From assembly GCA_024707225.1 (NCBI GenBank), contig JANQAE010000003.1, positions 310,001-374,000 on the forward strand: a DNA stretch of 64,000 nt. Reading direction: 5' to 3'. The stretch comes from Dokdonella sp. GTDB lineage: Bacteria > Pseudomonadota > Gammaproteobacteria > Xanthomonadales > Rhodanobacteraceae. A program made the position numbers and the translations under genes. The notes below the pieces were generated by a model, which made no database searches, was not told the origin of the DNA, and was given only the letters and a program-made list of their open reading frames with translations. How positions within the stretch are numbered: the first letter of the stretch is position 1; each line of letters starts with the position of its first letter. Shown here one piece after another: positions 1 to 64,000 of the stretch.

Positions 1-34
1 CGAGGCGCTGGCCGAGGCCTATTTCCGCAACTGA
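1..34 (+). CDS. C-terminal end of an unidentified protein (partial)
   Basis: The first bases read in frame as EALAEAYFRN followed by TGA at 32-34. Only ten residues are visible, so no function can be given. The reading is supported only by the absence of another gene and by the codon style of the region. Confidence 0.45.
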   Translation, partial: EALAEAYFRN

Positions 35-413
35 AGTCGTGGCCTGGCCCCGTCCTCCGGCGCGCTCGCGATCGGACCGGACGCGGGTCGGACATCGAGT
101 CGATCGCGTCCGCAGTGCACGGAGTGCGGTGCAGCCGGGCGCAGCCCGCGATGACGGCCAAGGCGGCGGCAGCCTGCGATGCGAGGCGGACCGCCCCGTG
201 CGGCTCGCTGCGAGCGGCATCGCGCGATGATTGGCTGTCGACGGGCTGTCGAGTCGACGAAGCGGACGCGCGTCGGGCCTCGACGGAACGCGTCCGAACG
301 AGCACGCAGGCAGCGTCGGCGCTGCGCGCCGCCCTTGCCGCCGCGGCCGGCGTGCTCCCGATCCGGACCGCAGCGGCGGCAGGCGCGCACGCGGCGGCCT
401 GCCTGCCCTGCGA
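35..413. other. intergenic region, nothing recognised
   Basis: This 379-base stretch lies between the partial gene at the left edge and the stop codon of the DUF937 gene. Several open frames cross it, as expected at this GC content, but none has a recognisable protein or a ribosome site. I see no clear terminator, RNA or repeat. Confidence 0.5.
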
Positions 414-1019
414 TCAGCGGCGGCCGAACGCGCCGAGCAGGCCGCTGCCGGCCTGCAGCAGTTCGCCGAGGTCGACCTCGCCGTCGCCGTTGCGGTCGAG
501 CACCGCGCTGACCAGACCGCCGGCACCGCTGCGCTGCGCGGCCTGCGGCGCCTGCTGGCCGAGCAGGCCGCCGAGACCGCCGGCGTCCAGCCCCTGTTCG
601 CGCGTCATCCGGCCGATCGCGGCCATCACCAGCGGTGCCAGCATCGCCAGCAGCTGTGCCGCGTTGTCGGTGCCCAGGCCGCTGGCCTGGCCGAGCCCCT
701 GCGCCGCCTGCGGCTGACGCGCGCCGAAGATGTGGCCGAGAATGCCGCCGCCGGCTCCGCCGCCGCCGAGCACGCTGCCGAGCACCGAGCCCAGATCGAG
801 ATCCTGATGATCGCGACGGACTGCGCCGAACAAGGCGCCGGCGCCCTCGTCGCTGGCGGCATTGCGCGCCAGGCCGCCGAGCAGCAGCGGCAGGGCCTGC
901 TCGACCGCGGCGCCGGCGTGTTCCTCGCCGACGCCGAGCCGGCGTGCGATCGCGCCGAGATCGGCGGGGCTCAACTGGCTCATGACCTGGCCGGCCAGAT
1001 CGGATTGTGCTGGGATCAT
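414..1019 (-). CDS. YidB-type DUF937 protein with a C-terminal EF-hand loop
   Basis: A 201-residue protein of the DUF937 (YidB-like) family. The start at 1019 gives MIPAQSDLAGQ and has GGAG ten bases upstream; an internal Met at 983 is possible. The N-terminal half (LSPADLGAIARRLG, then ALPLLLGGLARNA) is the DUF937 helix pattern that resembles repeats of helical bundles, followed by a glycine-rich linker (GSVLGGGGAGGGILG) and a second helical part with LLAMLAPLVMAAIGRM. Near the C-terminus is DRNGDGEVDLGE, which fits the twelve-residue EF-hand calcium loop (D1, N3, D5, G6, D9, E12). No signal peptide is seen. The role of the family is not established; calcium binding is inferred from the loop alone. 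It is divergent from the Hpt-receiver gene. Confidence 0.8.
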   Translation of the reverse strand: MIPAQSDLAGQVMSQLSPADLGAIARRLGVGEEHAGAAVEQALPLLLGGLARNAASDEGAGALFGAVRRDHQDLDLGSVLGSVLGGGGAGGGILGHIFGARQPQAAQGLGQASGLGTDNAAQLLAMLAPLVMAAIGRMTREQGLDAGGLGGLLGQQAPQAAQRSGAGGLVSAVLDRNGDGEVDLGELLQAGSGLLGAFGRR

Positions 1020-1254
1020 CGGTCTGAAGCTCCATGCGCCGGGCCCGCGATGGGCACCTCGAGGCGATGCGGCATTGTGGCCCCCGTGCGGCGGCGGCGC
1101 GATCGCGCAACGGTTAAAGATCGTGAACCCTTCGACACCCCGCCGTCGCCCTCGCCGGGGCGGTGCTAGGCTCGCCACGCCTGGCCCGGCACCGTCGTCG
1201 ACGACCGGCCCAATCGGCGACACGCCAGGAGCGGCACCGCCGCGCGAGGTCCCC

Positions 1255-2007
1255 ATGACCGATCACCCGCCCGCCTTCGATCTGCTGCATCAGCGCTATG
1301 TCGACTCGTTCGCGCGCAAGCGCGAGGAGATCGAGCAGGCCTGGAAGCGGATGCTGCTGATGCCCGAGGAGGAGGCCGCGCGCGCCGACCTGCAGCGCCT
1401 CGTGCACCGGCTGTCCGGCTCGGCGCCGGCCTATGGATTCGACGCGCTCGGCGCGCTCGCGCGCACGGTCGACGAGCGGCTGGCCGGCTGGCAGCGCACG
1501 CCGGCGCATCGCCGCGAACCGACGATCACGCTCGCCAACGACCTGCAGGCGCCGATCCAGCGTCTGCTCGCCGCATTCACCGCACAGGCGCCCAAAGCGC
1601 CGGTCGCGGCCACGGCCGACGCGGCCCCGCCGCTGCGCGTGATCCTGGTCGAGGACGACGGCGAGCAGGCCGCGCAGCTCGCCGCGACGCTCGAACGGCA
1701 CGGATTGATCGTGCGCCACGCCGCCGATTCGGCCGCGCTGTGGCAGATGCTGGTGACCTGGCCGTGCCAGGCGATCGTGCTCGACTACTGGCTGCACGGC
1801 GAGACCGCCGCCGAGGTCGCCGGCATGCTGCAGCGCGAGTCGAGCTTCGCGCGGGTCGCCCGGGTCTGCCTGACCGCCGACATCGGCCTGCCGCTGCAAC
1901 AGGCCGCGCTGTCGGCCGGCTGCGATGCCTTCGTGCTCAAGAACGCGCCGGTCGAGCATCTGGTCGCCGCGATCCGCGCCCACGTCGCGTCGCGCCAGAC
2001 GCTCTGA
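1255..2007 (+). CDS. Hpt domain - response regulator receiver protein
   Basis: A 250-residue signalling protein with two modules. Residues about 10-115 form an Hpt phosphotransfer domain with the phospho-acceptor His51 in LVHRLSGSAPAYGF. Residues about 128-248 form a CheY-like receiver domain with the acidic pair in VEDDGEQ, phospho-acceptor Asp177 in VLDYWLHG, a conserved Thr in LTAD and Lys in VLKN. There is no DNA-binding or enzymatic output domain, so it probably works inside a phosphorelay or as a phosphate shuttle. The ATG at 1255 has GAGG five bases upstream. No histidine kinase is adjacent, so its partner is unknown. Confidence 0.85.
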   Translation: MTDHPPAFDLLHQRYVDSFARKREEIEQAWKRMLLMPEEEAARADLQRLVHRLSGSAPAYGFDALGALARTVDERLAGWQRTPAHRREPTITLANDLQAPIQRLLAAFTAQAPKAPVAATADAAPPLRVILVEDDGEQAAQLAATLERHGLIVRHAADSAALWQMLVTWPCQAIVLDYWLHGETAAEVAGMLQRESSFARVARVCLTADIGLPLQQAALSAGCDAFVLKNAPVEHLVAAIRAHVASRQTL

Positions 2008-2094
2008 TCCGGCCGCGATGCTGCACCCGGCCTGGATCGCCGGGCGGGCGGCGGCTATCCTGCGCGCCCTCAACGTACAGCGGGTGGATCGCGC

Positions 2095-3018
2095 ATGTCC
2101 CAGCGACTTCCTCCGGTCGCCCTGATCGGCGCACCGACCGACATCGGCGCCGGCCATCGCGGCGCCTCGATGGGCCCGGAGGCCCTGCGCGTGGCGGGCC
2201 TGCCGCAGGCGCTGCACGAGCGCGGCATCAGCGTCGTGGATCGCGGCAACCTGACCGGTCCGCTCAATCCGTGGCTGCCGCCGCAGGACGGCTACCGGCA
2301 TCTGGCCGAAGTCACCGCCTGGAACCGCGCCGTCATGACCGCGGTCCGCAACGAACTGGCCGCCGGCAACCTGCCGATCGTGCTCGGCGGCGACCATTCG
2401 CTGGCGCTCGGATCGATCACCGCGGTGGCCGGCCACTGCCGCGAACGCGGCCGCAAGCTGCTGGTGCTGTGGTTCGACGCGCACGCCGACTTCAACACCA
2501 GCACGATCACGCCGTCGGGCAATCTGCACGGCATGCCGGTGGCCTGCCTGTGCGGCTTTGGTCCGCGCGAACTGACCGAACTGGGCGGCTCCTCGCCGGC
2601 GATCACGCCGGACCGGATCCGCCAGATCGGCATCCGCTCGGTCGACGCGGGCGAGAAGCGCATGGTCCGCGACGCCGGCCTGGACATCTACGACATGCGC
2701 TACATCGACGAGATCGGCATGCGCCGCGTCATGGAGGAAGCGCTCGAGGGCATCGACGCGGACACGCATCTGCACGTCAGCTTCGACGTCGATTTTCTCG
2801 ACCCGGAGATCGCGCCCGGCGTCGGCACGACGATTCCCGGCGGACCCAATTACCGCGAGGCGCAGCTGGCGATGGAGATGATCGCCGACCGCGGCTGCCT
2901 CGGCTCGCTCGACATCGTCGAGCTCAATCCCGCATTCGACGTACGCAACCGCACCGCGGCGCTGACCGTGGACCTGGTCGAAAGCCTGTTCGGCAAGTCG
3001 ACCCTGATGCGCGACTGA
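2095..3018 (+). CDS. rocF: arginase
   Basis: A 307-residue member of the ureohydrolase family, hydrolysing L-arginine to ornithine and urea with a dinuclear manganese centre in the cytoplasm. The diagnostic motifs are all present: GGDHS, DAHADFN, the substrate loop SGNLHGMP and SFDVDFLDP. The substrate loop and overall length fit arginase better than agmatinase. It starts 87 bases after the Hpt-receiver gene and ends at a strong hairpin terminator, so it is probably a single gene. No urease or other arginine genes are nearby. Confidence 0.9.
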   Translation: MSQRLPPVALIGAPTDIGAGHRGASMGPEALRVAGLPQALHERGISVVDRGNLTGPLNPWLPPQDGYRHLAEVTAWNRAVMTAVRNELAAGNLPIVLGGDHSLALGSITAVAGHCRERGRKLLVLWFDAHADFNTSTITPSGNLHGMPVACLCGFGPRELTELGGSSPAITPDRIRQIGIRSVDAGEKRMVRDAGLDIYDMRYIDEIGMRRVMEEALEGIDADTHLHVSFDVDFLDPEIAPGVGTTIPGGPNYREAQLAMEMIADRGCLGSLDIVELNPAFDVRNRTAALTVDLVESLFGKSTLMRD

Positions 3019-3037
3019 GCGCGGCGCGGATCGCGCA

Positions 3038-3074
3038 AAAGAAAACGCCGGCGCTGGACGCCGGCGTTTTCTTT
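3038..3074. terminator. bidirectional rho-independent terminator
   Basis: A perfect 16-bp stem (3038-3053 with 3059-3074) around a five-base loop CTGGA. The GC core GCCGGCG is flanked by an A tract on the left and a T tract on the right, so it can end transcription from both sides. It sits between the convergent arginase and H-NS-like genes. Confidence 0.9.
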
Positions 3075-3093
3075 CCTTGTTCGCGTCCTGCGA

Positions 3094-3420
3094 TCAGCCG
3101 ATCAGCAGGTCCTTTTCCTTCTTGCCTGCGCTCAGCGCGGCATTGAACCAGCGGGGGCGCTTGCCGCGACCGGTCCAGGTCTGCGACGGATCGGCCGGAT
3201 TGCGGTACTTCGGCTTCACCTTGCTCGCGGTGCGCCGGCTGCTCTTGCGGCCGCCACCGAACACGTCGTCCAGCGTAAAACCTTCTGCCGTCACCATCGC
3301 GACGATTTTGTCGCGCAGCTTGGTCAGCTTGTCCTTGGCCAATTCCTCCTGACGCTGCTGAGCGCGACCGATCAGGTCGTTCAGCTGATTGTGATTGAGA
3401 CTTTTCAGATCGATTGCCAT
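3094..3420 (-). CDS. H-NS family histone-like nucleoid protein
   Basis: A 108-residue nucleoid-associated protein. The N-terminal half is a charged oligomerisation coiled coil (LNQLNDLIGRAQQRQEEL, then KLTKLRDKIVAMV). The C-terminal half holds the DNA-binding loop: YRNPADPSQTWTGRGKRPRW, with the TWTGRG AT-hook-like core that contacts the minor groove. This is the H-NS/XrvA type found in Lysobacterales. The start at 3420 has GGAG nine bases upstream. The leader is AT-richer than its surroundings and contains TATTAT on the coding strand (3463-3458), a candidate -10 box. Confidence 0.9.
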   Translation of the reverse strand: MAIDLKSLNHNQLNDLIGRAQQRQEELAKDKLTKLRDKIVAMVTAEGFTLDDVFGGGRKSSRRTASKVKPKYRNPADPSQTWTGRGKRPRWFNAALSAGKKEKDLLIG

Positions 3421-3900
3421 TAATGGAAACTCCGGAAAATGCAGGTCAAGCGCGCGCATAATAAAACAAATTCGCCTCGCGCGGCACCTCCTGACCGTAA
3501 CCGCCGCCGCAGGACCGCGCCGCGCCGGCCAATACCGTGAGCCTGCCATCGCGCCGAATAATGCGCAGCGCCTCCGGACGTCACTGGAAATCGCGTCACG
3601 GTGCGCCGACGGCGTGAACGCGCCGCGCTGCGCATCGCCGAATCAAAACCGCACGGCATTTGCCGCGACGCCGGCTATTGGACGCCAAAACAATCCGCGC
3701 GCGCCGCGCTGCTCAATGCGCTGAACACCGCATGCACGGCCTGCGCAACGGCGTCGCGGCTGCGGCCGTCGGGGCTGGCGTTTTGGGGGCCGCGTTGGTA
3801 TTACTGTCGATACAGGGCGGCCGCGCGAGCGGCCATTTGGGGGAATCCGGACACGTCATCGCGCAGGCCGCGATGCGTCGTTCTTTGTCGAGGATCAGAT
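3421..3900. other. intergenic leader region of the H-NS-like gene
   Basis: A 480-base gap between the divergent H-NS-like gene and the hypothetical gene starting at 3901. The part next to hns has A/T runs, including the candidate -10 box TATTAT read leftwards at 3463-3458, without a convincing -35 box. The rest contains G-rich and A-rich patches but no open frame with a recognisable product. A long 5' leader for hns would fit, but this is inference. Confidence 0.4.
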
Positions 3901-4734
3901 GTGGGTTTGCTCGATTCGCTCGAACAGGAAGCCGACAAGCGCCGGAGCGGCGAGGCGGACGAGGCGCAGCGACGCGCCGAGCGCGGCGAGATCTACCGCA
4001 CCCAGCTGGAGCCGGCCGTCGATGCGCTGCACGACTACCTGCAGCGCTTCGTCGCCCAGCTCAAGGTCGTGCGCCCGCGCGTGGCGCTGCGCCACCCGAT
4101 TCCCGGCTACGGCGACGTGATCGCCTATCTCGATCACGACTACGAACTGCGCTACATCAAGCAATCCCATTCGCGCGAGATCAAACTGATCTCGCACGCG
4201 ACCGTCGCCAGCGCCGAATGTCCGTCCGCGGTGGTGCGCGGCTCGGGCAAGATCAAGACCGTCGCGGCGCTGTTCCAGCGCCATCGGCTCGGCGGCATGC
4301 TGGCGCCGGAGAAGGACGCCGGCGGCGAGGTCGTCGCCGCGACGTTCAAGGCCAAGGGCCGCATCCCGCTCGGACTGACCGCGAGCGCCGATGCGACCAC
4401 CGCCCAGCTCAAGCTCGCGTTCGCCAACTACGACGATTTCGCGACGGTCGGCCGCAGCGTCGCCGCCGCCCAGGCCGACGAGGCGCTGTTCGAGGAGATC
4501 GGCCGCTACCTGCTGCGCGAGGCCAACAGCCTGCTGCGCGAGGACCTGCCCGACAACGTGCGCCTGCATCTCAAGGCCAAGGTGCAGCAGCAGGAGATCC
4601 GGCGCCGCTGGGAGGCACGCATCGAGACGCTGCAGCACGAGGAAGTCGCGATGCTGCGCGCCCGCTACACGCTGCGCGGACGCATCGCCGAGGCATTCGG
4701 CCGGCTGCGGCGCTGGCGCCGCAGCGGCGGCTGA
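3901..4734 (+). CDS. conserved hypothetical protein
   Basis: A 277-residue soluble protein that I do not recognise. The start is taken as GTG at 3901 because GAGG lies seven bases upstream and the residues after it (GLLDSLEQEADKRR) begin the protein-like pattern. It opens with a charged helical stretch, has a central part with IPGYGDVIAYLDHDYELRY and SGKIKTVAALFQRH that looks like a mixed alpha/beta domain, and ends with long charged helices and a basic tail (GRLRRWRRSGG). No signal peptide or membrane segment is seen. It is convergent with proS; the context gives no function. Confidence 0.7.
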   Translation: MGLLDSLEQEADKRRSGEADEAQRRAERGEIYRTQLEPAVDALHDYLQRFVAQLKVVRPRVALRHPIPGYGDVIAYLDHDYELRYIKQSHSREIKLISHATVASAECPSAVVRGSGKIKTVAALFQRHRLGGMLAPEKDAGGEVVAATFKAKGRIPLGLTASADATTAQLKLAFANYDDFATVGRSVAAAQADEALFEEIGRYLLREANSLLREDLPDNVRLHLKAKVQQQEIRRRWEARIETLQHEEVAMLRARYTLRGRIAEAFGRLRRWRRSGG

Positions 4735-4772
4735 GGCCGCACCGCGTCCGCCGGCGGACCGCGATGCCCTGC

Positions 4773-6469
4773 TCAGACGAACGCGGAGAGGATCTCCTCG
4801 CGCGACAGCGAGCGGTTCTCGCTCTCGGTACGACGGCGGTACTCGTAGGTGCCCGCAGCCAGACCGCGCTCGCTGACGACGATCCGGTGCGGAATGCCGA
4901 TCAGCTCCATGTCGGCGAACATCGCGCCGGGACGCAGGCCGCGGTCGTCGAGCACGACCTCGACGCCGGCCGCGGTCAGTTCGGCGTAGAGGCGGTCGGC
5001 CTCCTCGCGCACGGCCTCGCTCTGATGCGAGCCGATCGGGCAGATCGCCACGCGCCACGGCGCCATCGCGTCCGGCCAGACGATGCCGGCCTCGTCGTGG
5101 TTCTGCTCGATCGCCGCCGCGACGATGCGGCTGACGCCGATGCCGTAGCAGCCCATCCAGATGACGCGCGAGACGCCCTTCTCGTCGAGCACGCTGGCGC
5201 CGAGCGCCTCGGCGTACTTCTGGCCGAGCTGGAACACGTGGCCGACCTCGATGCCGCGCGCCAGCTTGAGCTCGCCGTGGCCGTCCGGCGACGGATCGCC
5301 GTCGACCACCTTGCGCAGGTCGGCGATGCGCGTGATGCGCGCGTCGCGCTCCCAGTTGGCGCCGCGCCAGTGCGTGCCCTCGGCATTGCCGCCGCAGACG
5401 AAGTCGGCGAGGACCGCCGCGGCGCGGTCGACGATGACCGGAATCGATTCGGGCAGGCCGACCGGACCGATGAAGCCCGGCCGCGTGCCGGCGACGCGCA
5501 CGATCTCGGCCTCCTCGGCCAACACCGAGGCGCCCGGCAGCTCGGCCAGCTTGGCCGCCTTGACCTCGTTGATCTCGTGGTCGCCGCGCACGCACAGCGC
5601 GACGAGGCCGTCGACGCCGCGCACGAGGATCGTCTTGATGCAGCGCGACGGCGCGACGCCGAGGAAGCCGCAGACCTCATCGATCGTGCGCTGGGTCGGC
5701 GTGTCGACGCGCTCGAGCGCCGCCGACGGCGCCGGCCGCGCCCGTCCGGTGCGACCGCCTCGGCCAGTTCGATGTTGGCCGCGTAGTCCGAGCCGGTCGA
5801 GAACGCGATCGCGTCCTCGCCCGAATCGGCCATGACCTGGAACTCGTGGCTGGCATTGCCGCCGATCGCGCCGGTATCGGCCTGCACCGCGCGGAAGCGC
5901 AGTCCCAGCCGCGTGAAGATGCGGCCGTAGGTGTCGTACATGTTGCGGTATTCCTCGGCCAGGCTGTCCGGGTCGAGGTGGAACGAATAGGCGTCCTTCA
6001 TCAGGAACTCGCGCGCGCGCATCACGCCGAAGCGCGGCCGGATCTCGTCGCGGAACTTGGTCTGGATCTGATAGAAGTTGACCGGCAGCTGCTTGTAGCT
6101 GCGCAGCTCGTTGCGCGCGAAGTCGGTGATGACCTCCTCGTGGGTCGGGCCGTAGCAGTACTCGGCATCCTTGCGGTCGCGCAGCTTCAGCAGCTGTCCG
6201 CCGAACTTCTCCCAGCGGCCGGTCTCCTCCCACAGTTCGCGCGGCTGCACCGACGGCATCAGCAGCTCGATCGCGCCGGCACGGTTCATCTCCTCGCGCA
6301 CCGCGTGCTCGACCTTGCGCAGCACGCGCAGGCCCAGCGGCGACCAGGTGTAGATGCCCGCGGCCAGCTTGCGCAGCATGCCGGCGCGCAGCATCAGCCG
6401 GTGGCTGGCGATCTCGGCGTCGGCCGGGACTTCCTTGATGGTGGCGAGATGGAATCGGGAAAGACGCAT
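4773..6469 (-). CDS. proS: prolyl-tRNA synthetase, one frameshift
   Basis: Class II aminoacyl-tRNA synthetase charging tRNA-Pro, about 566 residues, the long bacterial type with an INS (YbaK-like) editing domain. The N-terminal part from [15 protein letters not shown] (ATG at 6469) carries motif 1 and motif 2 ([19 protein letters not shown]). The C-terminal part holds the INS domain ([15 protein letters not shown]), motif 3 ([13 protein letters not shown]) and the anticodon-binding domain. The two parts lie in different frames that meet near 5741-5755, about residue 240. Adding one G to the GGG run in GACGGGCGCGG (coding strand) restores a normal sequence, so a single-base deletion is likely. 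As proS is essential and both halves are intact, I treat this as a sequence error. Confidence 0.9.
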
Positions 6470-6692
6470 GACCGGCTTCGCAGGATCGTAAGGAGCCGGC
6501 GATTCTAGCAGCGCCGCCGCGCGACCGGTCCGCCGATGCATGCCGCGCCTGCGTGGGAGCGCCGACCGGACCGGCGATCGATGCGCCGACCGGACGCGAC
6601 GGATGCCCGAGCCGCCGCGATCGAACCTGTGCAATTGCGGCGGGGAGATCGCGCGGCGGGCGGGCGCCGCGAGATGCGGCGCCGCATGCCGC

Positions 6693-7148
6693 TCAGCGGC
6701 AGTAGAACGCGACGCGCTCGCGCGCCTGGGCCAGCTGCAGCTGGCGCTGCTCGGGCGTCAGCACCTGATTGGAGCCGTCGCCGTTGACGTCCATGCTGAC
6801 CTGCTGCTGGCCTTCGAGCAGCTCGGCGTTGCGGCGCGCCTGCTCACAGACCTGCTGGCGCGCCTCGGGGCTGTCGGTCAGCGTCGCGCCGACGGTGCCG
6901 GGCGGCGGCGTGCCCTCGGCGGGCGGCGCGGCGGCCTCGCCGTCGGCGGCCTCCTGCCCGGCCGCGACCGGCGTGTCGCCGCGCACGGTGATCTGCCGCG
7001 CCGACTTGACGCTGGCCGGCGGCGGCGAATCGGAGAAATGGGTGACGCCGTTGGCATCCTTCCAGGTGTAGACGCGCGCGTTGCCGGCGGCTTCCGCCAG
7101 CACGGGCAGCGCGAGCAAGCACAGCAGCACGAGGGGCCAGCGCCTCAT
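6693..7148 (-). CDS. DUF4124 domain-containing secreted protein
   Basis: A 151-residue protein with an N-terminal signal peptide ([20 protein letters not shown]) followed by the short DUF4124 domain, recognised by [19 protein letters not shown]. The rest is an Ala/Pro-rich linker and a C-terminal helix with two Cys (VCEQARR and VAFYCR) that may form a disulfide. DUF4124 proteins are common small periplasmic proteins of Lysobacterales with no assigned role. The start at 7148 has GGAG seven bases upstream. Confidence 0.85.
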
Positions 7149-7311
7149 CGGGAGTCTCCAGCCGGCAGGGACCGGCATTCCAGCGGTGCCCGAGTGTGTC
7201 ACAGCCGGACCGGGCCTGTCGTGCGGTGGGCCACATCGCGGCCGGACCCTGGCCGACGTTCCGCCCGGCCCGGCGAACCCGGTTAAACTGGCCGCTGGCG
7301 ACGAACTCCCG

Positions 7312-8102
7312 ATGCGCATGGACGAGACTCCCCGCTCCACGAAACCGTCACGCGGCATCTATCTGCTGCCGAACCTGTTCACGACCGCCGCGATGTTCGC
7401 GGGCTTCTACGCGATCGTCGCCGCGATCGGCGCCCGCTACACCGAGGCGGCCATCGCGGTCTTCGTCGCGACCCTGCTCGACGGCCTCGACGGCCGCGTC
7501 GCGCGCCTGACCGGCACGCAGAGCGAGTTCGGCGTGCAGTACGACTCGCTGTCGGACCTGGTCAGCTTCGGCCTGGCGCCGGCCCTGGTCATGTACACCT
7601 GGTCGCTGTCGGCGCTGAAGGGCTTCGGCCCGATGTGGGGCAAGATCGGCTGGGCCGCGGCGTTCATCTACGCGGCCTGCGCCGCGCTGCGCCTGGCGCG
7701 CTTCAACACCCAGGTCAACGTGATCGACAAGCGCTATTTCCAGGGCTTGGCCAGCCCGGCCGCGCCGGCCTGTGCATGGCCTTCGTCTGGACGATCGAAC
7801 GCACCGACCTGACCGGCGACGACGTCTGCTTCGTCACGCCGTTCCTCGCGATCGGCGCCGGCCTGCTGATGATCAGCAACGTGCGCTACTACAGCTTCAA
7901 GGCCTGGCCGCTGTCGGACAAGGTGCCGTTCATCTGGATTCCGCTGGCGATGCTGATCCTGGTCGCGCTGGCGATCGACACGCCGCGCGTGCTGCTGACG
8001 ATCGCGCTGCTGTACGTACTGTCGGGCCTGATCATGACCGTCTGGGGCCTGATCCGGCATCGCCGCGAGCGGCGCGCCGCTCGCGGCGGCGGCGAGGCGT
8101 GA
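7312..8102 (+). CDS. pssA: CDP-diacylglycerol-serine O-phosphatidyltransferase, one frameshift
   Basis: An integral membrane enzyme making phosphatidylserine from CDP-diacylglycerol and serine, the first step to phosphatidylethanolamine. The CDP-alcohol phosphotransferase motif is present: DG..VAR followed by GVQYDSLSD, in a protein with several membrane helices (LFTTAAMFAGFYAIVAAIG, later IWIPLAMLILVALAI). After QGLASPAA the frame changes at about 7755-7765 and continues with GLCMAFVWTIER. Restoring one G to make GCGGCCGG from GCGCCGG gives SPAAAGLCMAF, which is family-like, so a base deletion in the sequence is likely. The ATG at 7312 is preferred; an alternative Met is two codons on. Confidence 0.88.
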
Positions 8103-8135
8103 TGCCGGCGCGGATGTCCTGCCCGCGGTGCCCGC

Positions 8136-8641
8136 ATGAGGGCGGCTGACGCCGACCGCCGCCTGGCGGAGATGGGCATCGAACGCTACGTGCTGCGGCG
8201 CTCCGCGGCGCCGGACGTGGCGGCCGCCGACCCGCTGCCGGACCGCACCGCACCGCCGCCCGCGGCAGCCGCAATGCCGCGCCAATCGGTGCCGGCCTCT
8301 ACGACGCCCCTCGCGAGCGTGCTGCTGATCGCCGATGCCGCGGGGCCGCACGCGCTGATCGAGGACATCGGCCGCGGCCTGGACCGGCTGCGCCTGACCT
8401 GGTCGCGCGCCGCCACCGGCGACGCCGACACGCTGATCACCGCGCCGGTTTCGTCGTGCTCGGCGAACCGCTGGCGCGGCAGGTCGCCGCGAGCCTGCCG
8501 ACCGACCGGCTCGGCGCCTGCGAATGGGTCATCGCCGATCCGGCTGCGGATCTGGCGCGCGCGGCCGCCGCCAAGCGCGCGCTGTGGGGTGAGCTCAAGC
8601 GCCTGGCGCGCAGCCTCGCGGCCCGGCGCGGAGGCGCCTGA
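8136..8641 (+). CDS. holD: DNA polymerase III psi subunit-like protein, one frameshift
   Basis: About 168 residues. I assign HolD from three points: it lies directly upstream of rimI as in Escherichia coli; its start LAEMGIERYVLRR resembles LQQLGITQWSLRR of E. coli psi, the segment that binds SSB and chi; and its end DLARAAAAKRALWGELKRL resembles DLRANPTARAALWQQI. The psi subunit joins the clamp loader to chi and SSB. The first 105 or so residues are in one frame and the rest, from GFVVLGEPLARQ, in another, with the change at about 8440-8447. Restoring a G in CGCGCCGG gives LITAAGFVVLG. The middle is poorly conserved, so the call is moderate. Confidence 0.65.
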
Positions 8642-9118
8642 GTGGCGGCCCATCCGCAATCGCCGCCGGCCGAGCTGCGGCCGATGGGCGACGCCGACGT
8701 CGAGGCGGTCGCCGCGATCGAGCGCAGCGCCTACGAGTTTCCGTGGTCGGCCGGCATCTTCCGCGACTGCCTGCGCGCCGGCTACGACTGCCGCGTCCTG
8801 GTCGAGGATCGCACCATCGTCGGCTACGGCATCCTGTCGGTCGGCGCCGGCGAGGCGCACGTGCTCAATGTCTGCATCGCGCCCGCGCATCAGGGCCGCA
8901 GCCTCGGCCGCCGTCTCGTGCGCTGCGTGATCGACCTGGCGCGCTGGCATCGCGCCGAGCGAATCTTCCTGGAGGTGCGGCCGTCCAACGAGCGCGCGAT
9001 CGCGCTGTACCTGTCGCTGGGCTTCAACGAGATCGGCAAGCGCCCGAACTACTATCCGGCGCGGCGCGGCCGCGAGGACGCGATCGTCATGGCGATCGAG
9101 CTGCTCGACGGCGACTGA
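8642..9118 (+). CDS. rimI: ribosomal protein bS18 alanine N-acetyltransferase
   Basis: A 158-residue GNAT acetyltransferase that acetylates the N-terminal alanine of ribosomal protein S18. The acetyl-CoA site appears as VLNVCIAPAHQGRSLGRRLV (pattern Q-x-x-G-x-G/S) and the RimI signature follows as FLEVRPSNERAIALYLSLGFNEIGKRPNYYP. It begins with GTG immediately after the holD stop codon, with no spacing, so translation is probably coupled. The full domain is present. Confidence 0.92.
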   Translation: MAAHPQSPPAELRPMGDADVEAVAAIERSAYEFPWSAGIFRDCLRAGYDCRVLVEDRTIVGYGILSVGAGEAHVLNVCIAPAHQGRSLGRRLVRCVIDLARWHRAERIFLEVRPSNERAIALYLSLGFNEIGKRPNYYPARRGREDAIVMAIELLDGD

Positions 9119-9174
9119 GCCCGCCCCTCCCGCGCCCGACGCGCATCCCTCTCACCTTTCGCCGGAACCGCCGC

Positions 9175-9783
9175 ATGTCCGTCAACCTCGTCATCATCGC
9201 CATCACCTGCATCATCTCGTTCATGGCGTTCAACAACGCGCAGCTGGTCGACCGGCTGATCTTCTGGCCGCCGGCGATCACGCGTGGGCGCGAGTACTGG
9301 CGCTTCGCGACCTGCGGCCTGATCCACGCCGACGGCATGCATCTGCTGTTCAACATGATCACGCTGTATTTCTTCGGCGGCCTGATGGAGAAGTTCTACG
9401 CGCAGTACATCGGCCCGTTCGGCTACGTGCTGTTCTACGTCAGCGCGCTGGTGGTCTCGATGATCCCGACCTATATGCGCCACAAGCACGACGGCCAGTA
9501 CCGCAGCCTCGGCGCATCCGGCGCGGTCTCGGCGGTGCTGTTCGCGTTCATCCTGCTGGCGCCGTGGCAGACGATCTACATCTACGTGATCCCGGTGCCG
9601 TCGATCATCTACGCAGTGCTGTATCTGGCCTACACGGTCTACATGAACAAGCGCGGCGGCGACAACATCAACCACAGCGCGCATCTGTCCGGCGCGATCT
9701 ACGGCATCCTGTTCACGATCGCGCTGGAACCGCGTGTGATCGGCCGCTTCTTCAACGAACTGTCCAACCCGCGTTTCTTCTGA
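9175..9783 (+). CDS. rhomboid family intramembrane serine protease
   Basis: A 202-residue membrane protein with about six transmembrane helices. The catalytic dyad is visible: Ser115 in the GASGAVS motif and His170 in NHSAHLSGAIYG. The HADGMHLLFNMITLYFFGG segment matches the conserved histidine-asparagine helix of rhomboids. Such enzymes cut transmembrane substrates; the substrate here is unknown. It begins 56 bases after rimI and could be in the same transcript. A hairpin follows the stop. Confidence 0.88.
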   Translation: MSVNLVIIAITCIISFMAFNNAQLVDRLIFWPPAITRGREYWRFATCGLIHADGMHLLFNMITLYFFGGLMEKFYAQYIGPFGYVLFYVSALVVSMIPTYMRHKHDGQYRSLGASGAVSAVLFAFILLAPWQTIYIYVIPVPSIIYAVLYLAYTVYMNKRGGDNINHSAHLSGAIYGILFTIALEPRVIGRFFNELSNPRFF

Positions 9784-9789
9784 TCGTGC

Positions 9790-9816
9790 TGCGCGCCGCC
9801 GCGATGGCGGCGCGCA
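9790..9816. terminator. hairpin terminator between convergent genes
   Basis: An 11-bp perfect stem (TGCGCGCCGCC with GGCGGCGCGCA) and a GCGAT loop, followed by CTATCTT. It lies between the stops of the rhomboid and S9 peptidase genes. The T tract is weak. Confidence 0.55.
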
Positions 9817-9825
9817 CTATCTTGG

Positions 9826-11961
9826 TCACGCGGCCGGCGCGGCGGCCGTCTCGGGCTTCTTCGCGTCGGCCGGCGAAGCCGCATCGGCCGGACCGATCCA
9901 GCGCTGCAGCCAGTCGGCGACTTCCTGATAGAAGAAGCGGCTGTTCTCGCCGTTGAGAATCCAGTGGTTCTCGTCGGGGAACACGACCAGCCGGCTTTCG
10001 ACCTGCTGGCGCTGCAGGGCGGCCCAGTATTCCAAGCCGTTGTTGAGCGGCACGCGGAAATCGCGTTCGCCGAACGTCACCAATACCGGCGTCTTGAAGT
10101 TCGCGGCCAGGCGGATCGGGTTCTGCTCGCGCCAGACCGGCCCCTGCTCCCAGACCGGACCGCCGTTGCCGACCTCGCGGCTGTAGGCGATGTCGCTGGT
10201 GCCCCATTGCGATTCGAGATTGACCAGGCCGGCGTGGCTGATCAGGCAGCGGTAGCGCGTCGTCGTGCCCTGCAGCCAGTTGGCGAGATGGCCGCCATAG
10301 CTGGCGCCGCCGGCGCACTGGCGCCCGGCGTCGATGAAACCGTAACGGCGGATCGCCTCGTCGGCCGCGGCATTGATGTCGTCGGCCGGCCCCTTCAGCG
10401 GATCGCCCTGGATCGCCTGCGCGAAGCGCTCGCCGAAACCGGTCGAGCCGACGTAGTTGGTCAGCAGCACGACGTAGCCGGGCGCGGCGAGCAGGTGGTA
10501 GTTCCAGCGCAGCACCCACTGGTCGCGCCACATCGTGTGCGGGCCGCCGTGCATCAACACCAGCAGCGGATACTTCTTCGACGGATCGAAGCCGGGCGGG
10601 CGCACCAGCATGCTGTGGATGCGCTGGCCGCGGTCGTTGTCGAACCAGAAATGCTCGACCGGGGCCAGATCGAGCGGCGCGAGCCTGGTCGCGGTCAGCG
10701 CGGTCAGCCGCTTGACCGACTTGCCGGCCGGATCCAGGCGCACCAGCTCCGGCGGCTCGGTCGCACTCTCGTAGGTCGCCACCAGCACCGGTGCGCGCGT
10801 GCCGCCGACGCTGAGGCCGGTGTAGAGCCCGCGCTCGGGCACCGCGACCGGCTTGGCCTCGCCGCCGCCGGCGGCGGCGCGGTAGACCAGCTCGCGACCG
10901 GCGTCCTCGGCGGTCAACCAGACCTCGCGCCCGTTCGGCGCGAGATCGAACGCGGCGACCGAACGGCCGTCCGGCAGCTCGATGCGGCCGCGCTCGCGCA
11001 GCGACGGCCACTCCAGCGCGACGATCCGCGTGGCGTTGTAGATGCGGTCGCTGCGCGGCGTCAGCGTCGCGAACAGCGTGCGGCCGTCCGCGCCGAAACG
11101 CGGCGACCCGTAGCCGTCGCCGGCATCGACCGGCTCGGCGCCGGTCAGCCGGCGCGGCTCACCGCCGTCGACGCCGACCTGCCACAGATCGGCGTTCGTG
11201 AACGACCAGGCCGCGCGATCGCGGTTGCGGCTGGCCGCGAACACGATGCCCTTGCCGTCCGGCGTCCAGGCCGTGCCTTCGTCGGCCATCGCGTAGCCGG
11301 GCAGCTTGATCAGCGCGCTGCCGGCCAGCAGATCCCTGGCCTCACCGCCCTCGACGCCCTGCACGAATACGCGGGTCTGCTTCTCGTCGAGCCAGCGGTC
11401 CCAGCTGCGGATCGGAAAGCCGGTGTAGACGCGCGCCTTGTACTTGCGGTCCTCCTCTTCCTTGGCGAGGCGCTCGTTGTCGGCATCGGTCACGCTGCCC
11501 GGATAGACGCGGCTCGTGAACGCGATGCGCCGGCCGTCCGGCGAGAACACCGGCGCCGACGCCCCGGTCGACAGCCGCGTCAGCCGCTGCGCCTCGCCAC
11601 CCTGGGCCAGATCGAGGATCCAGATCTGCGCCTGCTTGTCGTCGCCGCGCTTGGCCGAGAACGCCAGGCGCCGGCTGTCCGGGCTCCAGGCCACGCCGCT
11701 CTCGCCGGACTTGGACGAGGTGATGCGGCGCGCCGGCGCCGAGCCGTCGGTCGGCACGACCCACAGGTGCGTGGCCGACTCGTCCTTCTTGTACGAGGGC
11801 TCGGTCACCGTGAACACCGCCTGCCGCCCGTCCGGGCTGACCGTCGGCGCACCGACGCGCGGCATCAGCCACAGGTCCTCATGCGTGATCGGGCGCTTGT
11901 CGGCGGCGAAGACCGCCAATGGAATCAGCAACAGCACGGCGACGAACGAACGCTTCATCAT
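9826..11961 (-). CDS. secreted S9 family prolyl oligopeptidase / acylaminoacyl peptidase
   Basis: About 711 residues. A signal peptide (MMKRSFVAVLLLIPLAVFA) sends it to the periplasm. The N-terminal two thirds is a WD40-like beta-propeller with repeated VSPDGR, WSPDSRR, FSPDGRRIAF and WTPDGK blades. The C-terminal alpha/beta-hydrolase domain has the triad Ser554 in GASYGGH, Asp634 in FGERDFRVP and His666 in ENHW. Family members cut short peptides after proline or release acylated residues. The start may be 11961 or the next Met at 11958. It ends in a low-complexity Ala/Lys tail. Confidence 0.9.
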   Translation of the reverse strand: MMKRSFVAVLLLIPLAVFAADKRPITHEDLWLMPRVGAPTVSPDGRQAVFTVTEPSYKKDESATHLWVVPTDGSAPARRITSSKSGESGVAWSPDSRRLAFSAKRGDDKQAQIWILDLAQGGEAQRLTRLSTGASAPVFSPDGRRIAFTSRVYPGSVTDADNERLAKEEEDRKYKARVYTGFPIRSWDRWLDEKQTRVFVQGVEGGEARDLLAGSALIKLPGYAMADEGTAWTPDGKGIVFAASRNRDRAAWSFTNADLWQVGVDGGEPRRLTGAEPVDAGDGYGSPRFGADGRTLFATLTPRSDRIYNATRIVALEWPSLRERGRIELPDGRSVAAFDLAPNGREVWLTAEDAGRELVYRAAAGGGEAKPVAVPERGLYTGLSVGGTRAPVLVATYESATEPPELVRLDPAGKSVKRLTALTATRLAPLDLAPVEHFWFDNDRGQRIHSMLVRPPGFDPSKKYPLLVLMHGGPHTMWRDQWVLRWNYHLLAAPGYVVLLTNYVGSTGFGERFAQAIQGDPLKGPADDINAAADEAIRRYGFIDAGRQCAGGASYGGHLANWLQGTTTRYRCLISHAGLVNLESQWGTSDIAYSREVGNGGPVWEQGPVWREQNPIRLAANFKTPVLVTFGERDFRVPLNNGLEYWAALQRQQVESRLVVFPDENHWILNGENSRFFYQEVADWLQRWIGPADAASPADAKKPETAAAPAA

Positions 11962-12058
11962 CGATTCCCACGGATACAGGTCCTCACGGTGATATCGGCT
12001 GCGGCCGCCCCGGTCAAGTAGCGGAAGGCCGGACACGCCGATGCGCGCGCGGACGCGC

Positions 12059-13135
12059 TCAATCGACGACATCGAACAGCGAGCCCTGGCCGTCCTCTTC
12101 CGGATCGCGAAAGCCCGACAGGCCCACGCCGACCAGGCGATAGCGCGTCGCGGCCGGCAGGTCGACGCGCTCGCGCAACGCCAGCGCCAGCGACTGCACC
12201 TGCTCGGCGCTGCGCGGCGCGGCCTCCAGCGTGTGGCTGCGCGTGAGGATCCTGAATTGCGCGGTCTTGAGCTTGAGCACCACCGTGTGCGCGATCCGCG
12301 CGGTCCGGCGCGTCGCAGCCCAGGTCTTCTCGGCCAGTCGCCGAATCGCCGGCTCGAGCTCGCCGAGCGTGAGGTCCTCGGAGAACGTGTCCTCCGAGGA
12401 GATCGACTGCACCGGCTGATGCGGATCGACCGGCCGCTCGTCGATGCCGTGCGCGCGCTCGTGCAGGCGGCGGCCGAAGCGGCCGAAGCGCCGGTCGAGC
12501 TCGGCGACGTCGAGCGCACGCAGATCGCCGACCGTGACGATGCCGATCTCGGCGAGCTTGCCCTGCATGACCTTGCCGACGCCGGGGATGCGCTCGACCG
12601 GCAGCGGGGTCAGGAAATCGAGCACCTGGTGCGGCCGGATCACGAACAGTCCGTCGGGCTTGCGCACGTCCGAGGCGATCTTGGCCAGGAACTTGTTCGG
12701 CGCCACGCCGGCCGACGCGGTCAGCGCGGTCTCCTCGCGGATCTCGGCGCGAATCCGCTCGGCCACCGCGGTCGCGCTCGGCAGACCGCTGCGCGGCCGC
12801 GTGACGTCCAGATACGCCTCGTCCAGCGACAGCGGCTCGACCGCGTCGGCGTGGCGCTGGAAGATATCGCGGACCTGGCGCGACACCGCGCGGTAACGCG
12901 TGAAGTCCGGCGGCACGAACACCGCCTGCGGACACAATCGCTCCGCGCGCAGCGCCGGCATCGCCGAGCGCACGCCGTAGCGGCGCGCCTCGTACGAGGC
13001 CGCGCAGACCACCGACCGCGCGCCGCGCCAGGCGACGACGACCGGCCGGCCGCGCAGCGACGGGTCGTCGCGCTGCTCGACCGACGCGTAGAACGCGTCC
13101 ATGTCGACGTGGATGATCTTGCGCGGCGCGGCCAT
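12059..13135 (-). CDS. dinB: DNA polymerase IV (Y-family)
   Basis: A 358-residue translesion polymerase. The palm motif IIHVDMDAFYASVEQRD at the N-terminus and SLDEAYLDV supply the catalytic acids; the helix-hairpin-helix thumb has RIPGVGKVMQGKL; the little-finger domain follows. The protein ends with QGSLFDVVD, where QGSLF fits the beta-clamp-binding pentapeptide. The ATG at 13135 gives MAAPRKIIHVDMD. It is usually SOS-controlled, but I do not see a clear LexA box upstream. Confidence 0.92.
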   Translation of the reverse strand: MAAPRKIIHVDMDAFYASVEQRDDPSLRGRPVVVAWRGARSVVCAASYEARRYGVRSAMPALRAERLCPQAVFVPPDFTRYRAVSRQVRDIFQRHADAVEPLSLDEAYLDVTRPRSGLPSATAVAERIRAEIREETALTASAGVAPNKFLAKIASDVRKPDGLFVIRPHQVLDFLTPLPVERIPGVGKVMQGKLAEIGIVTVGDLRALDVAELDRRFGRFGRRLHERAHGIDERPVDPHQPVQSISSEDTFSEDLTLGELEPAIRRLAEKTWAATRRTARIAHTVVLKLKTAQFRILTRSHTLEAAPRSAEQVQSLALALRERVDLPAATRYRLVGVGLSGFRDPEEDGQGSLFDVVD

Positions 13136-13279
13136 GACGCATGCTACCGCCGGCCGCGGCGTCCTGATCGTGGCGATCGGGTCCGACCGATCGTCCCTGC
13201 ACGATCGCCGGTGCAGATGATGTCGGCCGGAACGCGATCGGCCCGGTTGAAAGCGGCCCTGCCGCCCCCATCCCGGACC

Positions 13280-13343
13280 GGCGAGGACGACCTCCCCCGC
13301 TTCGGGCAGCATCGCCGAGACGACCCGGCCTTCGATCCGGAGG
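13280..13343 (+). promoter_or_regulatory. candidate guanidine-II (mini-ykkC) riboswitch and SD of gdx
   Basis: Two small hairpins, each capped by ACGA, stand 16 bases apart just before the gdx start. Hairpin 1 is 13280-13297 (stem GAGG/CCTC extended after one mismatch, loop 13287-13290). Hairpin 2 is 13314-13329 (stem GCCGAG/CCCGGC with one mismatch, loop 13320-13323). GGAGG follows at 13339-13343, six bases before the ATG. Twin hairpins with ACGR loops near the ribosome site are the hallmark of the guanidine-II class, which turns on guanidinium exporters when guanidine is bound. The gene behind it is of the right type. Confidence 0.75.
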
Positions 13344-13349
13344 TCCCTC

Positions 13350-13670
13350 ATGTCCTGGTTGTTCCTGCTCGCCGCCGGCGCGCTCGAAATCGTCTGGGCG
13401 TACGCGCTCAAGCAATCGGCCGGCTTCACCCGCCTCACACCTTCCCTGATCACGCTGACCGCGATGATCGGCAGCTTCGGCCTGCTCGCGCTGGCGATGC
13501 GCACGCTGCCGCTCGGCACCGCCTACACGATCTGGACCGGCATCGGCGCGGTCGGCGCGTTCGTGGTCGGCATCGTCGTGCTGGGGGAGGCGGCTTCGCC
13601 GTTGCGGGTGGCTGCGGCGTGCTTGATCGTGGCGGGGCTGGTGCTGATGAAGGTGTCTTCTTCGGCCTGA
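13350..13670 (+). CDS. gdx: guanidinium exporter, SMR family
   Basis: A 106-residue four-helix small multidrug resistance protein of the SugE/Gdx subgroup, a proton-coupled dual-topology dimer exporting guanidinium. The essential Glu is in [17 protein letters not shown], and the subgroup signature [17 protein letters not shown] is clear. The [11 protein letters not shown] segment also fits Gdx better than EmrE. SD GGAGG six bases before the ATG is part of the candidate guanidine-II riboswitch. It lies alone, divergent from dinB. Confidence 0.9.
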
Positions 13671-13957
13671 TGCGTGCTTCCGCGACGGCTGTGCCCTGCT
13701 TCGTCGGTGGGTGGCATCCCTTTCTCTTGCGTGCCCACAGCGCTGCAGGAGCGGCGAGGCCGGTTTGATGTTTGGATGGTTTTCGCTTCGTAGGTGTGCG
13801 GCATCCCTGCCTGGTTTCCGCTCGTTCCCGCGAGCGGGTCACTGTCTCTTGCCTGCCCACCGTGTCGCAGGAGCGGCGGGGCGGTTTGATGGTTGGGTGG
13901 TTGTTGCTTCGTAGGTGGTCGGCATCCCTGCCTGGTTTCCGCTCGCTCCCGCGAGCG

Positions 13958-13993
13958 GGTTACTTTCTCTTGCGTGCCCAAGAGAAAGTAACC
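13958..13993. repeat. perfect 14-bp hairpin of arm A
   Basis: GGTTACTTTCTCTT pairs without mismatch with AAGAGAAAGTAACC around the loop GCGTGCCC. The equivalent hairpin of arm B at 14532-14567 has stem GGTTACTTCTCTTT/AAAGAGAAGTGACC with one mismatch and the loop GGGCACGC, the exact reverse complement of the arm A loop. The stem bases differ between the arms while pairing is kept. Confidence 0.85.
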
Positions 13994-14025
13994 AAAGAGA
14001 AGGGCACCCCACAGACGTGCCCTCC

Positions 14026-14186
14026 GGGCCTCCTGCCCTGCGGGTCCGTGGGCCGGAGCCGAGGTTCGTCGACAGCACCTCCTGTGCTGACGACGAACGC
14101 GCGGGCCTCCCTGCCCGCGCCCCTGCGGGCTTTTCGGCCCCGACCCACCACGTCTGACGGGACCCGAGAGCGCGCTTCCTGCGCGC
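14026..14186 (-). ncRNA. four hairpins with AGGAN loops on the minus strand (arm A)
   Basis: Four stem-loops: 14026-14038 (GGGC/GCCC), 14064-14098 (8-bp outer and 6-bp inner stem), 14099-14120 (8-bp stem GCGCGGGC/GCCCGCGC) and 14170-14186 (GCGCGC/GCGCGC). On the plus strand their loops read CTCCT, CTCCT, CTCCCT and TTCCT, so a minus-strand transcript would show AGGAG, AGGAG, AGGGAG and AGGAA. Hairpin loops with A-x-GGA are the binding form for CsrA/RsmA. Transcription is not shown; I have no promoter evidence, so this is a candidate RNA only. Confidence 0.4.
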
Positions 14187-14337
14187 AGAAGATCAAGCAA
14201 AAGCAAAAAGCGGCGGCGATTGCGCCCTGCCCCTGCTATTTCGCTGCCGCATTCAATCCAAGTTTCGCTTTCATCCACACTCGCTCATTAATGCGCAGGC
14301 GGTCGCTTCTCCGCTTCTCGCTCCTGCACTTGCTTGA

Positions 14338-14499
14338 GCGCGCAGGACGCGCGCCCACGGGGCCCCTGTGCCGCGGCGAAGGTGCGTAGGAACAGCCCGA
14401 AGGGTGGGCCACAGGACGTGGCCCAGTCTGCTGTCAGCGCAGGATGCGCTGTCAGCAGACCTCCGGAGCGCCTTCGCGCAGTCGCAGGGCAGGATGCCC
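14338..14499 (+). ncRNA. four hairpins with AGGAC/AGGAT loops on the plus strand (arm B)
   Basis: Counterpart of the arm A cluster in opposite orientation: 14338-14354 (GCGCGC stem, loop AGGAC), 14406-14424 (GGGCCAC/GTGGCCC, loop AGGAC), 14426-14460 (GTCTGCTG/CAGCAGAC outer stem, T.T mismatch, CAGCGC/GCGCTG inner stem, loop AGGAT) and 14487-14499 (GGGC/GCCC, loop AGGAT). The order is mirrored relative to arm A and stem changes are compensated. The GCAGGATGC form is close to the CsrA/RsmA consensus. No promoter was recognised. Confidence 0.4.
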
Positions 14500-14809
14500 G
14501 GAGACCGCGGTACCGGGGTGCCCTTTCTCTTGGTTACTTCTCTTTGGGCACGCAAAGAGAAGTGACCCGCTCGCCCGGAGGCGAGCGGAATAAGGCACGG
14601 ATGCCGATCGCCTACGAAGCACCATCCCTCCAACATCAAACGGCTTCGCCGTTCGCGCCGCTCCTGCGGCGCGTGGGCATACAAGAGAGTGACCCGCTCG
14701 CACGAAGGCAAGCGGAAAAGCGGCAGGAATGCCGCCGACTGACGAAGCAAACACACAGCAATCGGCAACAACCCGAACCCGCCCGCCATCCGCAGGCGAG
14801 CAGAAAAAC

Positions 14810-17800
14810 TCAACCCCCCTCGTGCGCGACATCCCCAGCGCGTCTACGCGCAAGCCGCCCGCGCACCCGCGCCAATGCCAAGTAGATCGCCGGCGTCGTA
14901 TACAAGGTCAGCAGCTGACTGACCAGCAGACCGCCCACGATCGCCACCCCGAGCGGCCGCCGCATCTCCCAGCCCTCGCCGGCCGCGAGCATCAGCGGCA
15001 GCGTGCCGAGCAGGGCCGCGATGCTGGTCATCAGGATCGGCCGGAAGCGCAGCCGCGCGGCGGTCACGATCGCCTCGCGCGGACTCAGGCCGTCGCGGCG
15101 TTCGGCGGCCAGCGCGAAGTCGATCATCAGGATCGTGTTCTTCATGACGATGCCGACCAGCAGGAACAGGCCGAGCAGCGCGATCAGGTTGAGCTCGCCG
15201 CCGGAGGCGTACAGCGCCAGCAGCGCGCCGACGCCGGCGGACGGCAGCGTCGAGAGGATCGCCAGCGGCTGGATCGTGCTCTCGTAGAGGATGCCGAGCA
15301 CCAGGTACACGGCGATCATCGCGCCGAGGATCAGCCACAGCTGGCGCTCGCGCATCTGGCCGAAGCTGCCGGCCTCGCCGGCCAGTGCGCCGCGGACCTC
15401 GGTCGGCAGCAGGATGTCGGCCATCGCGCGCTCGATCGCCTCCACGCCCTGGCTCAGCGTCACGCCGGGCGCGAGCGCGAAGCTGACGCGCGCGGCGGCG
15501 AACTGGTTGCGGTGCTGCACGCGGTCGGGCGCCATGCCGTAGCGGTAGCTCGCAAACGAGGACAGCGGCACGCGGCGCCCGTCGGCGGCGATCGCGTGGA
15601 TGCGCTCGAGCGTGTCCGGGCTCTGCGTGTGCCTGGGATCGAGCTCCATGACGACGCGGTACTGGTTGAGGCTGTCGTAGAGCGTGGCGACCTGGCGCTG
15701 GCTGAAGGAGTTGTTGAGCACCGAGGCGATCGTGCGCATGTCCACGCCGAGCCGGGCCGCGGCCTCGCGGTCGATGTCGAGCACGACCTGGCGCATGCCC
15801 TCGTCGCCGCTGGACTCGACGTCGGCCAGCTCGGGCAGCGCACGCAGGCGCTCGCTGACGCGCGGCGTCCATTCGCGCAGCGCGGCCAGGTCGTCGGAGA
15901 GCAGCTCGAACTCGTACTGGCCGTCGCTGGAACCGCCCTCGATGCGGATGTCCTGGTCGACCCACAGCCACATCATGCCGCCGGGAATCTTCGGCATCTG
16001 CGCGCGCAGCCTGGCGATGATCGCGTCGCTGGACAGCTTGCGCTCGGCCAGCGGCTTGACCTTGATCATGATGAAGGCGTTGTTGACGCCGGAGCGGCCG
16101 CCGACGTAGCCGATGATGTCCTCGATCGCCGGATCGCGCAGCAGCAGCTCGCGGTAGGCGGCGATCTTCGGCTGCATCGCCTGGAACGACAGGCCGTCGT
16201 CGCCGCGCGCGAAGCCGCGCATCTGGCCGGTGTCCTGGCGCGGCACGATGCCCTTGGGCACGTGGTCGAACAGCCAGACGTTCAGCGCGATCACCGCGAC
16301 CAGCACGCCGAGCACGACCGGCAGATGCGCCAGCGCGGTCTCCAGCGTGTGCGCGTAGCCGTCGCGCAGGCGCTCGATCAGACCGCCGCCGATGCGCTGC
16401 AGCGCGTTCGGGCGGCTGCTGCCGCGTGCGCGCAGCAGCCGCGCGCACAGCGCCGGCGTCAGGCTCAGCGAGACCAGCAGCGAGACGCCCATCGCGGCGA
16501 CCAGCGTGATCGAGAACTCGCGGAACAGCCGCTCGACGAAATCGTCGAGGAACAGGATCGACACGAACACCACGGCCAACGCGATGTTCATCGACAGCAG
16601 CGTGGTACCGACCTCGCCGGCGCCGCGCAGCGCCGCGGCCAGCGGCGTGGCGCCGTCCTCGATGTGGCGCGAGATGTTCTCGAGCACGACGATCGCATCG
16701 TCGACGACCAGCACCGCGGCGACGATCAGCGCCATCAGCGACAGGTTGTTGAGCGAGAAGCCGCACAGCCAGATGATCGCCAGCGCGCCGAACAGCGACA
16801 CCGGGATCGCCAGTGACGGCAGCAGGCCGGCGCGCAGATTGCCGAGAAACGCGAGCACGACCAGCACGACCAGCGCGATCGCCAGCGCCAGCGTGGTCTG
16901 CGCCTCGCGCAGCGTCGCGCGGATCACCGGCGAGCGGTCCATCGCGACGGTCATGTCGACGCCGGCCGGCAGCAATGCGCGCAGGTTGTCCATCTGGGCC
17001 TGGATCGCGTCGACGGTCTGGATGATGTTGGCATCGGGCTGCCGGCTGATGATGATCAGCACCGCGTCGCGGTCGTTGTGGAAGCCCGAGGCGTAGCGGT
17101 CCTCGACGCCCTCGGCGATGCTGGCGACGTCGGCCAGCCGCACCGGCCGGCCGTCGCGCCAGGCGACGATCAGCGGGGCGTACTCCTCGGCCGTGCGCAG
17201 CTGCAGGCTGGCCTCGATCTGCCAGCTGCGCGCGTCGGTCGCGACGGTACCGAGCGGCTTGAGCGCATTGGCCTGGCGGATCGCCGCGGCGACCTCCTCC
17301 AGCGCGATGCCGTACTGGTTCAGCGCGTTCGGGTCGAGCGAGACGCGCACGGCCGGCAGTGAGCTGCCGCCGACCTGGACCTCGCCGACGCCGGGCATCT
17401 GCGCGAGCTTCTGCGCGATGATCGTCGAGGCCGCGTCGTAGACCTCGCCCGGCGACAGCGTGGAGGACGTCAGCGCCAGCGCCATGATCGGCGCCTGCGA
17501 CGGATTGACCTTGCGGTACTGCGGCATGCCCGGCATGCCGCTCGGCAGCTGCGCGCGCGCGGCATTGATCGCGGCCTGCACGTCGCGCGCGGCGTCGTCG
17601 ATGTTGCGGCCGAGGTCGAAGCGCAGCTCGACGTTGGTCGATCCCTGCGAGCTGCTCGACTCGATCTTGATGATGCCGGGGATCGTGCCGAGCGCGCGCT
17701 CGAGCGGCGTGGCGACCGTGGCCGCCATCGATTCGGGGCTCGCGCCCGGCAGGCTGGCGGTGACGTTGATCGTCGGATAGTCGACCTGCGGCAGCGGCGC

Positions 17801-17902
17801 GACCGGCAGCTGGCGCAGCGCGAGCAGACCGGCCAGCACGACCGCGAGCGCCGAGAGCACCGTGGCGACCGGGCGCTCGATGAACAGCCGCGAGAGATTC
17901 AC
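14810..17902 (-). CDS. mdtC: multidrug efflux RND permease subunit MdtC
   Basis: A 1030-residue inner-membrane RND pump with twelve expected membrane helices and two large periplasmic loops. The N-terminus LFIERPVATVLSALAVVLAG and LRQLPVAPLPQVDYPTINV are characteristic of MdtC, and the proton-relay Asp pair is in VLVVDDAIVVLEN. In the MdtABC system MdtB and MdtC form a mixed trimer. The start is GTG at 17902, with GGGGA seven bases upstream and 43 bases after the mdtB stop; an ATG at 17971 overlapping mdtB is less likely. It is the last gene of the operon; no TolC-type channel is present here. Confidence 0.9.
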   Translation of the reverse strand: MNLSRLFIERPVATVLSALAVVLAGLLALRQLPVAPLPQVDYPTINVTASLPGASPESMAATVATPLERALGTIPGIIKIESSSSQGSTNVELRFDLGRNIDDAARDVQAAINAARAQLPSGMPGMPQYRKVNPSQAPIMALALTSSTLSPGEVYDAASTIIAQKLAQMPGVGEVQVGGSSLPAVRVSLDPNALNQYGIALEEVAAAIRQANALKPLGTVATDARSWQIEASLQLRTAEEYAPLIVAWRDGRPVRLADVASIAEGVEDRYASGFHNDRDAVLIIISRQPDANIIQTVDAIQAQMDNLRALLPAGVDMTVAMDRSPVIRATLREAQTTLALAIALVVLVVLAFLGNLRAGLLPSLAIPVSLFGALAIIWLCGFSLNNLSLMALIVAAVLVVDDAIVVLENISRHIEDGATPLAAALRGAGEVGTTLLSMNIALAVVFVSILFLDDFVERLFREFSITLVAAMGVSLLVSLSLTPALCARLLRARGSSRPNALQRIGGGLIERLRDGYAHTLETALAHLPVVLGVLVAVIALNVWLFDHVPKGIVPRQDTGQMRGFARGDDGLSFQAMQPKIAAYRELLLRDPAIEDIIGYVGGRSGVNNAFIMIKVKPLAERKLSSDAIIARLRAQMPKIPGGMMWLWVDQDIRIEGGSSDGQYEFELLSDDLAALREWTPRVSERLRALPELADVESSGDEGMRQVVLDIDREAAARLGVDMRTIASVLNNSFSQRQVATLYDSLNQYRVVMELDPRHTQSPDTLERIHAIAADGRRVPLSSFASYRYGMAPDRVQHRNQFAAARVSFALAPGVTLSQGVEAIERAMADILLPTEVRGALAGEAGSFGQMRERQLWLILGAMIAVYLVLGILYESTIQPLAILSTLPSAGVGALLALYASGGELNLIALLGLFLLVGIVMKNTILMIDFALAAERRDGLSPREAIVTAARLRFRPILMTSIAALLGTLPLMLAAGEGWEMRRPLGVAIVGGLLVSQLLTLYTTPAIYLALARVRGRLARRRAGDVAHEGG

Positions 17903-17945
17903 CGCGCGATCCCCGCGCGCATGTCCCGGCCGTACGTGCAGGCAC

Positions 17946-20900
17946 TCATGCCGGCTCGGCTCCGCCGGCATCGGGGACGGCCCTCCGCGGCCGGCGGCGC
18001 AGCCGGTCGAAGAACAGGTAGATCACCGGCGTCGTGAACAGCGTCAGGATCTGGCTCGCGATCAGGCCGCCGACCATGACCAGGCCGAGCGGCGCGCGCA
18101 GCTCGGCGCCCGAGCCGGTCGCGAACATCAGCGGCACCGCGCCGAACAGCGCGGCCAGCGTCGTCATCAGGATCGGCCGGAAGCGCAGCAGCGCGGCCTG
18201 ATGGATCGCCTCGCGCGGCGACAGGCCCTGCTCGCGTTCGGCCTCGAGCGCGAAGTCGATCATCATGATCGCGTTCTTCTTGACCAGGCCGATCAGCAGC
18301 ACGATGCCGATCACCGCGATCAGGTCCAGGCTCTGCCCGCTGATCAGCAGCGCCAGCAGCGCGCCGACGGTCGCCGAGGGCAGCGTCGAGAGGATCGTGA
18401 CCGGATGGATGTAGCTCTCGTAGAGCACGCCGAGCACGATGTACATCACCAGCACGGCGGCCAGGATCAGCCACAGCGTGCTCGCCAGCGAGTTGCGGAA
18501 CGCATCGGCCGCGCCCTGCAGGCGCAGCTCGACGCTGGCCGGCATCGCCAGCTCGTGCTGCGCCTGCTCGATCGCCGCGACCGCCTCGCCGAGCGAGGCG
18601 CCGGGCGCGAGATTGAACGAGACCGTGACCGCCGGGAACTGGCCGATGTGGTTGACCAGCAGCGCCGAGGGCCGCTCCTCGATGCGCGCGATGCCCGACA
18701 GCGGCACCTGCTGCCCATCGGCGGCGGCGACGCGGATCCGCGCGATCGCCTCCGGCCCGAACTGGAAATCCGGGCGTGCCTCGAGCACGACGCGATACTG
18801 GTTGGCCTGCGTGAAGATCGTCGAGATCTGGCGCTGGCCGAACGCATCGTAGAGCGCGTCGGCGATCGCCGAGACCGATACGCCGAGCCGTGCCGCGGCA
18901 TTGCGGTCGATCGCGACGTAGGCCTGCAGGCCCTGATCCTGCAGGTCGCTGGCGACGTCGGCGAGCGGGCCGGCGCGCTGCAGCCGCTCGAGCAGGCGCG
19001 GCGTCCACGCGGCCAGCTCGGCGAAGTCCGGGCTGGTCAGGCTGAACTGGTATTGCGTGCGGCTGATCCGGTCCTCGATGCTGAGCTCCTGCACCGGCTG
19101 CAGGTACAGCGCGATGCCGGGCACGCGCGCGACGCGCTCGCGCAGGCGCTCGATGACGGCGAGCGCGCCGGCGCTGCGTTCGCCGTGCGGCTTGAGCTCG
19201 ATCAGCAGGCGTCCGGTGTTGAGTGTGGCGTTGCTGCCGTCGACGCCGATGAACGAGGACAGGCTCGCGACGTCGGGGTCCTTCAGGATCTCGTCGGCCA
19301 GCGCCTGCTGGCGCTCGGACATCGCCGCGAACGACACCGACTGCGGCGCCTCGCTGATGCCCTGGATCAGGCCGGCGTCCTGGATCGGGAAGAAGCCCTT
19401 CGGCACGGCCAGGTACAGCGCCGCGGTCAGCGCCAGCGTCGCCAGCGTCGCGACCAGCATCAGCGGCTGGCGCGCCAGCACCCAGTGCAGCGCGCGGTCG
19501 TAGGCGTCGATCATGCGGTCGAACGCGTCGCCGTGACGGTGCCGCGCGCCGTCCGTCTCGTCGCGGCGCGTCGGATGGCCGTGGCGCAGGAACAGGGCGC
19601 ACATCATCGGCGTCAGCGTCAGCGACACGATCAGCGAGATGCCGATCGCGACCGCCAGCGTGATCGCGAACTCGTGGAACAGCCGGCCGACCACGTCGGC
19701 CATGAACAGCAGCGGGATCAGCACCGCGATCAGCGACAGCGTCAGCGAGATCAGCGTGAAGCCGATCTGGCGCGCGCCGTCCAGCGCCGCCTGCAGCGGC
19801 CGCGCGCCGCGTTCCAGGTGACGGGCGATGTTCTCGAGCATGACGATCGCATCGTCGACGACGAAGCCGGTGGCGATCGTCAGCGCCATCAGCGTCAGAT
19901 TGTTCAGCGAGAACCCGGCCAGCAGCATCACGCCGAACGTGCCGATCAGCGACAGCGGCACGGCGATGCTCGGAATGATCGTGGCCGGCACGTTGCGCAG
20001 GAACACGAACGTGACCATCACGACCAGGCCGATCGCGAGCATCAGCTCGTGCTGCACGCCGCGGATCGAGGCGCGGATCGACTCGGTGCGGTCACTCAGC
20101 ACGGCCACGTCGATGCCGGCCGGCAGCGCCGCCGAGAGCTGCGGCAGCAGCGCGCGCACGCGGTCGACCACCTCGATCACGTTGGCGCCGGGCTGGCGCT
20201 GGATGTTGACCAGGATCGCCGGCACCGGCCCGGACCAGGCGGCCAGGTGGCGGTTCTCGGCACCGTCCTCGACGGTCGCCACGTCGCCCAGGCGCAGCGG
20301 GGCGCCGTCGCGATAGGCCAGGATCAGCTCGCGATACTCCTGGACCGAACGCATCTGGTCGTTGGCGTCGAGCATGATCGCGCGCGTCGGGCCGTCGAAG
20401 CTGCCCTTGGGCGTGTTGACGTTGGCCGCGCCGATCGCGCCGCGGATGTCGGCGACCGAGAGGCCCGCCGCGGCCAGCGCGACCGGATTGACCTGCACGC
20501 GCACCGCCGGCCGCTGGCCGCCGGCCAGGCTGACCAGGCCGACGCCCGGCAGCTGCGAGAGGCGCTGTGCCATGCGCGTGTCGACCAGGTCGTAGACCGC
20601 CGGCAGCGCCATCGCCGAGGACGTGACGGCCAGCGTCAGGATCGGCGTATCGGCCGGATTGACCTTGCGGTACACCGGCGGCACCGGCAGGTCGTTGGGC
20701 AGGAACGAGCTGGCCGCGTTGATCGCCGCCTGCACCTCCTGCTCGGCGACCGCCAGCGAGACCTCGAGCGTGAACTGCAGCGTGATCACCGAGGCGCCGC
20801 CCGAACTGGTCGAGGACATCTGCTTGAGGCCGGGGATCTGGCCGAGCCTGCGCTCCAGCGGCGCGGTGATCGCGCGCGTGGTCACGGTCGGACTCGCGCC

Positions 20901-21056
20901 CGGATACAGCGTCAGCACCTGGATGATCGGGTAGTCGACCTGCGGCAGCGCGGCCACCGGCAGCAGGCGGTACGCGAGCAGGCCCGACAGCAGCAGCGCG
21001 ACCATCAGCAGCGTGGTCGCGACCGGCCGCAGGATGAAGGGACGCGACAGGTTCAC
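17946..21056 (-). CDS. mdtB: multidrug efflux RND permease subunit MdtB
   Basis: A 1036-residue RND transporter, partner of MdtC. It begins [18 protein letters not shown] and contains [26 protein letters not shown], typical of MdtB, and the Asp-Asp pair in [18 protein letters not shown]. The start is GTG at 21056, which overlaps the mdtA stop by four bases (GTGA), indicating translational coupling. The known E. coli system exports bile salts, novobiocin and other agents and is under the BaeSR envelope-stress pathway; no such regulator is adjacent here. Confidence 0.92.
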
Positions 21057-22249
21057 GAGCGCTTCGCCGGCGCCTCGGGCGCGGGCGCGTCCGGGATGAT
21101 CTCCACCTTAGCGCCCTCGCGCAGGCGGTCCAGACCTTCCAGCACGACGCGCTCGCCGGCCGCGATACCGTCGAGCACCGCGACGCGCTCGCCGTCGGCC
21201 GCGCCGAGCTTGAGCGGCCGCACGCTGATCGTGTCGCCGTCGCCTACGACGTAGACGAAGTTGCCCTTGGCGCCGAACTGCACGGCCGCGTTCGGGATCA
21301 CGATCGAGTCGGTGCTCGACACCTGCAGCCGCACGTTGACGAACTGGTTCGGATACAGGCTCTCGTCGGCATTATCGAAGCCGGCGCGCAGGCGCAGCGT
21401 GCCGGTGGTCGTGTCGATGCGGTTGTCGAGGCTGGTCAGCGTGCCGGTCGCCAGCTGGCGGCGCTCCTCGCGGTCCCAGGCCTCGACGGTCAGCGCGCGC
21501 TCGGCGCGCACCGCCTCGAGCACCGCCGGCAGTTCGGTCTCGGGGATCGTGAACAGCACGCTGATCGGCGCCATCTGCGTGATCGTCGCGATGCCGTCGC
21601 TGTCGCCGCTGCGCACCAGATTGCCGACGTCGACGCTGCGCAGACCGATGCGGCCGCCGATCGGCGCGACGATGCGCGTATAGGTCAGCTGCAGGCGCGC
21701 GTCGTCGACCGCGGCCTGGTCGGTCTGGCGGCGCGCCTCGTACTGGCGCACCAGGGCCTCCTGCGTGCCGAGCTGCTGGCCGGACACGTAGCCCTTGCCC
21801 TGCAGCTCGCGATAGCGCGCGAGGTCCGACTGCGCATTGGCGAGCTCGGCCAGATTCTGCTGCTGCGTACCCTGCGCCTGCGCGAGCTGGACCTGGAACG
21901 GGCGCGGGTCGATCTCGGCCAGCAGATCGCCGGCGGCCACCTGCTGGCCCTCCTCGAACGCGACGCGGATCAGCTCGCCCTCGACGCGGCTGCGCACGGT
22001 CACCGTGTTGAGCGGCGTCACCGTGCCGAGCGCCTTGAGGCGCAATACCAGATCCTCGCGCTGCGCGGTCGCGACACGCACCGGCACCACCTGGGTGCCG
22101 TCGCGCCAGCCGCCGCGCGTCGGCGGCGGATTCGCACCGGCGCCGACGAAATGCCGCCACGCGAAGAAGCCGCCGGCCAGCAGGACCGCCACCAGGAACA
22201 GACCGACGAATGGTCGCAGGCGGGAACGGGACGGCGGATGGACGGTCAT
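21053..22249 (-). CDS. mdtA: multidrug efflux membrane fusion protein MdtA
   Basis: A 398-residue periplasmic adaptor anchored by one N-terminal helix ([18 protein letters not shown]). It has the barrel-sandwich hybrid ([20 protein letters not shown] and [20 protein letters not shown]) separated by a coiled-coil hairpin ([22 protein letters not shown] onward), then a beta-barrel and membrane-proximal domain. AGGAG lies five to six bases before the ATG. It is the first gene of mdtABC and divergent from maeB. Confidence 0.92.
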
Positions 22250-22628
22250 GGCAACTCCTGTCCCGCGGATCGGCGCGGGGCATTGGCGTGAAACGGACGA
22301 AGACGGGATGGCTGTGCCGGCGGCGCGTATCGGCGCCGGTCACTGGCTCGCTCGGAAGGGGCCGGATACGCGAAGACCGCGCGCGCGGACGACCGAGTGG
22401 ATTTTAGTCCGGGTCATGGCGCCAAAGTTCCTTCTCTTTCGGCACTTGCCAAAGCGGCTGCCGATACGCTCGCGCCAGCGGAGACCGGCAGGTGCCGCGC
22501 GGCCGATGCGGCCACATCGACAGTGCCGTGACAGCCGCCAGGTGCAACATGGGGACGGTGTATAGTCCGGATCGATCCGGAGACCCCCGAGCACCGGCCG
22601 TTCCGGTGCGTCCAACCGTCATTGCCTC
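22250..22628. other. divergent promoter region of mdtABC and maeB
   Basis: A 379-base gap between the divergent genes. The maeB side carries the TATAGT box, palindrome and 5' hairpin described separately. On the mdtA side I see direct GC-rich repeats of the type GGCGCGTATCGGCGCCGGTCACTGG (two related copies near 22270-22350) and ATTTTAGTCC, but no convincing -35/-10 pair or BaeR-type box. Confidence 0.45.
22561..22609 (+). promoter_or_regulatory. putative maeB promoter, 16-bp palindrome and leader hairpin
   Basis: TATAGT (22561-22566) is a plausible -10 box. It runs directly into the perfect palindrome TCCGGATCGATCCGGA (22566-22581), placed where a repressor would cover the start of transcription. 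A second hairpin GCACCGG/CCGGTGC with loop CCGTT (22591-22609) follows, 19 bases before the ATG. No good -35 box is visible. Confidence 0.4.
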
Positions 22629-24924
22629 ATGTCCAATGCCGAAGAACTGAAGAAGGCCGCGCTCGAGTACCACCGCAAGGCGCCGGCCGGCAAGATCAAG
22701 GTCACGCCGACCAAGCCCGTCGTCACCCAGCGCGAGCTGTCGCTGGCCTACTCGCCCGGCGTCGCCGCCGCCTGCGAGGAGATCGTGCGCGATCCGGCCG
22801 AGGTGGCCACGCTGACCGCGCGCGGCAACCTGGTCGCCGTCATCACCAACGGCACCGCCGTGCTCGGCCTCGGCAACATCGGGCCGCTGGCGGCCAAGCC
22901 GGTGATGGAAGGCAAGGGCATGCTGTTCCAGAAGTTCGCCGGCATCGACGTGTTCGACATCGAGATCGACGAGTGCGATCCGGACAAGCTGGTCGACATC
23001 ATCGCCAGCCTCGAGCCGAGCTTCGGCGGCATCAACCTCGAGGACATCAAGGCGCCGGAGTGCTTCGAGGTCGAGCGCAAGCTGCGCGAGCGCATGAAGA
23101 TCCCGGTCTTCCACGACGACCAGCACGGCACCGCGATCATCGTCGGCGCCGCGATCGTCAATGCGCTCAAGGTCGTCGGCAAGGCGATCGGCGACATCCG
23201 CCTGGTCCACACCGGCGCCGGCGCGGCCGGCATCGCCTGCCTGGACATGCTGGTCAGCCTCGGCGTCAGGCCCGAGCACATCCAGGTCGTCGACCGGCTC
23301 GGCGTGGTCTACGCCGGCCGTGCCGAGGAGATGGACGCGAACAAGGCGCGCTATGCGCGCGACACCGCCGCGCGCCGCCTCGAGGAGATCATCGACGGCG
23401 CCGACGTGTTCCTCGGCCTGTCGGCGCCCGGCGTGCTGAGCCAGGCGATGGTGCGGCGCATGGCACCGCGGCCGATCATCCTGGCGCTGGCCAACCCGAC
23501 GCCGGAGATCCTGCCCGAGCTGGTCCGCGAGGTCAGTCCGGACGCGATCGTCGCGACCGGTCGTTCGGACTATCCGAACCAGGTCAACAACGCGCTGTGC
23601 TTCCCGTATATCTTCCGCGGCGCGCTCGACGTCGGCGCGACGACGATCAACGAGGCGATGAAGGTCGCCTGCGTGCACGCGATCGCCGATCTGGCCGAGC
23701 GTGAGATGTCCGACGTCGCCGCACGCGCCTACGGCGGCGAGATGCCGGAGTTCGGTCCGGACTATCTGATCCCGCAGCCGTTCGACCCGCGCCTGCTGAC
23801 CCAGCTGGCACCGGCGGTCGCCCAGGCGGCGATGGAATCGGGCGTGGCCACGCGCCCGCTCGAATCGCTGGAGGCCTACCGCACCGAGCTCAACGCGTTC
23901 GTGTTCCGCACCGGCCTGATCATGCGGCCGCTGTTCGACCGCGCGCGCGCCGATCCGCAGCGCATCGTCTACGCCGAGGGCGAGGAGGAGGTCGTGCTGC
24001 GCGCGCTGCAGCACATCGCCGACGAGCGCATGGCGCGACCGATCCTGATCGGCCGCCCGGCCGTCATCGAGGCGCGCATCCAGCGCCTGCACCTGCGGAT
24101 CCGCCCCGGCATCGACTTCGAGATCTGCAACATCGAGAGCGATCCGCGCTTCCGCGACTACTGGACGCATTACCACGAGCTGCTGCAGCGCCGCGGCGTG
24201 ACGCCCGACAGCGCCAAGGCCGTGGTGCGCTCGCGGCCGACCGTGATCGCCGCGCTGATGGTCGCGCGCGGCGAGGCCGACGCGATGATCACCGGCATCG
24301 TCGGCCGCTATCACAAGAAGCTGCGCTACATCCAGGATATCATCCCGCTCGACGAGGGCGTCTGCGCGCCGGCGGCGATGACCGGCGTGGTCAATGCCAA
24401 GGGTGCGTTCTTCTACGTCGACACCCACGTCAAGCTGGACCCGACCGCCGAGCAGATCGCCGAGGCGACGATCCAGGCCGCCAAGCGGCTGGGCATGTTC
24501 GGCGTGACGCCGAAGATCGCCCTGCTCTCGCATTCGAACTTCGGCAGCCACGAGGATCCGGTCGCGGCCAAGATGCGCCAGGCGCTGGGCCTGATCCCGC
24601 GCGCGCGCGCCGGATCTGGAGGTCGAGGGCGAGATGCACGCCGACACCGCGCTCAGCGAGGAGATCCGCGAACGGATCTTCCCGAACTCGCGGTTGCAGG
24701 GACGCGCGAACCTGTTCGTGTTCCCGAACATGGACGCGGCCAACATCAGCTACAACATGACGCGCGTGCTGACCGACGGCGTCGTGATCGGCCCGATGCT
24801 GATGGGCCTGTCGCAGCCGGCGCACATCATCACGCCGTCGGCGACGGTGCGCCGCGTCGTCAACATGACCGCGATCGCCAGCGTCGAGTCGCAGATCCGC
24901 AAGGCGCAGGCGGCCGGCGCCTGA
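22629..24924 (+). CDS. maeB: NADP-dependent malic enzyme with phosphotransacetylase-like domain, one frameshift
   Basis: About 765 residues, converting malate to pyruvate, CO2 and NADPH. The first 430 residues are the malic enzyme domain ([46 protein letters not shown]). The rest is the phosphate acetyl/butyryltransferase-like domain found in MaeB, usually regulatory and not catalytic. Near 24608-24620 the frame is lost in an alternating CG run and resumes as [18 protein letters not shown] to the true stop at 24922-24924. Adding one CG unit gives [16 protein letters not shown], so a two-base contraction is the simplest explanation. It is divergent from mdtA. Confidence 0.9.
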
Positions 24925-24939
24925 CGCCCGCGTGACGAA

Positions 24940-24962
24940 GCCCCGGCATCAGTTGCCGGGGC
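24940..24962. terminator. hairpin between maeB and the LRR gene
   Basis: A perfect 9-bp stem GCCCCGGCA/TGCCGGGGC with loop TCAGT, 15 bases after the maeB stop and 11 bases after the LRR stop read from the other side. It lacks a T tract, so termination efficiency is uncertain. Confidence 0.5.
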
Positions 24963-24973
24963 CATCACCACGC

Positions 24974-26440
24974 TCAAGGGGCCGGATCGAATCCGCCGGC
25001 CCAGATCACGTCCGGAAACGCCGTGCAGGCCTGATACCACGGCGTCTCGCCGGTCGCCTGGTCCCACTGCGCGGACGGCTCCGGATCCAGATGGTTCGGA
25101 CACAGCGCCGTCGCGTCGGGCCGGATGCCGCCCGGCACGATCGGCGGCGCCGGCCCGGTCAGGCGGTTGTTCGAGACCTCGTAGCCGAGCAGCATGTGCA
25201 GGATCGCCACGCGCGGCGCGGTGCCGGTCAGGTGGTTGTCGTTGACCCGGAACCAGCCCAGGCGCGGCATGCCGTTCAACACCGGGATCGCGCCGCCGAG
25301 CCGGTTATGCGAGACGTCGAAGCTGTTCATCATCGGCAGATCGGCCAGCGACGGAATGCCGCCGGTCAGCTGGTTTCTCGCGGCATGGAACGTGCCCATC
25401 GAGGCCAGTCCGGCGATCTCCGGAAGGCGACCGCTCAGTCGGTTGTTCGACGCGTCGAAGTGGGTCATCTCCGGCGTCGCGCCGAACGTCGGCAGCGCGC
25501 CGGTGAGCGCATTGTCGTCGACGTAGAACACGCGTAGATGCGGCACCTGATCGAATGCGGGGATCTGTCCTTCCAGGCGGTTGGACGCGACGTCGTAGAT
25601 CTCCAGCGCCGGCAGATTCGCGAACGAGGACGGAATGCGGTCGAACTGGTTGTTGCGCGCGTAGAACTGAACGAGGCGCGGCAGGCCGGCGATCGGCGGC
25701 AGCGGGCCGCTCAGCTCATTGGCATTGGCGCCGAAGAACGTCAGATCGGCCAGATGCGCCAGCGGCGGCAGCGCGCCGGAGAACGCGTTGTCGCTCACGT
25801 CGATCATCGCCAGCTTCGGCATGCCGTCGAACGCCGGCACGGCGCCGCTGAGCCGGTTCGCCGCGACCACGTATTCCTCGAGCGCTGCCGGCCCGTTCTC
25901 GGCCGGAAAAGGCGGGATCGCGCCCTCGAGCCGGTTGTGGTTGACGTTGAAGCGGCGCAGATTGCGCAGGCCGGCCAGTGACGGCAAGGGTCCGGTCAGG
26001 CCGTATTCCTCGGCCGTGTTGACCTGCTGCGTCGCCTCGAACACGACCAGGTTGACCAGCGCGCCGAGCGGCGGGATCGGACCCTCGAAGAAGTTCAGCG
26101 GCAACCGGAAGATCTTGAGCTGGGTCTGTTCGGACAGCGAGGCCGGCAGCGTGCCCCAGACGTTGTTGCGGACCATCTCCAGGCCGAGCACATGGTCGCC
26201 GGCACCGTCGCAAATCACGCCGTACCAGGTGCATTCGGTGCCGGCCGGGCCGCCCCAGTTGCTGCGGTCGAACCAGTACTCCGGATGCATGTCGGCATAG
26301 AAATCGAGCAGGAACGCGCGCTCGGACGCGGGCACCGCCGCCGGCGCGACCGCCGGAACGGCGGTCAATGCGAGCGCGAGCAGCCACCGCGCGAGCGACG
26401 GCGGGCGGACCGGCCGGTAGGAAAGGCGAATCGGAATCAT
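24974..26440 (-). CDS. secreted plant-type leucine-rich repeat protein
   Basis: A 488-residue exported protein. A signal peptide (LARWLLALALTAVPAVAPAAV) is followed by a cap like the plant LRRNT_2 domain (SNWGGPAGTECTWYGVICDG, with the paired Cys) and about 14 repeats of 21-24 residues of the form L..F.A..N.LSG.LP.IAGLP, the L-x-G-x-[IL]-P type of plant receptor kinases. The last 40 residues leave the repeats, contain two Cys (ALCPNHL, YQACTAF) and end VIWAGGFDPAP, a version of the tail motif shared with other proteins here. The start at 26440 has GGAG eight bases upstream. Binding partner unknown; an extracellular protein or host-surface interaction is possible. Confidence 0.85.
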   Translation of the reverse strand: MIPIRLSYRPVRPPSLARWLLALALTAVPAVAPAAVPASERAFLLDFYADMHPEYWFDRSNWGGPAGTECTWYGVICDGAGDHVLGLEMVRNNVWGTLPASLSEQTQLKIFRLPLNFFEGPIPPLGALVNLVVFEATQQVNTAEEYGLTGPLPSLAGLRNLRRFNVNHNRLEGAIPPFPAENGPAALEEYVVAANRLSGAVPAFDGMPKLAMIDVSDNAFSGALPPLAHLADLTFFGANANELSGPLPPIAGLPRLVQFYARNNQFDRIPSSFANLPALEIYDVASNRLEGQIPAFDQVPHLRVFYVDDNALTGALPTFGATPEMTHFDASNNRLSGRLPEIAGLASMGTFHAARNQLTGGIPSLADLPMMNSFDVSHNRLGGAIPVLNGMPRLGWFRVNDNHLTGTAPRVAILHMLLGYEVSNNRLTGPAPPIVPGGIRPDATALCPNHLDPEPSAQWDQATGETPWYQACTAFPDVIWAGGFDPAP

Positions 26441-26519
26441 CGATGGGTCTCCGGAAATCGAGTGGCGCTCGGATGTGCCGTGCGCACGCCATGCGCACGG
26501 TGGCGGATCGTCAAGGGGA

Positions 26520-28064
26520 CTAGTCGAAGCCATCGGAGAAGATCGCATCGCCGACCGTGCGCTCGAACGCACCGATGTCGACGCCGGCACCCGAGAGGCG
26601 TGCATGGCCCTCGCCGCGCTGGTCGTGGACCAGATTTTCCGGATTCAGTCCGGCGTCGAGCGCGGGACTGTCGGCGGCCAGCGCATGCGTCAGCGTCGGC
26701 CCGCCGTTGTCGGCGAGCGGCAGCAGACGCGGATCGCCGGCCAGCGTATCGGGCGGCACGGCCAGGCTCGAGGCGCCGATCAGATTGCCGGACCCGGCGA
26801 TGACCAGCTTCGGCAGCTGGGTGTCGATGTCGGCGATGCCGTAGACGGTGGTATTGGCCGCGACGATCGAGCTCTCGATGCGCGGCGGGAAATCGTAGAC
26901 GCCCTGAAACAGCGGATGCTGCGGCAGCATGCCGCCGGCGCCGTAGCCGGCGGTATTGAACGCGATCGTGCTGTTGGACAGGCGCACGCCGCCGATCAGC
27001 GTCCAGATGCCGCCGCCGGTGTTCTGCGCGGTATTGCCCGACACCGTGCTGTTGATCAGCACCATGCGGTCGGCGGCGACGTCGCCACCGATCATCGCGA
27101 TCGCGCCGCCGGAGCCGGCCTCGTTGCCAGACAGCGTGCTGCGCTCGATGCGCAGATGGTTGTGCGTCATGATCGCGCCGCCCATGCCCTGGTCGACCGT
27201 GAAATAGCCGTAGCCGGCCGCGTAGGGCCGGCCGGTCGCGCGGTTGCCGCTGAACGTGCTGTCGCTCACCGTTACGGTACTGTTGACGTAGGCAGCGTAG
27301 CCGACGTAGACACCGCCGCCCAGCGCACCTCCGAGCGGGGAGGACACCTCGTTGCCGGTGACGGTCGAGCGCACCAGCGCGAGGTCACGACTGCCGTCGA
27401 CGAACAGGGCGCCGCCCGCAGCCACGTAGCTGGCGCCGTCGACGACATCGACGCGGCACGCTTCCAGATGCGAATCGGTCAGCGTCGCGCCGGCGGCGGC
27501 GATGCAGCCGCCCCTGGCCAGCGATACCGCCGAGACCGAGCAGTCGCGCACCGTGCTGCCGGTCAGCACGACCGAGCCGTCGGAGTCGATGCAGCCGCCG
27601 CGCACGGTGTCCTCGGGATCGGTGCCGGCGACCGCGCCGCCGCGCACGGTCAGGCCTTCGATCGTCAGCGTGCCGGTGCCGGTGTGGCGCAGCACGCGGT
27701 CGGCGCCGTTGCCGGCCACGGCCAGCGTTGCGGCGCCAGGGCCGCGCAGGGTCAGGCCGTGCTGCACGACCGGGAGGGCGCCGCCGGTCAGGCTGATCGT
27801 GCCGCAGGTCAGCGCGCTGAGGTCGATCGTATCGTCCGGTGCCGCGCCGGCCAGCGCTTCGCGCAGGCTGCCCGCACCGCCGTCGCCGCACTGCGTGACC
27901 GGCCAGGTCGCGCCGCCCTCGGGCCAGCCGCTCGCATGCGCGGCCGGCAGGCCGACCGCAGCAGCCACGCCGACCGACACGCCGAGCGCGAGCGCCAGCG
28001 CGACCGCCAGCGGCCGCCGGGTGCCGTACACGGCCCCGCTCGTCAGGTTTGCATCATTCACCAC
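26520..28064 (-). CDS. secreted parallel beta-helix (choice-of-anchor Q type) protein
   Basis: A 514-residue exported protein. After the signal region (LAVALALALGVSVGVAAAVGLPAAHA) comes the usual opening of this family (CGDGGAGSLREALAGAAPDDTIDLS) and then many short beta-helix coils with STVSGNTA, STFSGNRA, STLSGNEA and STIAFNTA repeats. The C-terminal block NGGPTLTHALAADSPALDAGL and DQRG..R..GAGVDIGAFE is the choice-of-anchor Q ending. It ends TVGDAIFSDGFD, a form of the shared tail motif. Start is GTG; GGAGG precedes two adjacent GTG codons (28064 and 28061), the second being better spaced. It lies 79 bases upstream of the LRR gene. Confidence 0.85.
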   Translation of the reverse strand: MVNDANLTSGAVYGTRRPLAVALALALGVSVGVAAAVGLPAAHASGWPEGGATWPVTQCGDGGAGSLREALAGAAPDDTIDLSALTCGTISLTGGALPVVQHGLTLRGPGAATLAVAGNGADRVLRHTGTGTLTIEGLTVRGGAVAGTDPEDTVRGGCIDSDGSVVLTGSTVRDCSVSAVSLARGGCIAAAGATLTDSHLEACRVDVVDGASYVAAGGALFVDGSRDLALVRSTVTGNEVSSPLGGALGGGVYVGYAAYVNSTVTVSDSTFSGNRATGRPYAAGYGYFTVDQGMGGAIMTHNHLRIERSTLSGNEAGSGGAIAMIGGDVAADRMVLINSTVSGNTAQNTGGGIWTLIGGVRLSNSTIAFNTAGYGAGGMLPQHPLFQGVYDFPPRIESSIVAANTTVYGIADIDTQLPKLVIAGSGNLIGASSLAVPPDTLAGDPRLLPLADNGGPTLTHALAADSPALDAGLNPENLVHDQRGEGHARLSGAGVDIGAFERTVGDAIFSDGFD

Positions 28065-28194
28065 CGTACCTCCCCTCTGCGCGAACGGACGATCGCTTAC
28101 CTACCGTTGCGGAGTCGACAGGTCGAAACGTGACATCGCGGCGAGAATTTTTTCTCCGGCCGTGCCGGCGGCGCCCGCCGCCGCGGCACGACGC

Positions 28195-31078
<2,884 letters not shown>

Positions 31079-31079
<1 letters not shown>

Positions 31080-31639
31080 CAGCGCTGCATGTGACGGCCG
31101 AGCCAGGCACGTGCGAACGCCCAGTCGCGGTAGATCGTGCGCTTGTCGACGTCCATGATCCGCGCGATCGCCTCGACGCTGAGGCCGACGAAGTAGCGCA
31201 GCTCGACGATCCGCGCCAGCCGCGCGTCGATCTGCTCGAGCTCGTCGATCGCCTCGTCGAGCAGGCCCAGGTGCGTGCGCTCGGGGATCGGCAGCTGCAG
31301 CGCATCGACCAGGTCGACACGCTGCCAGTCGCCGCCGCGCTTCTCGGCGCCGGCCTCGCGCGCGCGGTCGACCAGCACGTTGCGCATCATCCGCCCGGCG
31401 GTGTTGAACAGGTGCGTGCTGTCCTGGATGTCGACGCCGCCGCCGAGCATGCGCACGAACACGTCGTGCAGCAGCGCGGTCGGCTGCAGCGTCGCCTGGC
31501 GCTGCTCGCGGCCGAGCAGGCGCGCCGCCATCGCGCGCAGATCGGCGTAGACCAGCGGCAGCAGGCGGTCGAGCGCACCGGCCTCGCCGGCCTGCCAGCG
31601 CTGGATGAGCTGGGTGACTTCGCTGGGACTGGCGGACAC
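31079..31639 (-). CDS. ECF-type RNA polymerase sigma factor
   Basis: A 186-residue sigma-70 family factor with region 2 ([18 protein letters not shown], then [10 protein letters not shown] and [17 protein letters not shown]) and region 4 ([54 protein letters not shown]). The pattern fits the TIGR02999 group, which is commonly encoded beside Ser/Thr kinases instead of anti-sigma factors. The start is GTG at 31639, but no good ribosome site precedes it, so the exact start is uncertain. It is coupled by TGATG to the kinase gene. Confidence 0.88.
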
Positions 31640-31912
31640 GACGCGGCGCGCGGGGACCGTGGAGGAATGGCCGAGTATTGCCCAGAGCCCGAGCGCAGGG
31701 AAATGCGCAGTGCGGCGCGCACGGCGCTGCCTCCCTGGCGGCGCGGGCCGTCCGTGGCCCGCGCGTTCCCCGCCGCTGCGGTGTTCGCGGCACCGTCCCG
31801 GTGCCAGAGCGATCCGCCTCCCTAGTCCCTTCTGTTCGCCGCGTCCGCTCCCGGGACGGGTCGTCTCGCACCGGCGGCGATGCGCCGCCGGCTCCGTGTC
31901 CGGCGCGCCGGC

Positions 31913-33988
31913 CTACGGCACGATCTCGACGCGATGCGTGCCGACCGCCAGATCGCGCTTGAGCGTGATCCACAGCTCCTGCGCGCCGGCGCGCGGCGAC
32001 GGCAGCCAGTCCTGATCGCGGACCAGGGTCGCGCCGTTCAGGCGCAGCGTGGTCGGCAGGCCGCCGCTCCACTGGCGCACGACGATCAACGGATGGCGCA
32101 GCGTGCCGCTGCCGACGCCGATCGTCGCGTCGAGGCGGTTGGCCGCCGCGACGAAGGTCAGCGCGCCGTAGACCGCGTCGTAGCCGGCCGGCGCATAGGT
32201 CTGCACGGTCGCGTCGGCGACGCCGGCCGGGCCGCTGGTCGCGACCGAGCCGATCGAGGCGGCCAGCGTCAGCGTCTGGATCGTCTCGATCTGCGCGACC
32301 CGGGCGCCGACCGGATCGGCGCTGTGCGTGCCGAACACGATGTATGTCGAATAGCTCTTCTTCGGCCAGCCCGGCGCCATCGGATCGCCCGGCAGCGCGG
32401 TGCCGTTGGCCGATCCGCCGTAGTAGGCATTGCCGCGGATGCGGTACTGGGCCTGGCCGAGGAAGCCGAAGTTGGTGCCCCAGGCGATGCGTGCGCTGTT
32501 GGTCGGACCGCTGCCCGGCAGCGAGTAGTTGACGGTCTGGAACGGCCAGTTGTAGTTGCACGGCATCAGATGAGTGCCGGGACAGCCGCTGACCTGGGCG
32601 CTGCTGCGCATCCACAGGTCCTGGCCCCAGTAGCCGCCGGCGTCCTGCTGGTCGATCGTCTCGCTCTGCACGATGCCCATCGTCGCGTCGACCGCGCTGG
32701 TCCACAGCTTCGCGTACGGAATCGTATTGGGCTGGTTCCAGGTCCAGCCGCTCGCGAACGTCAGCGGTTCCTGCGTGCTGACGAAGCGGTAGCGGTCGCC
32801 CCAGCCGGTGCCGGCGATCGCGCTGCGCGCGGCGTCGCTGGCGGCGCCGTCGATGCGCAGCTCGCCGTACGGCGCGCGCGAGTCGTCGGCGAGGCGGCCG
32901 ACCGGCACCGCCGACAGATCCCAGGTGATCGACCACAGCGGGTCGTCGCGGCCGTTCGCGAACACCCAGTCGATCGTCACCGGCACGTCGTAGCGCGCGG
33001 CCGGCGCGGTCACCGTGCAATAGCGCGGATAGGCCTGCGTGAAGCGGAAGATCGCGTGGTGGCGGCCCGAGAACACGCGCTGGAACTGGCCCGGCGTGAA
33101 ATGGCCGAGGCTGGAGCTGTCGCCGCCGCCGGTGCAGAACGCGCCATCGGTCGGATGCGAGACCACGTAGCCGAAGCCGCCGGCGCCGCCGCCGACCGCG
33201 CTCAGCGTGCGCGTGGCCGCACCGACGCGATAGCGGAACTCGCGCAGCTCGCCGCCGCGGCTGCCGTCGGCCGTGGTGCCGGCATTGTTGTGGGCGAGCG
33301 TGGCCGAGCGCGGCAGGCCGGCGCGGTCGGTCCAGCCGAACCGATCGCCGCTGAGGCCGTCGATCGCAACGCCCTGCTCGATCGTCAGGCCGCCGGCCGG
33401 CGGCGGTCCGCTGCCTTCGAAGCCGTCGGCGAAGATCGGATCGGGCTGCGCGCCGCCCTCGAGCAGGCGCACCTCGTCGACGTGCACGCGCTGCGGATTG
33501 CCGGCCGCGTTGCCGCTGGCGTCGACCAGGTCGATGCGGTCGAACATGCCGGTATAGGCCAGCGGCGGATCGGCCAGCGCGACCAGGACCTCGCGAAACT
33601 GGCCGGCGCCGACCGCGCCGCCGGCGACGAAGCCGTCCAGTGCGGTGTCGACGACGGCGCTGCCGCCGGACTGCAGCACCAGGCGCAACTGCTCGCCGCC
33701 GGTCTCGCCGCGGATCCAGAAGCGCAGGCGACGATACGTCGCGGCGCTCAGCGGCTGGTCCGGCCGCGCGAACGACAGCCCCTGCCAGGAATGCGCGCGG
33801 AACGCGATCGCGTGCGTGCCGGCGTATACCGGCGCGGTCGAGGCCAGATCGACCTCGCCCCAGGACCAGTTCTGGAACCCGTTGCGCAACGCGTCGTCAT
33901 AGACGACCAGATCGGCCCGCGCGGTCGGTGCCGCACCGGCCAGGACCGCCGCCACCACGATGCGCCACCCGAACGACCACGCCTGCAT
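31913..33988 (-). CDS. secreted two-domain protein of unknown function
   Basis: A 691-residue exported protein (signal peptide IVVAAVLAGAAPTARA). Residues about 26-178 look like a galactose-binding or carbohydrate-binding beta-sandwich (NGFQNWSWGEVDL, FWIRGETGGEQLRLVLQSGG, FDRIDLVDASGNAAGNPQRVHVDEVRL). A linker follows with PDPIFADGFEGSGPPP, which contains the tail motif otherwise seen at C-termini. Residues about 205-691 form a large Trp/Tyr-rich domain (CPGTHLMPCNYNWPFQTVNYS, YRIRGNAYYGGSANG) that I cannot name; a glycan-active or binding function is possible. It stands alone, divergent from aceE. Confidence 0.75.
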   Translation of the reverse strand: MQAWSFGWRIVVAAVLAGAAPTARADLVVYDDALRNGFQNWSWGEVDLASTAPVYAGTHAIAFRAHSWQGLSFARPDQPLSAATYRRLRFWIRGETGGEQLRLVLQSGGSAVVDTALDGFVAGGAVGAGQFREVLVALADPPLAYTGMFDRIDLVDASGNAAGNPQRVHVDEVRLLEGGAQPDPIFADGFEGSGPPPAGGLTIEQGVAIDGLSGDRFGWTDRAGLPRSATLAHNNAGTTADGSRGGELREFRYRVGAATRTLSAVGGGAGGFGYVVSHPTDGAFCTGGGDSSSLGHFTPGQFQRVFSGRHHAIFRFTQAYPRYCTVTAPAARYDVPVTIDWVFANGRDDPLWSITWDLSAVPVGRLADDSRAPYGELRIDGAASDAARSAIAGTGWGDRYRFVSTQEPLTFASGWTWNQPNTIPYAKLWTSAVDATMGIVQSETIDQQDAGGYWGQDLWMRSSAQVSGCPGTHLMPCNYNWPFQTVNYSLPGSGPTNSARIAWGTNFGFLGQAQYRIRGNAYYGGSANGTALPGDPMAPGWPKKSYSTYIVFGTHSADPVGARVAQIETIQTLTLAASIGSVATSGPAGVADATVQTYAPAGYDAVYGALTFVAAANRLDATIGVGSGTLRHPLIVVRQWSGGLPTTLRLNGATLVRDQDWLPSPRAGAQELWITLKRDLAVGTHRVEIVP

Positions 33989-34203
33989 GTCCCTCTCCCC
34001 ATCGACCGGCAATCGACGGCCGCGTCCCGGCCGCTCATCAGCTTGCCTTACGAGAAACGACACGGCCAGCAGACATCGTCACGCTTCGGCGGGCGAAGGC
34101 CGCCGCCTCGCATCGATGCCGCGCGGCGGAGCGACAGCTGTCGCATCGCTCCGCCGCGCGAGGTTATTTTGCGTCGCGATCGCCCGGCGTGCCCCGGCGC
34201 CGC

Positions 34204-34209
34204 TAAAAT
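34204..34209 (+). promoter_or_regulatory. candidate -10 box of aceE
   Basis: TAAAAT in CCGCTAAAATGG, 64 bases before the aceE ATG. No -35 box is visible at the right distance. The same TAAAAT appears before the DUF3011 gene and yebC, which suggests a house promoter form. Confidence 0.35.
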
Positions 34210-34272
34210 GGCCCGGATCCCATTCATCCAGCACATCGAGCCGCGCCGAGAGCGGCCGCGGAGGGCACGTAC

Positions 34273-36993
34273 ATGAATCAGCTGCAGGACATCCTCGATC
34301 AGGACCTCGATCCGGTCGAGACCCGCGAGTGGACCGACTCGGTCAAGGCGGTCATCGAGGCCGAGGGCACCGACCGCGCGCACTTCCTGCTCGAGCGGAT
34401 GGTCGAGGAGACCCGCCGCGCCGGCGGCCATCTGCCGTTCGATCCGACCACCGAGTACATCAACACGATCCCGGCGCACCTGGAAGCCAAGTCGCCCGGC
34501 GACGCGGCGATGGAGTGGCGGATCCGCTCGATCATCCGCTGGAACGCGATGGCGATGGTCGTGCGCGCCAACCGCAAGCCCGGCGACCTCGGCGGCCACA
34601 TCGCCAGCTTCGCGTCGAGCGCGACGCTCTACGACGTCGGCTTCAACCATTTCTGGCGCGCACCGAGCGCGGCCCATCCGGGCGACCTGATCTTCCACCA
34701 GGGCCATTCCAGCCCGGGCGTCTATGCGCGCTCGTTCCTCGAGGGCCGCGTCAGCGAGGAGCAGCTGGACCATTTCCGCATGGAGGTGGCCGGCCACGGC
34801 AAGGGCCTGTCCTCGTATCCGCACCCGTGGCTGATGCCCGAGTACTGGCAGGTGCCGACGGTCTCGATGGGCCTGGGCCCGCTGCAGGCGATCTACCAGG
34901 CGCAGTTCTGGAAGTACCTCGAGCATCGCGGCCTGATCGCGCCGAGCGACCGCAAGGTCTGGTGCTTCATCGGCGACGGCGAGTCGGACGAGCCCGAATC
35001 GCTCGGCGCGATCTCGCTGGCCGGCCGCGAGGGCCTGGACAACCTGATCTTCGTCGTCAACTGCAATCTGCAGCGCCTCGACGGCCCGGTCCGCGGCAAC
35101 GGCAAGATCATCCAGGAGCTCGAAGGCGTGTTCCGCGGTGCCGGCTGGAACGTGCTCAAGCTGATCTGGGGCAGCTACTGGGATCCGCTCCTGGCGCGCG
35201 ACAAGAACGGCACGCTGCGCAAGCTGATGATGGAGACCGTCGACGGCGAGTACCAGAACTGCAAGGCCTTCGGCGGCGCGTACACGCGCGAGCACTTCTT
35301 CGGCAAGTATCCGGAGCTGCGCGAGATGGTCGCCAACCTGTCCGACGACGACATCTGGCGGCTCAACCGCGGCGGCCACGATCCGCACAAGGTCTACGCG
35401 GCCTACCACGAGGCGGTCAACACGCGCGGCCGGCCGACCGTGATCCTGGCCAAGACCGTCAAGGGCTACGGCATGGGCGGTGCCGGCGAGTCGCAGAACA
35501 TCACGCACCAGCAGAAGAAGATGGACGACGCGGCGATCCGCGCGTTCCGCGACCGCTTCAACATCCCGGTCTCCGACGCCGACCTGCCGAACGTGCCGTA
35601 CTACCACCCCGGCAAGGATTCGCCGGAGGTGCAGTACCTGATCGAGCGGCGCATGGCGCTCGGCGGCTTCCTGCCGCAGCGGCGGCCGAAGTCCGAGACG
35701 CTGGCGACGCCGGAGCTGGCGCTGTTCGAACCGCTGCTCAAGAGCAGCGGCGAGCGCGAGATCTCCACGACGATGGCGTTCGTCCGCGGCATCAACCTGC
35801 TGCTGCGCGACAAGGTGATCGGTCCGCGCATCGTGCCGATCGTCGCCGACGAGGCGCGCACGTTCGGCATGGAGGGCATGTTCCGCCAGATCGGCATCTA
35901 CGCGCCGTTCGGCCAGAAGTACAAGCCGATGGACGCCGACCAGCTGATGTACTACCGCGAGGACGAGAGCGGCCAGGTGCTGCAGCAGGGCATCAGCGAG
36001 CCGGGCGCGATGTCCTCGTGGATGGCCGCCGCGACCAGCTACTCGGTCAGCAACGTGCCGATGCTGCCGTTCTACATCTACTACTCGATGTTCGGCTTCC
36101 AGCGCATCGGCGATCTGGCCTGGGCCGCCGGCGACATGCGCGCGCGCGGCTTCCTGATCGGCGGCACCGCCGGGCGCACCACGCTCAACGGCGAGGGCCT
36201 GCAGCACGAGGACGGCCATTCGCACCTGCTCGCCGGCGCGATCCCGAACTGCCGCAGCTACGACCCGACGTTCTCGTTCGAGGTCGCGGTGATCCTGCAG
36301 GACGGCGTGCGGCGCATGCTGACCGAGCAGGAGGACACGTTCTACTACGTCACCGTGATGAACGAGAACTACGCGCATCCGGAGATGCCGCAGGGCGCCG
36401 AGGCCGGCATCATCAAGGGCATGTACCTGCTGCAGGACGGCGGTGCCGGCAAGAGCGGCGGCAAGGGCAAGAGCAAGGCCAGCAGCGTGCCGACCGTGCA
36501 GCTGCTCGGCTCCGGCACGATCCTGCGCGAGGTGCTGGCCGCGGCCGAGCTGCTCGAGAAGGAGTTCGGCGTCGCCTCGGACGTGTGGTCGTGCCCTAGC
36601 TTCAACGAGCTGCGCCGCGACGGCTTCGAGGTCGAGCGCTGGAACCGCCTGCATCCGATGGACGCGACGCCGCGCCAGGCCTGGGTCACGCAGTGCCTGG
36701 CCGACCGCGCCGGCCCGGTCGTCGCCGCGACCGACTACGTGCGCGGCTACGCCGACCAGATCCGCGCGTTCCTGCCCGACGGCAAGCGCTACGTCGTGCT
36801 CGGCACCGACGGCTACGGCCGCAGCGACTCGCGCGCGCATCTGCGCGGCTTCTTCGAGGTCGACCGCTACTGGATCGCGCACGCCGCGATCGCCGCGCTG
36901 GCCGCCGAAGGCCGGATGAATCCGGAAGACGTCGCGCGCGCGATCAAGCAGTGGAAGCTCGACCCGGACAAGCCGAACCCGGCCACGGTCTGA
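34273..36993 (+). CDS. aceE: pyruvate dehydrogenase E1 component, homodimeric
   Basis: A 906-residue thiamine-diphosphate enzyme, the decarboxylase of the pyruvate dehydrogenase complex. The TPP/magnesium motif runs from GDGESDEPES to VVNCN. The transketolase-like middle and C-terminal domains are complete (IGIYAPFGQKYKPMDADQ, TAGRTTLNGEGLQHEDGHS, TDGYGRSDSRAHLRGFFEVD). A short Lys/Gly-rich insert (GKSGGKGKSKASS) lies near residue 730. GGAGG is eight bases before the ATG. The E2 and E3 genes are not adjacent; the downstream gene is a DUF4166 protein. Confidence 0.95.
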   Translation: MNQLQDILDQDLDPVETREWTDSVKAVIEAEGTDRAHFLLERMVEETRRAGGHLPFDPTTEYINTIPAHLEAKSPGDAAMEWRIRSIIRWNAMAMVVRANRKPGDLGGHIASFASSATLYDVGFNHFWRAPSAAHPGDLIFHQGHSSPGVYARSFLEGRVSEEQLDHFRMEVAGHGKGLSSYPHPWLMPEYWQVPTVSMGLGPLQAIYQAQFWKYLEHRGLIAPSDRKVWCFIGDGESDEPESLGAISLAGREGLDNLIFVVNCNLQRLDGPVRGNGKIIQELEGVFRGAGWNVLKLIWGSYWDPLLARDKNGTLRKLMMETVDGEYQNCKAFGGAYTREHFFGKYPELREMVANLSDDDIWRLNRGGHDPHKVYAAYHEAVNTRGRPTVILAKTVKGYGMGGAGESQNITHQQKKMDDAAIRAFRDRFNIPVSDADLPNVPYYHPGKDSPEVQYLIERRMALGGFLPQRRPKSETLATPELALFEPLLKSSGEREISTTMAFVRGINLLLRDKVIGPRIVPIVADEARTFGMEGMFRQIGIYAPFGQKYKPMDADQLMYYREDESGQVLQQGISEPGAMSSWMAAATSYSVSNVPMLPFYIYYSMFGFQRIGDLAWAAGDMRARGFLIGGTAGRTTLNGEGLQHEDGHSHLLAGAIPNCRSYDPTFSFEVAVILQDGVRRMLTEQEDTFYYVTVMNENYAHPEMPQGAEAGIIKGMYLLQDGGAGKSGGKGKSKASSVPTVQLLGSGTILREVLAAAELLEKEFGVASDVWSCPSFNELRRDGFEVERWNRLHPMDATPRQAWVTQCLADRAGPVVAATDYVRGYADQIRAFLPDGKRYVVLGTDGYGRSDSRAHLRGFFEVDRYWIAHAAIAALAAEGRMNPEDVARAIKQWKLDPDKPNPATV

Positions 36994-37004
36994 AGGCCTT
37001 GCGC

Positions 37005-37583
37005 GTGTCCGGCGCACCGCCGGAACGCGCCTGCGGCGGCGCCGGCGGCGGCAGCCGGACGGTGCCGCCGCTGTGGCCGCTGCTGCTCGGTGCGGCGGCG
37101 CTGAGTGCCCTGCCGCCGCGCGTGCGCCGGCTGCACCAGGATGCGCGACCGTGCCGGTATGCCGGCAGCGTCGCGGTCGAACGCGGCTGCGGGCGCGCGG
37201 CGCGCCTGGCCGCCGCCGTGCTGCGACTGCCGCCGGCCGGCACGCATGCACTCCAGGTCGAGATCGCGGCCGACGCGCACGGCGAACGCTGGTCGCGCCG
37301 GTTCGGCGCGGTGCCGGTGACCTCGCGATTGACCATTCGCGACGGCCGCCTGATCGAGCGGATCGGCATCGCGGTGCTCGGCTTCGGGCTGACCGCCGCC
37401 GCCGACGGACTGCGCTGGCGCGCCGAGTCGCTGTCGATCGCCGGCATCGCGTTGCCGCGGCGCGGGTTCGAGGTCGCCGCGCACGAGTACGAGCAGGACG
37501 GCCGCTACCGCTTCGAGGTCACGGTAAGGCTCGCGCCGTTCGGTCTGCTGATCGCCTATGCCGGCAGCCTCGATGTCGACTGA
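37005..37583 (+). CDS. DUF4166 domain-containing protein
   Basis: A 192-residue protein recognised by LPPRVRRLHQ near the start, VERGCGRAARLAAAVLRLPPAG, WSRRFG, SRLTIRDGRLIERIG, FGLTAAADGLRWR and the ending AHEYEQDGRYRFEVTVRL. DUF4166 is found alone or fused to saccharopine dehydrogenase-like enzymes; its function is unknown. The start is taken as GTG at 37005 with AAGG eight bases upstream, eleven bases after the aceE stop. It overlaps the next gene by eleven bases, so the two are probably co-expressed. Confidence 0.8.
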   Translation: MSGAPPERACGGAGGGSRTVPPLWPLLLGAAALSALPPRVRRLHQDARPCRYAGSVAVERGCGRAARLAAAVLRLPPAGTHALQVEIAADAHGERWSRRFGAVPVTSRLTIRDGRLIERIGIAVLGFGLTAAADGLRWRAESLSIAGIALPRRGFEVAAHEYEQDGRYRFEVTVRLAPFGLLIAYAGSLDVD

Positions 37584-38005
37584 TCCGGATCCGGCCGAGA
37601 CGGTGCCGGCCGGGCCGGTCATCGTCTTCGACGGCGTCTGCCTGCTGTGCAGCCGCAGCGTCCGCTTCGTTCTGCGCCACGACCGCACCGGCCGCTTCCG
37701 CTTCGCGACGCAGCAGGGCGCGACCGGCCAGGCGCTGCTGCGCCGGCACGGCCTCGATCCGGTCGATCCGCCCTCGTTTCTGCTGGTCGAGGACGACCGC
37801 CGGCCATGTCGAGAGCGACGCTGTGCTGCGCGTGCTGAGCGGGCTCGGCGGCGCTTGGCGGCTCGGCGCGTTGCTGCGTGCGATACCGCGTCCGCTGCGC
37901 GATGCGGCCTATCGACGGGTCGCGCGCAACCGGCTGCGCTGGTTCGGCCGCGCCGAGCACTGCCTGCTGCCGACGCCCGAGACGCGCGCGCGCTTCCTGC
38001 CGTGA
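37573..38005 (+). CDS. DCC family thiol-disulfide oxidoreductase-like protein (DUF393), one frameshift
   Basis: About 144 residues. The DCC signature appears as VIVFDGVCLLCSRSVRFVLRHD, with a C-x-x-C pair. The C-terminal half (HVESDAVLRVLSGLGG, LGALLRAIPRPLRDAAYRRVARNR) is also typical. The halves are in different frames meeting at about 37798-37803; adding a GC pair gives DDRAGHVESDAV, and removing one C gives DDRGHVESDAV, so either error type fits. A paired redox protein for the DUF4166 partner is possible but unproven. The ATG at 37573 lies inside the end of the DUF4166 gene. Confidence 0.82.
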
Positions 38006-38078
38006 GGTCCGATTGACGCAGGCCCGCCGCTCGCCGAGGATCGTCCGCTCGGGCCCGCGGTCCGTCGAGAACGCCTCC

Positions 38079-38609
38079 ATGCCGAATCCGATCCGCCGCT
38101 TCGCGTCGCTGTGCCTGGCCGGCGCGCTGTACCTGGCCGCTGCCGTCGCGCAGAGCGCCACCCCGCCTGCCGCGGCCGCCGTACCCGCCACCGAGGAATT
38201 GCCCATGACCCGACACGCCAGCGGTGCCTTCGACGTCAAGCTGAGCCCGCTGCCGGTCGAGTCACCGGACGCCGACGAGCGGCGCGGCCGCATGGCGCTC
38301 GACAAGCGCTTCCACGGCGAGCTCGACGCGACCGGCATCGGCCAGATGCTGACCGCGACCGGCGCGGTGAAGGGCTCGGCCGGCTATGTCGCGATCGAAC
38401 GCGTCAGCGGCACCCTGCACGGCCGCACAGGCAGTTTCATGCTGCAGCACAGCGGCACGATGACGCGCGGCGAGCCGTCGCTGAGCATCACCGTGGTGCC
38501 GGATTCGGGCGACGGCGAGCTGACCGGCATCGAGGGCCGCATGACGATCACGATCAGCGACGGCGCGCACCGCTACGACCTGGCCTATCGCCTGCCCGAC
38601 TCGCCGTGA
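38079..38609 (+). CDS. DUF3224 domain-containing secreted protein
   Basis: A 176-residue protein with a signal peptide ([22 protein letters not shown]) and a DUF3224 beta-barrel domain from about residue 45 ([72 protein letters not shown]). Family members are allene-oxide-cyclase-like barrels of unknown role, usually cytoplasmic and without a leader, so the apparent signal peptide is worth noting. An internal Met ([11 protein letters not shown]) could be an alternative start without export. Confidence 0.82.
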
Positions 38610-38617
38610 CCGGCGCC

Positions 38618-38636
38618 GCCGCCGCTCAGCGGCGGC
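38618..38636. terminator. hairpin at the otsA stop codon
   Basis: An 8-bp stem GCCGCCGC/GCGGCGGC with the loop TCA, which is the otsA stop codon. It lies between convergent DUF3224 and otsA genes. There is no T tract. Confidence 0.35.
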
Positions 38637-39996
38637 TCTGCTCGAGCGCCGCCAGGAACGCGTCGCGCCAGGCCGCGATGTCGTGCCGCGACAGATGGTC
38701 GAACATCGACCGCCAGCGCGCGCGGCGCTCCTCGAGCGGCATCGCCAGCGCCTGCTCGATCGCGTCGGCGGTGTCGTCGACGTCGTGCGGGTTGACGATC
38801 AGCGCGCCGCTCAGCTCGTTGGCGGCACCGGCGAAGCGCGACAGCACCAGCACACCTGGATCGTCGGCCGACTGCGCCGCGACGAACTCCTTGGCGACCA
38901 GGTTCATGCCGTCGCGCAGCGGCGTGACCAGGCCGATCTGCGCGACGCGGTAGTAGCCGGCCAGCGTCGCCTGCTGGAAGCTGCGATTGATGTAGCGGAT
39001 CGGCACCCAGTCCGGCTCGGCGTACTGGCCGTTGGTCGCGCCGGCCATCCGCTCAAGCCGTTCGCGCAGCTCGCGGTACTCGGGCACGTCCTCGCGCGTC
39101 AGCGGCGCGATCTGCATCATCGAGATCTGGCGGCGCCGCTCGACGTGACGCTCGAGAAAGCGCCCGAACGCGTCGAAACGCTCGGGCAGGCCCTTGGAGT
39201 AGTCGAGCCGGTCGACGCCGATCGCCAGCGCGCGCCCTTGCAGGCTCGCGACCAGGCCGCGCGTGGCCGCATGGGTCGATCCGCTGGCCGCCAGCCGCGC
39301 GATCAGCGCGGTGTCGATGCTGATCGGAAACGCCTCGATACGCAGCGAACGCCCGTTGCGCAGGCGCATGCCGCCGTCCTCGGGCGTCGCGCCGCATTCG
39401 CGCTCGAAGTAGTCGCACAGCGCATGGCGGTCGGCCGGCGTCTGCAGGCCGACCAGGTCGTAGTCGGCCAGCGACTCGATCAGGCGGCGATGCCCGGGCA
39501 GCATCGCCATCAGATCGACCGCCGGCAGCGGAATGTGCAGGAAGAAGCCGATCCGGGCACCGATGCCGAGCGCGCGCAGCTCGCCGGCGAGCGGAATCAG
39601 GTGATAGTCGTGGATCCAGACGGTGTCGTCGTCGCGCAGCAGGCCGGCCAGCTGCGCGGCGAAGCGCCGGTTGACGCGCAGATAGCCTTCCAGATTGCTG
39701 CGGCTGAACTCGACCAGGTTCGGCTGATAGTGGAACAGCGGCCACAAGGCACGGTTCGCATAGCCGAGATAGTAGGCCTCGTAGTCGGCGCGCGTCAGAT
39801 CGGTCAGCGCGAACGTGATCGGGCCGACCGTCTCCATGCGCGGCGCGTCGGCCGGTGCCGCCGCGATGCGGCCGCTCCAGCCGAACCACAGGCCGCCGCG
39901 CTGCGACAGCGCGGCCTGCATCGCGCCGGCCAGTCCGCCGGCGCGCAGCTCGCGCGGTACCGCGACGCGGTTGGAGACGACGACCAGGCGCCCCAT
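38626..39996 (-). CDS. otsA: trehalose-6-phosphate synthase
   Basis: A 456-residue GT20 enzyme joining UDP-glucose and glucose-6-phosphate. Conserved features include VVSNRVA at the N-terminus, the acceptor site Tyr/Trp in [25 protein letters not shown], the phosphate-binding Arg/Lys in [15 protein letters not shown], and [14 protein letters not shown] for UDP-glucose. GAGG is eight bases before the ATG at 39996. It is the last gene of the stress operon, 40 bases after the GH15 gene; otsB is two genes upstream. Trehalose is an osmo- and desiccation protectant. Confidence 0.93.
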
Positions 39997-40036
39997 CAGC
40001 GCATCCTCGCCGAGCCGATCCGGGCCCGCCTCGGCT

Positions 40037-41823
40037 TCACAGCCATTCCTCCCAGCTGCGCGACAGCCGCATCGCGGCATTGATCAGGCCGACCAGCGAA
40101 TAGGTCTGCGGAAAATTGCCCCACAGCTCGCCGGTCTGCGGCGCGATGTCCTCCGACAGCAGGCCCAGGCCGTTGCGTTGCGCGAGCAGGGTCTCGAACA
40201 GCGCGCGCGCCTCCTCGCGGCGGCCGATCGCGGCCAGCGCGTCGACGTACCAGAAGCTGCAGATCGTGAAGCTGGTTTCCGGCATGCCGAAGTCGTCGGG
40301 CGTCAGATAGCGGAACACGTGCGGTCCGCGCGCGAGGCCGGCGCCGATCGCCTCGACGGTCGCCACGTAGCGCGGATCGGCCGCGTCGACGAAGCCGAGC
40401 TCGGCCAGCAGCAGCAGGCTGGCGTCGAGGCCGTCGCCGTCGAACACGTCGACGAAATGGCCGGCCTGCGGATGCACCGCGCGCTGCAGGATCTTGGCGC
40501 GCATCGCATCGGCGCGTGTGGACCAGAGCGCGGCGCGCGCATCGAGGCCGAGCTGACGCGCGATCCGTGCCAGCCGCGCGCAGCCGGCCCAGCAGGTGAC
40601 GCTGGAATAGGTGTGCACCGAGGCGCGGCCGCGGAATTCCCAGAGCCCTGCATCGGGCTGGTCGTACAGCCGCCAGGCCGCCTCGCCGGCCGGCTCGAGC
40701 CGCGCGAACGCGGCAGCGTCGCCGGCCGCGACCAGGCGGCGGTCGAAGAACAGCTGCGTGGCGGCCAGCACGACGCTGCCGTGCACGTCGTGCTGCACCT
40801 GGCGCCAGGCGTCGTTGCCGATGCGCACCGGCCCCATGCCGCGGTAGCCGGCCAGGTGCGCCGCCTCGCGCTCGTGCAGCTCGCGCTCGAAGTGGATGCC
40901 GTAGACCGGCCCGAGATCGCCCTGCCCGGCAGCGAGGTTGAACAGGTAGCGCAGGTACTCCTCCATGCTGCGCGTCGCGCCGAGCCGGTTCAGCGCGCGC
41001 ACGACGAACGCCGCGTCGCGCAGCCAGCAGTAGCGGTAGTCCCAGTTGCGCACGGTGTGCGCGGCCTCGGGGATCGAGGTCGTCATCGCCGCGACGATCG
41101 CGCCGGTGCCCTCGTACTGGCACAGCTTCAGCGTGATCGCCGCGCGGATCACCGCGTCCTGCCACTCGGCCGGGATCGACAGGTAGCGCACCCACTCGTG
41201 CCAGTAGGCCAGCGTCGCCTCCTCGGCCTCGCGCGCGAAGCGCGCCGGCGACTCGGCCAGCGTCTCGTCGGGACCGAGCACGACATGCATCGGCCGGTCG
41301 AGCAGGAACGGCAGCTCATCGGCCAGCATCGGCAGCGGCACGTCGCTGGTCGCGCGCAGCACGAGACCGTCGAGCGCGTAGCGGACGTGATTGAGCCGAA
41401 CGTGCGCTCGGGCACGCGCGCGCCGTAGCCGGCCAGCGGCCGCAAGCGCAGCCGGATCCGCGGCGCGCCGGCCAGCGGCCGCAGCGTGCGGACCAGGCTC
41501 ATCGGATGGAATACGCGCTCGTGCAGCTTGTAGCGCGCCGCGAAGTCGGTGATCTCGACGATCGCGCCGTCGGCAGCGTGCAGCCGCGTGCGCAGGACCG
41601 CGCTGTTGTCCAGATAATGCCGCTCGACCGACACCTGGTCGTCGAGCACCACGTCGAAGAAGCCGGCGTCGCCGCCGCGCGGCGAGAGCAGGCTGCAGAA
41701 CACCGGATCGCCGTCGAAGCTCGGCAGGCAGGACCAGACGATGCGTCCGCGCGTGTCGATCAGCGCGCTGACGCTGCCGTTGCCGATGATGCCGAGGTCG
41801 AGATCGTGCTGCGGTTCGGTCAT
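40037..41823 (-). CDS. glycoside hydrolase family 15 protein, one frameshift
   Basis: About 596 residues. It begins LGIIGNGSVSALIDTRGRIVWSCLPSFDGDPVF, the N-terminal beta-sandwich of bacterial GH15, and continues with the (alpha/alpha)6 barrel: RNWDYRYCWLRDAAFVVRALNRLG, HVDVFDGDGLDASLLLLAE-like segments and WYVDALAAIGR. Family members hydrolyse alpha-glucosides; some, next to trehalose genes, are trehalases. One A seems lost at 41391-41392: TCAATCAC should be TCAAATCAC, giving FGSNHVRYALDG. The ATG overlaps the otsB stop by four bases (ATGA). Substrate is unproven. Confidence 0.88.
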
Positions 41824-42644
41824 GCGTCGTGTCGAGTGTCCGGTGCAGTCCAGGTCATATGTGCCGCGTCGCGATCGGTGCCGCCGAGGCCGGCGGCCTC
41901 GGCCAGCCAGCGCCGCACCGCCGGCGGATCGTCCAGCGCGTGGTGCGCCGCGCTCGGCCGCCGCGCGCCTACCACGACGCTGATGCCGCCGAGCGCGTTG
42001 ACGCGATGGAACGCGTGCTCGTCGGTCAGGTCGTCGCCGATCATCCACGGCACGCGCCCCGCGAACGGCGCCTCGCGCATCAGCCGCGCCACCGCCGTTC
42101 CCTTGTCGTTTCCGGCCGGGCGCAGTTCGACCACGCACAGGCCATGCTGCAAGGTGAAGCCTGAACCGGCGATGCGCGCCCAGCGCCCGGCCAGCGTGCG
42201 CACCGCGTCAGCGGCCTGCGGTGCCTGCCGGTAGTGCACGGCCAGCGCATCGCGCTTGTCCTCGACGAGCACGCCGGGCCAGGCCGGCACGAATGCCGCC
42301 AGCTCGGCGCGGACCGGCTCGAGCGCGGCGGCGGCGGCCGCGGCCGGCAGCTCGACCCGTCCGTCCGGCGTGCGCAGCTGCGCGCCGTGCAGACCGGCCG
42401 CGGCGAAGTCGAGACGCCGCGACAGCTGATCGATCTCGGCCAGCGGGCGCCCGCTGACCAGCGCCAGCGCGCCGCCGAGGCGCGCGTGCAGCCGCGCCAG
42501 CGCCTCGCGCAGACCGGCCGCGACGACGACGTCCTGCGGCCGCTCGGCGATGTCGAGCAGAGTGCCGTCCAGATCGAGGAACAGCGCCGCGGCATCGGTC
42601 AGCGGCGGAGGCGGCGGCAGCAGGCGCGGCGATGGCGACGTCAT
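41820..42644 (-). CDS. otsB: trehalose-6-phosphate phosphatase
   Basis: A 274-residue HAD-family phosphatase releasing free trehalose. Motif I is DLDGT (24-28) in FLDLDGTLLDIAERP, motif II SGRPLAEID, then GLHGAQLR, and motif III/IV VELRPAGNDKGTAV and IGDDLTDEHAF. The start overlaps the stop of the App1 gene by four bases (ATGA) and its stop overlaps the GH15 start in the same way, so five genes in this run are translationally linked or nearly so. Confidence 0.92.
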   Translation of the reverse strand: MTSPSPRLLPPPPPLTDAAALFLDLDGTLLDIAERPQDVVVAAGLREALARLHARLGGALALVSGRPLAEIDQLSRRLDFAAAGLHGAQLRTPDGRVELPAAAAAAALEPVRAELAAFVPAWPGVLVEDKRDALAVHYRQAPQAADAVRTLAGRWARIAGSGFTLQHGLCVVELRPAGNDKGTAVARLMREAPFAGRVPWMIGDDLTDEHAFHRVNALGGISVVVGARRPSAAHHALDDPPAVRRWLAEAAGLGGTDRDAAHMTWTAPDTRHDA

Positions 42645-43795
42645 CGCGTGGCCGTCCGCGGCGGATCGGCCGCGCGCGCTCGACGCGCGCAGCCTTCGAG
42701 GACGCGGCCCCAGTCGTCTTCGTCGGTGAAGACCTGCCAGCGCTGGTCCGGCAGGCCGGCAAATGCGGCGCGGTAGCGCGGCGTGTCGCGTCCGGCACCG
42801 GATGCATCGCGGATCAGGATCGCGCAGACCTGGGCCGGATGGTCGCGCGCGATCGCGCCGTAGATTTCCGGATCGGCCTCGCTGGCGTCGCCGACCAGCG
42901 CGAAGTCGCGATGCGGAAAGTCGGCGATCAGGCGCACGATCGCCGCGCGCTTGCGCGCCTGGGCGGTGGCGTCGCGCGGAATCAGCGTGCGCCAGGCGGT
43001 CGCCTCGCGCAGATGCAGGCTGCCTTCCGGAAAGCCGGCTGACTCGAGGAACGCGAGCAGCGGCGCCAGCAGCTGGATCGGGCTCGACGACACGTAGTGG
43101 AAGCGCACGCCTTCGGCGCCGGCCAGCGCGCGGTAGCGGGCGGCCATGCCGGGCACGGCGGCGAACGGACGCACGAAGGTGTTCAGCAGCAGCGTGCGGC
43201 GGTCGGCGACGCCCGAATCCTTGATCGTGTCGTCGATGTCCGAGACCACCGACAGGCCCTCGACCGGTACGTACAGCGCGCGCCCCTCGAAGCGGCGCGC
43301 GTCGCCGGGCGGCAGCTCGGCCGAGAAGCCGATCCACTGCGCATCGGCGGCGTGGGCCGATGCCGCCATGGTCACGCGCGCGTCGCTGCGACCGCCGCGC
43401 CGCGTGCGCGGCAGCTCGACGCGGCTGCCGTCGGCCAAGCGCAGCGCGATCCGTTTGCGGTTCTCCGAATCGACCAGGAACAGTCGCGTGCGGCGGTCGA
43501 AACGCTCGCGGTCCTCGGCGCTGGCGGCGGCACGGTCGAAGCCGAGATAGCGCGCGAACGCCGCTGCCAGCCGCGGACGCTCCTCGCGCTCGTAGATCCA
43601 GGCATGCACGTCGAGCTCGATCCGGTCCGCGCCGACCGAGCGCGCGGTGCCGGGCACGAACAGCACCTGCTCGTCGGCGGCCAGCTCACGCGCGAACAGC
43701 GTGCCGCTGCCGACCCAGGCCGCGAACACGCCGGCCAGCACATGCCTGAACCGGCCGGCCGCGGCGGCCTGCAGGCGACCCTCAGCGCGCGCCAT
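42641..43795 (-). CDS. App1-type phosphatidate phosphatase domain protein (DUF2183)
   Basis: A 384-residue protein whose C-terminal half carries the App1 catalytic domain: VVSDIDDTIKDSGV with the D-x-D-x-T site at residues 186-190, then FHYVSSSPIQLLAPLLAFL and FALVGDASEADPEIYG. Yeast App1 converts phosphatidic acid to diacylglycerol. The N-terminal half has a hydrophobic stretch (HVLAGVFAAWVGSG) and a beta-rich segment. The start at 43795 overlaps the GT28 gene by 14 bases; a longer start at 43831 is possible. Next to a diacylglycerol glycosyltransferase, it may supply that enzyme with diacylglycerol. Confidence 0.85.
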   Translation of the reverse strand: MARAEGRLQAAAAGRFRHVLAGVFAAWVGSGTLFARELAADEQVLFVPGTARSVGADRIELDVHAWIYEREERPRLAAAFARYLGFDRAAASAEDRERFDRRTRLFLVDSENRKRIALRLADGSRVELPRTRRGGRSDARVTMAASAHAADAQWIGFSAELPPGDARRFEGRALYVPVEGLSVVSDIDDTIKDSGVADRRTLLLNTFVRPFAAVPGMAARYRALAGAEGVRFHYVSSSPIQLLAPLLAFLESAGFPEGSLHLREATAWRTLIPRDATAQARKRAAIVRLIADFPHRDFALVGDASEADPEIYGAIARDHPAQVCAILIRDASGAGRDTPRYRAAFAGLPDQRWQVFTDEDDWGRVLEGCARRARAADPPRTATR

Positions 43796-44906
43796 CGGCC
43801 AGCACCTCGTCCAGGACGTGACGGGCCGCATCGGGCGTGCTCAGCGCCGCGCAGCGCGCGCGCAGGCGCGCGCCGAGCCCGGGCTCGTGCAGCAGCCGGC
43901 CGATCCGGTACTCCAGCGCGGCGGCGTCGAGCGCGAGCAGCGCCGCGCCCTGCTCGAGCAGGTGATGCGCATTGCGCAGCTCCTGGCCCGGAATCGGCGC
44001 GATCAGGATCATCGGCAGCCCCATCGCCAGGCATTCGCTGACGCTGAGCCCTCCCGGCTTGGTGACCGCGACGTCGGCGCAGGCCATCAGCTCGTCGACC
44101 GCCGGCGTATGGCCGATCGCGTGCAGCCGCTGCGGATGCGCCGCGGCCAGGCGCTGGTAGTCGGCGAGCAGATCGGCATTGCGTCCGGCCAGCGCGACGA
44201 TCTGCAGATCGTCGCCGATCGCGAGCAGGCGCCGCACCATCGCCGCACCGCTGGCGATGCCGGCGCCGCCAGTCATGACCAGGGCGGTCGTGCGCGCCGG
44301 ATCCAGCCCGTGCCGCCGCGCGCAGGCCGCGCGATCGTGCGCCTGCGCGAACGGTGGCATCACCGGAATGCCGGTCACCGCAATCTGCGGCGCATCGGGC
44401 AGCAGCGCGCGCAGCCGGCTGGCCGTTTCGTCGGCCGCGACCAGATAGCCGCGCATGCCAGCCTGTACCCAGAGCCGGTGCACGTCGTAGTCGGTGACCT
44501 GGACCCAGACCGGCGGCAGCGCCTCGCCGTGCGCGATGCGGCGCGCCAGCAGCTCGGCCGGCAGGAAGTGCGTGCAGACGATCGCATCGGGCGCCTGCGC
44601 GCGGATGTGCGCGTGCAGTGCGCGCGTGTTGAGGCGCTCGACCGCGCGGCGCATCCGCGAAAACCAGCCCTGGCGCGGCGCATGGTCGCTGACGTCGTAG
44701 AGGTAGGCCCACAGGTGCGGATGGCGGCCGACCAGGTCGAGATAGAACTCACCGTAGAGGCGCCGGAACGCGGCCGGCACGAAGTCGAGCACGTCGGCGT
44801 GCACCACCTCGACGTCGCTGCGACTCGCTGCGGCCGCGACCAGCGCCTGGGCGGCTCGCACGTGGCCGGCACCGGCCGAGACGCTGAGCGCAAGGACACG
44901 CTTCAT
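43782..44906 (-). CDS. GT28 family diacylglycerol glycosyltransferase (MGDG synthase-like)
   Basis: A 374-residue GT-B enzyme. The N-terminal domain is the MGDG-synthase type: SVSAGAGHVRAAQAL, VLDFVPAAFRRLYGEFYLDLVGRHPHLWAYLYD, and VCTHFLPAELLARR. The C-terminal half has the sugar-nucleotide site (VMTGGAGIASG, ADVAVTKPGGLSVSECLAMGLPMILI, PGQELRNAHHLLEQGAAL). Relatives transfer galactose or glucose from UDP-sugars to diacylglycerol, making membrane glycolipids. It lies upstream of and overlaps the App1-like gene. The sugar donor and number of sugars added cannot be told from sequence. Confidence 0.88.
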   Translation of the reverse strand: MKRVLALSVSAGAGHVRAAQALVAAAASRSDVEVVHADVLDFVPAAFRRLYGEFYLDLVGRHPHLWAYLYDVSDHAPRQGWFSRMRRAVERLNTRALHAHIRAQAPDAIVCTHFLPAELLARRIAHGEALPPVWVQVTDYDVHRLWVQAGMRGYLVAADETASRLRALLPDAPQIAVTGIPVMPPFAQAHDRAACARRHGLDPARTTALVMTGGAGIASGAAMVRRLLAIGDDLQIVALAGRNADLLADYQRLAAAHPQRLHAIGHTPAVDELMACADVAVTKPGGLSVSECLAMGLPMILIAPIPGQELRNAHHLLEQGAALLALDAAALEYRIGRLLHEPGLGARLRARCAALSTPDAARHVLDEVLADGAR

Positions 44907-44955
44907 GTGGCGGCGCCTCGCGGCACGGGCGCGAGGCCGGGTGCGAGGGCGCCGG

Positions 44956-45630
44956 TCATTCGCCGAGCAGCCGGTACGGGCCGCCGCGTTCGAGCGCGCG
45001 CCGGTAGGCCGGCCGCTGGTGGATGCGCTGCAGCCAGTCCCATAGCCGGGGCCGGCCGGCGTCGAGACCGGCGCGCGCGGCGGCCGCCTCGACCGGAAAG
45101 CTCATCTGGATGTCGGCCGCGCTGAATTGCGGCCCGGCGAACCAGTCGTATGCGGTCAGCTCGCCCTCCAGATAATCGAGCTGCCGCGCGATCTGCGGGT
45201 CGACCAGGCGCTGCTGCAGCGTCGCGGCGATGCGGCGCGCGACCGGCCGCGCGAAGAACGCCATCGGCGCGGTCGCCAGCCGCGCGAAGATCAGCTTGAG
45301 CAGCAGCGGCGGCATCGCCGACCCTTCGGCGAAATGCAGCCAGTACGTGCAGCGCAGCCGCTCCGGCGAGTCCGCCGGCGGCAGCAGGCGGCCGCCGCCG
45401 TAGCGGCCGGCCAGGTACTCGACGATCGCGCCGGACTCGGCCAGCGTCAGCTCGCCGTCGACGAGGACCGGCGACTTGCCGAGCGGATGGATCCGGCGCA
45501 GCGCCGGCGGCGCCTGCAGCGTGGCCGGATCGCGCGCGTAGCGGACGATCTCGTAGTCGAGACCGAGCTCCTCGAGCAGCCAGAGGATGCGCTGAGAGCG
45601 CGAATGCTCCAGGTGGTGAACGACGATCAC
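44956..45630 (-). CDS. glutathione S-transferase family protein
   Basis: A 224-residue cytosolic GST. The thioredoxin-like N-terminal domain has HSRSQRILWLLEELGLDYEIV, the cis-Pro region KSPVLVDGELTLAESGAIVEYL, and the helical C-terminal domain has FSAADIQMSFPVEAA. GTG at 45630 is chosen because GGAG lies seven bases upstream and the fold begins there. It is 49 bases before the GT28 gene and may be the first gene of that operon, or a separate unit. Confidence 0.88.
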   Translation of the reverse strand: MIVVHHLEHSRSQRILWLLEELGLDYEIVRYARDPATLQAPPALRRIHPLGKSPVLVDGELTLAESGAIVEYLAGRYGGGRLLPPADSPERLRCTYWLHFAEGSAMPPLLLKLIFARLATAPMAFFARPVARRIAATLQQRLVDPQIARQLDYLEGELTAYDWFAGPQFSAADIQMSFPVEAAAARAGLDAGRPRLWDWLQRIHQRPAYRRALERGGPYRLLGE

Positions 45631-45776
45631 GGTCCGTCTCCGGTACCGGCGGCGGCCGGCATCGGCCCCGATGCTGCCCGCTCGGCGCGTCCATTGCCAG
45701 ATGACGCCGATCACCTTGGCGCTTCCCGGAAGCGCCCAGACTGGCCACGCACGACGGGCGGCGGCGCGCGGCCCTG

Positions 45777-45804
45777 CTTGATCCGGACCGAACCAGCCGC
45801 ATCT
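45777..45804 (+). promoter_or_regulatory. candidate heat-shock (sigma-32) promoter of clpB
   Basis: CTTGATC (45777-45783) and CCGCATCT (45797-45804), 13 bases apart, resemble the sigma-32 boxes CTTGAAA and CCCCATNT. They lie 53 bases before the clpB ATG, and clpB is a classic sigma-32 target. Confidence 0.5.
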
Positions 45805-45857
45805 GAAGCGCATTCGCGCCCGCAGGCGCCCTCCTCTTCGATATCAGGTATCGACCC

Positions 45858-48440
<2,583 letters not shown>

Positions 48441-48570
48441 CGCCGGCAGGCGGCGCGGCGGCCGCATCCCGAGCCGCCACGCCGCCCGGTCGGCCGGTTT
48501 CGTCCAGCGGACGCGCCGGCCGTGCCGGTTGGGCGCACAATGGCCGCGCCATTCCACCGGGGATCGCTCC

Positions 48571-49934
48571 ATGCTTGCGCTACGCCTGCTCGCGGGTCTG
48601 TCACTGGCCGCGGCATCCGCCTTTGCGGCCGATCCGGCTCTGCTCGTCGACATCTCGCGCGCCGACCGCGCCGAGGTGGAGGCCTGGCGCCATCACGACG
48701 GTGTGCGCTGGTGGCTCGAACTCGGCGACCGGCTGCTGCTGGCCGGCGACACCGTCGCGATCGGCGCGGCGATCGGCTCGCGCGCGAGCAGCCAGCCGCT
48801 CGATGCGCTCGCGCCCGACGACCTCGTGCTGCATGCACGCGGCTGCGCGGCGACGCCGCCGCCGGCGGATCTACTGGTCTGGGCCGGCACGCGCTACGAC
48901 CTGCTCTACAAGCCCGATGCCGCGCGCATGGCCGCGTTCGAGCACGTGCACGCCGATCATCTGGGCGCCGCGGAGTGGGTCGGCGTCGAGCCCGACCGCG
49001 TGATCGCGCGCCAGTACCGTTTCGACCGGCCCGACGGCGTGGCCGCCGATCCGCTGATCGTGCCGCTGGTCGACGCGGTCGACGTCGAGCGCTGGTACGC
49101 CGGCGTCGAGACGCTGGCCGGCTGGAGCCGCTCGACGTTCTCGACCGAGCTGCCGCTGGCGCGCGGCTGGATCGCCGACCAGTTCACCGCGCTCGGGCTC
49201 GCGGTCACCGAGCCGGCCTTCACGTTCAACTTCGCCGGCTCCAGCCACAGCGCCAACAACGTGATCGGACGGCTCGAAGGCTCACGCCGCCCGGACCGGT
49301 GGATCATCGTCGGCGGCCACTACGACGCGCGCAACGCCAACATCAGCTCGCCGGTCAATGCGCCCGGCGCCGACGACAACGCGACCGGCTGCTCGGCGGT
49401 GGTCGAGGCCGCGCGCATCTTCAGCCGGTTCCGGCCCGAGACCAGCATGCTGTTCGTCTGCTACGCCGGCGAGGAGCAGGGCCTGCTCGGCAGCACCGCG
49501 CACGCCAATGCGCTGGCCGCGCCGGCGACCTCGCCAAGGTCGAGGCGATGGCGAACATGGACATGATCGGCTGGTCGCCCGACGCGCAGCTCGGCGTCGA
49601 CCTGGACACCTCCAGCGTCGCGCTGCGCCAGCGCTTCGGCGACGCGGCGGCCGCCTACGTGCCGGAGCTGGCGGTCACGATCAGCCTGCTCAACTGCTGC
49701 TCGGACCACATGCCGTACCAGAACCGCGGCGTGCCGGCGATCATGAGCCTGCACCGCAACTACGGCGCCTACGTGCACTACCACCAGTCGACCGACGTGC
49801 CGGCCAATCTCGGCCTGTACGCGCGCGCGATCGGCGGCGCGATCGTGCGCATGAACGTGGCGGCGCTGGCCGGCCTGAGCGGCGCCTCGGACCGTCTGTT
49901 CGCCGATGCCTGGGAGGCGGCGCCGGCCGACTGA
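48571..49934 (+). CDS. secreted M28 family metallopeptidase, one frameshift
   Basis: About 455 residues with a signal peptide (LALRLLAGLSLAAASAFA). After a 180-residue N-terminal region that I do not recognise comes the zinc aminopeptidase domain: His/Asp in GGHYDARN and GADDNATG, Glu-Glu in CYAGEEQGLLGS, Asp in NMDMIGW and His in CSDHMPYQ. The frame changes at about 49520-49533. Restoring one G to GCGCCGG gives ALAAAGDLAKVEAMANMDMIGW, the normal M28 sequence, so a base is probably missing. Family members cut N-terminal residues from peptides in the periplasm or outside the cell. Confidence 0.88.
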
Positions 49935-49962
49935 GCACCGGCCGGCGCGCATCGAAGCGGCC

Positions 49963-49983
49963 GCTGCCGGACCTGCCGGCAGC
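49963..49983. terminator. hairpin between convergent M28 and ggpPS genes
   Basis: A perfect 8-bp stem GCTGCCGG/CCGGCAGC with loop ACCTG, located 28 bases after the peptidase stop and 20 bases beyond the ggpPS stop. No T tract. Confidence 0.4.
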
Positions 49984-50002
49984 GAGCCGGCGACCGCGTC
50001 GC

Positions 50003-52327
<2,325 letters not shown>

Positions 52328-52482
52328 GGCGGGAATCTCCTTTCAGTGGCGGCCCGCTTCGCGCGGACCTCGAGGAACGGGATCGCCGGCCGCGGCCGGA
52401 CGGATGCCGGCGCTCGCGTGGCGATCGTGATAGGGCCGTGCCGGAAGCCGGCGTCGTGCGCCGGCAGGTCGAGCGGGCGCGC

Positions 52483-53769
52483 TCAACGGCCCGGTGTTAC
52501 GGCCGCGTCGGCTGCGGCCGGCTCGGACGCGCCGGGCCTGGCGCCGTCCTGCGCGGCCGGCATCAGCTCCAGCGCGGTCGGCGTCGTGCGCAGCATCGGC
52601 AGGAAGCTGGCATCGTGCTCGGTGATGCCCTCGCGGACGCGGCGGCGCCAGCCGACGAACAGCGCCATCGCGCCGAACACCACACCCGCATAGGCGAGCA
52701 GGGCGCCGGGCGTACCGCTGCGCGTCATCGCCAGGCCGGCCAGGCTCGGCCCGACCGCCGAGGCGACGCCGTGGACCAGCAGCAGGGTGCTGCTGCCGGC
52801 CAGCACCTGGTCGGTGCTGATGCGATCGATCAGATGCGCGACGCTGAGCGGATACACCGCGAACGACAGGCCGCCGAACATGAACATCGACGCGTACAGG
52901 GCGGCGCCGCCGAGCCGTCCGGACAGCACCGCGAGCACGGCCGCCGCGGCGGCGAGGCCGCCGATCACCGCGAGCACGTCGCGCCGGTCGCGGCGGTCCG
53001 ACAGCCGTCCGAGCGGAAACTGCAGCGCGGCACCGCCGACGATCGTCCAGCCCATGAAACTCGCGACGCCTGCGTGATCCAGGCCGATGTCGGCCGCATA
53101 CAGCGGGCCAAGGCCCCAGAACGCGCCGAGCGCCAGCCCCGAAGCCAGCGTGCCGACCACCGCCGACGGTGCGGCGCGGTACAGCGCGCGCACGCCGATC
53201 CGCGGCACCGCGAGCACCGGCGGCGGCGTCAGCCGCGTCCAGGCCACCGGCATCACCGCCAGCGAGATCAGCATCGAGACCACCGCGAACAGCACGAAGT
53301 CGCCGACGTCGGCGATGCGCAGGAACTGCTGCCCGAGCGCGAGCGCGCCCAGATTGACCAGCATGTACGCCGAGAACACCTGCGCGCGCCGTTCCGGCGG
53401 CGAGGACGCGTTGAGCCAGCTCTCGATGACCGTGTACAGCACCACCAGCAGTGCACCGACGCCGACGCGCAGGACCAGCCAGGCCAGCGGATCGACGAAG
53501 ACCGCATGTGCCAGCGTCAGCGCGGCGGTACCGGCCGCGCAGAACGCGAACGCGCGGATGTGGCCGATGCGGCGGATCAGCGCCGGCGCGAACAGCGTGC
53601 CGAGAAAGAAGCCGAGGAAGTAGCCCGAGGAGATCAGGCCGATCGTCTGCGCGCTGAAGCCTTCGAGCTCGCCGCGCACCGCCAGCAGCGTGCCGAACAG
53701 GCCGCTGCCGAGCAAAAGAAGTCCCACGCCGCCGAGCAGCGCGGACAATGGGGCGATCAGCGCCAGCAT
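52483..53769 (-). CDS. MFS transporter
   Basis: A 428-residue major facilitator with about twelve membrane helices, beginning MLALIAPLSALLGGVGLLLLG. It has FLGTLFAPALIRRIGHIRAFAFCAAG between helices 2 and 3, VIESWLNASSPPERRAQVFSAYML and GRLSDRRDRRDVL, the pattern of the YcaD/UMF-like MFS group. The C-terminal 45 residues are a soluble Ala/Pro-rich tail. Start chosen at 53769, where the first membrane helix begins; an earlier Met at 53826 is possible. It is 155 bases upstream of ggpPS and divergent from the regulator at 53880. Substrate unknown. Confidence 0.82.
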   Translation of the reverse strand: MLALIAPLSALLGGVGLLLLGSGLFGTLLAVRGELEGFSAQTIGLISSGYFLGFFLGTLFAPALIRRIGHIRAFAFCAAGTAALTLAHAVFVDPLAWLVLRVGVGALLVVLYTVIESWLNASSPPERRAQVFSAYMLVNLGALALGQQFLRIADVGDFVLFAVVSMLISLAVMPVAWTRLTPPPVLAVPRIGVRALYRAAPSAVVGTLASGLALGAFWGLGPLYAADIGLDHAGVASFMGWTIVGGAALQFPLGRLSDRRDRRDVLAVIGGLAAAAAVLAVLSGRLGGAALYASMFMFGGLSFAVYPLSVAHLIDRISTDQVLAGSSTLLLVHGVASAVGPSLAGLAMTRSGTPGALLAYAGVVFGAMALFVGWRRRVREGITEHDASFLPMLRTTPTALELMPAAQDGARPGASEPAAADAAVTPGR

Positions 53770-53879
53770 GAGTCCGTCGTCGGTAGGTCGGCTTTTACCG
53801 TAACACGGATTGCTGCGACGCGTCATGCCGCGCGCGCCGCGGCGTGGCCTTGGCGGCAGCCGCACGCTACCCTCGCGCG

Positions 53880-56281
53880 ATGAGCAAGTGCGTCTATCGA
53901 TTCGATCGCTACACGGTGGACCCCGCCGCACGCGAGCTGCGCTGCGACGGCGAACTGGTCGTGCTGTCGCCGAAGGTGTTCGACTGCCTGACCTGGCTGA
54001 TCGAGCATCGCGAGCGCGCGGTCGGCCGCGACGAACTGGCCGCCGCGGTCTGGGGCAAGGCCGACGTCGCCGACACCCAGCTCGTGCAGGCCCTGCTCAA
54101 GGCGCGCCGCGCGATCGGCGACTCCGGCGAGGAGCAGCAGCGGATCCGCACCGTGCCGCGTTTCGGGTATCGCTGGGTCGCACCGGTCGAGATCGTCGCG
54201 GACGACGAACCCGCGGTCGTCGCGACGCCGGTCCCGACCACGCTGCCGGCGCCCGACGAAACCGCGGCGTACGCGGCGTACGCGGCGAGGGCCGCGAGCG
54301 CGCCGCGCCCGCGCCGCCCGGGCTGGCGCCGGACGCTCGCGGCCGCGGCGCGGCGGTGCTCGCGCTCGGCGCCGGCGCGTGGCTGCTCGGCGAACGCGCG
54401 GCGCCGCCGCGCGAGCCGCCGGCGCTCGCCGCCCAGGCGCAGGCCCCATCGCTGATCGCGGTGCTGCCGGCCGAGGTCGCCGCCGATCCGGACTGGGGCT
54501 GGCTGCGGCTCGGCGTCATGGAGCTGATCGCCGATCGCATGCACGGCGCCGGTCTGTCGGTCGTGCCGAGCGACAACGTCGTCGCGCTCGCGCATGCGGC
54601 GCCCGATGCCGAAGCGAAGCTGCGCGCGGCGGCCGACGTGCGCTGGGTCGTCACGCCGTCGGCGCAGCGCACCGTCGGCGGCTGGCGCGTCCGCCTCGCG
54701 CTGCAGGGTCCCGACCGCGATCGTCGCGAGGTCGAGGTGCACGGCGCCGACGCGACCGCCGCCGCGCGCGACGCCGCCGATCGGCTGCTGGCCGTGCTCG
54801 GCGCGACAGCGGTCCAGGACGGCTCGCCGTCGGCCGACGCGTATCTGGCGCGGATCCGCGCGCTGATGCTGGCCGGTCAGCTCGAATCGGCGCGCACGCT
54901 GGCCGATGCCGCCGCGCCGGACGCGGCGAGCACGCCGGAGCTGCGTCTGCTGCGCGCACAGCTGGCGTTCTCGGGCGGCCGCTTCGAGGATGCGCGCGCC
55001 GCCTTCGACGCGCTGCTCGAGACGATCGCCGAAGCCGACGACCCGGTGCTGCGCGGCCGCGCGCTCAACGGCCGTGGCGCGACGCTGATCCGGCTCGACG
55101 CGCCGGCCGCGGCCGAGCGCGATTTCGACGCCGCGCTGCGGCTGCTCGGCCATCAAGGCGAGCCCGCGCTGGCCGGTCAGGCCTATACCGGCCGCGGCGT
55201 CGCGCGTGCGCTGCAGGACCGCGATCGCGACGCGCGCGACGACTTCGCGCGTGCGCGCATCGCGCTCGGCCTGGCCGGCGACACGCTGGCGCTGGCGCGG
55301 CTCGACAGCAACGAAGGCGCGCTCAATGCGCAGCGCGGCCGGCCTGCCGATGCTTTGGCGAGCTTCGTCGGCGCGGCGGACCGCTTCGAGCGGTTCGGCG
55401 CGATGGACGAATGGGCCGGCGCGATGGTCAATCAGATCCAGGCCCAGCTGGCGCTGCTGCAGCCGGCCAGGGCGGCTGCGGCGGCCGATCGTCTCGACGC
55501 GCAGAACGAGCGCATCGCCAACCGCTCGACGCAGCGGCTGGCCGCGTACTGGAGCGCGCACGCCTGGATGTCGGTCGGCCGCCTGACCGAGGCGCGCACG
55601 CGCCTGGCCGCGCTGGCCGAGGCCGGCGAGCTGGCCGACGACACCGCAGTGCCGATGCTCGCGCGCGGCGCACTGGCGCGGCTCGCGCTGGCCGACGGCC
55701 AGATGCAGAACGCGGCGCTGCTGTCGCTGCAGGCGGTCGACGCCGCGGCGTCGACGCCGCGCGACGGCCTGTCCGGCGATGCCTGGCTGACGCTGATCCG
55801 CGCGCAGCGGCGCCAGGGCCAGAGCGCCGACGCAGCCGCCGCGCTGCAGCGCTTCACGCAGTGGGCCGGCACGCAGGTCAGCCCGGCCGTGGCGATCCGC
55901 ACGCGCCTGGCGCAGGCCGAGGCGGCCTGGAGCGAGCAGCGCCGCGACGATGCCGACCGCACCTACGCCGACGCGCTCGGCATCGCCGAGCGCGGTTCGA
56001 TTCCGGCCGATGTCGCAGCCGTCGCCGTGTCCTGGGGCGAGGCGCTGATCGAGCGCGGCGATCTGGAGACCGCCAGCGCGGTCGCCGGACGCGTCGCGAA
56101 CTGGGCCGGCTCGGAGTTCAGCTGCGCGCTGCTGCAGGCGCGCCTGTATCGCGCGCTCGGCCATCTGGATGCCTGGCGCGAGGCGATGGACCAGGTCCAC
56201 CGCCTCGCCGGCGAACGTCCCGTGCCGAGCGCGCTGTCGGCGCGACCGGACGGATGGGTCGCGGCGGCGGTCACGCGCTGA
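53880..56281 (+). CDS. winged-helix (CadC/ToxR-type) membrane regulator with TPR domain, one frameshift
   Basis: About 800 residues. Residues 1-105 are an OmpR-type winged helix (YRFDRYTVDPAARELRCDGE, LSPKVFDCLTWLIEHRERAVGRDELAAAVWGK, RRAIGDSGEEQQRIRTVPRFGYRWV). After an Ala/Pro-rich linker comes one membrane helix (VLALGAGAWLLG) and a long TPR-like helical domain (ARTLADAAAPD, ALNGRGATLIRLDAPAAAERDFDAALRLLG, many more). The frame changes at about 54338-54352, just before the membrane helix, in a run of only G and C; one missing base would explain it. Such proteins bind DNA from the membrane and sense envelope signals. Targets may include the divergent MFS gene 110 bases away. Confidence 0.85.
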
Positions 56282-56296
56282 CCGCCGCCGCCTCGA

Positions 56297-58192
56297 TCAG
56301 CCGGCCGGATCGAAGCCGTTCGCGAACAGCGTGTCGTCGGCACTGCCCTCGCAGCTCAGCGGATAGCGATAGCCGCCGGCGGGCTGGGCCGGATCGTTGG
56401 TCAGCAGCGTCAGCTCACCGCTGATCGGACCGATACCGTCCGGCGCGCAGCGCACCTCGACGTCGGCCTGACCATCGGCCGCTCCACCGGCCGCGAACGG
56501 ACCGCGCTCGACGATCTGCACGACGAAGGCCGGGTCGTCGCTCAGCGCATGGTTGACGCGCAGCTCCGAATCGGGCGCCGAGCCGCTGCCGCCCGGATTG
56601 GACAGGTCGATGCCGAGCGGTGCCGACAGCGAGCCGGCCGGCACCGCGCCGAACGCCAGCACGCTGCCGGGCGCCGGCGCCGCGGCCAGCGCCGGCGCGC
56701 CGGTACCGCAAGCCTCGAGGATCGCGTGCGTAGTGGCCTGCCCCGGCAGTCCCGGGGTGCCGCCGCTGACGCGCGCCTGGCGCTGGTTGTTGAGCGTCGG
56801 CCAGCCGTCGAGCGAGCCCCAGCTGCCGCCGAGCGGCGTCGGCTGCGCCTGTTCGGCGAGCAGCCGCATCGAGCCGTCGGCGCGGCTCAGCACGATCGCG
56901 CCGCGCTCGCTGGCATCGGAACGCAGGATCGTCGTGGTCAGCAGCAGATCGCCCTGGTCGTTGAGCGCGGCCAGCGGATTGCGCGAGAACGCCAGGCTCC
57001 AGACCTGCCCGGTGTCGATCGGATCGTAGAACGCCAGCGCCCGCCGCCACTGGCCCGGCTTGCCGGTGACCCAGGCCGCGCCGGGGCCGTCGGCGATGTC
57101 GGCGTAGAACGCCACTTCGCCGGCGTTGTTGAGAATCGGCGCCTGCATGTCGATGTACGTACCGCCGCCCGGAACCGGGTCGCCGCGCTTGACCAGCCAC
57201 TGATGCGTGCCATGGTCGCTGACGAACACACCGCCGGTGGCGAGGCCGCCGCTGACCTCGCCGCGGAACGCGACCTGGCCGCGGTCGTTGATCGCCGGCA
57301 CCGGCCCGCCGGGCACCTGGCTGCCGTCGGCCAGACCCCAGGACTCGGTGCCGATCGTCACGAACTGACCGCCGCCGGGCGCCGGATCGCCGACGGCCAC
57401 GTACTTGGACAGGACGCCGTCGCGCCAGATCAGCGCATCGGACCGGAGCTGGCCGTCGGTCGCCGCGAGCAGCACGACGTCGCCGGCGTTGTTGAGGCTG
57501 CCCGGGCCGATGGCGGTCAGCGTCCCGCCGAGCGGCGAAGGCTCGCCGACGGCGGCGATCTTGACGAAGCGCGCCGCGCCCGCCTGATAGAGGAACAGGC
57601 CGCGGGGATACGGCGCCTCGTGCAGGTCGGCCATGAACAGCACATCGCCGGCATCGTTGACGTCGGGCGTGCCCCAGGTCTCCCCGAAGAAGCCGGCGAA
57701 GCGGCCGCCGCCGGGCGCGAGATCGCCGCAGTCGGACGTGACGCCACTGCCGGCGGGGCCGCCGCAGCCCATCGCGACGACTTCCAGACCCGACGGGCCG
57801 GCGAGGAAGATGCCCTGGTTGCGTGCCGCGCCGTCCACCTGCGCGTAGAACGCGATGCGGCCGCGGTTGTCGATCGTCGTCGAGCGCATGAACGCCGCGG
57901 CGATCAGCGTGCCCGACTCGCCGGCCGGCAAGGCCTGGCCGTGCCAGGCCGCCGAGCTCGCCGCACAGACCGGCGGCGCGCCGGCCGGAGCCGCGCCGGC
58001 CGGTGCGGTCCAGCCCGCCGGCAGCGGCACGGACCGGCGCGCCGGCAGCACGACGCGCGTGCCGTCGGCGCGCAGGTCGGTCACGCTGCCGGCCGGTCCG
58101 TCGTGCTGGCGCACCGTCTGGGGCGCGGCGCCGGACAGCGCGCAGGCCAGGAGCCATCCGGCAACGAGCCGGATCGAGTGGCGGGCTTTCAT
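56297..58192 (-). CDS. secreted repeat protein with choice-of-anchor region
   Basis: A 631-residue exported protein (leader RLVAGWLLACALSGAAPQ). The middle, residues about 85-470, has at least six repeats of the type GEPSPLGGTLTAIGPGSLNNAGDVVLLA, each ending with N-[ND]-x-G-[ED]-V-x-F, as in the choice-of-anchor tandem-repeat families. Residues about 500-615 form an Ig-like ending (AFGAVPAGSLSAPLGIDLSNPGGSG, GELTLLTNDPAQPAGGYRYPLSC). It ends DDTLFANGFDPAG, a form of the shared tail motif (622-628). The start at 58192 has GGAG ten bases upstream; another Met lies six codons before. Function unknown. Confidence 0.8.
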   Translation of the reverse strand: MKARHSIRLVAGWLLACALSGAAPQTVRQHDGPAGSVTDLRADGTRVVLPARRSVPLPAGWTAPAGAAPAGAPPVCAASSAAWHGQALPAGESGTLIAAAFMRSTTIDNRGRIAFYAQVDGAARNQGIFLAGPSGLEVVAMGCGGPAGSGVTSDCGDLAPGGGRFAGFFGETWGTPDVNDAGDVLFMADLHEAPYPRGLFLYQAGAARFVKIAAVGEPSPLGGTLTAIGPGSLNNAGDVVLLAATDGQLRSDALIWRDGVLSKYVAVGDPAPGGGQFVTIGTESWGLADGSQVPGGPVPAINDRGQVAFRGEVSGGLATGGVFVSDHGTHQWLVKRGDPVPGGGTYIDMQAPILNNAGEVAFYADIADGPGAAWVTGKPGQWRRALAFYDPIDTGQVWSLAFSRNPLAALNDQGDLLLTTTILRSDASERGAIVLSRADGSMRLLAEQAQPTPLGGSWGSLDGWPTLNNQRQARVSGGTPGLPGQATTHAILEACGTGAPALAAAPAPGSVLAFGAVPAGSLSAPLGIDLSNPGGSGSAPDSELRVNHALSDDPAFVVQIVERGPFAAGGAADGQADVEVRCAPDGIGPISGELTLLTNDPAQPAGGYRYPLSCEGSADDTLFANGFDPAG

Positions 58193-58481
58193 CGTCTTGC
58201 TACTCCCCATCGTGTTGTGTGGAACGAAGGCACCGATTCGGGTCGCCGCCGCCGCGCCGAGCGCGCTGCGCCGGTCGACGAGCCGCCCCATCTTGCACGG
58301 CGGCTGTCCGGCAGGTGCTATCGAACGGCTTCCGCAAGGCTTGCGCGAGACTTCCGGACCGTTGTCCGGCGGCTTGCGATCGGCTGGCGTCGGCCCGGAC
58401 GGCCGGTTCGGGCTTGCTTTTTTCCACGCGCCCGCATGCTGCGCCCCGCCGTCGCCGACCTGCGACGAGACCGCCACCGCC

Positions 58482-58796
58482 ATGCCGATCTACGAATTCG
58501 AATGCCCCACCTGCGGTCACCGCTTCGACCGCCTGCAGAAGCTCTCCGACCCCGACCCCAGCGACTGCCCCGACTGCGGCCGGTCCGGCGTGCGGCGCCG
58601 CGTGACCGCGCCGGCGTTCAGGCTCGCCGGCAGCGGCTGGTACGAGACCGACTTCAAGAAGGACGGCGACGCCAAGCGCAACCTGGCCAGCGGCGACGCC
58701 GCACCGGCCGCGCCGGCCGCCGATGCCGGCAAGAGCGCCGACGCCAAGCCGGCCGCGAGCGCCGAGTCCGTCAAGCCCGCCAAGCCCGCCGACTGA
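58482..58796 (+). CDS. FmdB family zinc ribbon protein
   Basis: A 104-residue protein with the FmdB zinc ribbon: [33 protein letters not shown], two C-x-x-C pairs that should bind one zinc. The middle GSGWYETDF and an Ala/Lys-rich low-complexity tail are typical. Its role is not established; it often lies close upstream of aspS, as here with one gene between. Confidence 0.88.
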
Positions 58797-58831
58797 GGCG
58801 TCGATCTGCCGCCGTTCAGGCCCGCTCCGCC

Positions 58832-58837
58832 TAAAAT
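58832..58837 (+). promoter_or_regulatory. candidate -10 box of the DUF3011 gene
   Basis: TAAAAT in CCGCCTAAAATTTGG, 43 bases before the ATG at 58880. No clear -35 box. Confidence 0.35.
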
Positions 58838-58879
58838 TTGGGTGTTGTGTCCACAACAGTCAGAACAGGAGTGGGGAGC

Positions 58880-59431
58880 ATGTTCAAAACCATCGTCTTC
58901 GGCCTCGTCGGTGCCGTCGCTCTGCTGATCACGGCCGCGCCGGCCCAGGCCCAGCGCGGCCCCGGCTACGGCCAGGAGCGGGTCCGCTGCGAGAGCCGCA
59001 ACCACCGCTACGAGAGCTGCCCGGTGCAATGGCGCGATGCGCAGCTGGTCCGCCAGACCTCCGACACGCCGTGCCGCAAGGGCTCCAACTGGGGCGTGGA
59101 CCGCCGCGGCATCTGGGTCGATCGCGGCTGCGCGGGCGAGTTCGTCGAGGCCGGTCGCGGCCACGGCGGCGGGCACGGCGGTCCGGGTGGTCCGGGCGGC
59201 TGGAATCCCGGCAGCGACTGGGACCGCGACATCCGCTTCACCTGCCAGAGCCGCGATCGCCGCTACAACTTCTGCAGCGTCGACACCGGCCGCGGCAGCG
59301 AAGTGCGGATCGAGCGCCAGACCTCCGAGACGGCCTGCATCGAGGGCCGCACCTGGGGCTGGAACCGGGCCGGCGTCTGGGTCGACCGCGGTTGTTCGGC
59401 GGTGTTCGTCGTGCAGCGCCGCTGGCGCTGA
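58880..59431 (+). CDS. DUF3011 domain-containing secreted protein
   Basis: A 183-residue protein with a signal peptide ([24 protein letters not shown]) and two copies of the DUF3011 unit. Each copy has C.S.....Y..C, then RQTS.T.C..G..WG..R.G.WVDRGC; the copies are residues about 34-88 and 118-180, joined by a Gly/His-rich linker ([16 protein letters not shown]). The paired Cys probably form disulfides in the periplasm. GGGGAG lies just before the ATG at 58880. Function unknown; common in Lysobacterales. A terminator follows. Confidence 0.87.
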
Positions 59432-59450
59432 GACGGTCACCGACCGGCCT

Positions 59451-59479
59451 AAACGCCCGCCTTTCCGGCGGGCGTTTTC
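59451..59479 (+). terminator. rho-independent terminator after the DUF3011 gene
   Basis: A perfect 11-bp stem AAACGCCCGCC/GGCGGGCGTTT with loop TTTCC followed by more T. It separates the DUF3011 gene from aspS. Confidence 0.85.
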
Positions 59480-59568
59480 GTTTGCGGTGCAGCATGAACG
59501 GCTATAGCATTCCGCGCCCGGCCGCTCGCCCCGAGCAGCCGCCGCCCACCCTGCCGGAGCAGCACCCC

Positions 59569-61338
<1,770 letters not shown>

Positions 61339-61339
<1 letters not shown>

Positions 61340-61983
61340 TGGACGCCGGCCACGTCATCGTGCTGCACGGGCTGTGGATGCGCAGCGTCACGCTGCTGCC
61401 GCTGGCCCGCCGCCTGCGCGAGGCCGGCTTCTCGGTGCAGACGCTCGACTACGCCAGCGCGGTGGGCGGACCGGAGCGCGCGGTGCAGCGGCTGCGCGAG
61501 CGCATGCAGGCGCATCGCGGCGCGCCGCTGCATCTGGTCGGCCACAGCCTCGGCGGTCTGGTCGCGCTGCGCGCGCTGGCCGACGCGGGCGACGGGCCGT
61601 ACCAGGGCCGTGCCGTCTGTCTCGGCTCGCCGCTGCGCGGCAGCGCCGCCGCGCGCAGCCTGTCGGCTTGGCGCCTCGGCCACTGGATGATGGGCCGCAG
61701 CGCCGATCTGCTGTGCAGCGGCCTCGATGCCTGGCGCGGTCCGAACGAGGTCGGCGTCGTCGCCGGCCGTCTGCCGCTGGGCCTGGGCTTCGTGTTCGGT
61801 CCGCTCGCCGGCGATCACGACGGCACCGTCGCGGTCGCCGAGACCCAGCTGCCCGGCATCGCCGACCACCGCACGGTGCCGACCTCGCATTCGGGCCTGC
61901 TGGTCTCGCGCGAAGCGGCCGACCAGACCGTCGCCTTCCTGCGCAGCGGGCGCTTCACGCCGCCGCGTCAGGCGGCCGCCTGA
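61339..61983 (+). CDS. alpha/beta hydrolase (lipase-like)
   Basis: A 214-residue protein with [21 protein letters not shown] (oxyanion region) and the nucleophile elbow GHSLGG. A conserved Asp ([10 protein letters not shown]) and His (TSHSGLLVS) later in the chain would complete the triad. It resembles small triacylglycerol lipase-like hydrolases. Its ATG overlaps the aspS stop as TGATG, so it is probably translated with aspS. No signal peptide. Substrate unknown. Confidence 0.85.
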
Positions 61984-61989
61984 TAAAAT
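61984..61989 (+). promoter_or_regulatory. candidate -10 box of yebC
   Basis: TAAAAT directly after the hydrolase stop codon, 28 bases before the yebC ATG. No clear -35 box; yebC could also be read through from aspS. Confidence 0.35.
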
Positions 61990-62016
61990 TGCGGCGTTTC
62001 CCACGCAGCGCACGAC

Positions 62017-62757
62017 ATGGCCGGTCATTCCAAATGGGCGAACATCCAGCATCGCAAGAATGCTCAGGATGCCAAGCGCGGCAAGATCTTCACGAAGCTG
62101 ATCCGCGAGATCGGCATCGCCGCGCGTGCCGGCGGCGCCGATCCGGCCGCCAACCCGCGCCTGCGCCTGGCGGTCGACCGCGCGCTGTCGGCCAACATGA
62201 CCAAGGACGCGATCGAGCGCGCGATCAAGAAGGTCACCGGCGGCCTCGACGACGTGACCTACGAGGAACTGCGCTACGAGGGCTACGCACCGGGCGGCGT
62301 CGCGGTGATCGTCGACTGCACGACCGACAATCGCAACCGCACCGTCTCGGACGTGCGCCATGCGTTCACGAAGTTCGGCGGCAATCTCGGCACCGACGGC
62401 TCGGTCGCGTTCCTGTTCCGCAAGCTCGGCGTGATCTCGTTCGCGCCCGGTGCCGATGAGACGCGCGTGCTCGAGATCGCGCTCGAAGCCGGCGCCGAGG
62501 ACGTGCTGACCGATCCGGACGACGGCTCGATCGAGGTGCTGACCGCGCCGGACGCGTTCGAGCCGGTCCGCGACGCGCTGAGTGCGGCGGACCTGGCGCC
62601 GGCCGATGCCGAGCTGACGCTGCGCGCCGATACCGCGGTCGCGGTCGAGGGCGAGGCGGCGGCCGCCGTGGTCAAGCTGATCGACTGGCTCGAGGACCTC
62701 GACGACGTGCAGCACGTCCACACCAACGCGCGCCTCCCGGCGGACGCCTACGCGTGA
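62017..62757 (+). CDS. yebC: YebC/PmpR family protein
   Basis: A 246-residue cytoplasmic protein of the YebC/PmpR/TACO1 family. The start [25 protein letters not shown] and [20 protein letters not shown] are diagnostic, and the full three-domain length is present. Family members act as transcription regulators or in translation of difficult sequences. It precedes ruvC, as in most gammaproteobacteria. Confidence 0.95.
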
Positions 62758-62801
62758 GCTGACGGACCGGACCTTCCGGACCGTCCCGCCGCGGACTCCC
62801 G

Positions 62802-63356
62802 ATGACCTTCCCCTCCGCCATCGTCACGCCCGGCCGCTGCCGCATCATGGGCATCGACCCGGGCAGCCAGCGCACCGGCATCGGCATCATCGAGGTCGAC
62901 GAGGCCGGCCGCTCGCAGCACGTGTTCCACACCGCCTTGATCCTGCTCGGCAATGCGACGTTTCCGCTGCGGCTCAAGCAGATCTTCGACGAGATCGGCG
63001 GCCTGATCGAGGCGCATGGCCCGGCCGAGGTCGCGATCGAGCGCGTGTTCATGGCGCGCAACCCCGACTCGGCGCTCAAGCTCGGCCAGGCGCGCGGCGC
63101 GGCGATCTGCGCGGTCGCCGCGCGCGAGCTGCCGATCGCCGAATACGCCGCGACCGAGGTCAAGCAGGCCGTGGTCGGCGGCGGCGGTGCCGACAAGGCC
63201 CAGGTCCAGCACATGGTCGGTATCCTGCTCGGCCTGAGCGGACGCCTGCAGGCCGATGCGGCCGATGCGCTCGCGGTGGCGCTCGCGCATGCGCATACGC
63301 GCGCCAGCGTGCAGCGCATCGGCATTCCCCGGACCGCCTGGAGGCGACGCCGATGA
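62802..63356 (+). CDS. ruvC: Holliday junction resolvase RuvC
   Basis: A 184-residue endonuclease cutting Holliday junctions. Catalytic acids are visible: Asp in [15 protein letters not shown], Glu in [13 protein letters not shown], and the Asp pair in [17 protein letters not shown]. The N-terminal ten residues before CRIMGIDPG are a little longer than usual; a start nearer to MGIDPG is possible. It lies 44 bases after yebC, and its stop overlaps the ruvA start by four bases (ATGA). Confidence 0.95.
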
Positions 63357-63946
63357 TCGGACGACTGCGCGGCACCCTGGTCTCCAAACAGCCGCCGTGG
63401 CTGCTGATCGACGTCAACGGCGTCGGCTACGAGCTCGAGGCGCCGATGTCGACGTTCTTCGACCTGCCGCCGGTCGGCAGCGAGGTCGTGCTGCGCACGC
63501 ACTATGCGGTCAAGGAGGATGCGGTCGCGCTGTACGGTTTCCTCAGCGAGGGCGAGCGCGCCTTGTTCCGCAGCATCCAGAAGGTCAGCGGGATCGGCGC
63601 CAAGACCGCGCTGGCGGTGCTGTCGGGCGTGCCGGTTGACGCGTTCGCGCGGCTCGTGCAGAGCGGCGACGTCGCCGCGCTGACGCGGATTCCCGGCATC
63701 GGAAAGAAGACCGCCGAGCGGATCGTCGTCGAGCTGCGCGACCGCGTCGACGGCCTCGGCGGCGGTGCCGGACCGGGCGGCGCGGCGAACACGGCGCCGG
63801 CCGACCCGGTCAGCGAGGCCAGCACCGCGCTGATCGCGCTCGGCTACAAGCCCGCCGAGGTGAGCCGGCTGATCAAGGACGCCGGTGCGCCGGGCGACGC
63901 CGCCGAGGACATCATCCGCAAGGCCCTGAAGGCCGCGCTGCGCTGA
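63353..63946 (+). CDS. ruvA: Holliday junction branch-migration protein RuvA
   Basis: A 197-residue DNA-binding subunit that loads the RuvB helicase on junctions. Domain I is the OB fold ([28 protein letters not shown]), domain II the two helix-hairpin-helix motifs ([33 protein letters not shown]), and domain III the RuvB-binding end ([22 protein letters not shown]), joined by a Gly/Ala-rich linker. ruvB would be expected beyond the window. Confidence 0.96.
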
Positions 63947-63959
63947 GCGGCCCTATCCG

Positions 63960-64000
63960 ATGAATCCGACCCGCCAGGGCACGCCGCCCGCATCGATCGC
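63960..64000 (+). CDS. start of a possible gene (partial)
   Basis: An ATG 14 bases after ruvA opens a frame reading MNPTRQGTPPASI to the end of the window. Too short to identify; there is no clear ribosome site, so it may not be the true start. Confidence 0.3.
   Translation, partial: MNPTRQGTPPASI

Follow-up and report, generated by a model that had tools for sequence, protein, structure and literature searches.

A kilobase of intergenic DNA in Dokdonella sp., at positions 13698–14750 of the window (the whole 64,000-nucleotide stretch analyzed here, whose numbering we use throughout), comprises two divergent copies, head to head and each about 210 nt long, of a structured RNA unit that is dispersed in many places. 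Our reading, held with somewhat better than even confidence, is that the unit ends in a predicted triple-helix pseudoknot and, when transcribed, likely serves as a multicopy decoy that titrates CsrA (RsmA). Mechanistically, the multibranched body of each unit displays hairpins with the CsrA motif A(N)GGA, about four in number. Toward the 3′ end, a short segment, X, pairs with the loop of a hairpin, S2, and the pyrimidine tract between X and S2 would lie in the S2 major groove, forming U.A-U and C+.G-C triples. Transcribed units, present in many copies, would bind and titrate CsrA, and the tail would probably cap the RNA against 3′ exonucleases, by analogy with ENE/MALAT1-type RNAs, in which a triple helix protects the 3′ end. 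That the unit is transcribed, that it binds and titrates CsrA, that its tail resists exonucleases, and how its copies spread are what we infer; that the copies would be sufficient in number to titrate CsrA is, in our view, the best account of them.

The element and its surroundings

The source genome comprises 4.37 Mb on four contigs. The element lies between two genes that converge on it, encoding an SMR transporter and an AcrB-type RND pump. None of six ORF translations inside or across it exceeded the cut-off of any Pfam family, so a coding function finds no support; a preliminary description of this DNA had likewise seen no gene here. The parts of the locus are as follows.

13350–13670, plus strand: SMR transporter gene (PF00893)
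13698–14750, no strand: whole element, two RNA units back to back with additional partial modules on either side
13958–14187, minus strand (outward): left RNA unit, with 5′ GGA hairpin, multibranched GGA body and predicted triple-helix tail
13958–14165, minus strand: left unit, match to covariance model R1, 214.7 bits (contig C4, 323958–324165)
13957–14011, minus strand: left tail, R2 model 80.1 bits; S2 13958–13972/13979–13993, loop X′ 13973–13978, t1 13994–14001, X 14003–14007
14020–14044, minus strand: left hairpin H4, loop AGGAG
14064–14098, minus strand: left hairpin H3, loop AGGAG
14099–14120, minus strand: left hairpin H2, loop AGGGAG
14170–14186, minus strand: left 5′ hairpin, GCGCGC-AGGAA-GCGCGC
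14188–14337, no strand: centre separating the 5′ ends of both units, in which no sigma-70-like promoter was found
14338–14588, plus strand (outward): right RNA unit, same architecture as the left, then a GC hairpin
14359–14567, plus strand: right unit, match to covariance model R1, 215.4 bits (contig C4, 324359–324567)
14338–14354, plus strand: right 5′ hairpin, GCGCGC-AGGAC-GCGCGC
14406–14424, plus strand: right hairpin H2, loop AGGAC
14426–14460, plus strand: right hairpin H3, loop AGGAT
14481–14505, plus strand: right hairpin H4, loop AGGAT
14514–14568, plus strand: right tail, R2 model 77.5 bits; X 14518–14522, t1 14524–14531, S2 14532–14546/14553–14567, loop X′ 14547–14552
14569–14588, plus strand: GC hairpin directly after the right tail, CGGA loop
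14810–17971, minus strand: AcrB-type RND pump gene (PF00873)

GC hairpins similar to that at 14569–14588 come after many tails elsewhere. Sequence comparison bears out the layout first described, in which three direct modules on the left and two reversed modules on the right flank a unique centre, with imperfect inverted arms. The left side carries a 25-nt family at 13697, 13784 and 13905, together with a 102-nt pair (13758/13879, 89%); the reversed partners lie on the right at 14593–14634 and 14718–14749. Over 92 nt, the arms 13951–14042 and 14483–14574 show 76% complementarity; aligned with its reverse complement, the element as a whole is 70% identical across about 970 nt. The paired hairpins with exactly complementary loops are also there, with stems (left, 13958–13972/13979–13993; right, 14532–14546/14553–14567) that measure 15 bp each (100%, and 93% with one U-G) and loops of 6 nt, which are exact reverse complements because the two units sit on opposite strands.

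Beside the element, a sub-threshold match to the Guanidine-II (mini-ykkC) riboswitch (13279–13328, plus strand; 28.5 bits against a cut-off of 32) adjoins the 5′ side of the SMR gene and contains two hairpins with ACGA loops. The SMR gene likely encodes a guanidinium exporter.

The fold and its strand

Each arm of about 250 nt folds, on either strand, with an energy 6.5 to 8.6 SD below that of 200 dinucleotide shuffles. The evidence for a specific RNA comes from an alignment (A1) of 42 units from the source genome, its relatives and named records, all read on the outward strand. Units were gathered by a single-round collection, and removing those that shared words reduced 91 extended units to 56; 42 of the 56 entered A1, with six tail-only units, five lacking a tail, one short, one near-duplicate and one degenerate unit excluded. 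The structure was drawn on one A1 member, and an RNAalifold run made without that member closely reproduces it.

In this alignment 96.4% of 2619 cells are paired, and 51 of 64 base pairs show both-sided, compensatory change. The covariation score is 0.497, compared with 0.173 for shuffles and no more than 0.121 for slid controls. Read on the outward strand, the non-Watson–Crick cells comprise 87 G-U, 17 A-C and 76 other mismatches. G-U also exceeds A-C by 22 to 3 in 57 distinct tail hairpins and by 41 to 1 in the stems of 49 tails. Since the complement strand would give the reversed ratio, the outward strand is the folding strand. Covariation among aligned sequences thus shows both this strand and the secondary structure. 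The preliminary description had treated the DNA inverted repeat itself as the object of interest; selection acts instead on a strand-specific RNA fold, as the covariation and the excess of G-U over A-C attest. Such a fold explains how a non-coding element keeps its hairpins despite sequence drift.

A pseudoknot and a predicted third strand in the tail

The 3′ end of the unit reads, in order, 5′-X t1 [6-nt lower stem] t2 X′ t2′ [lower stem]-3′. Covariation is seen in stem S2, which the lower stem and t2:t2′ make up. Complementarity between the loop X′ and X stands clearly above permutation in a single register: across 57 classes, from tails filtered for a mirror identity of at least 6/8, none of 20000 permutations reaches the observed complementarity. 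Four of the five pairs in the resulting X:X′ stem (S1) change on both sides, with the stem formed in only 75.9% of cells and its outer pair in 23 of 49 tails.

The tract t1 is a mirror of t2, neither a copy nor a complement of it. Mirror identity averages 6.03/8 over 30 distinct t1/t2 classes against 4.98 when permuted (0 of 20000 permutations reach it), while direct t1/t2 identity averages 4.5 over 108 hairpins. A mirror tract laid parallel to the purine strand t2′ yields U.A-U and C+.G-C triples, and the counts follow that rule. In alignment A3, which holds 49 tails of 55 nt hand-picked from 78 classes after the mirror filter (at least 6/8; 94 of 108 passed), 388 of 392 cells are U.A-U or C+.G-C, with 82 of 83 G and 0 of 307 A facing C; A3 contains only nine distinct t1/t2′ pairs, and one permutation in 20000 equals the observed value. 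The mirror filter favors this result, and the count was therefore repeated without it on every 55-nt class with a 15-nt arm. Among these 48 distinct tails, C stands opposite 83 of the 85 stem G and 4 of the 298 A; the corresponding mirror-filtered set of 47 tails gives 81 of 83 G. Displacing the same 48 tails by one column leaves C facing G in 2/85 and 2/84 cases. Two columns off, the figures are 37/85 and 37/82, because the tracts alternate. Both the 30-class mirror test and the 48-tail count require 6/8 pyrimidines upstream.

A wider set of 144 distinct tails, found by a profile and free of any t1 filter, although the search profile itself includes t1, gives G facing C in 167 of 227 cases, against 24/227 and 14/213 one column off and 94/227 and 67/202 two columns off. 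The tail model recovers more mirror classes in distant genomes, including TCTTCTTT/TTTCTTCT and CTTTCTTT/TTTCTTTC. Covariation thus shows the loop-X pairing and the register of the third strand in the aligned tails, and the alignment pattern is that expected of a major-groove triple helix; from it we infer the three-dimensional triple helix.

The geometry can be sketched from the rules for pseudoknots, whose deep groove lets a strand bridge about 6 bp with almost no linker. With zero nucleotides between t1 and S2, the model requires the strand to cross the deep groove along the lower stem of 6 bp. The third strand would start at the X:X′ junction, descend S2 beside the purine strand and cross that lower stem. 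C+.G-C triples require protonation. Several divergent tails, of one csrA-bearing family (f17), are shorter, with room, by eye, for about 3–5 triple layers, which counts slightly against a uniform triple helix.

Two single-genome variants deserve mention. In G325 (loci L233 and L234) the Watson–Crick partner t2 is mutated and the third strand still matches t2′. In G384 (L235 and L236) the purine strand carries a T (AAATGAAA), faced by G in the third strand, possibly a natural G.U-A triple, in this one genome only. G is the best triplet choice against such an inversion of the purine strand. A recent study reports that, in its conditions, no nucleobase among those tested could read inversions of this kind (PMC13407867).

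GGA loops and CsrA

The body presents a second conserved feature. On its outward strand, each unit has some four hairpins bearing A(N)GGA in loops of 5–6 nt, and in A1 the motif sits in the loop of H2 in 35 of 42 units, of H3 in 41 and of H4 in 27. The stems of H2 and H3 change while their loops stay CAGGATG, CAGGGATG, CATGGATG, CACGGACG and similar. The 1053-nt element holds eight GGA hairpins on its outward strands and three on its inward strands; the remaining window has a background of 0.19 per kb per strand, and 500 mononucleotide shuffles of the element yield a mean of 0.29 and a maximum of 3. The strand bias recurs across five groups, where counts on the opposite versus the folded strand are 2/151, 7/85, 0/21, 0/51 and 2/58; Ilyobacter gives 0 versus 0 and plasmids 0 versus 2.

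ANGGAN in hairpin loops is, according to one study, the recognition motif of RsmN/RsmA, with binding about twofold weaker for a 5-nt loop and weak for a 4-nt loop (PMC3791407). Decoy sRNAs, according to a survey, antagonize CsrA through short ANGGA hairpins that mimic the motif (PMC7366521). The source genome contains a single csrA, as far as was found, on contig C1 at 1226104–1226259. An R1 match under 1e-20 occurs in 21 genomes, every one of which has csrA, as do 102 of 121 sampled genomes overall.

If the GGA hairpins are CsrA sites, they should be absent where csrA is absent. To test this prediction, the 260 nt that precede each tail were examined for GGA hairpins, at fetched loci only and dropping tails with less than 150 nt upstream. 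Such hairpins occur in 30 of 40 genomes with csrA and in none of nine without it, the latter holding 49 tails (Fisher 4.5e-5, uncorrected for kinship). Adding seven genomes with weaker tails, missed at first, brings the counts to 36/46 and 0/10 and strengthens the test slightly: six (G200, G204, G286, G375, G423 and G435) have csrA, belong to family f17 and all carry GGA hairpins, and one (G133) has neither csrA nor a GGA hairpin. The test left out 12 genomes lacking a csrA call, 11 of them with GGA hairpins. By family, the counts are 9 of 16 with csrA and 0 of 4 without; csrA and GGA hairpins are both clade-bound, and the association at family level is weak. The comparison is suggestive and supports the CsrA reading, yet it is no closed case. 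As background, the survey describes csrA as rare in Betaproteobacteria (PMC7366521).

The exceptions are instructive about the tail. No GGA hairpin was found at the examined tails of 10 of the 46 csrA-bearing genomes that carry one, and genomes without csrA keep the tail; CsrA therefore cannot be the tail's general partner. Its presence in genomes without csrA means that the tail must have a function of its own or its own way of spreading.

Two further observations concern position and composition. One source-genome copy (C1:1222479–1223595) lies 2.5 kb from csrA, with a tRNA match nearby. Adjacency to csrA is not a rule, as none of the copies listed for G005, G021, G077, G111 and G138 is near csrA. 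In G018 (L132, L184, L185), R1 matches span model positions 19–118 and comprise the GGA core hairpins only, with no tail; some of these matches are divergent neighbors.

Copies, distribution and mobility

Covariance model R1 finds 21 full units at nine loci in the source genome. At the DNA level the element recurs, whole or in part, at eight further loci there with 82–92% identity (84–92% for long copies), and DNA matches occur in 32 of 60 genomes searched, the source genome included. These findings agree with the preliminary description of a multicopy, drifting element and rule out a local rearrangement that belongs to no family. What matches in relatives is a module of about 210–290 nt and not the kilobase element. 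Within the order, R1 has matches in 48 of the 121 genomes sampled, counting the source genome, and the exact hairpin pattern is present in 49 named stretches, 38 of which bear the names Dyella, Luteimonas, Lysobacter, Dokdonella, Rudaea or others that we take to belong to Lysobacterales. Some copies in G001, G011, G346 and G363 are only a few hundred bases from the end of a contig; the repeat may interrupt draft assemblies, which would then undercount copies.

The tail reaches further, and the earlier restriction of the element to this lineage proved too narrow. Of 299 Pseudomonadota genomes sampled, 74 have a match to tail model R2, again with the source genome, and a plasmid of Ilyobacter polytropus (Fusobacteriota) carries six tail copies. 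There the tail belongs to an inverted-repeat element whose end, a short terminal inverted repeat, comes about 28 nt beyond the tail. With a 49-nt tail as query, blastn finds plasmids of Pseudoalteromonas, Variovorax, Burkholderia, Caballeronia, Paraburkholderia and Chitinibacter; for each of the first four genera, one plasmid was confirmed with the tail profile. The bodies upstream of the tail vary between lineages. An origin in phages or small plasmids was considered and rejected: the 726-nt core has no phage match and one plasmid record, and the 18 plasmid records for the 49-nt tail are all typed as non-mobilizable, with no E. coli match and only partial phage matches. Separately, 21 nt of the tail match Prevotella Lak phages exactly, at five places in each of nine records, which may be chance or a relative.

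The strongest alternative, to which we give perhaps a one-in-four standing, is that the element is simply mobile DNA of a MITE- or REPIN-like kind, in which the tails are terminal inverted repeats, the single-stranded hairpins are read by some transposase and the RNA has no function. Multicopy, intergenic inverted pairs with terminal inverted repeats, such as that closing the Ilyobacter copies, speak for it. Among neighboring pairs picked by eye from the matches listed, 31 are divergent, 9 convergent and 5 tandem for R1, all nine convergent pairs being in G126 and G047 (L149–L157); for R2, 44 are divergent and one is tandem. Spacing is near-constant in two genomes, at 478–490 nt in all 18 typed pairs of G387 and 448–454 nt in G184, and suggests recent spread. 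The earlier judgment that this was not a recent insertion does not extend to genomes such as G387, where the copies look recently mobile. No autonomous partner was apparent inside two wide tail pairs, whose ORFs looked, by eye, unrelated to transposases; nor was a target duplication seen in eight aligned G387 copies. More to the point, mobile DNA does not predict G-U exceeding A-C on one strand, constant GGA loops on changing stems, or GGA loops only where csrA occurs. Such a route may be how the copies spread; alone, it accounts for copy number and pairing only, leaving the loop motif, the link to csrA and the strand specificity of the base pairs unexplained. In a related observation, REP-like repeats of another kind (TGTAGGAGCGCAC...GTGCGCGACC) are inserted in pair centres at L099–L103 of G021 and G077.

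The position of the element between two converging genes raises a second alternative, a bidirectional terminator or 3′-end stabilizer acting in cis on read-through mRNA, with the CsrA sites secondary. Terminator-like stems with U-rich tails do occur on the inward strand (13938–13960), whereas selection is on the outward strand, and the element's three terminator-like hits compare with 1.4 (sd 1.3) expected by shuffle. Flanking gene orientation across copies is mixed, as judged with a rough gene caller, and the csrA association would be left unexplained; we consider this account improbable. A shared central promoter was rejected too: no sigma-70-like promoter was found within the element, and pairs in G126 and G047 are convergent.

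Relation to known RNAs and repeats

A scan of the element against Rfam 15 returned one family over its cut-off, Bacillaceae-1 (RF01690; 14408–14470, minus strand; 39.8 bits, cut-off 35), with ten more matches in other source-genome copies (30.6–39.8 bits, two over the cut-off), and this match lies on the strand opposite to the folded RNA. That the opposite strand is the RNA, as a Bacillaceae-1-like sRNA with exposed UCCUG loops, is very improbable, because the G-U/A-C counts favor the outward strand, ruling out the TCCT strand, and the matched loops are merely the complement of CAGGACG and CAGGAUG. The reverse complement of the conserved loops of Bacillaceae-1 reads CAGGACG/CAGGAUG, and the strand assignment of that family may deserve a second look. 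For the folded strand, Rfam 15 offers no fitting family, and no CsrB/Rsm-type decoy reaches its cut-off; matches below cut-off, up to E = 1, are RsmW twice (on the outward strands, 26.7 and 25.8 bits, cut-off 52), Giardia U1 and Hrs10. Across 5.39 million papers, six tail-stem sequence strings turn up in two, both with unrelated titles, and titles and abstract openings yielded no description of the element or its combined features.

The candidate decoy shares with CsrB/CsrC, RsmX/Y/Z/W/V and Xanthomonas RsmU several A(N)GGA hairpins with 5–6-nt loops on one strand in a csrA-bearing genome. It differs from decoys of the CsrB/RsmZ type in being present as 21 units at nine loci and not as a few genes, in its inverted pairs and covarying third-strand tail, in the lack of a promoter found, and in that titration is only predicted. 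Triple-helix pseudoknots are familiar from telomerase RNA and the SAM-II riboswitch, and MALAT1 has a tail triple helix; preQ1-II/III riboswitches and dENE are further examples (PMC11625349). Like telomerase RNA, SAM-II, preQ1-II/III and ENE/MALAT1, the predicted tail would set a loop strand in the major groove with U.A-U triples. Unlike them, it is predicted to have up to 8–9 layers, including C.G-C, in a repeat of about 55 nt with many copies per genome; compared with the triple-helix riboswitches, no ligand-binding core is seen, and the tail is known here from sequence.

REPINs/REP, ERIC and MITE are short, intergenic, multicopy repeats, often in inverted pairs, and the element resembles them in each respect while differing in its RNA-strand-specific fold with a third strand. 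Type III toxin-antitoxin RNAs (ToxI/CptI) consist of tandem 30–45-nt repeats that form small pseudoknots with tertiary contacts. The element has similar small, repeated pseudoknots, whereas its flanks are transporter genes and its units are inverted and far apart, not tandem. In our judgment the tail defines a family that is new in kind, and the proposed use with CsrA would be a further form of a role already known.

Implications

Looking beyond Dokdonella, we offer a bolder proposal that we regard as plausible, if short of probable: a class of mobile RNA gene, defined by a triple-helix pseudoknot tail of about 55 nt whose third strand covaries, may cross phyla, with different lineages having fitted different bodies to it. 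In csrA-bearing hosts, it would act as a CsrA sponge in tens of copies, such that repeat dosage would set or hijack CsrA activity.

In Xanthomonas, homologues of known Rsm RNAs are described as absent, and a genus-specific RsmU is proposed, in one report (PMC7694677). The source genome and its relatives have CsrA/RsmA; if our reading is true, the element would be a multicopy antagonist of that regulator and a new kind of dispersed RNA switch. A triple helix backed layer by layer by natural covariation, in a repeat found in at least two phyla, would be an unusually clean natural test bed for studies of RNA triplexes, of 3′-end protection and of the spread of RNA-coding repeats.
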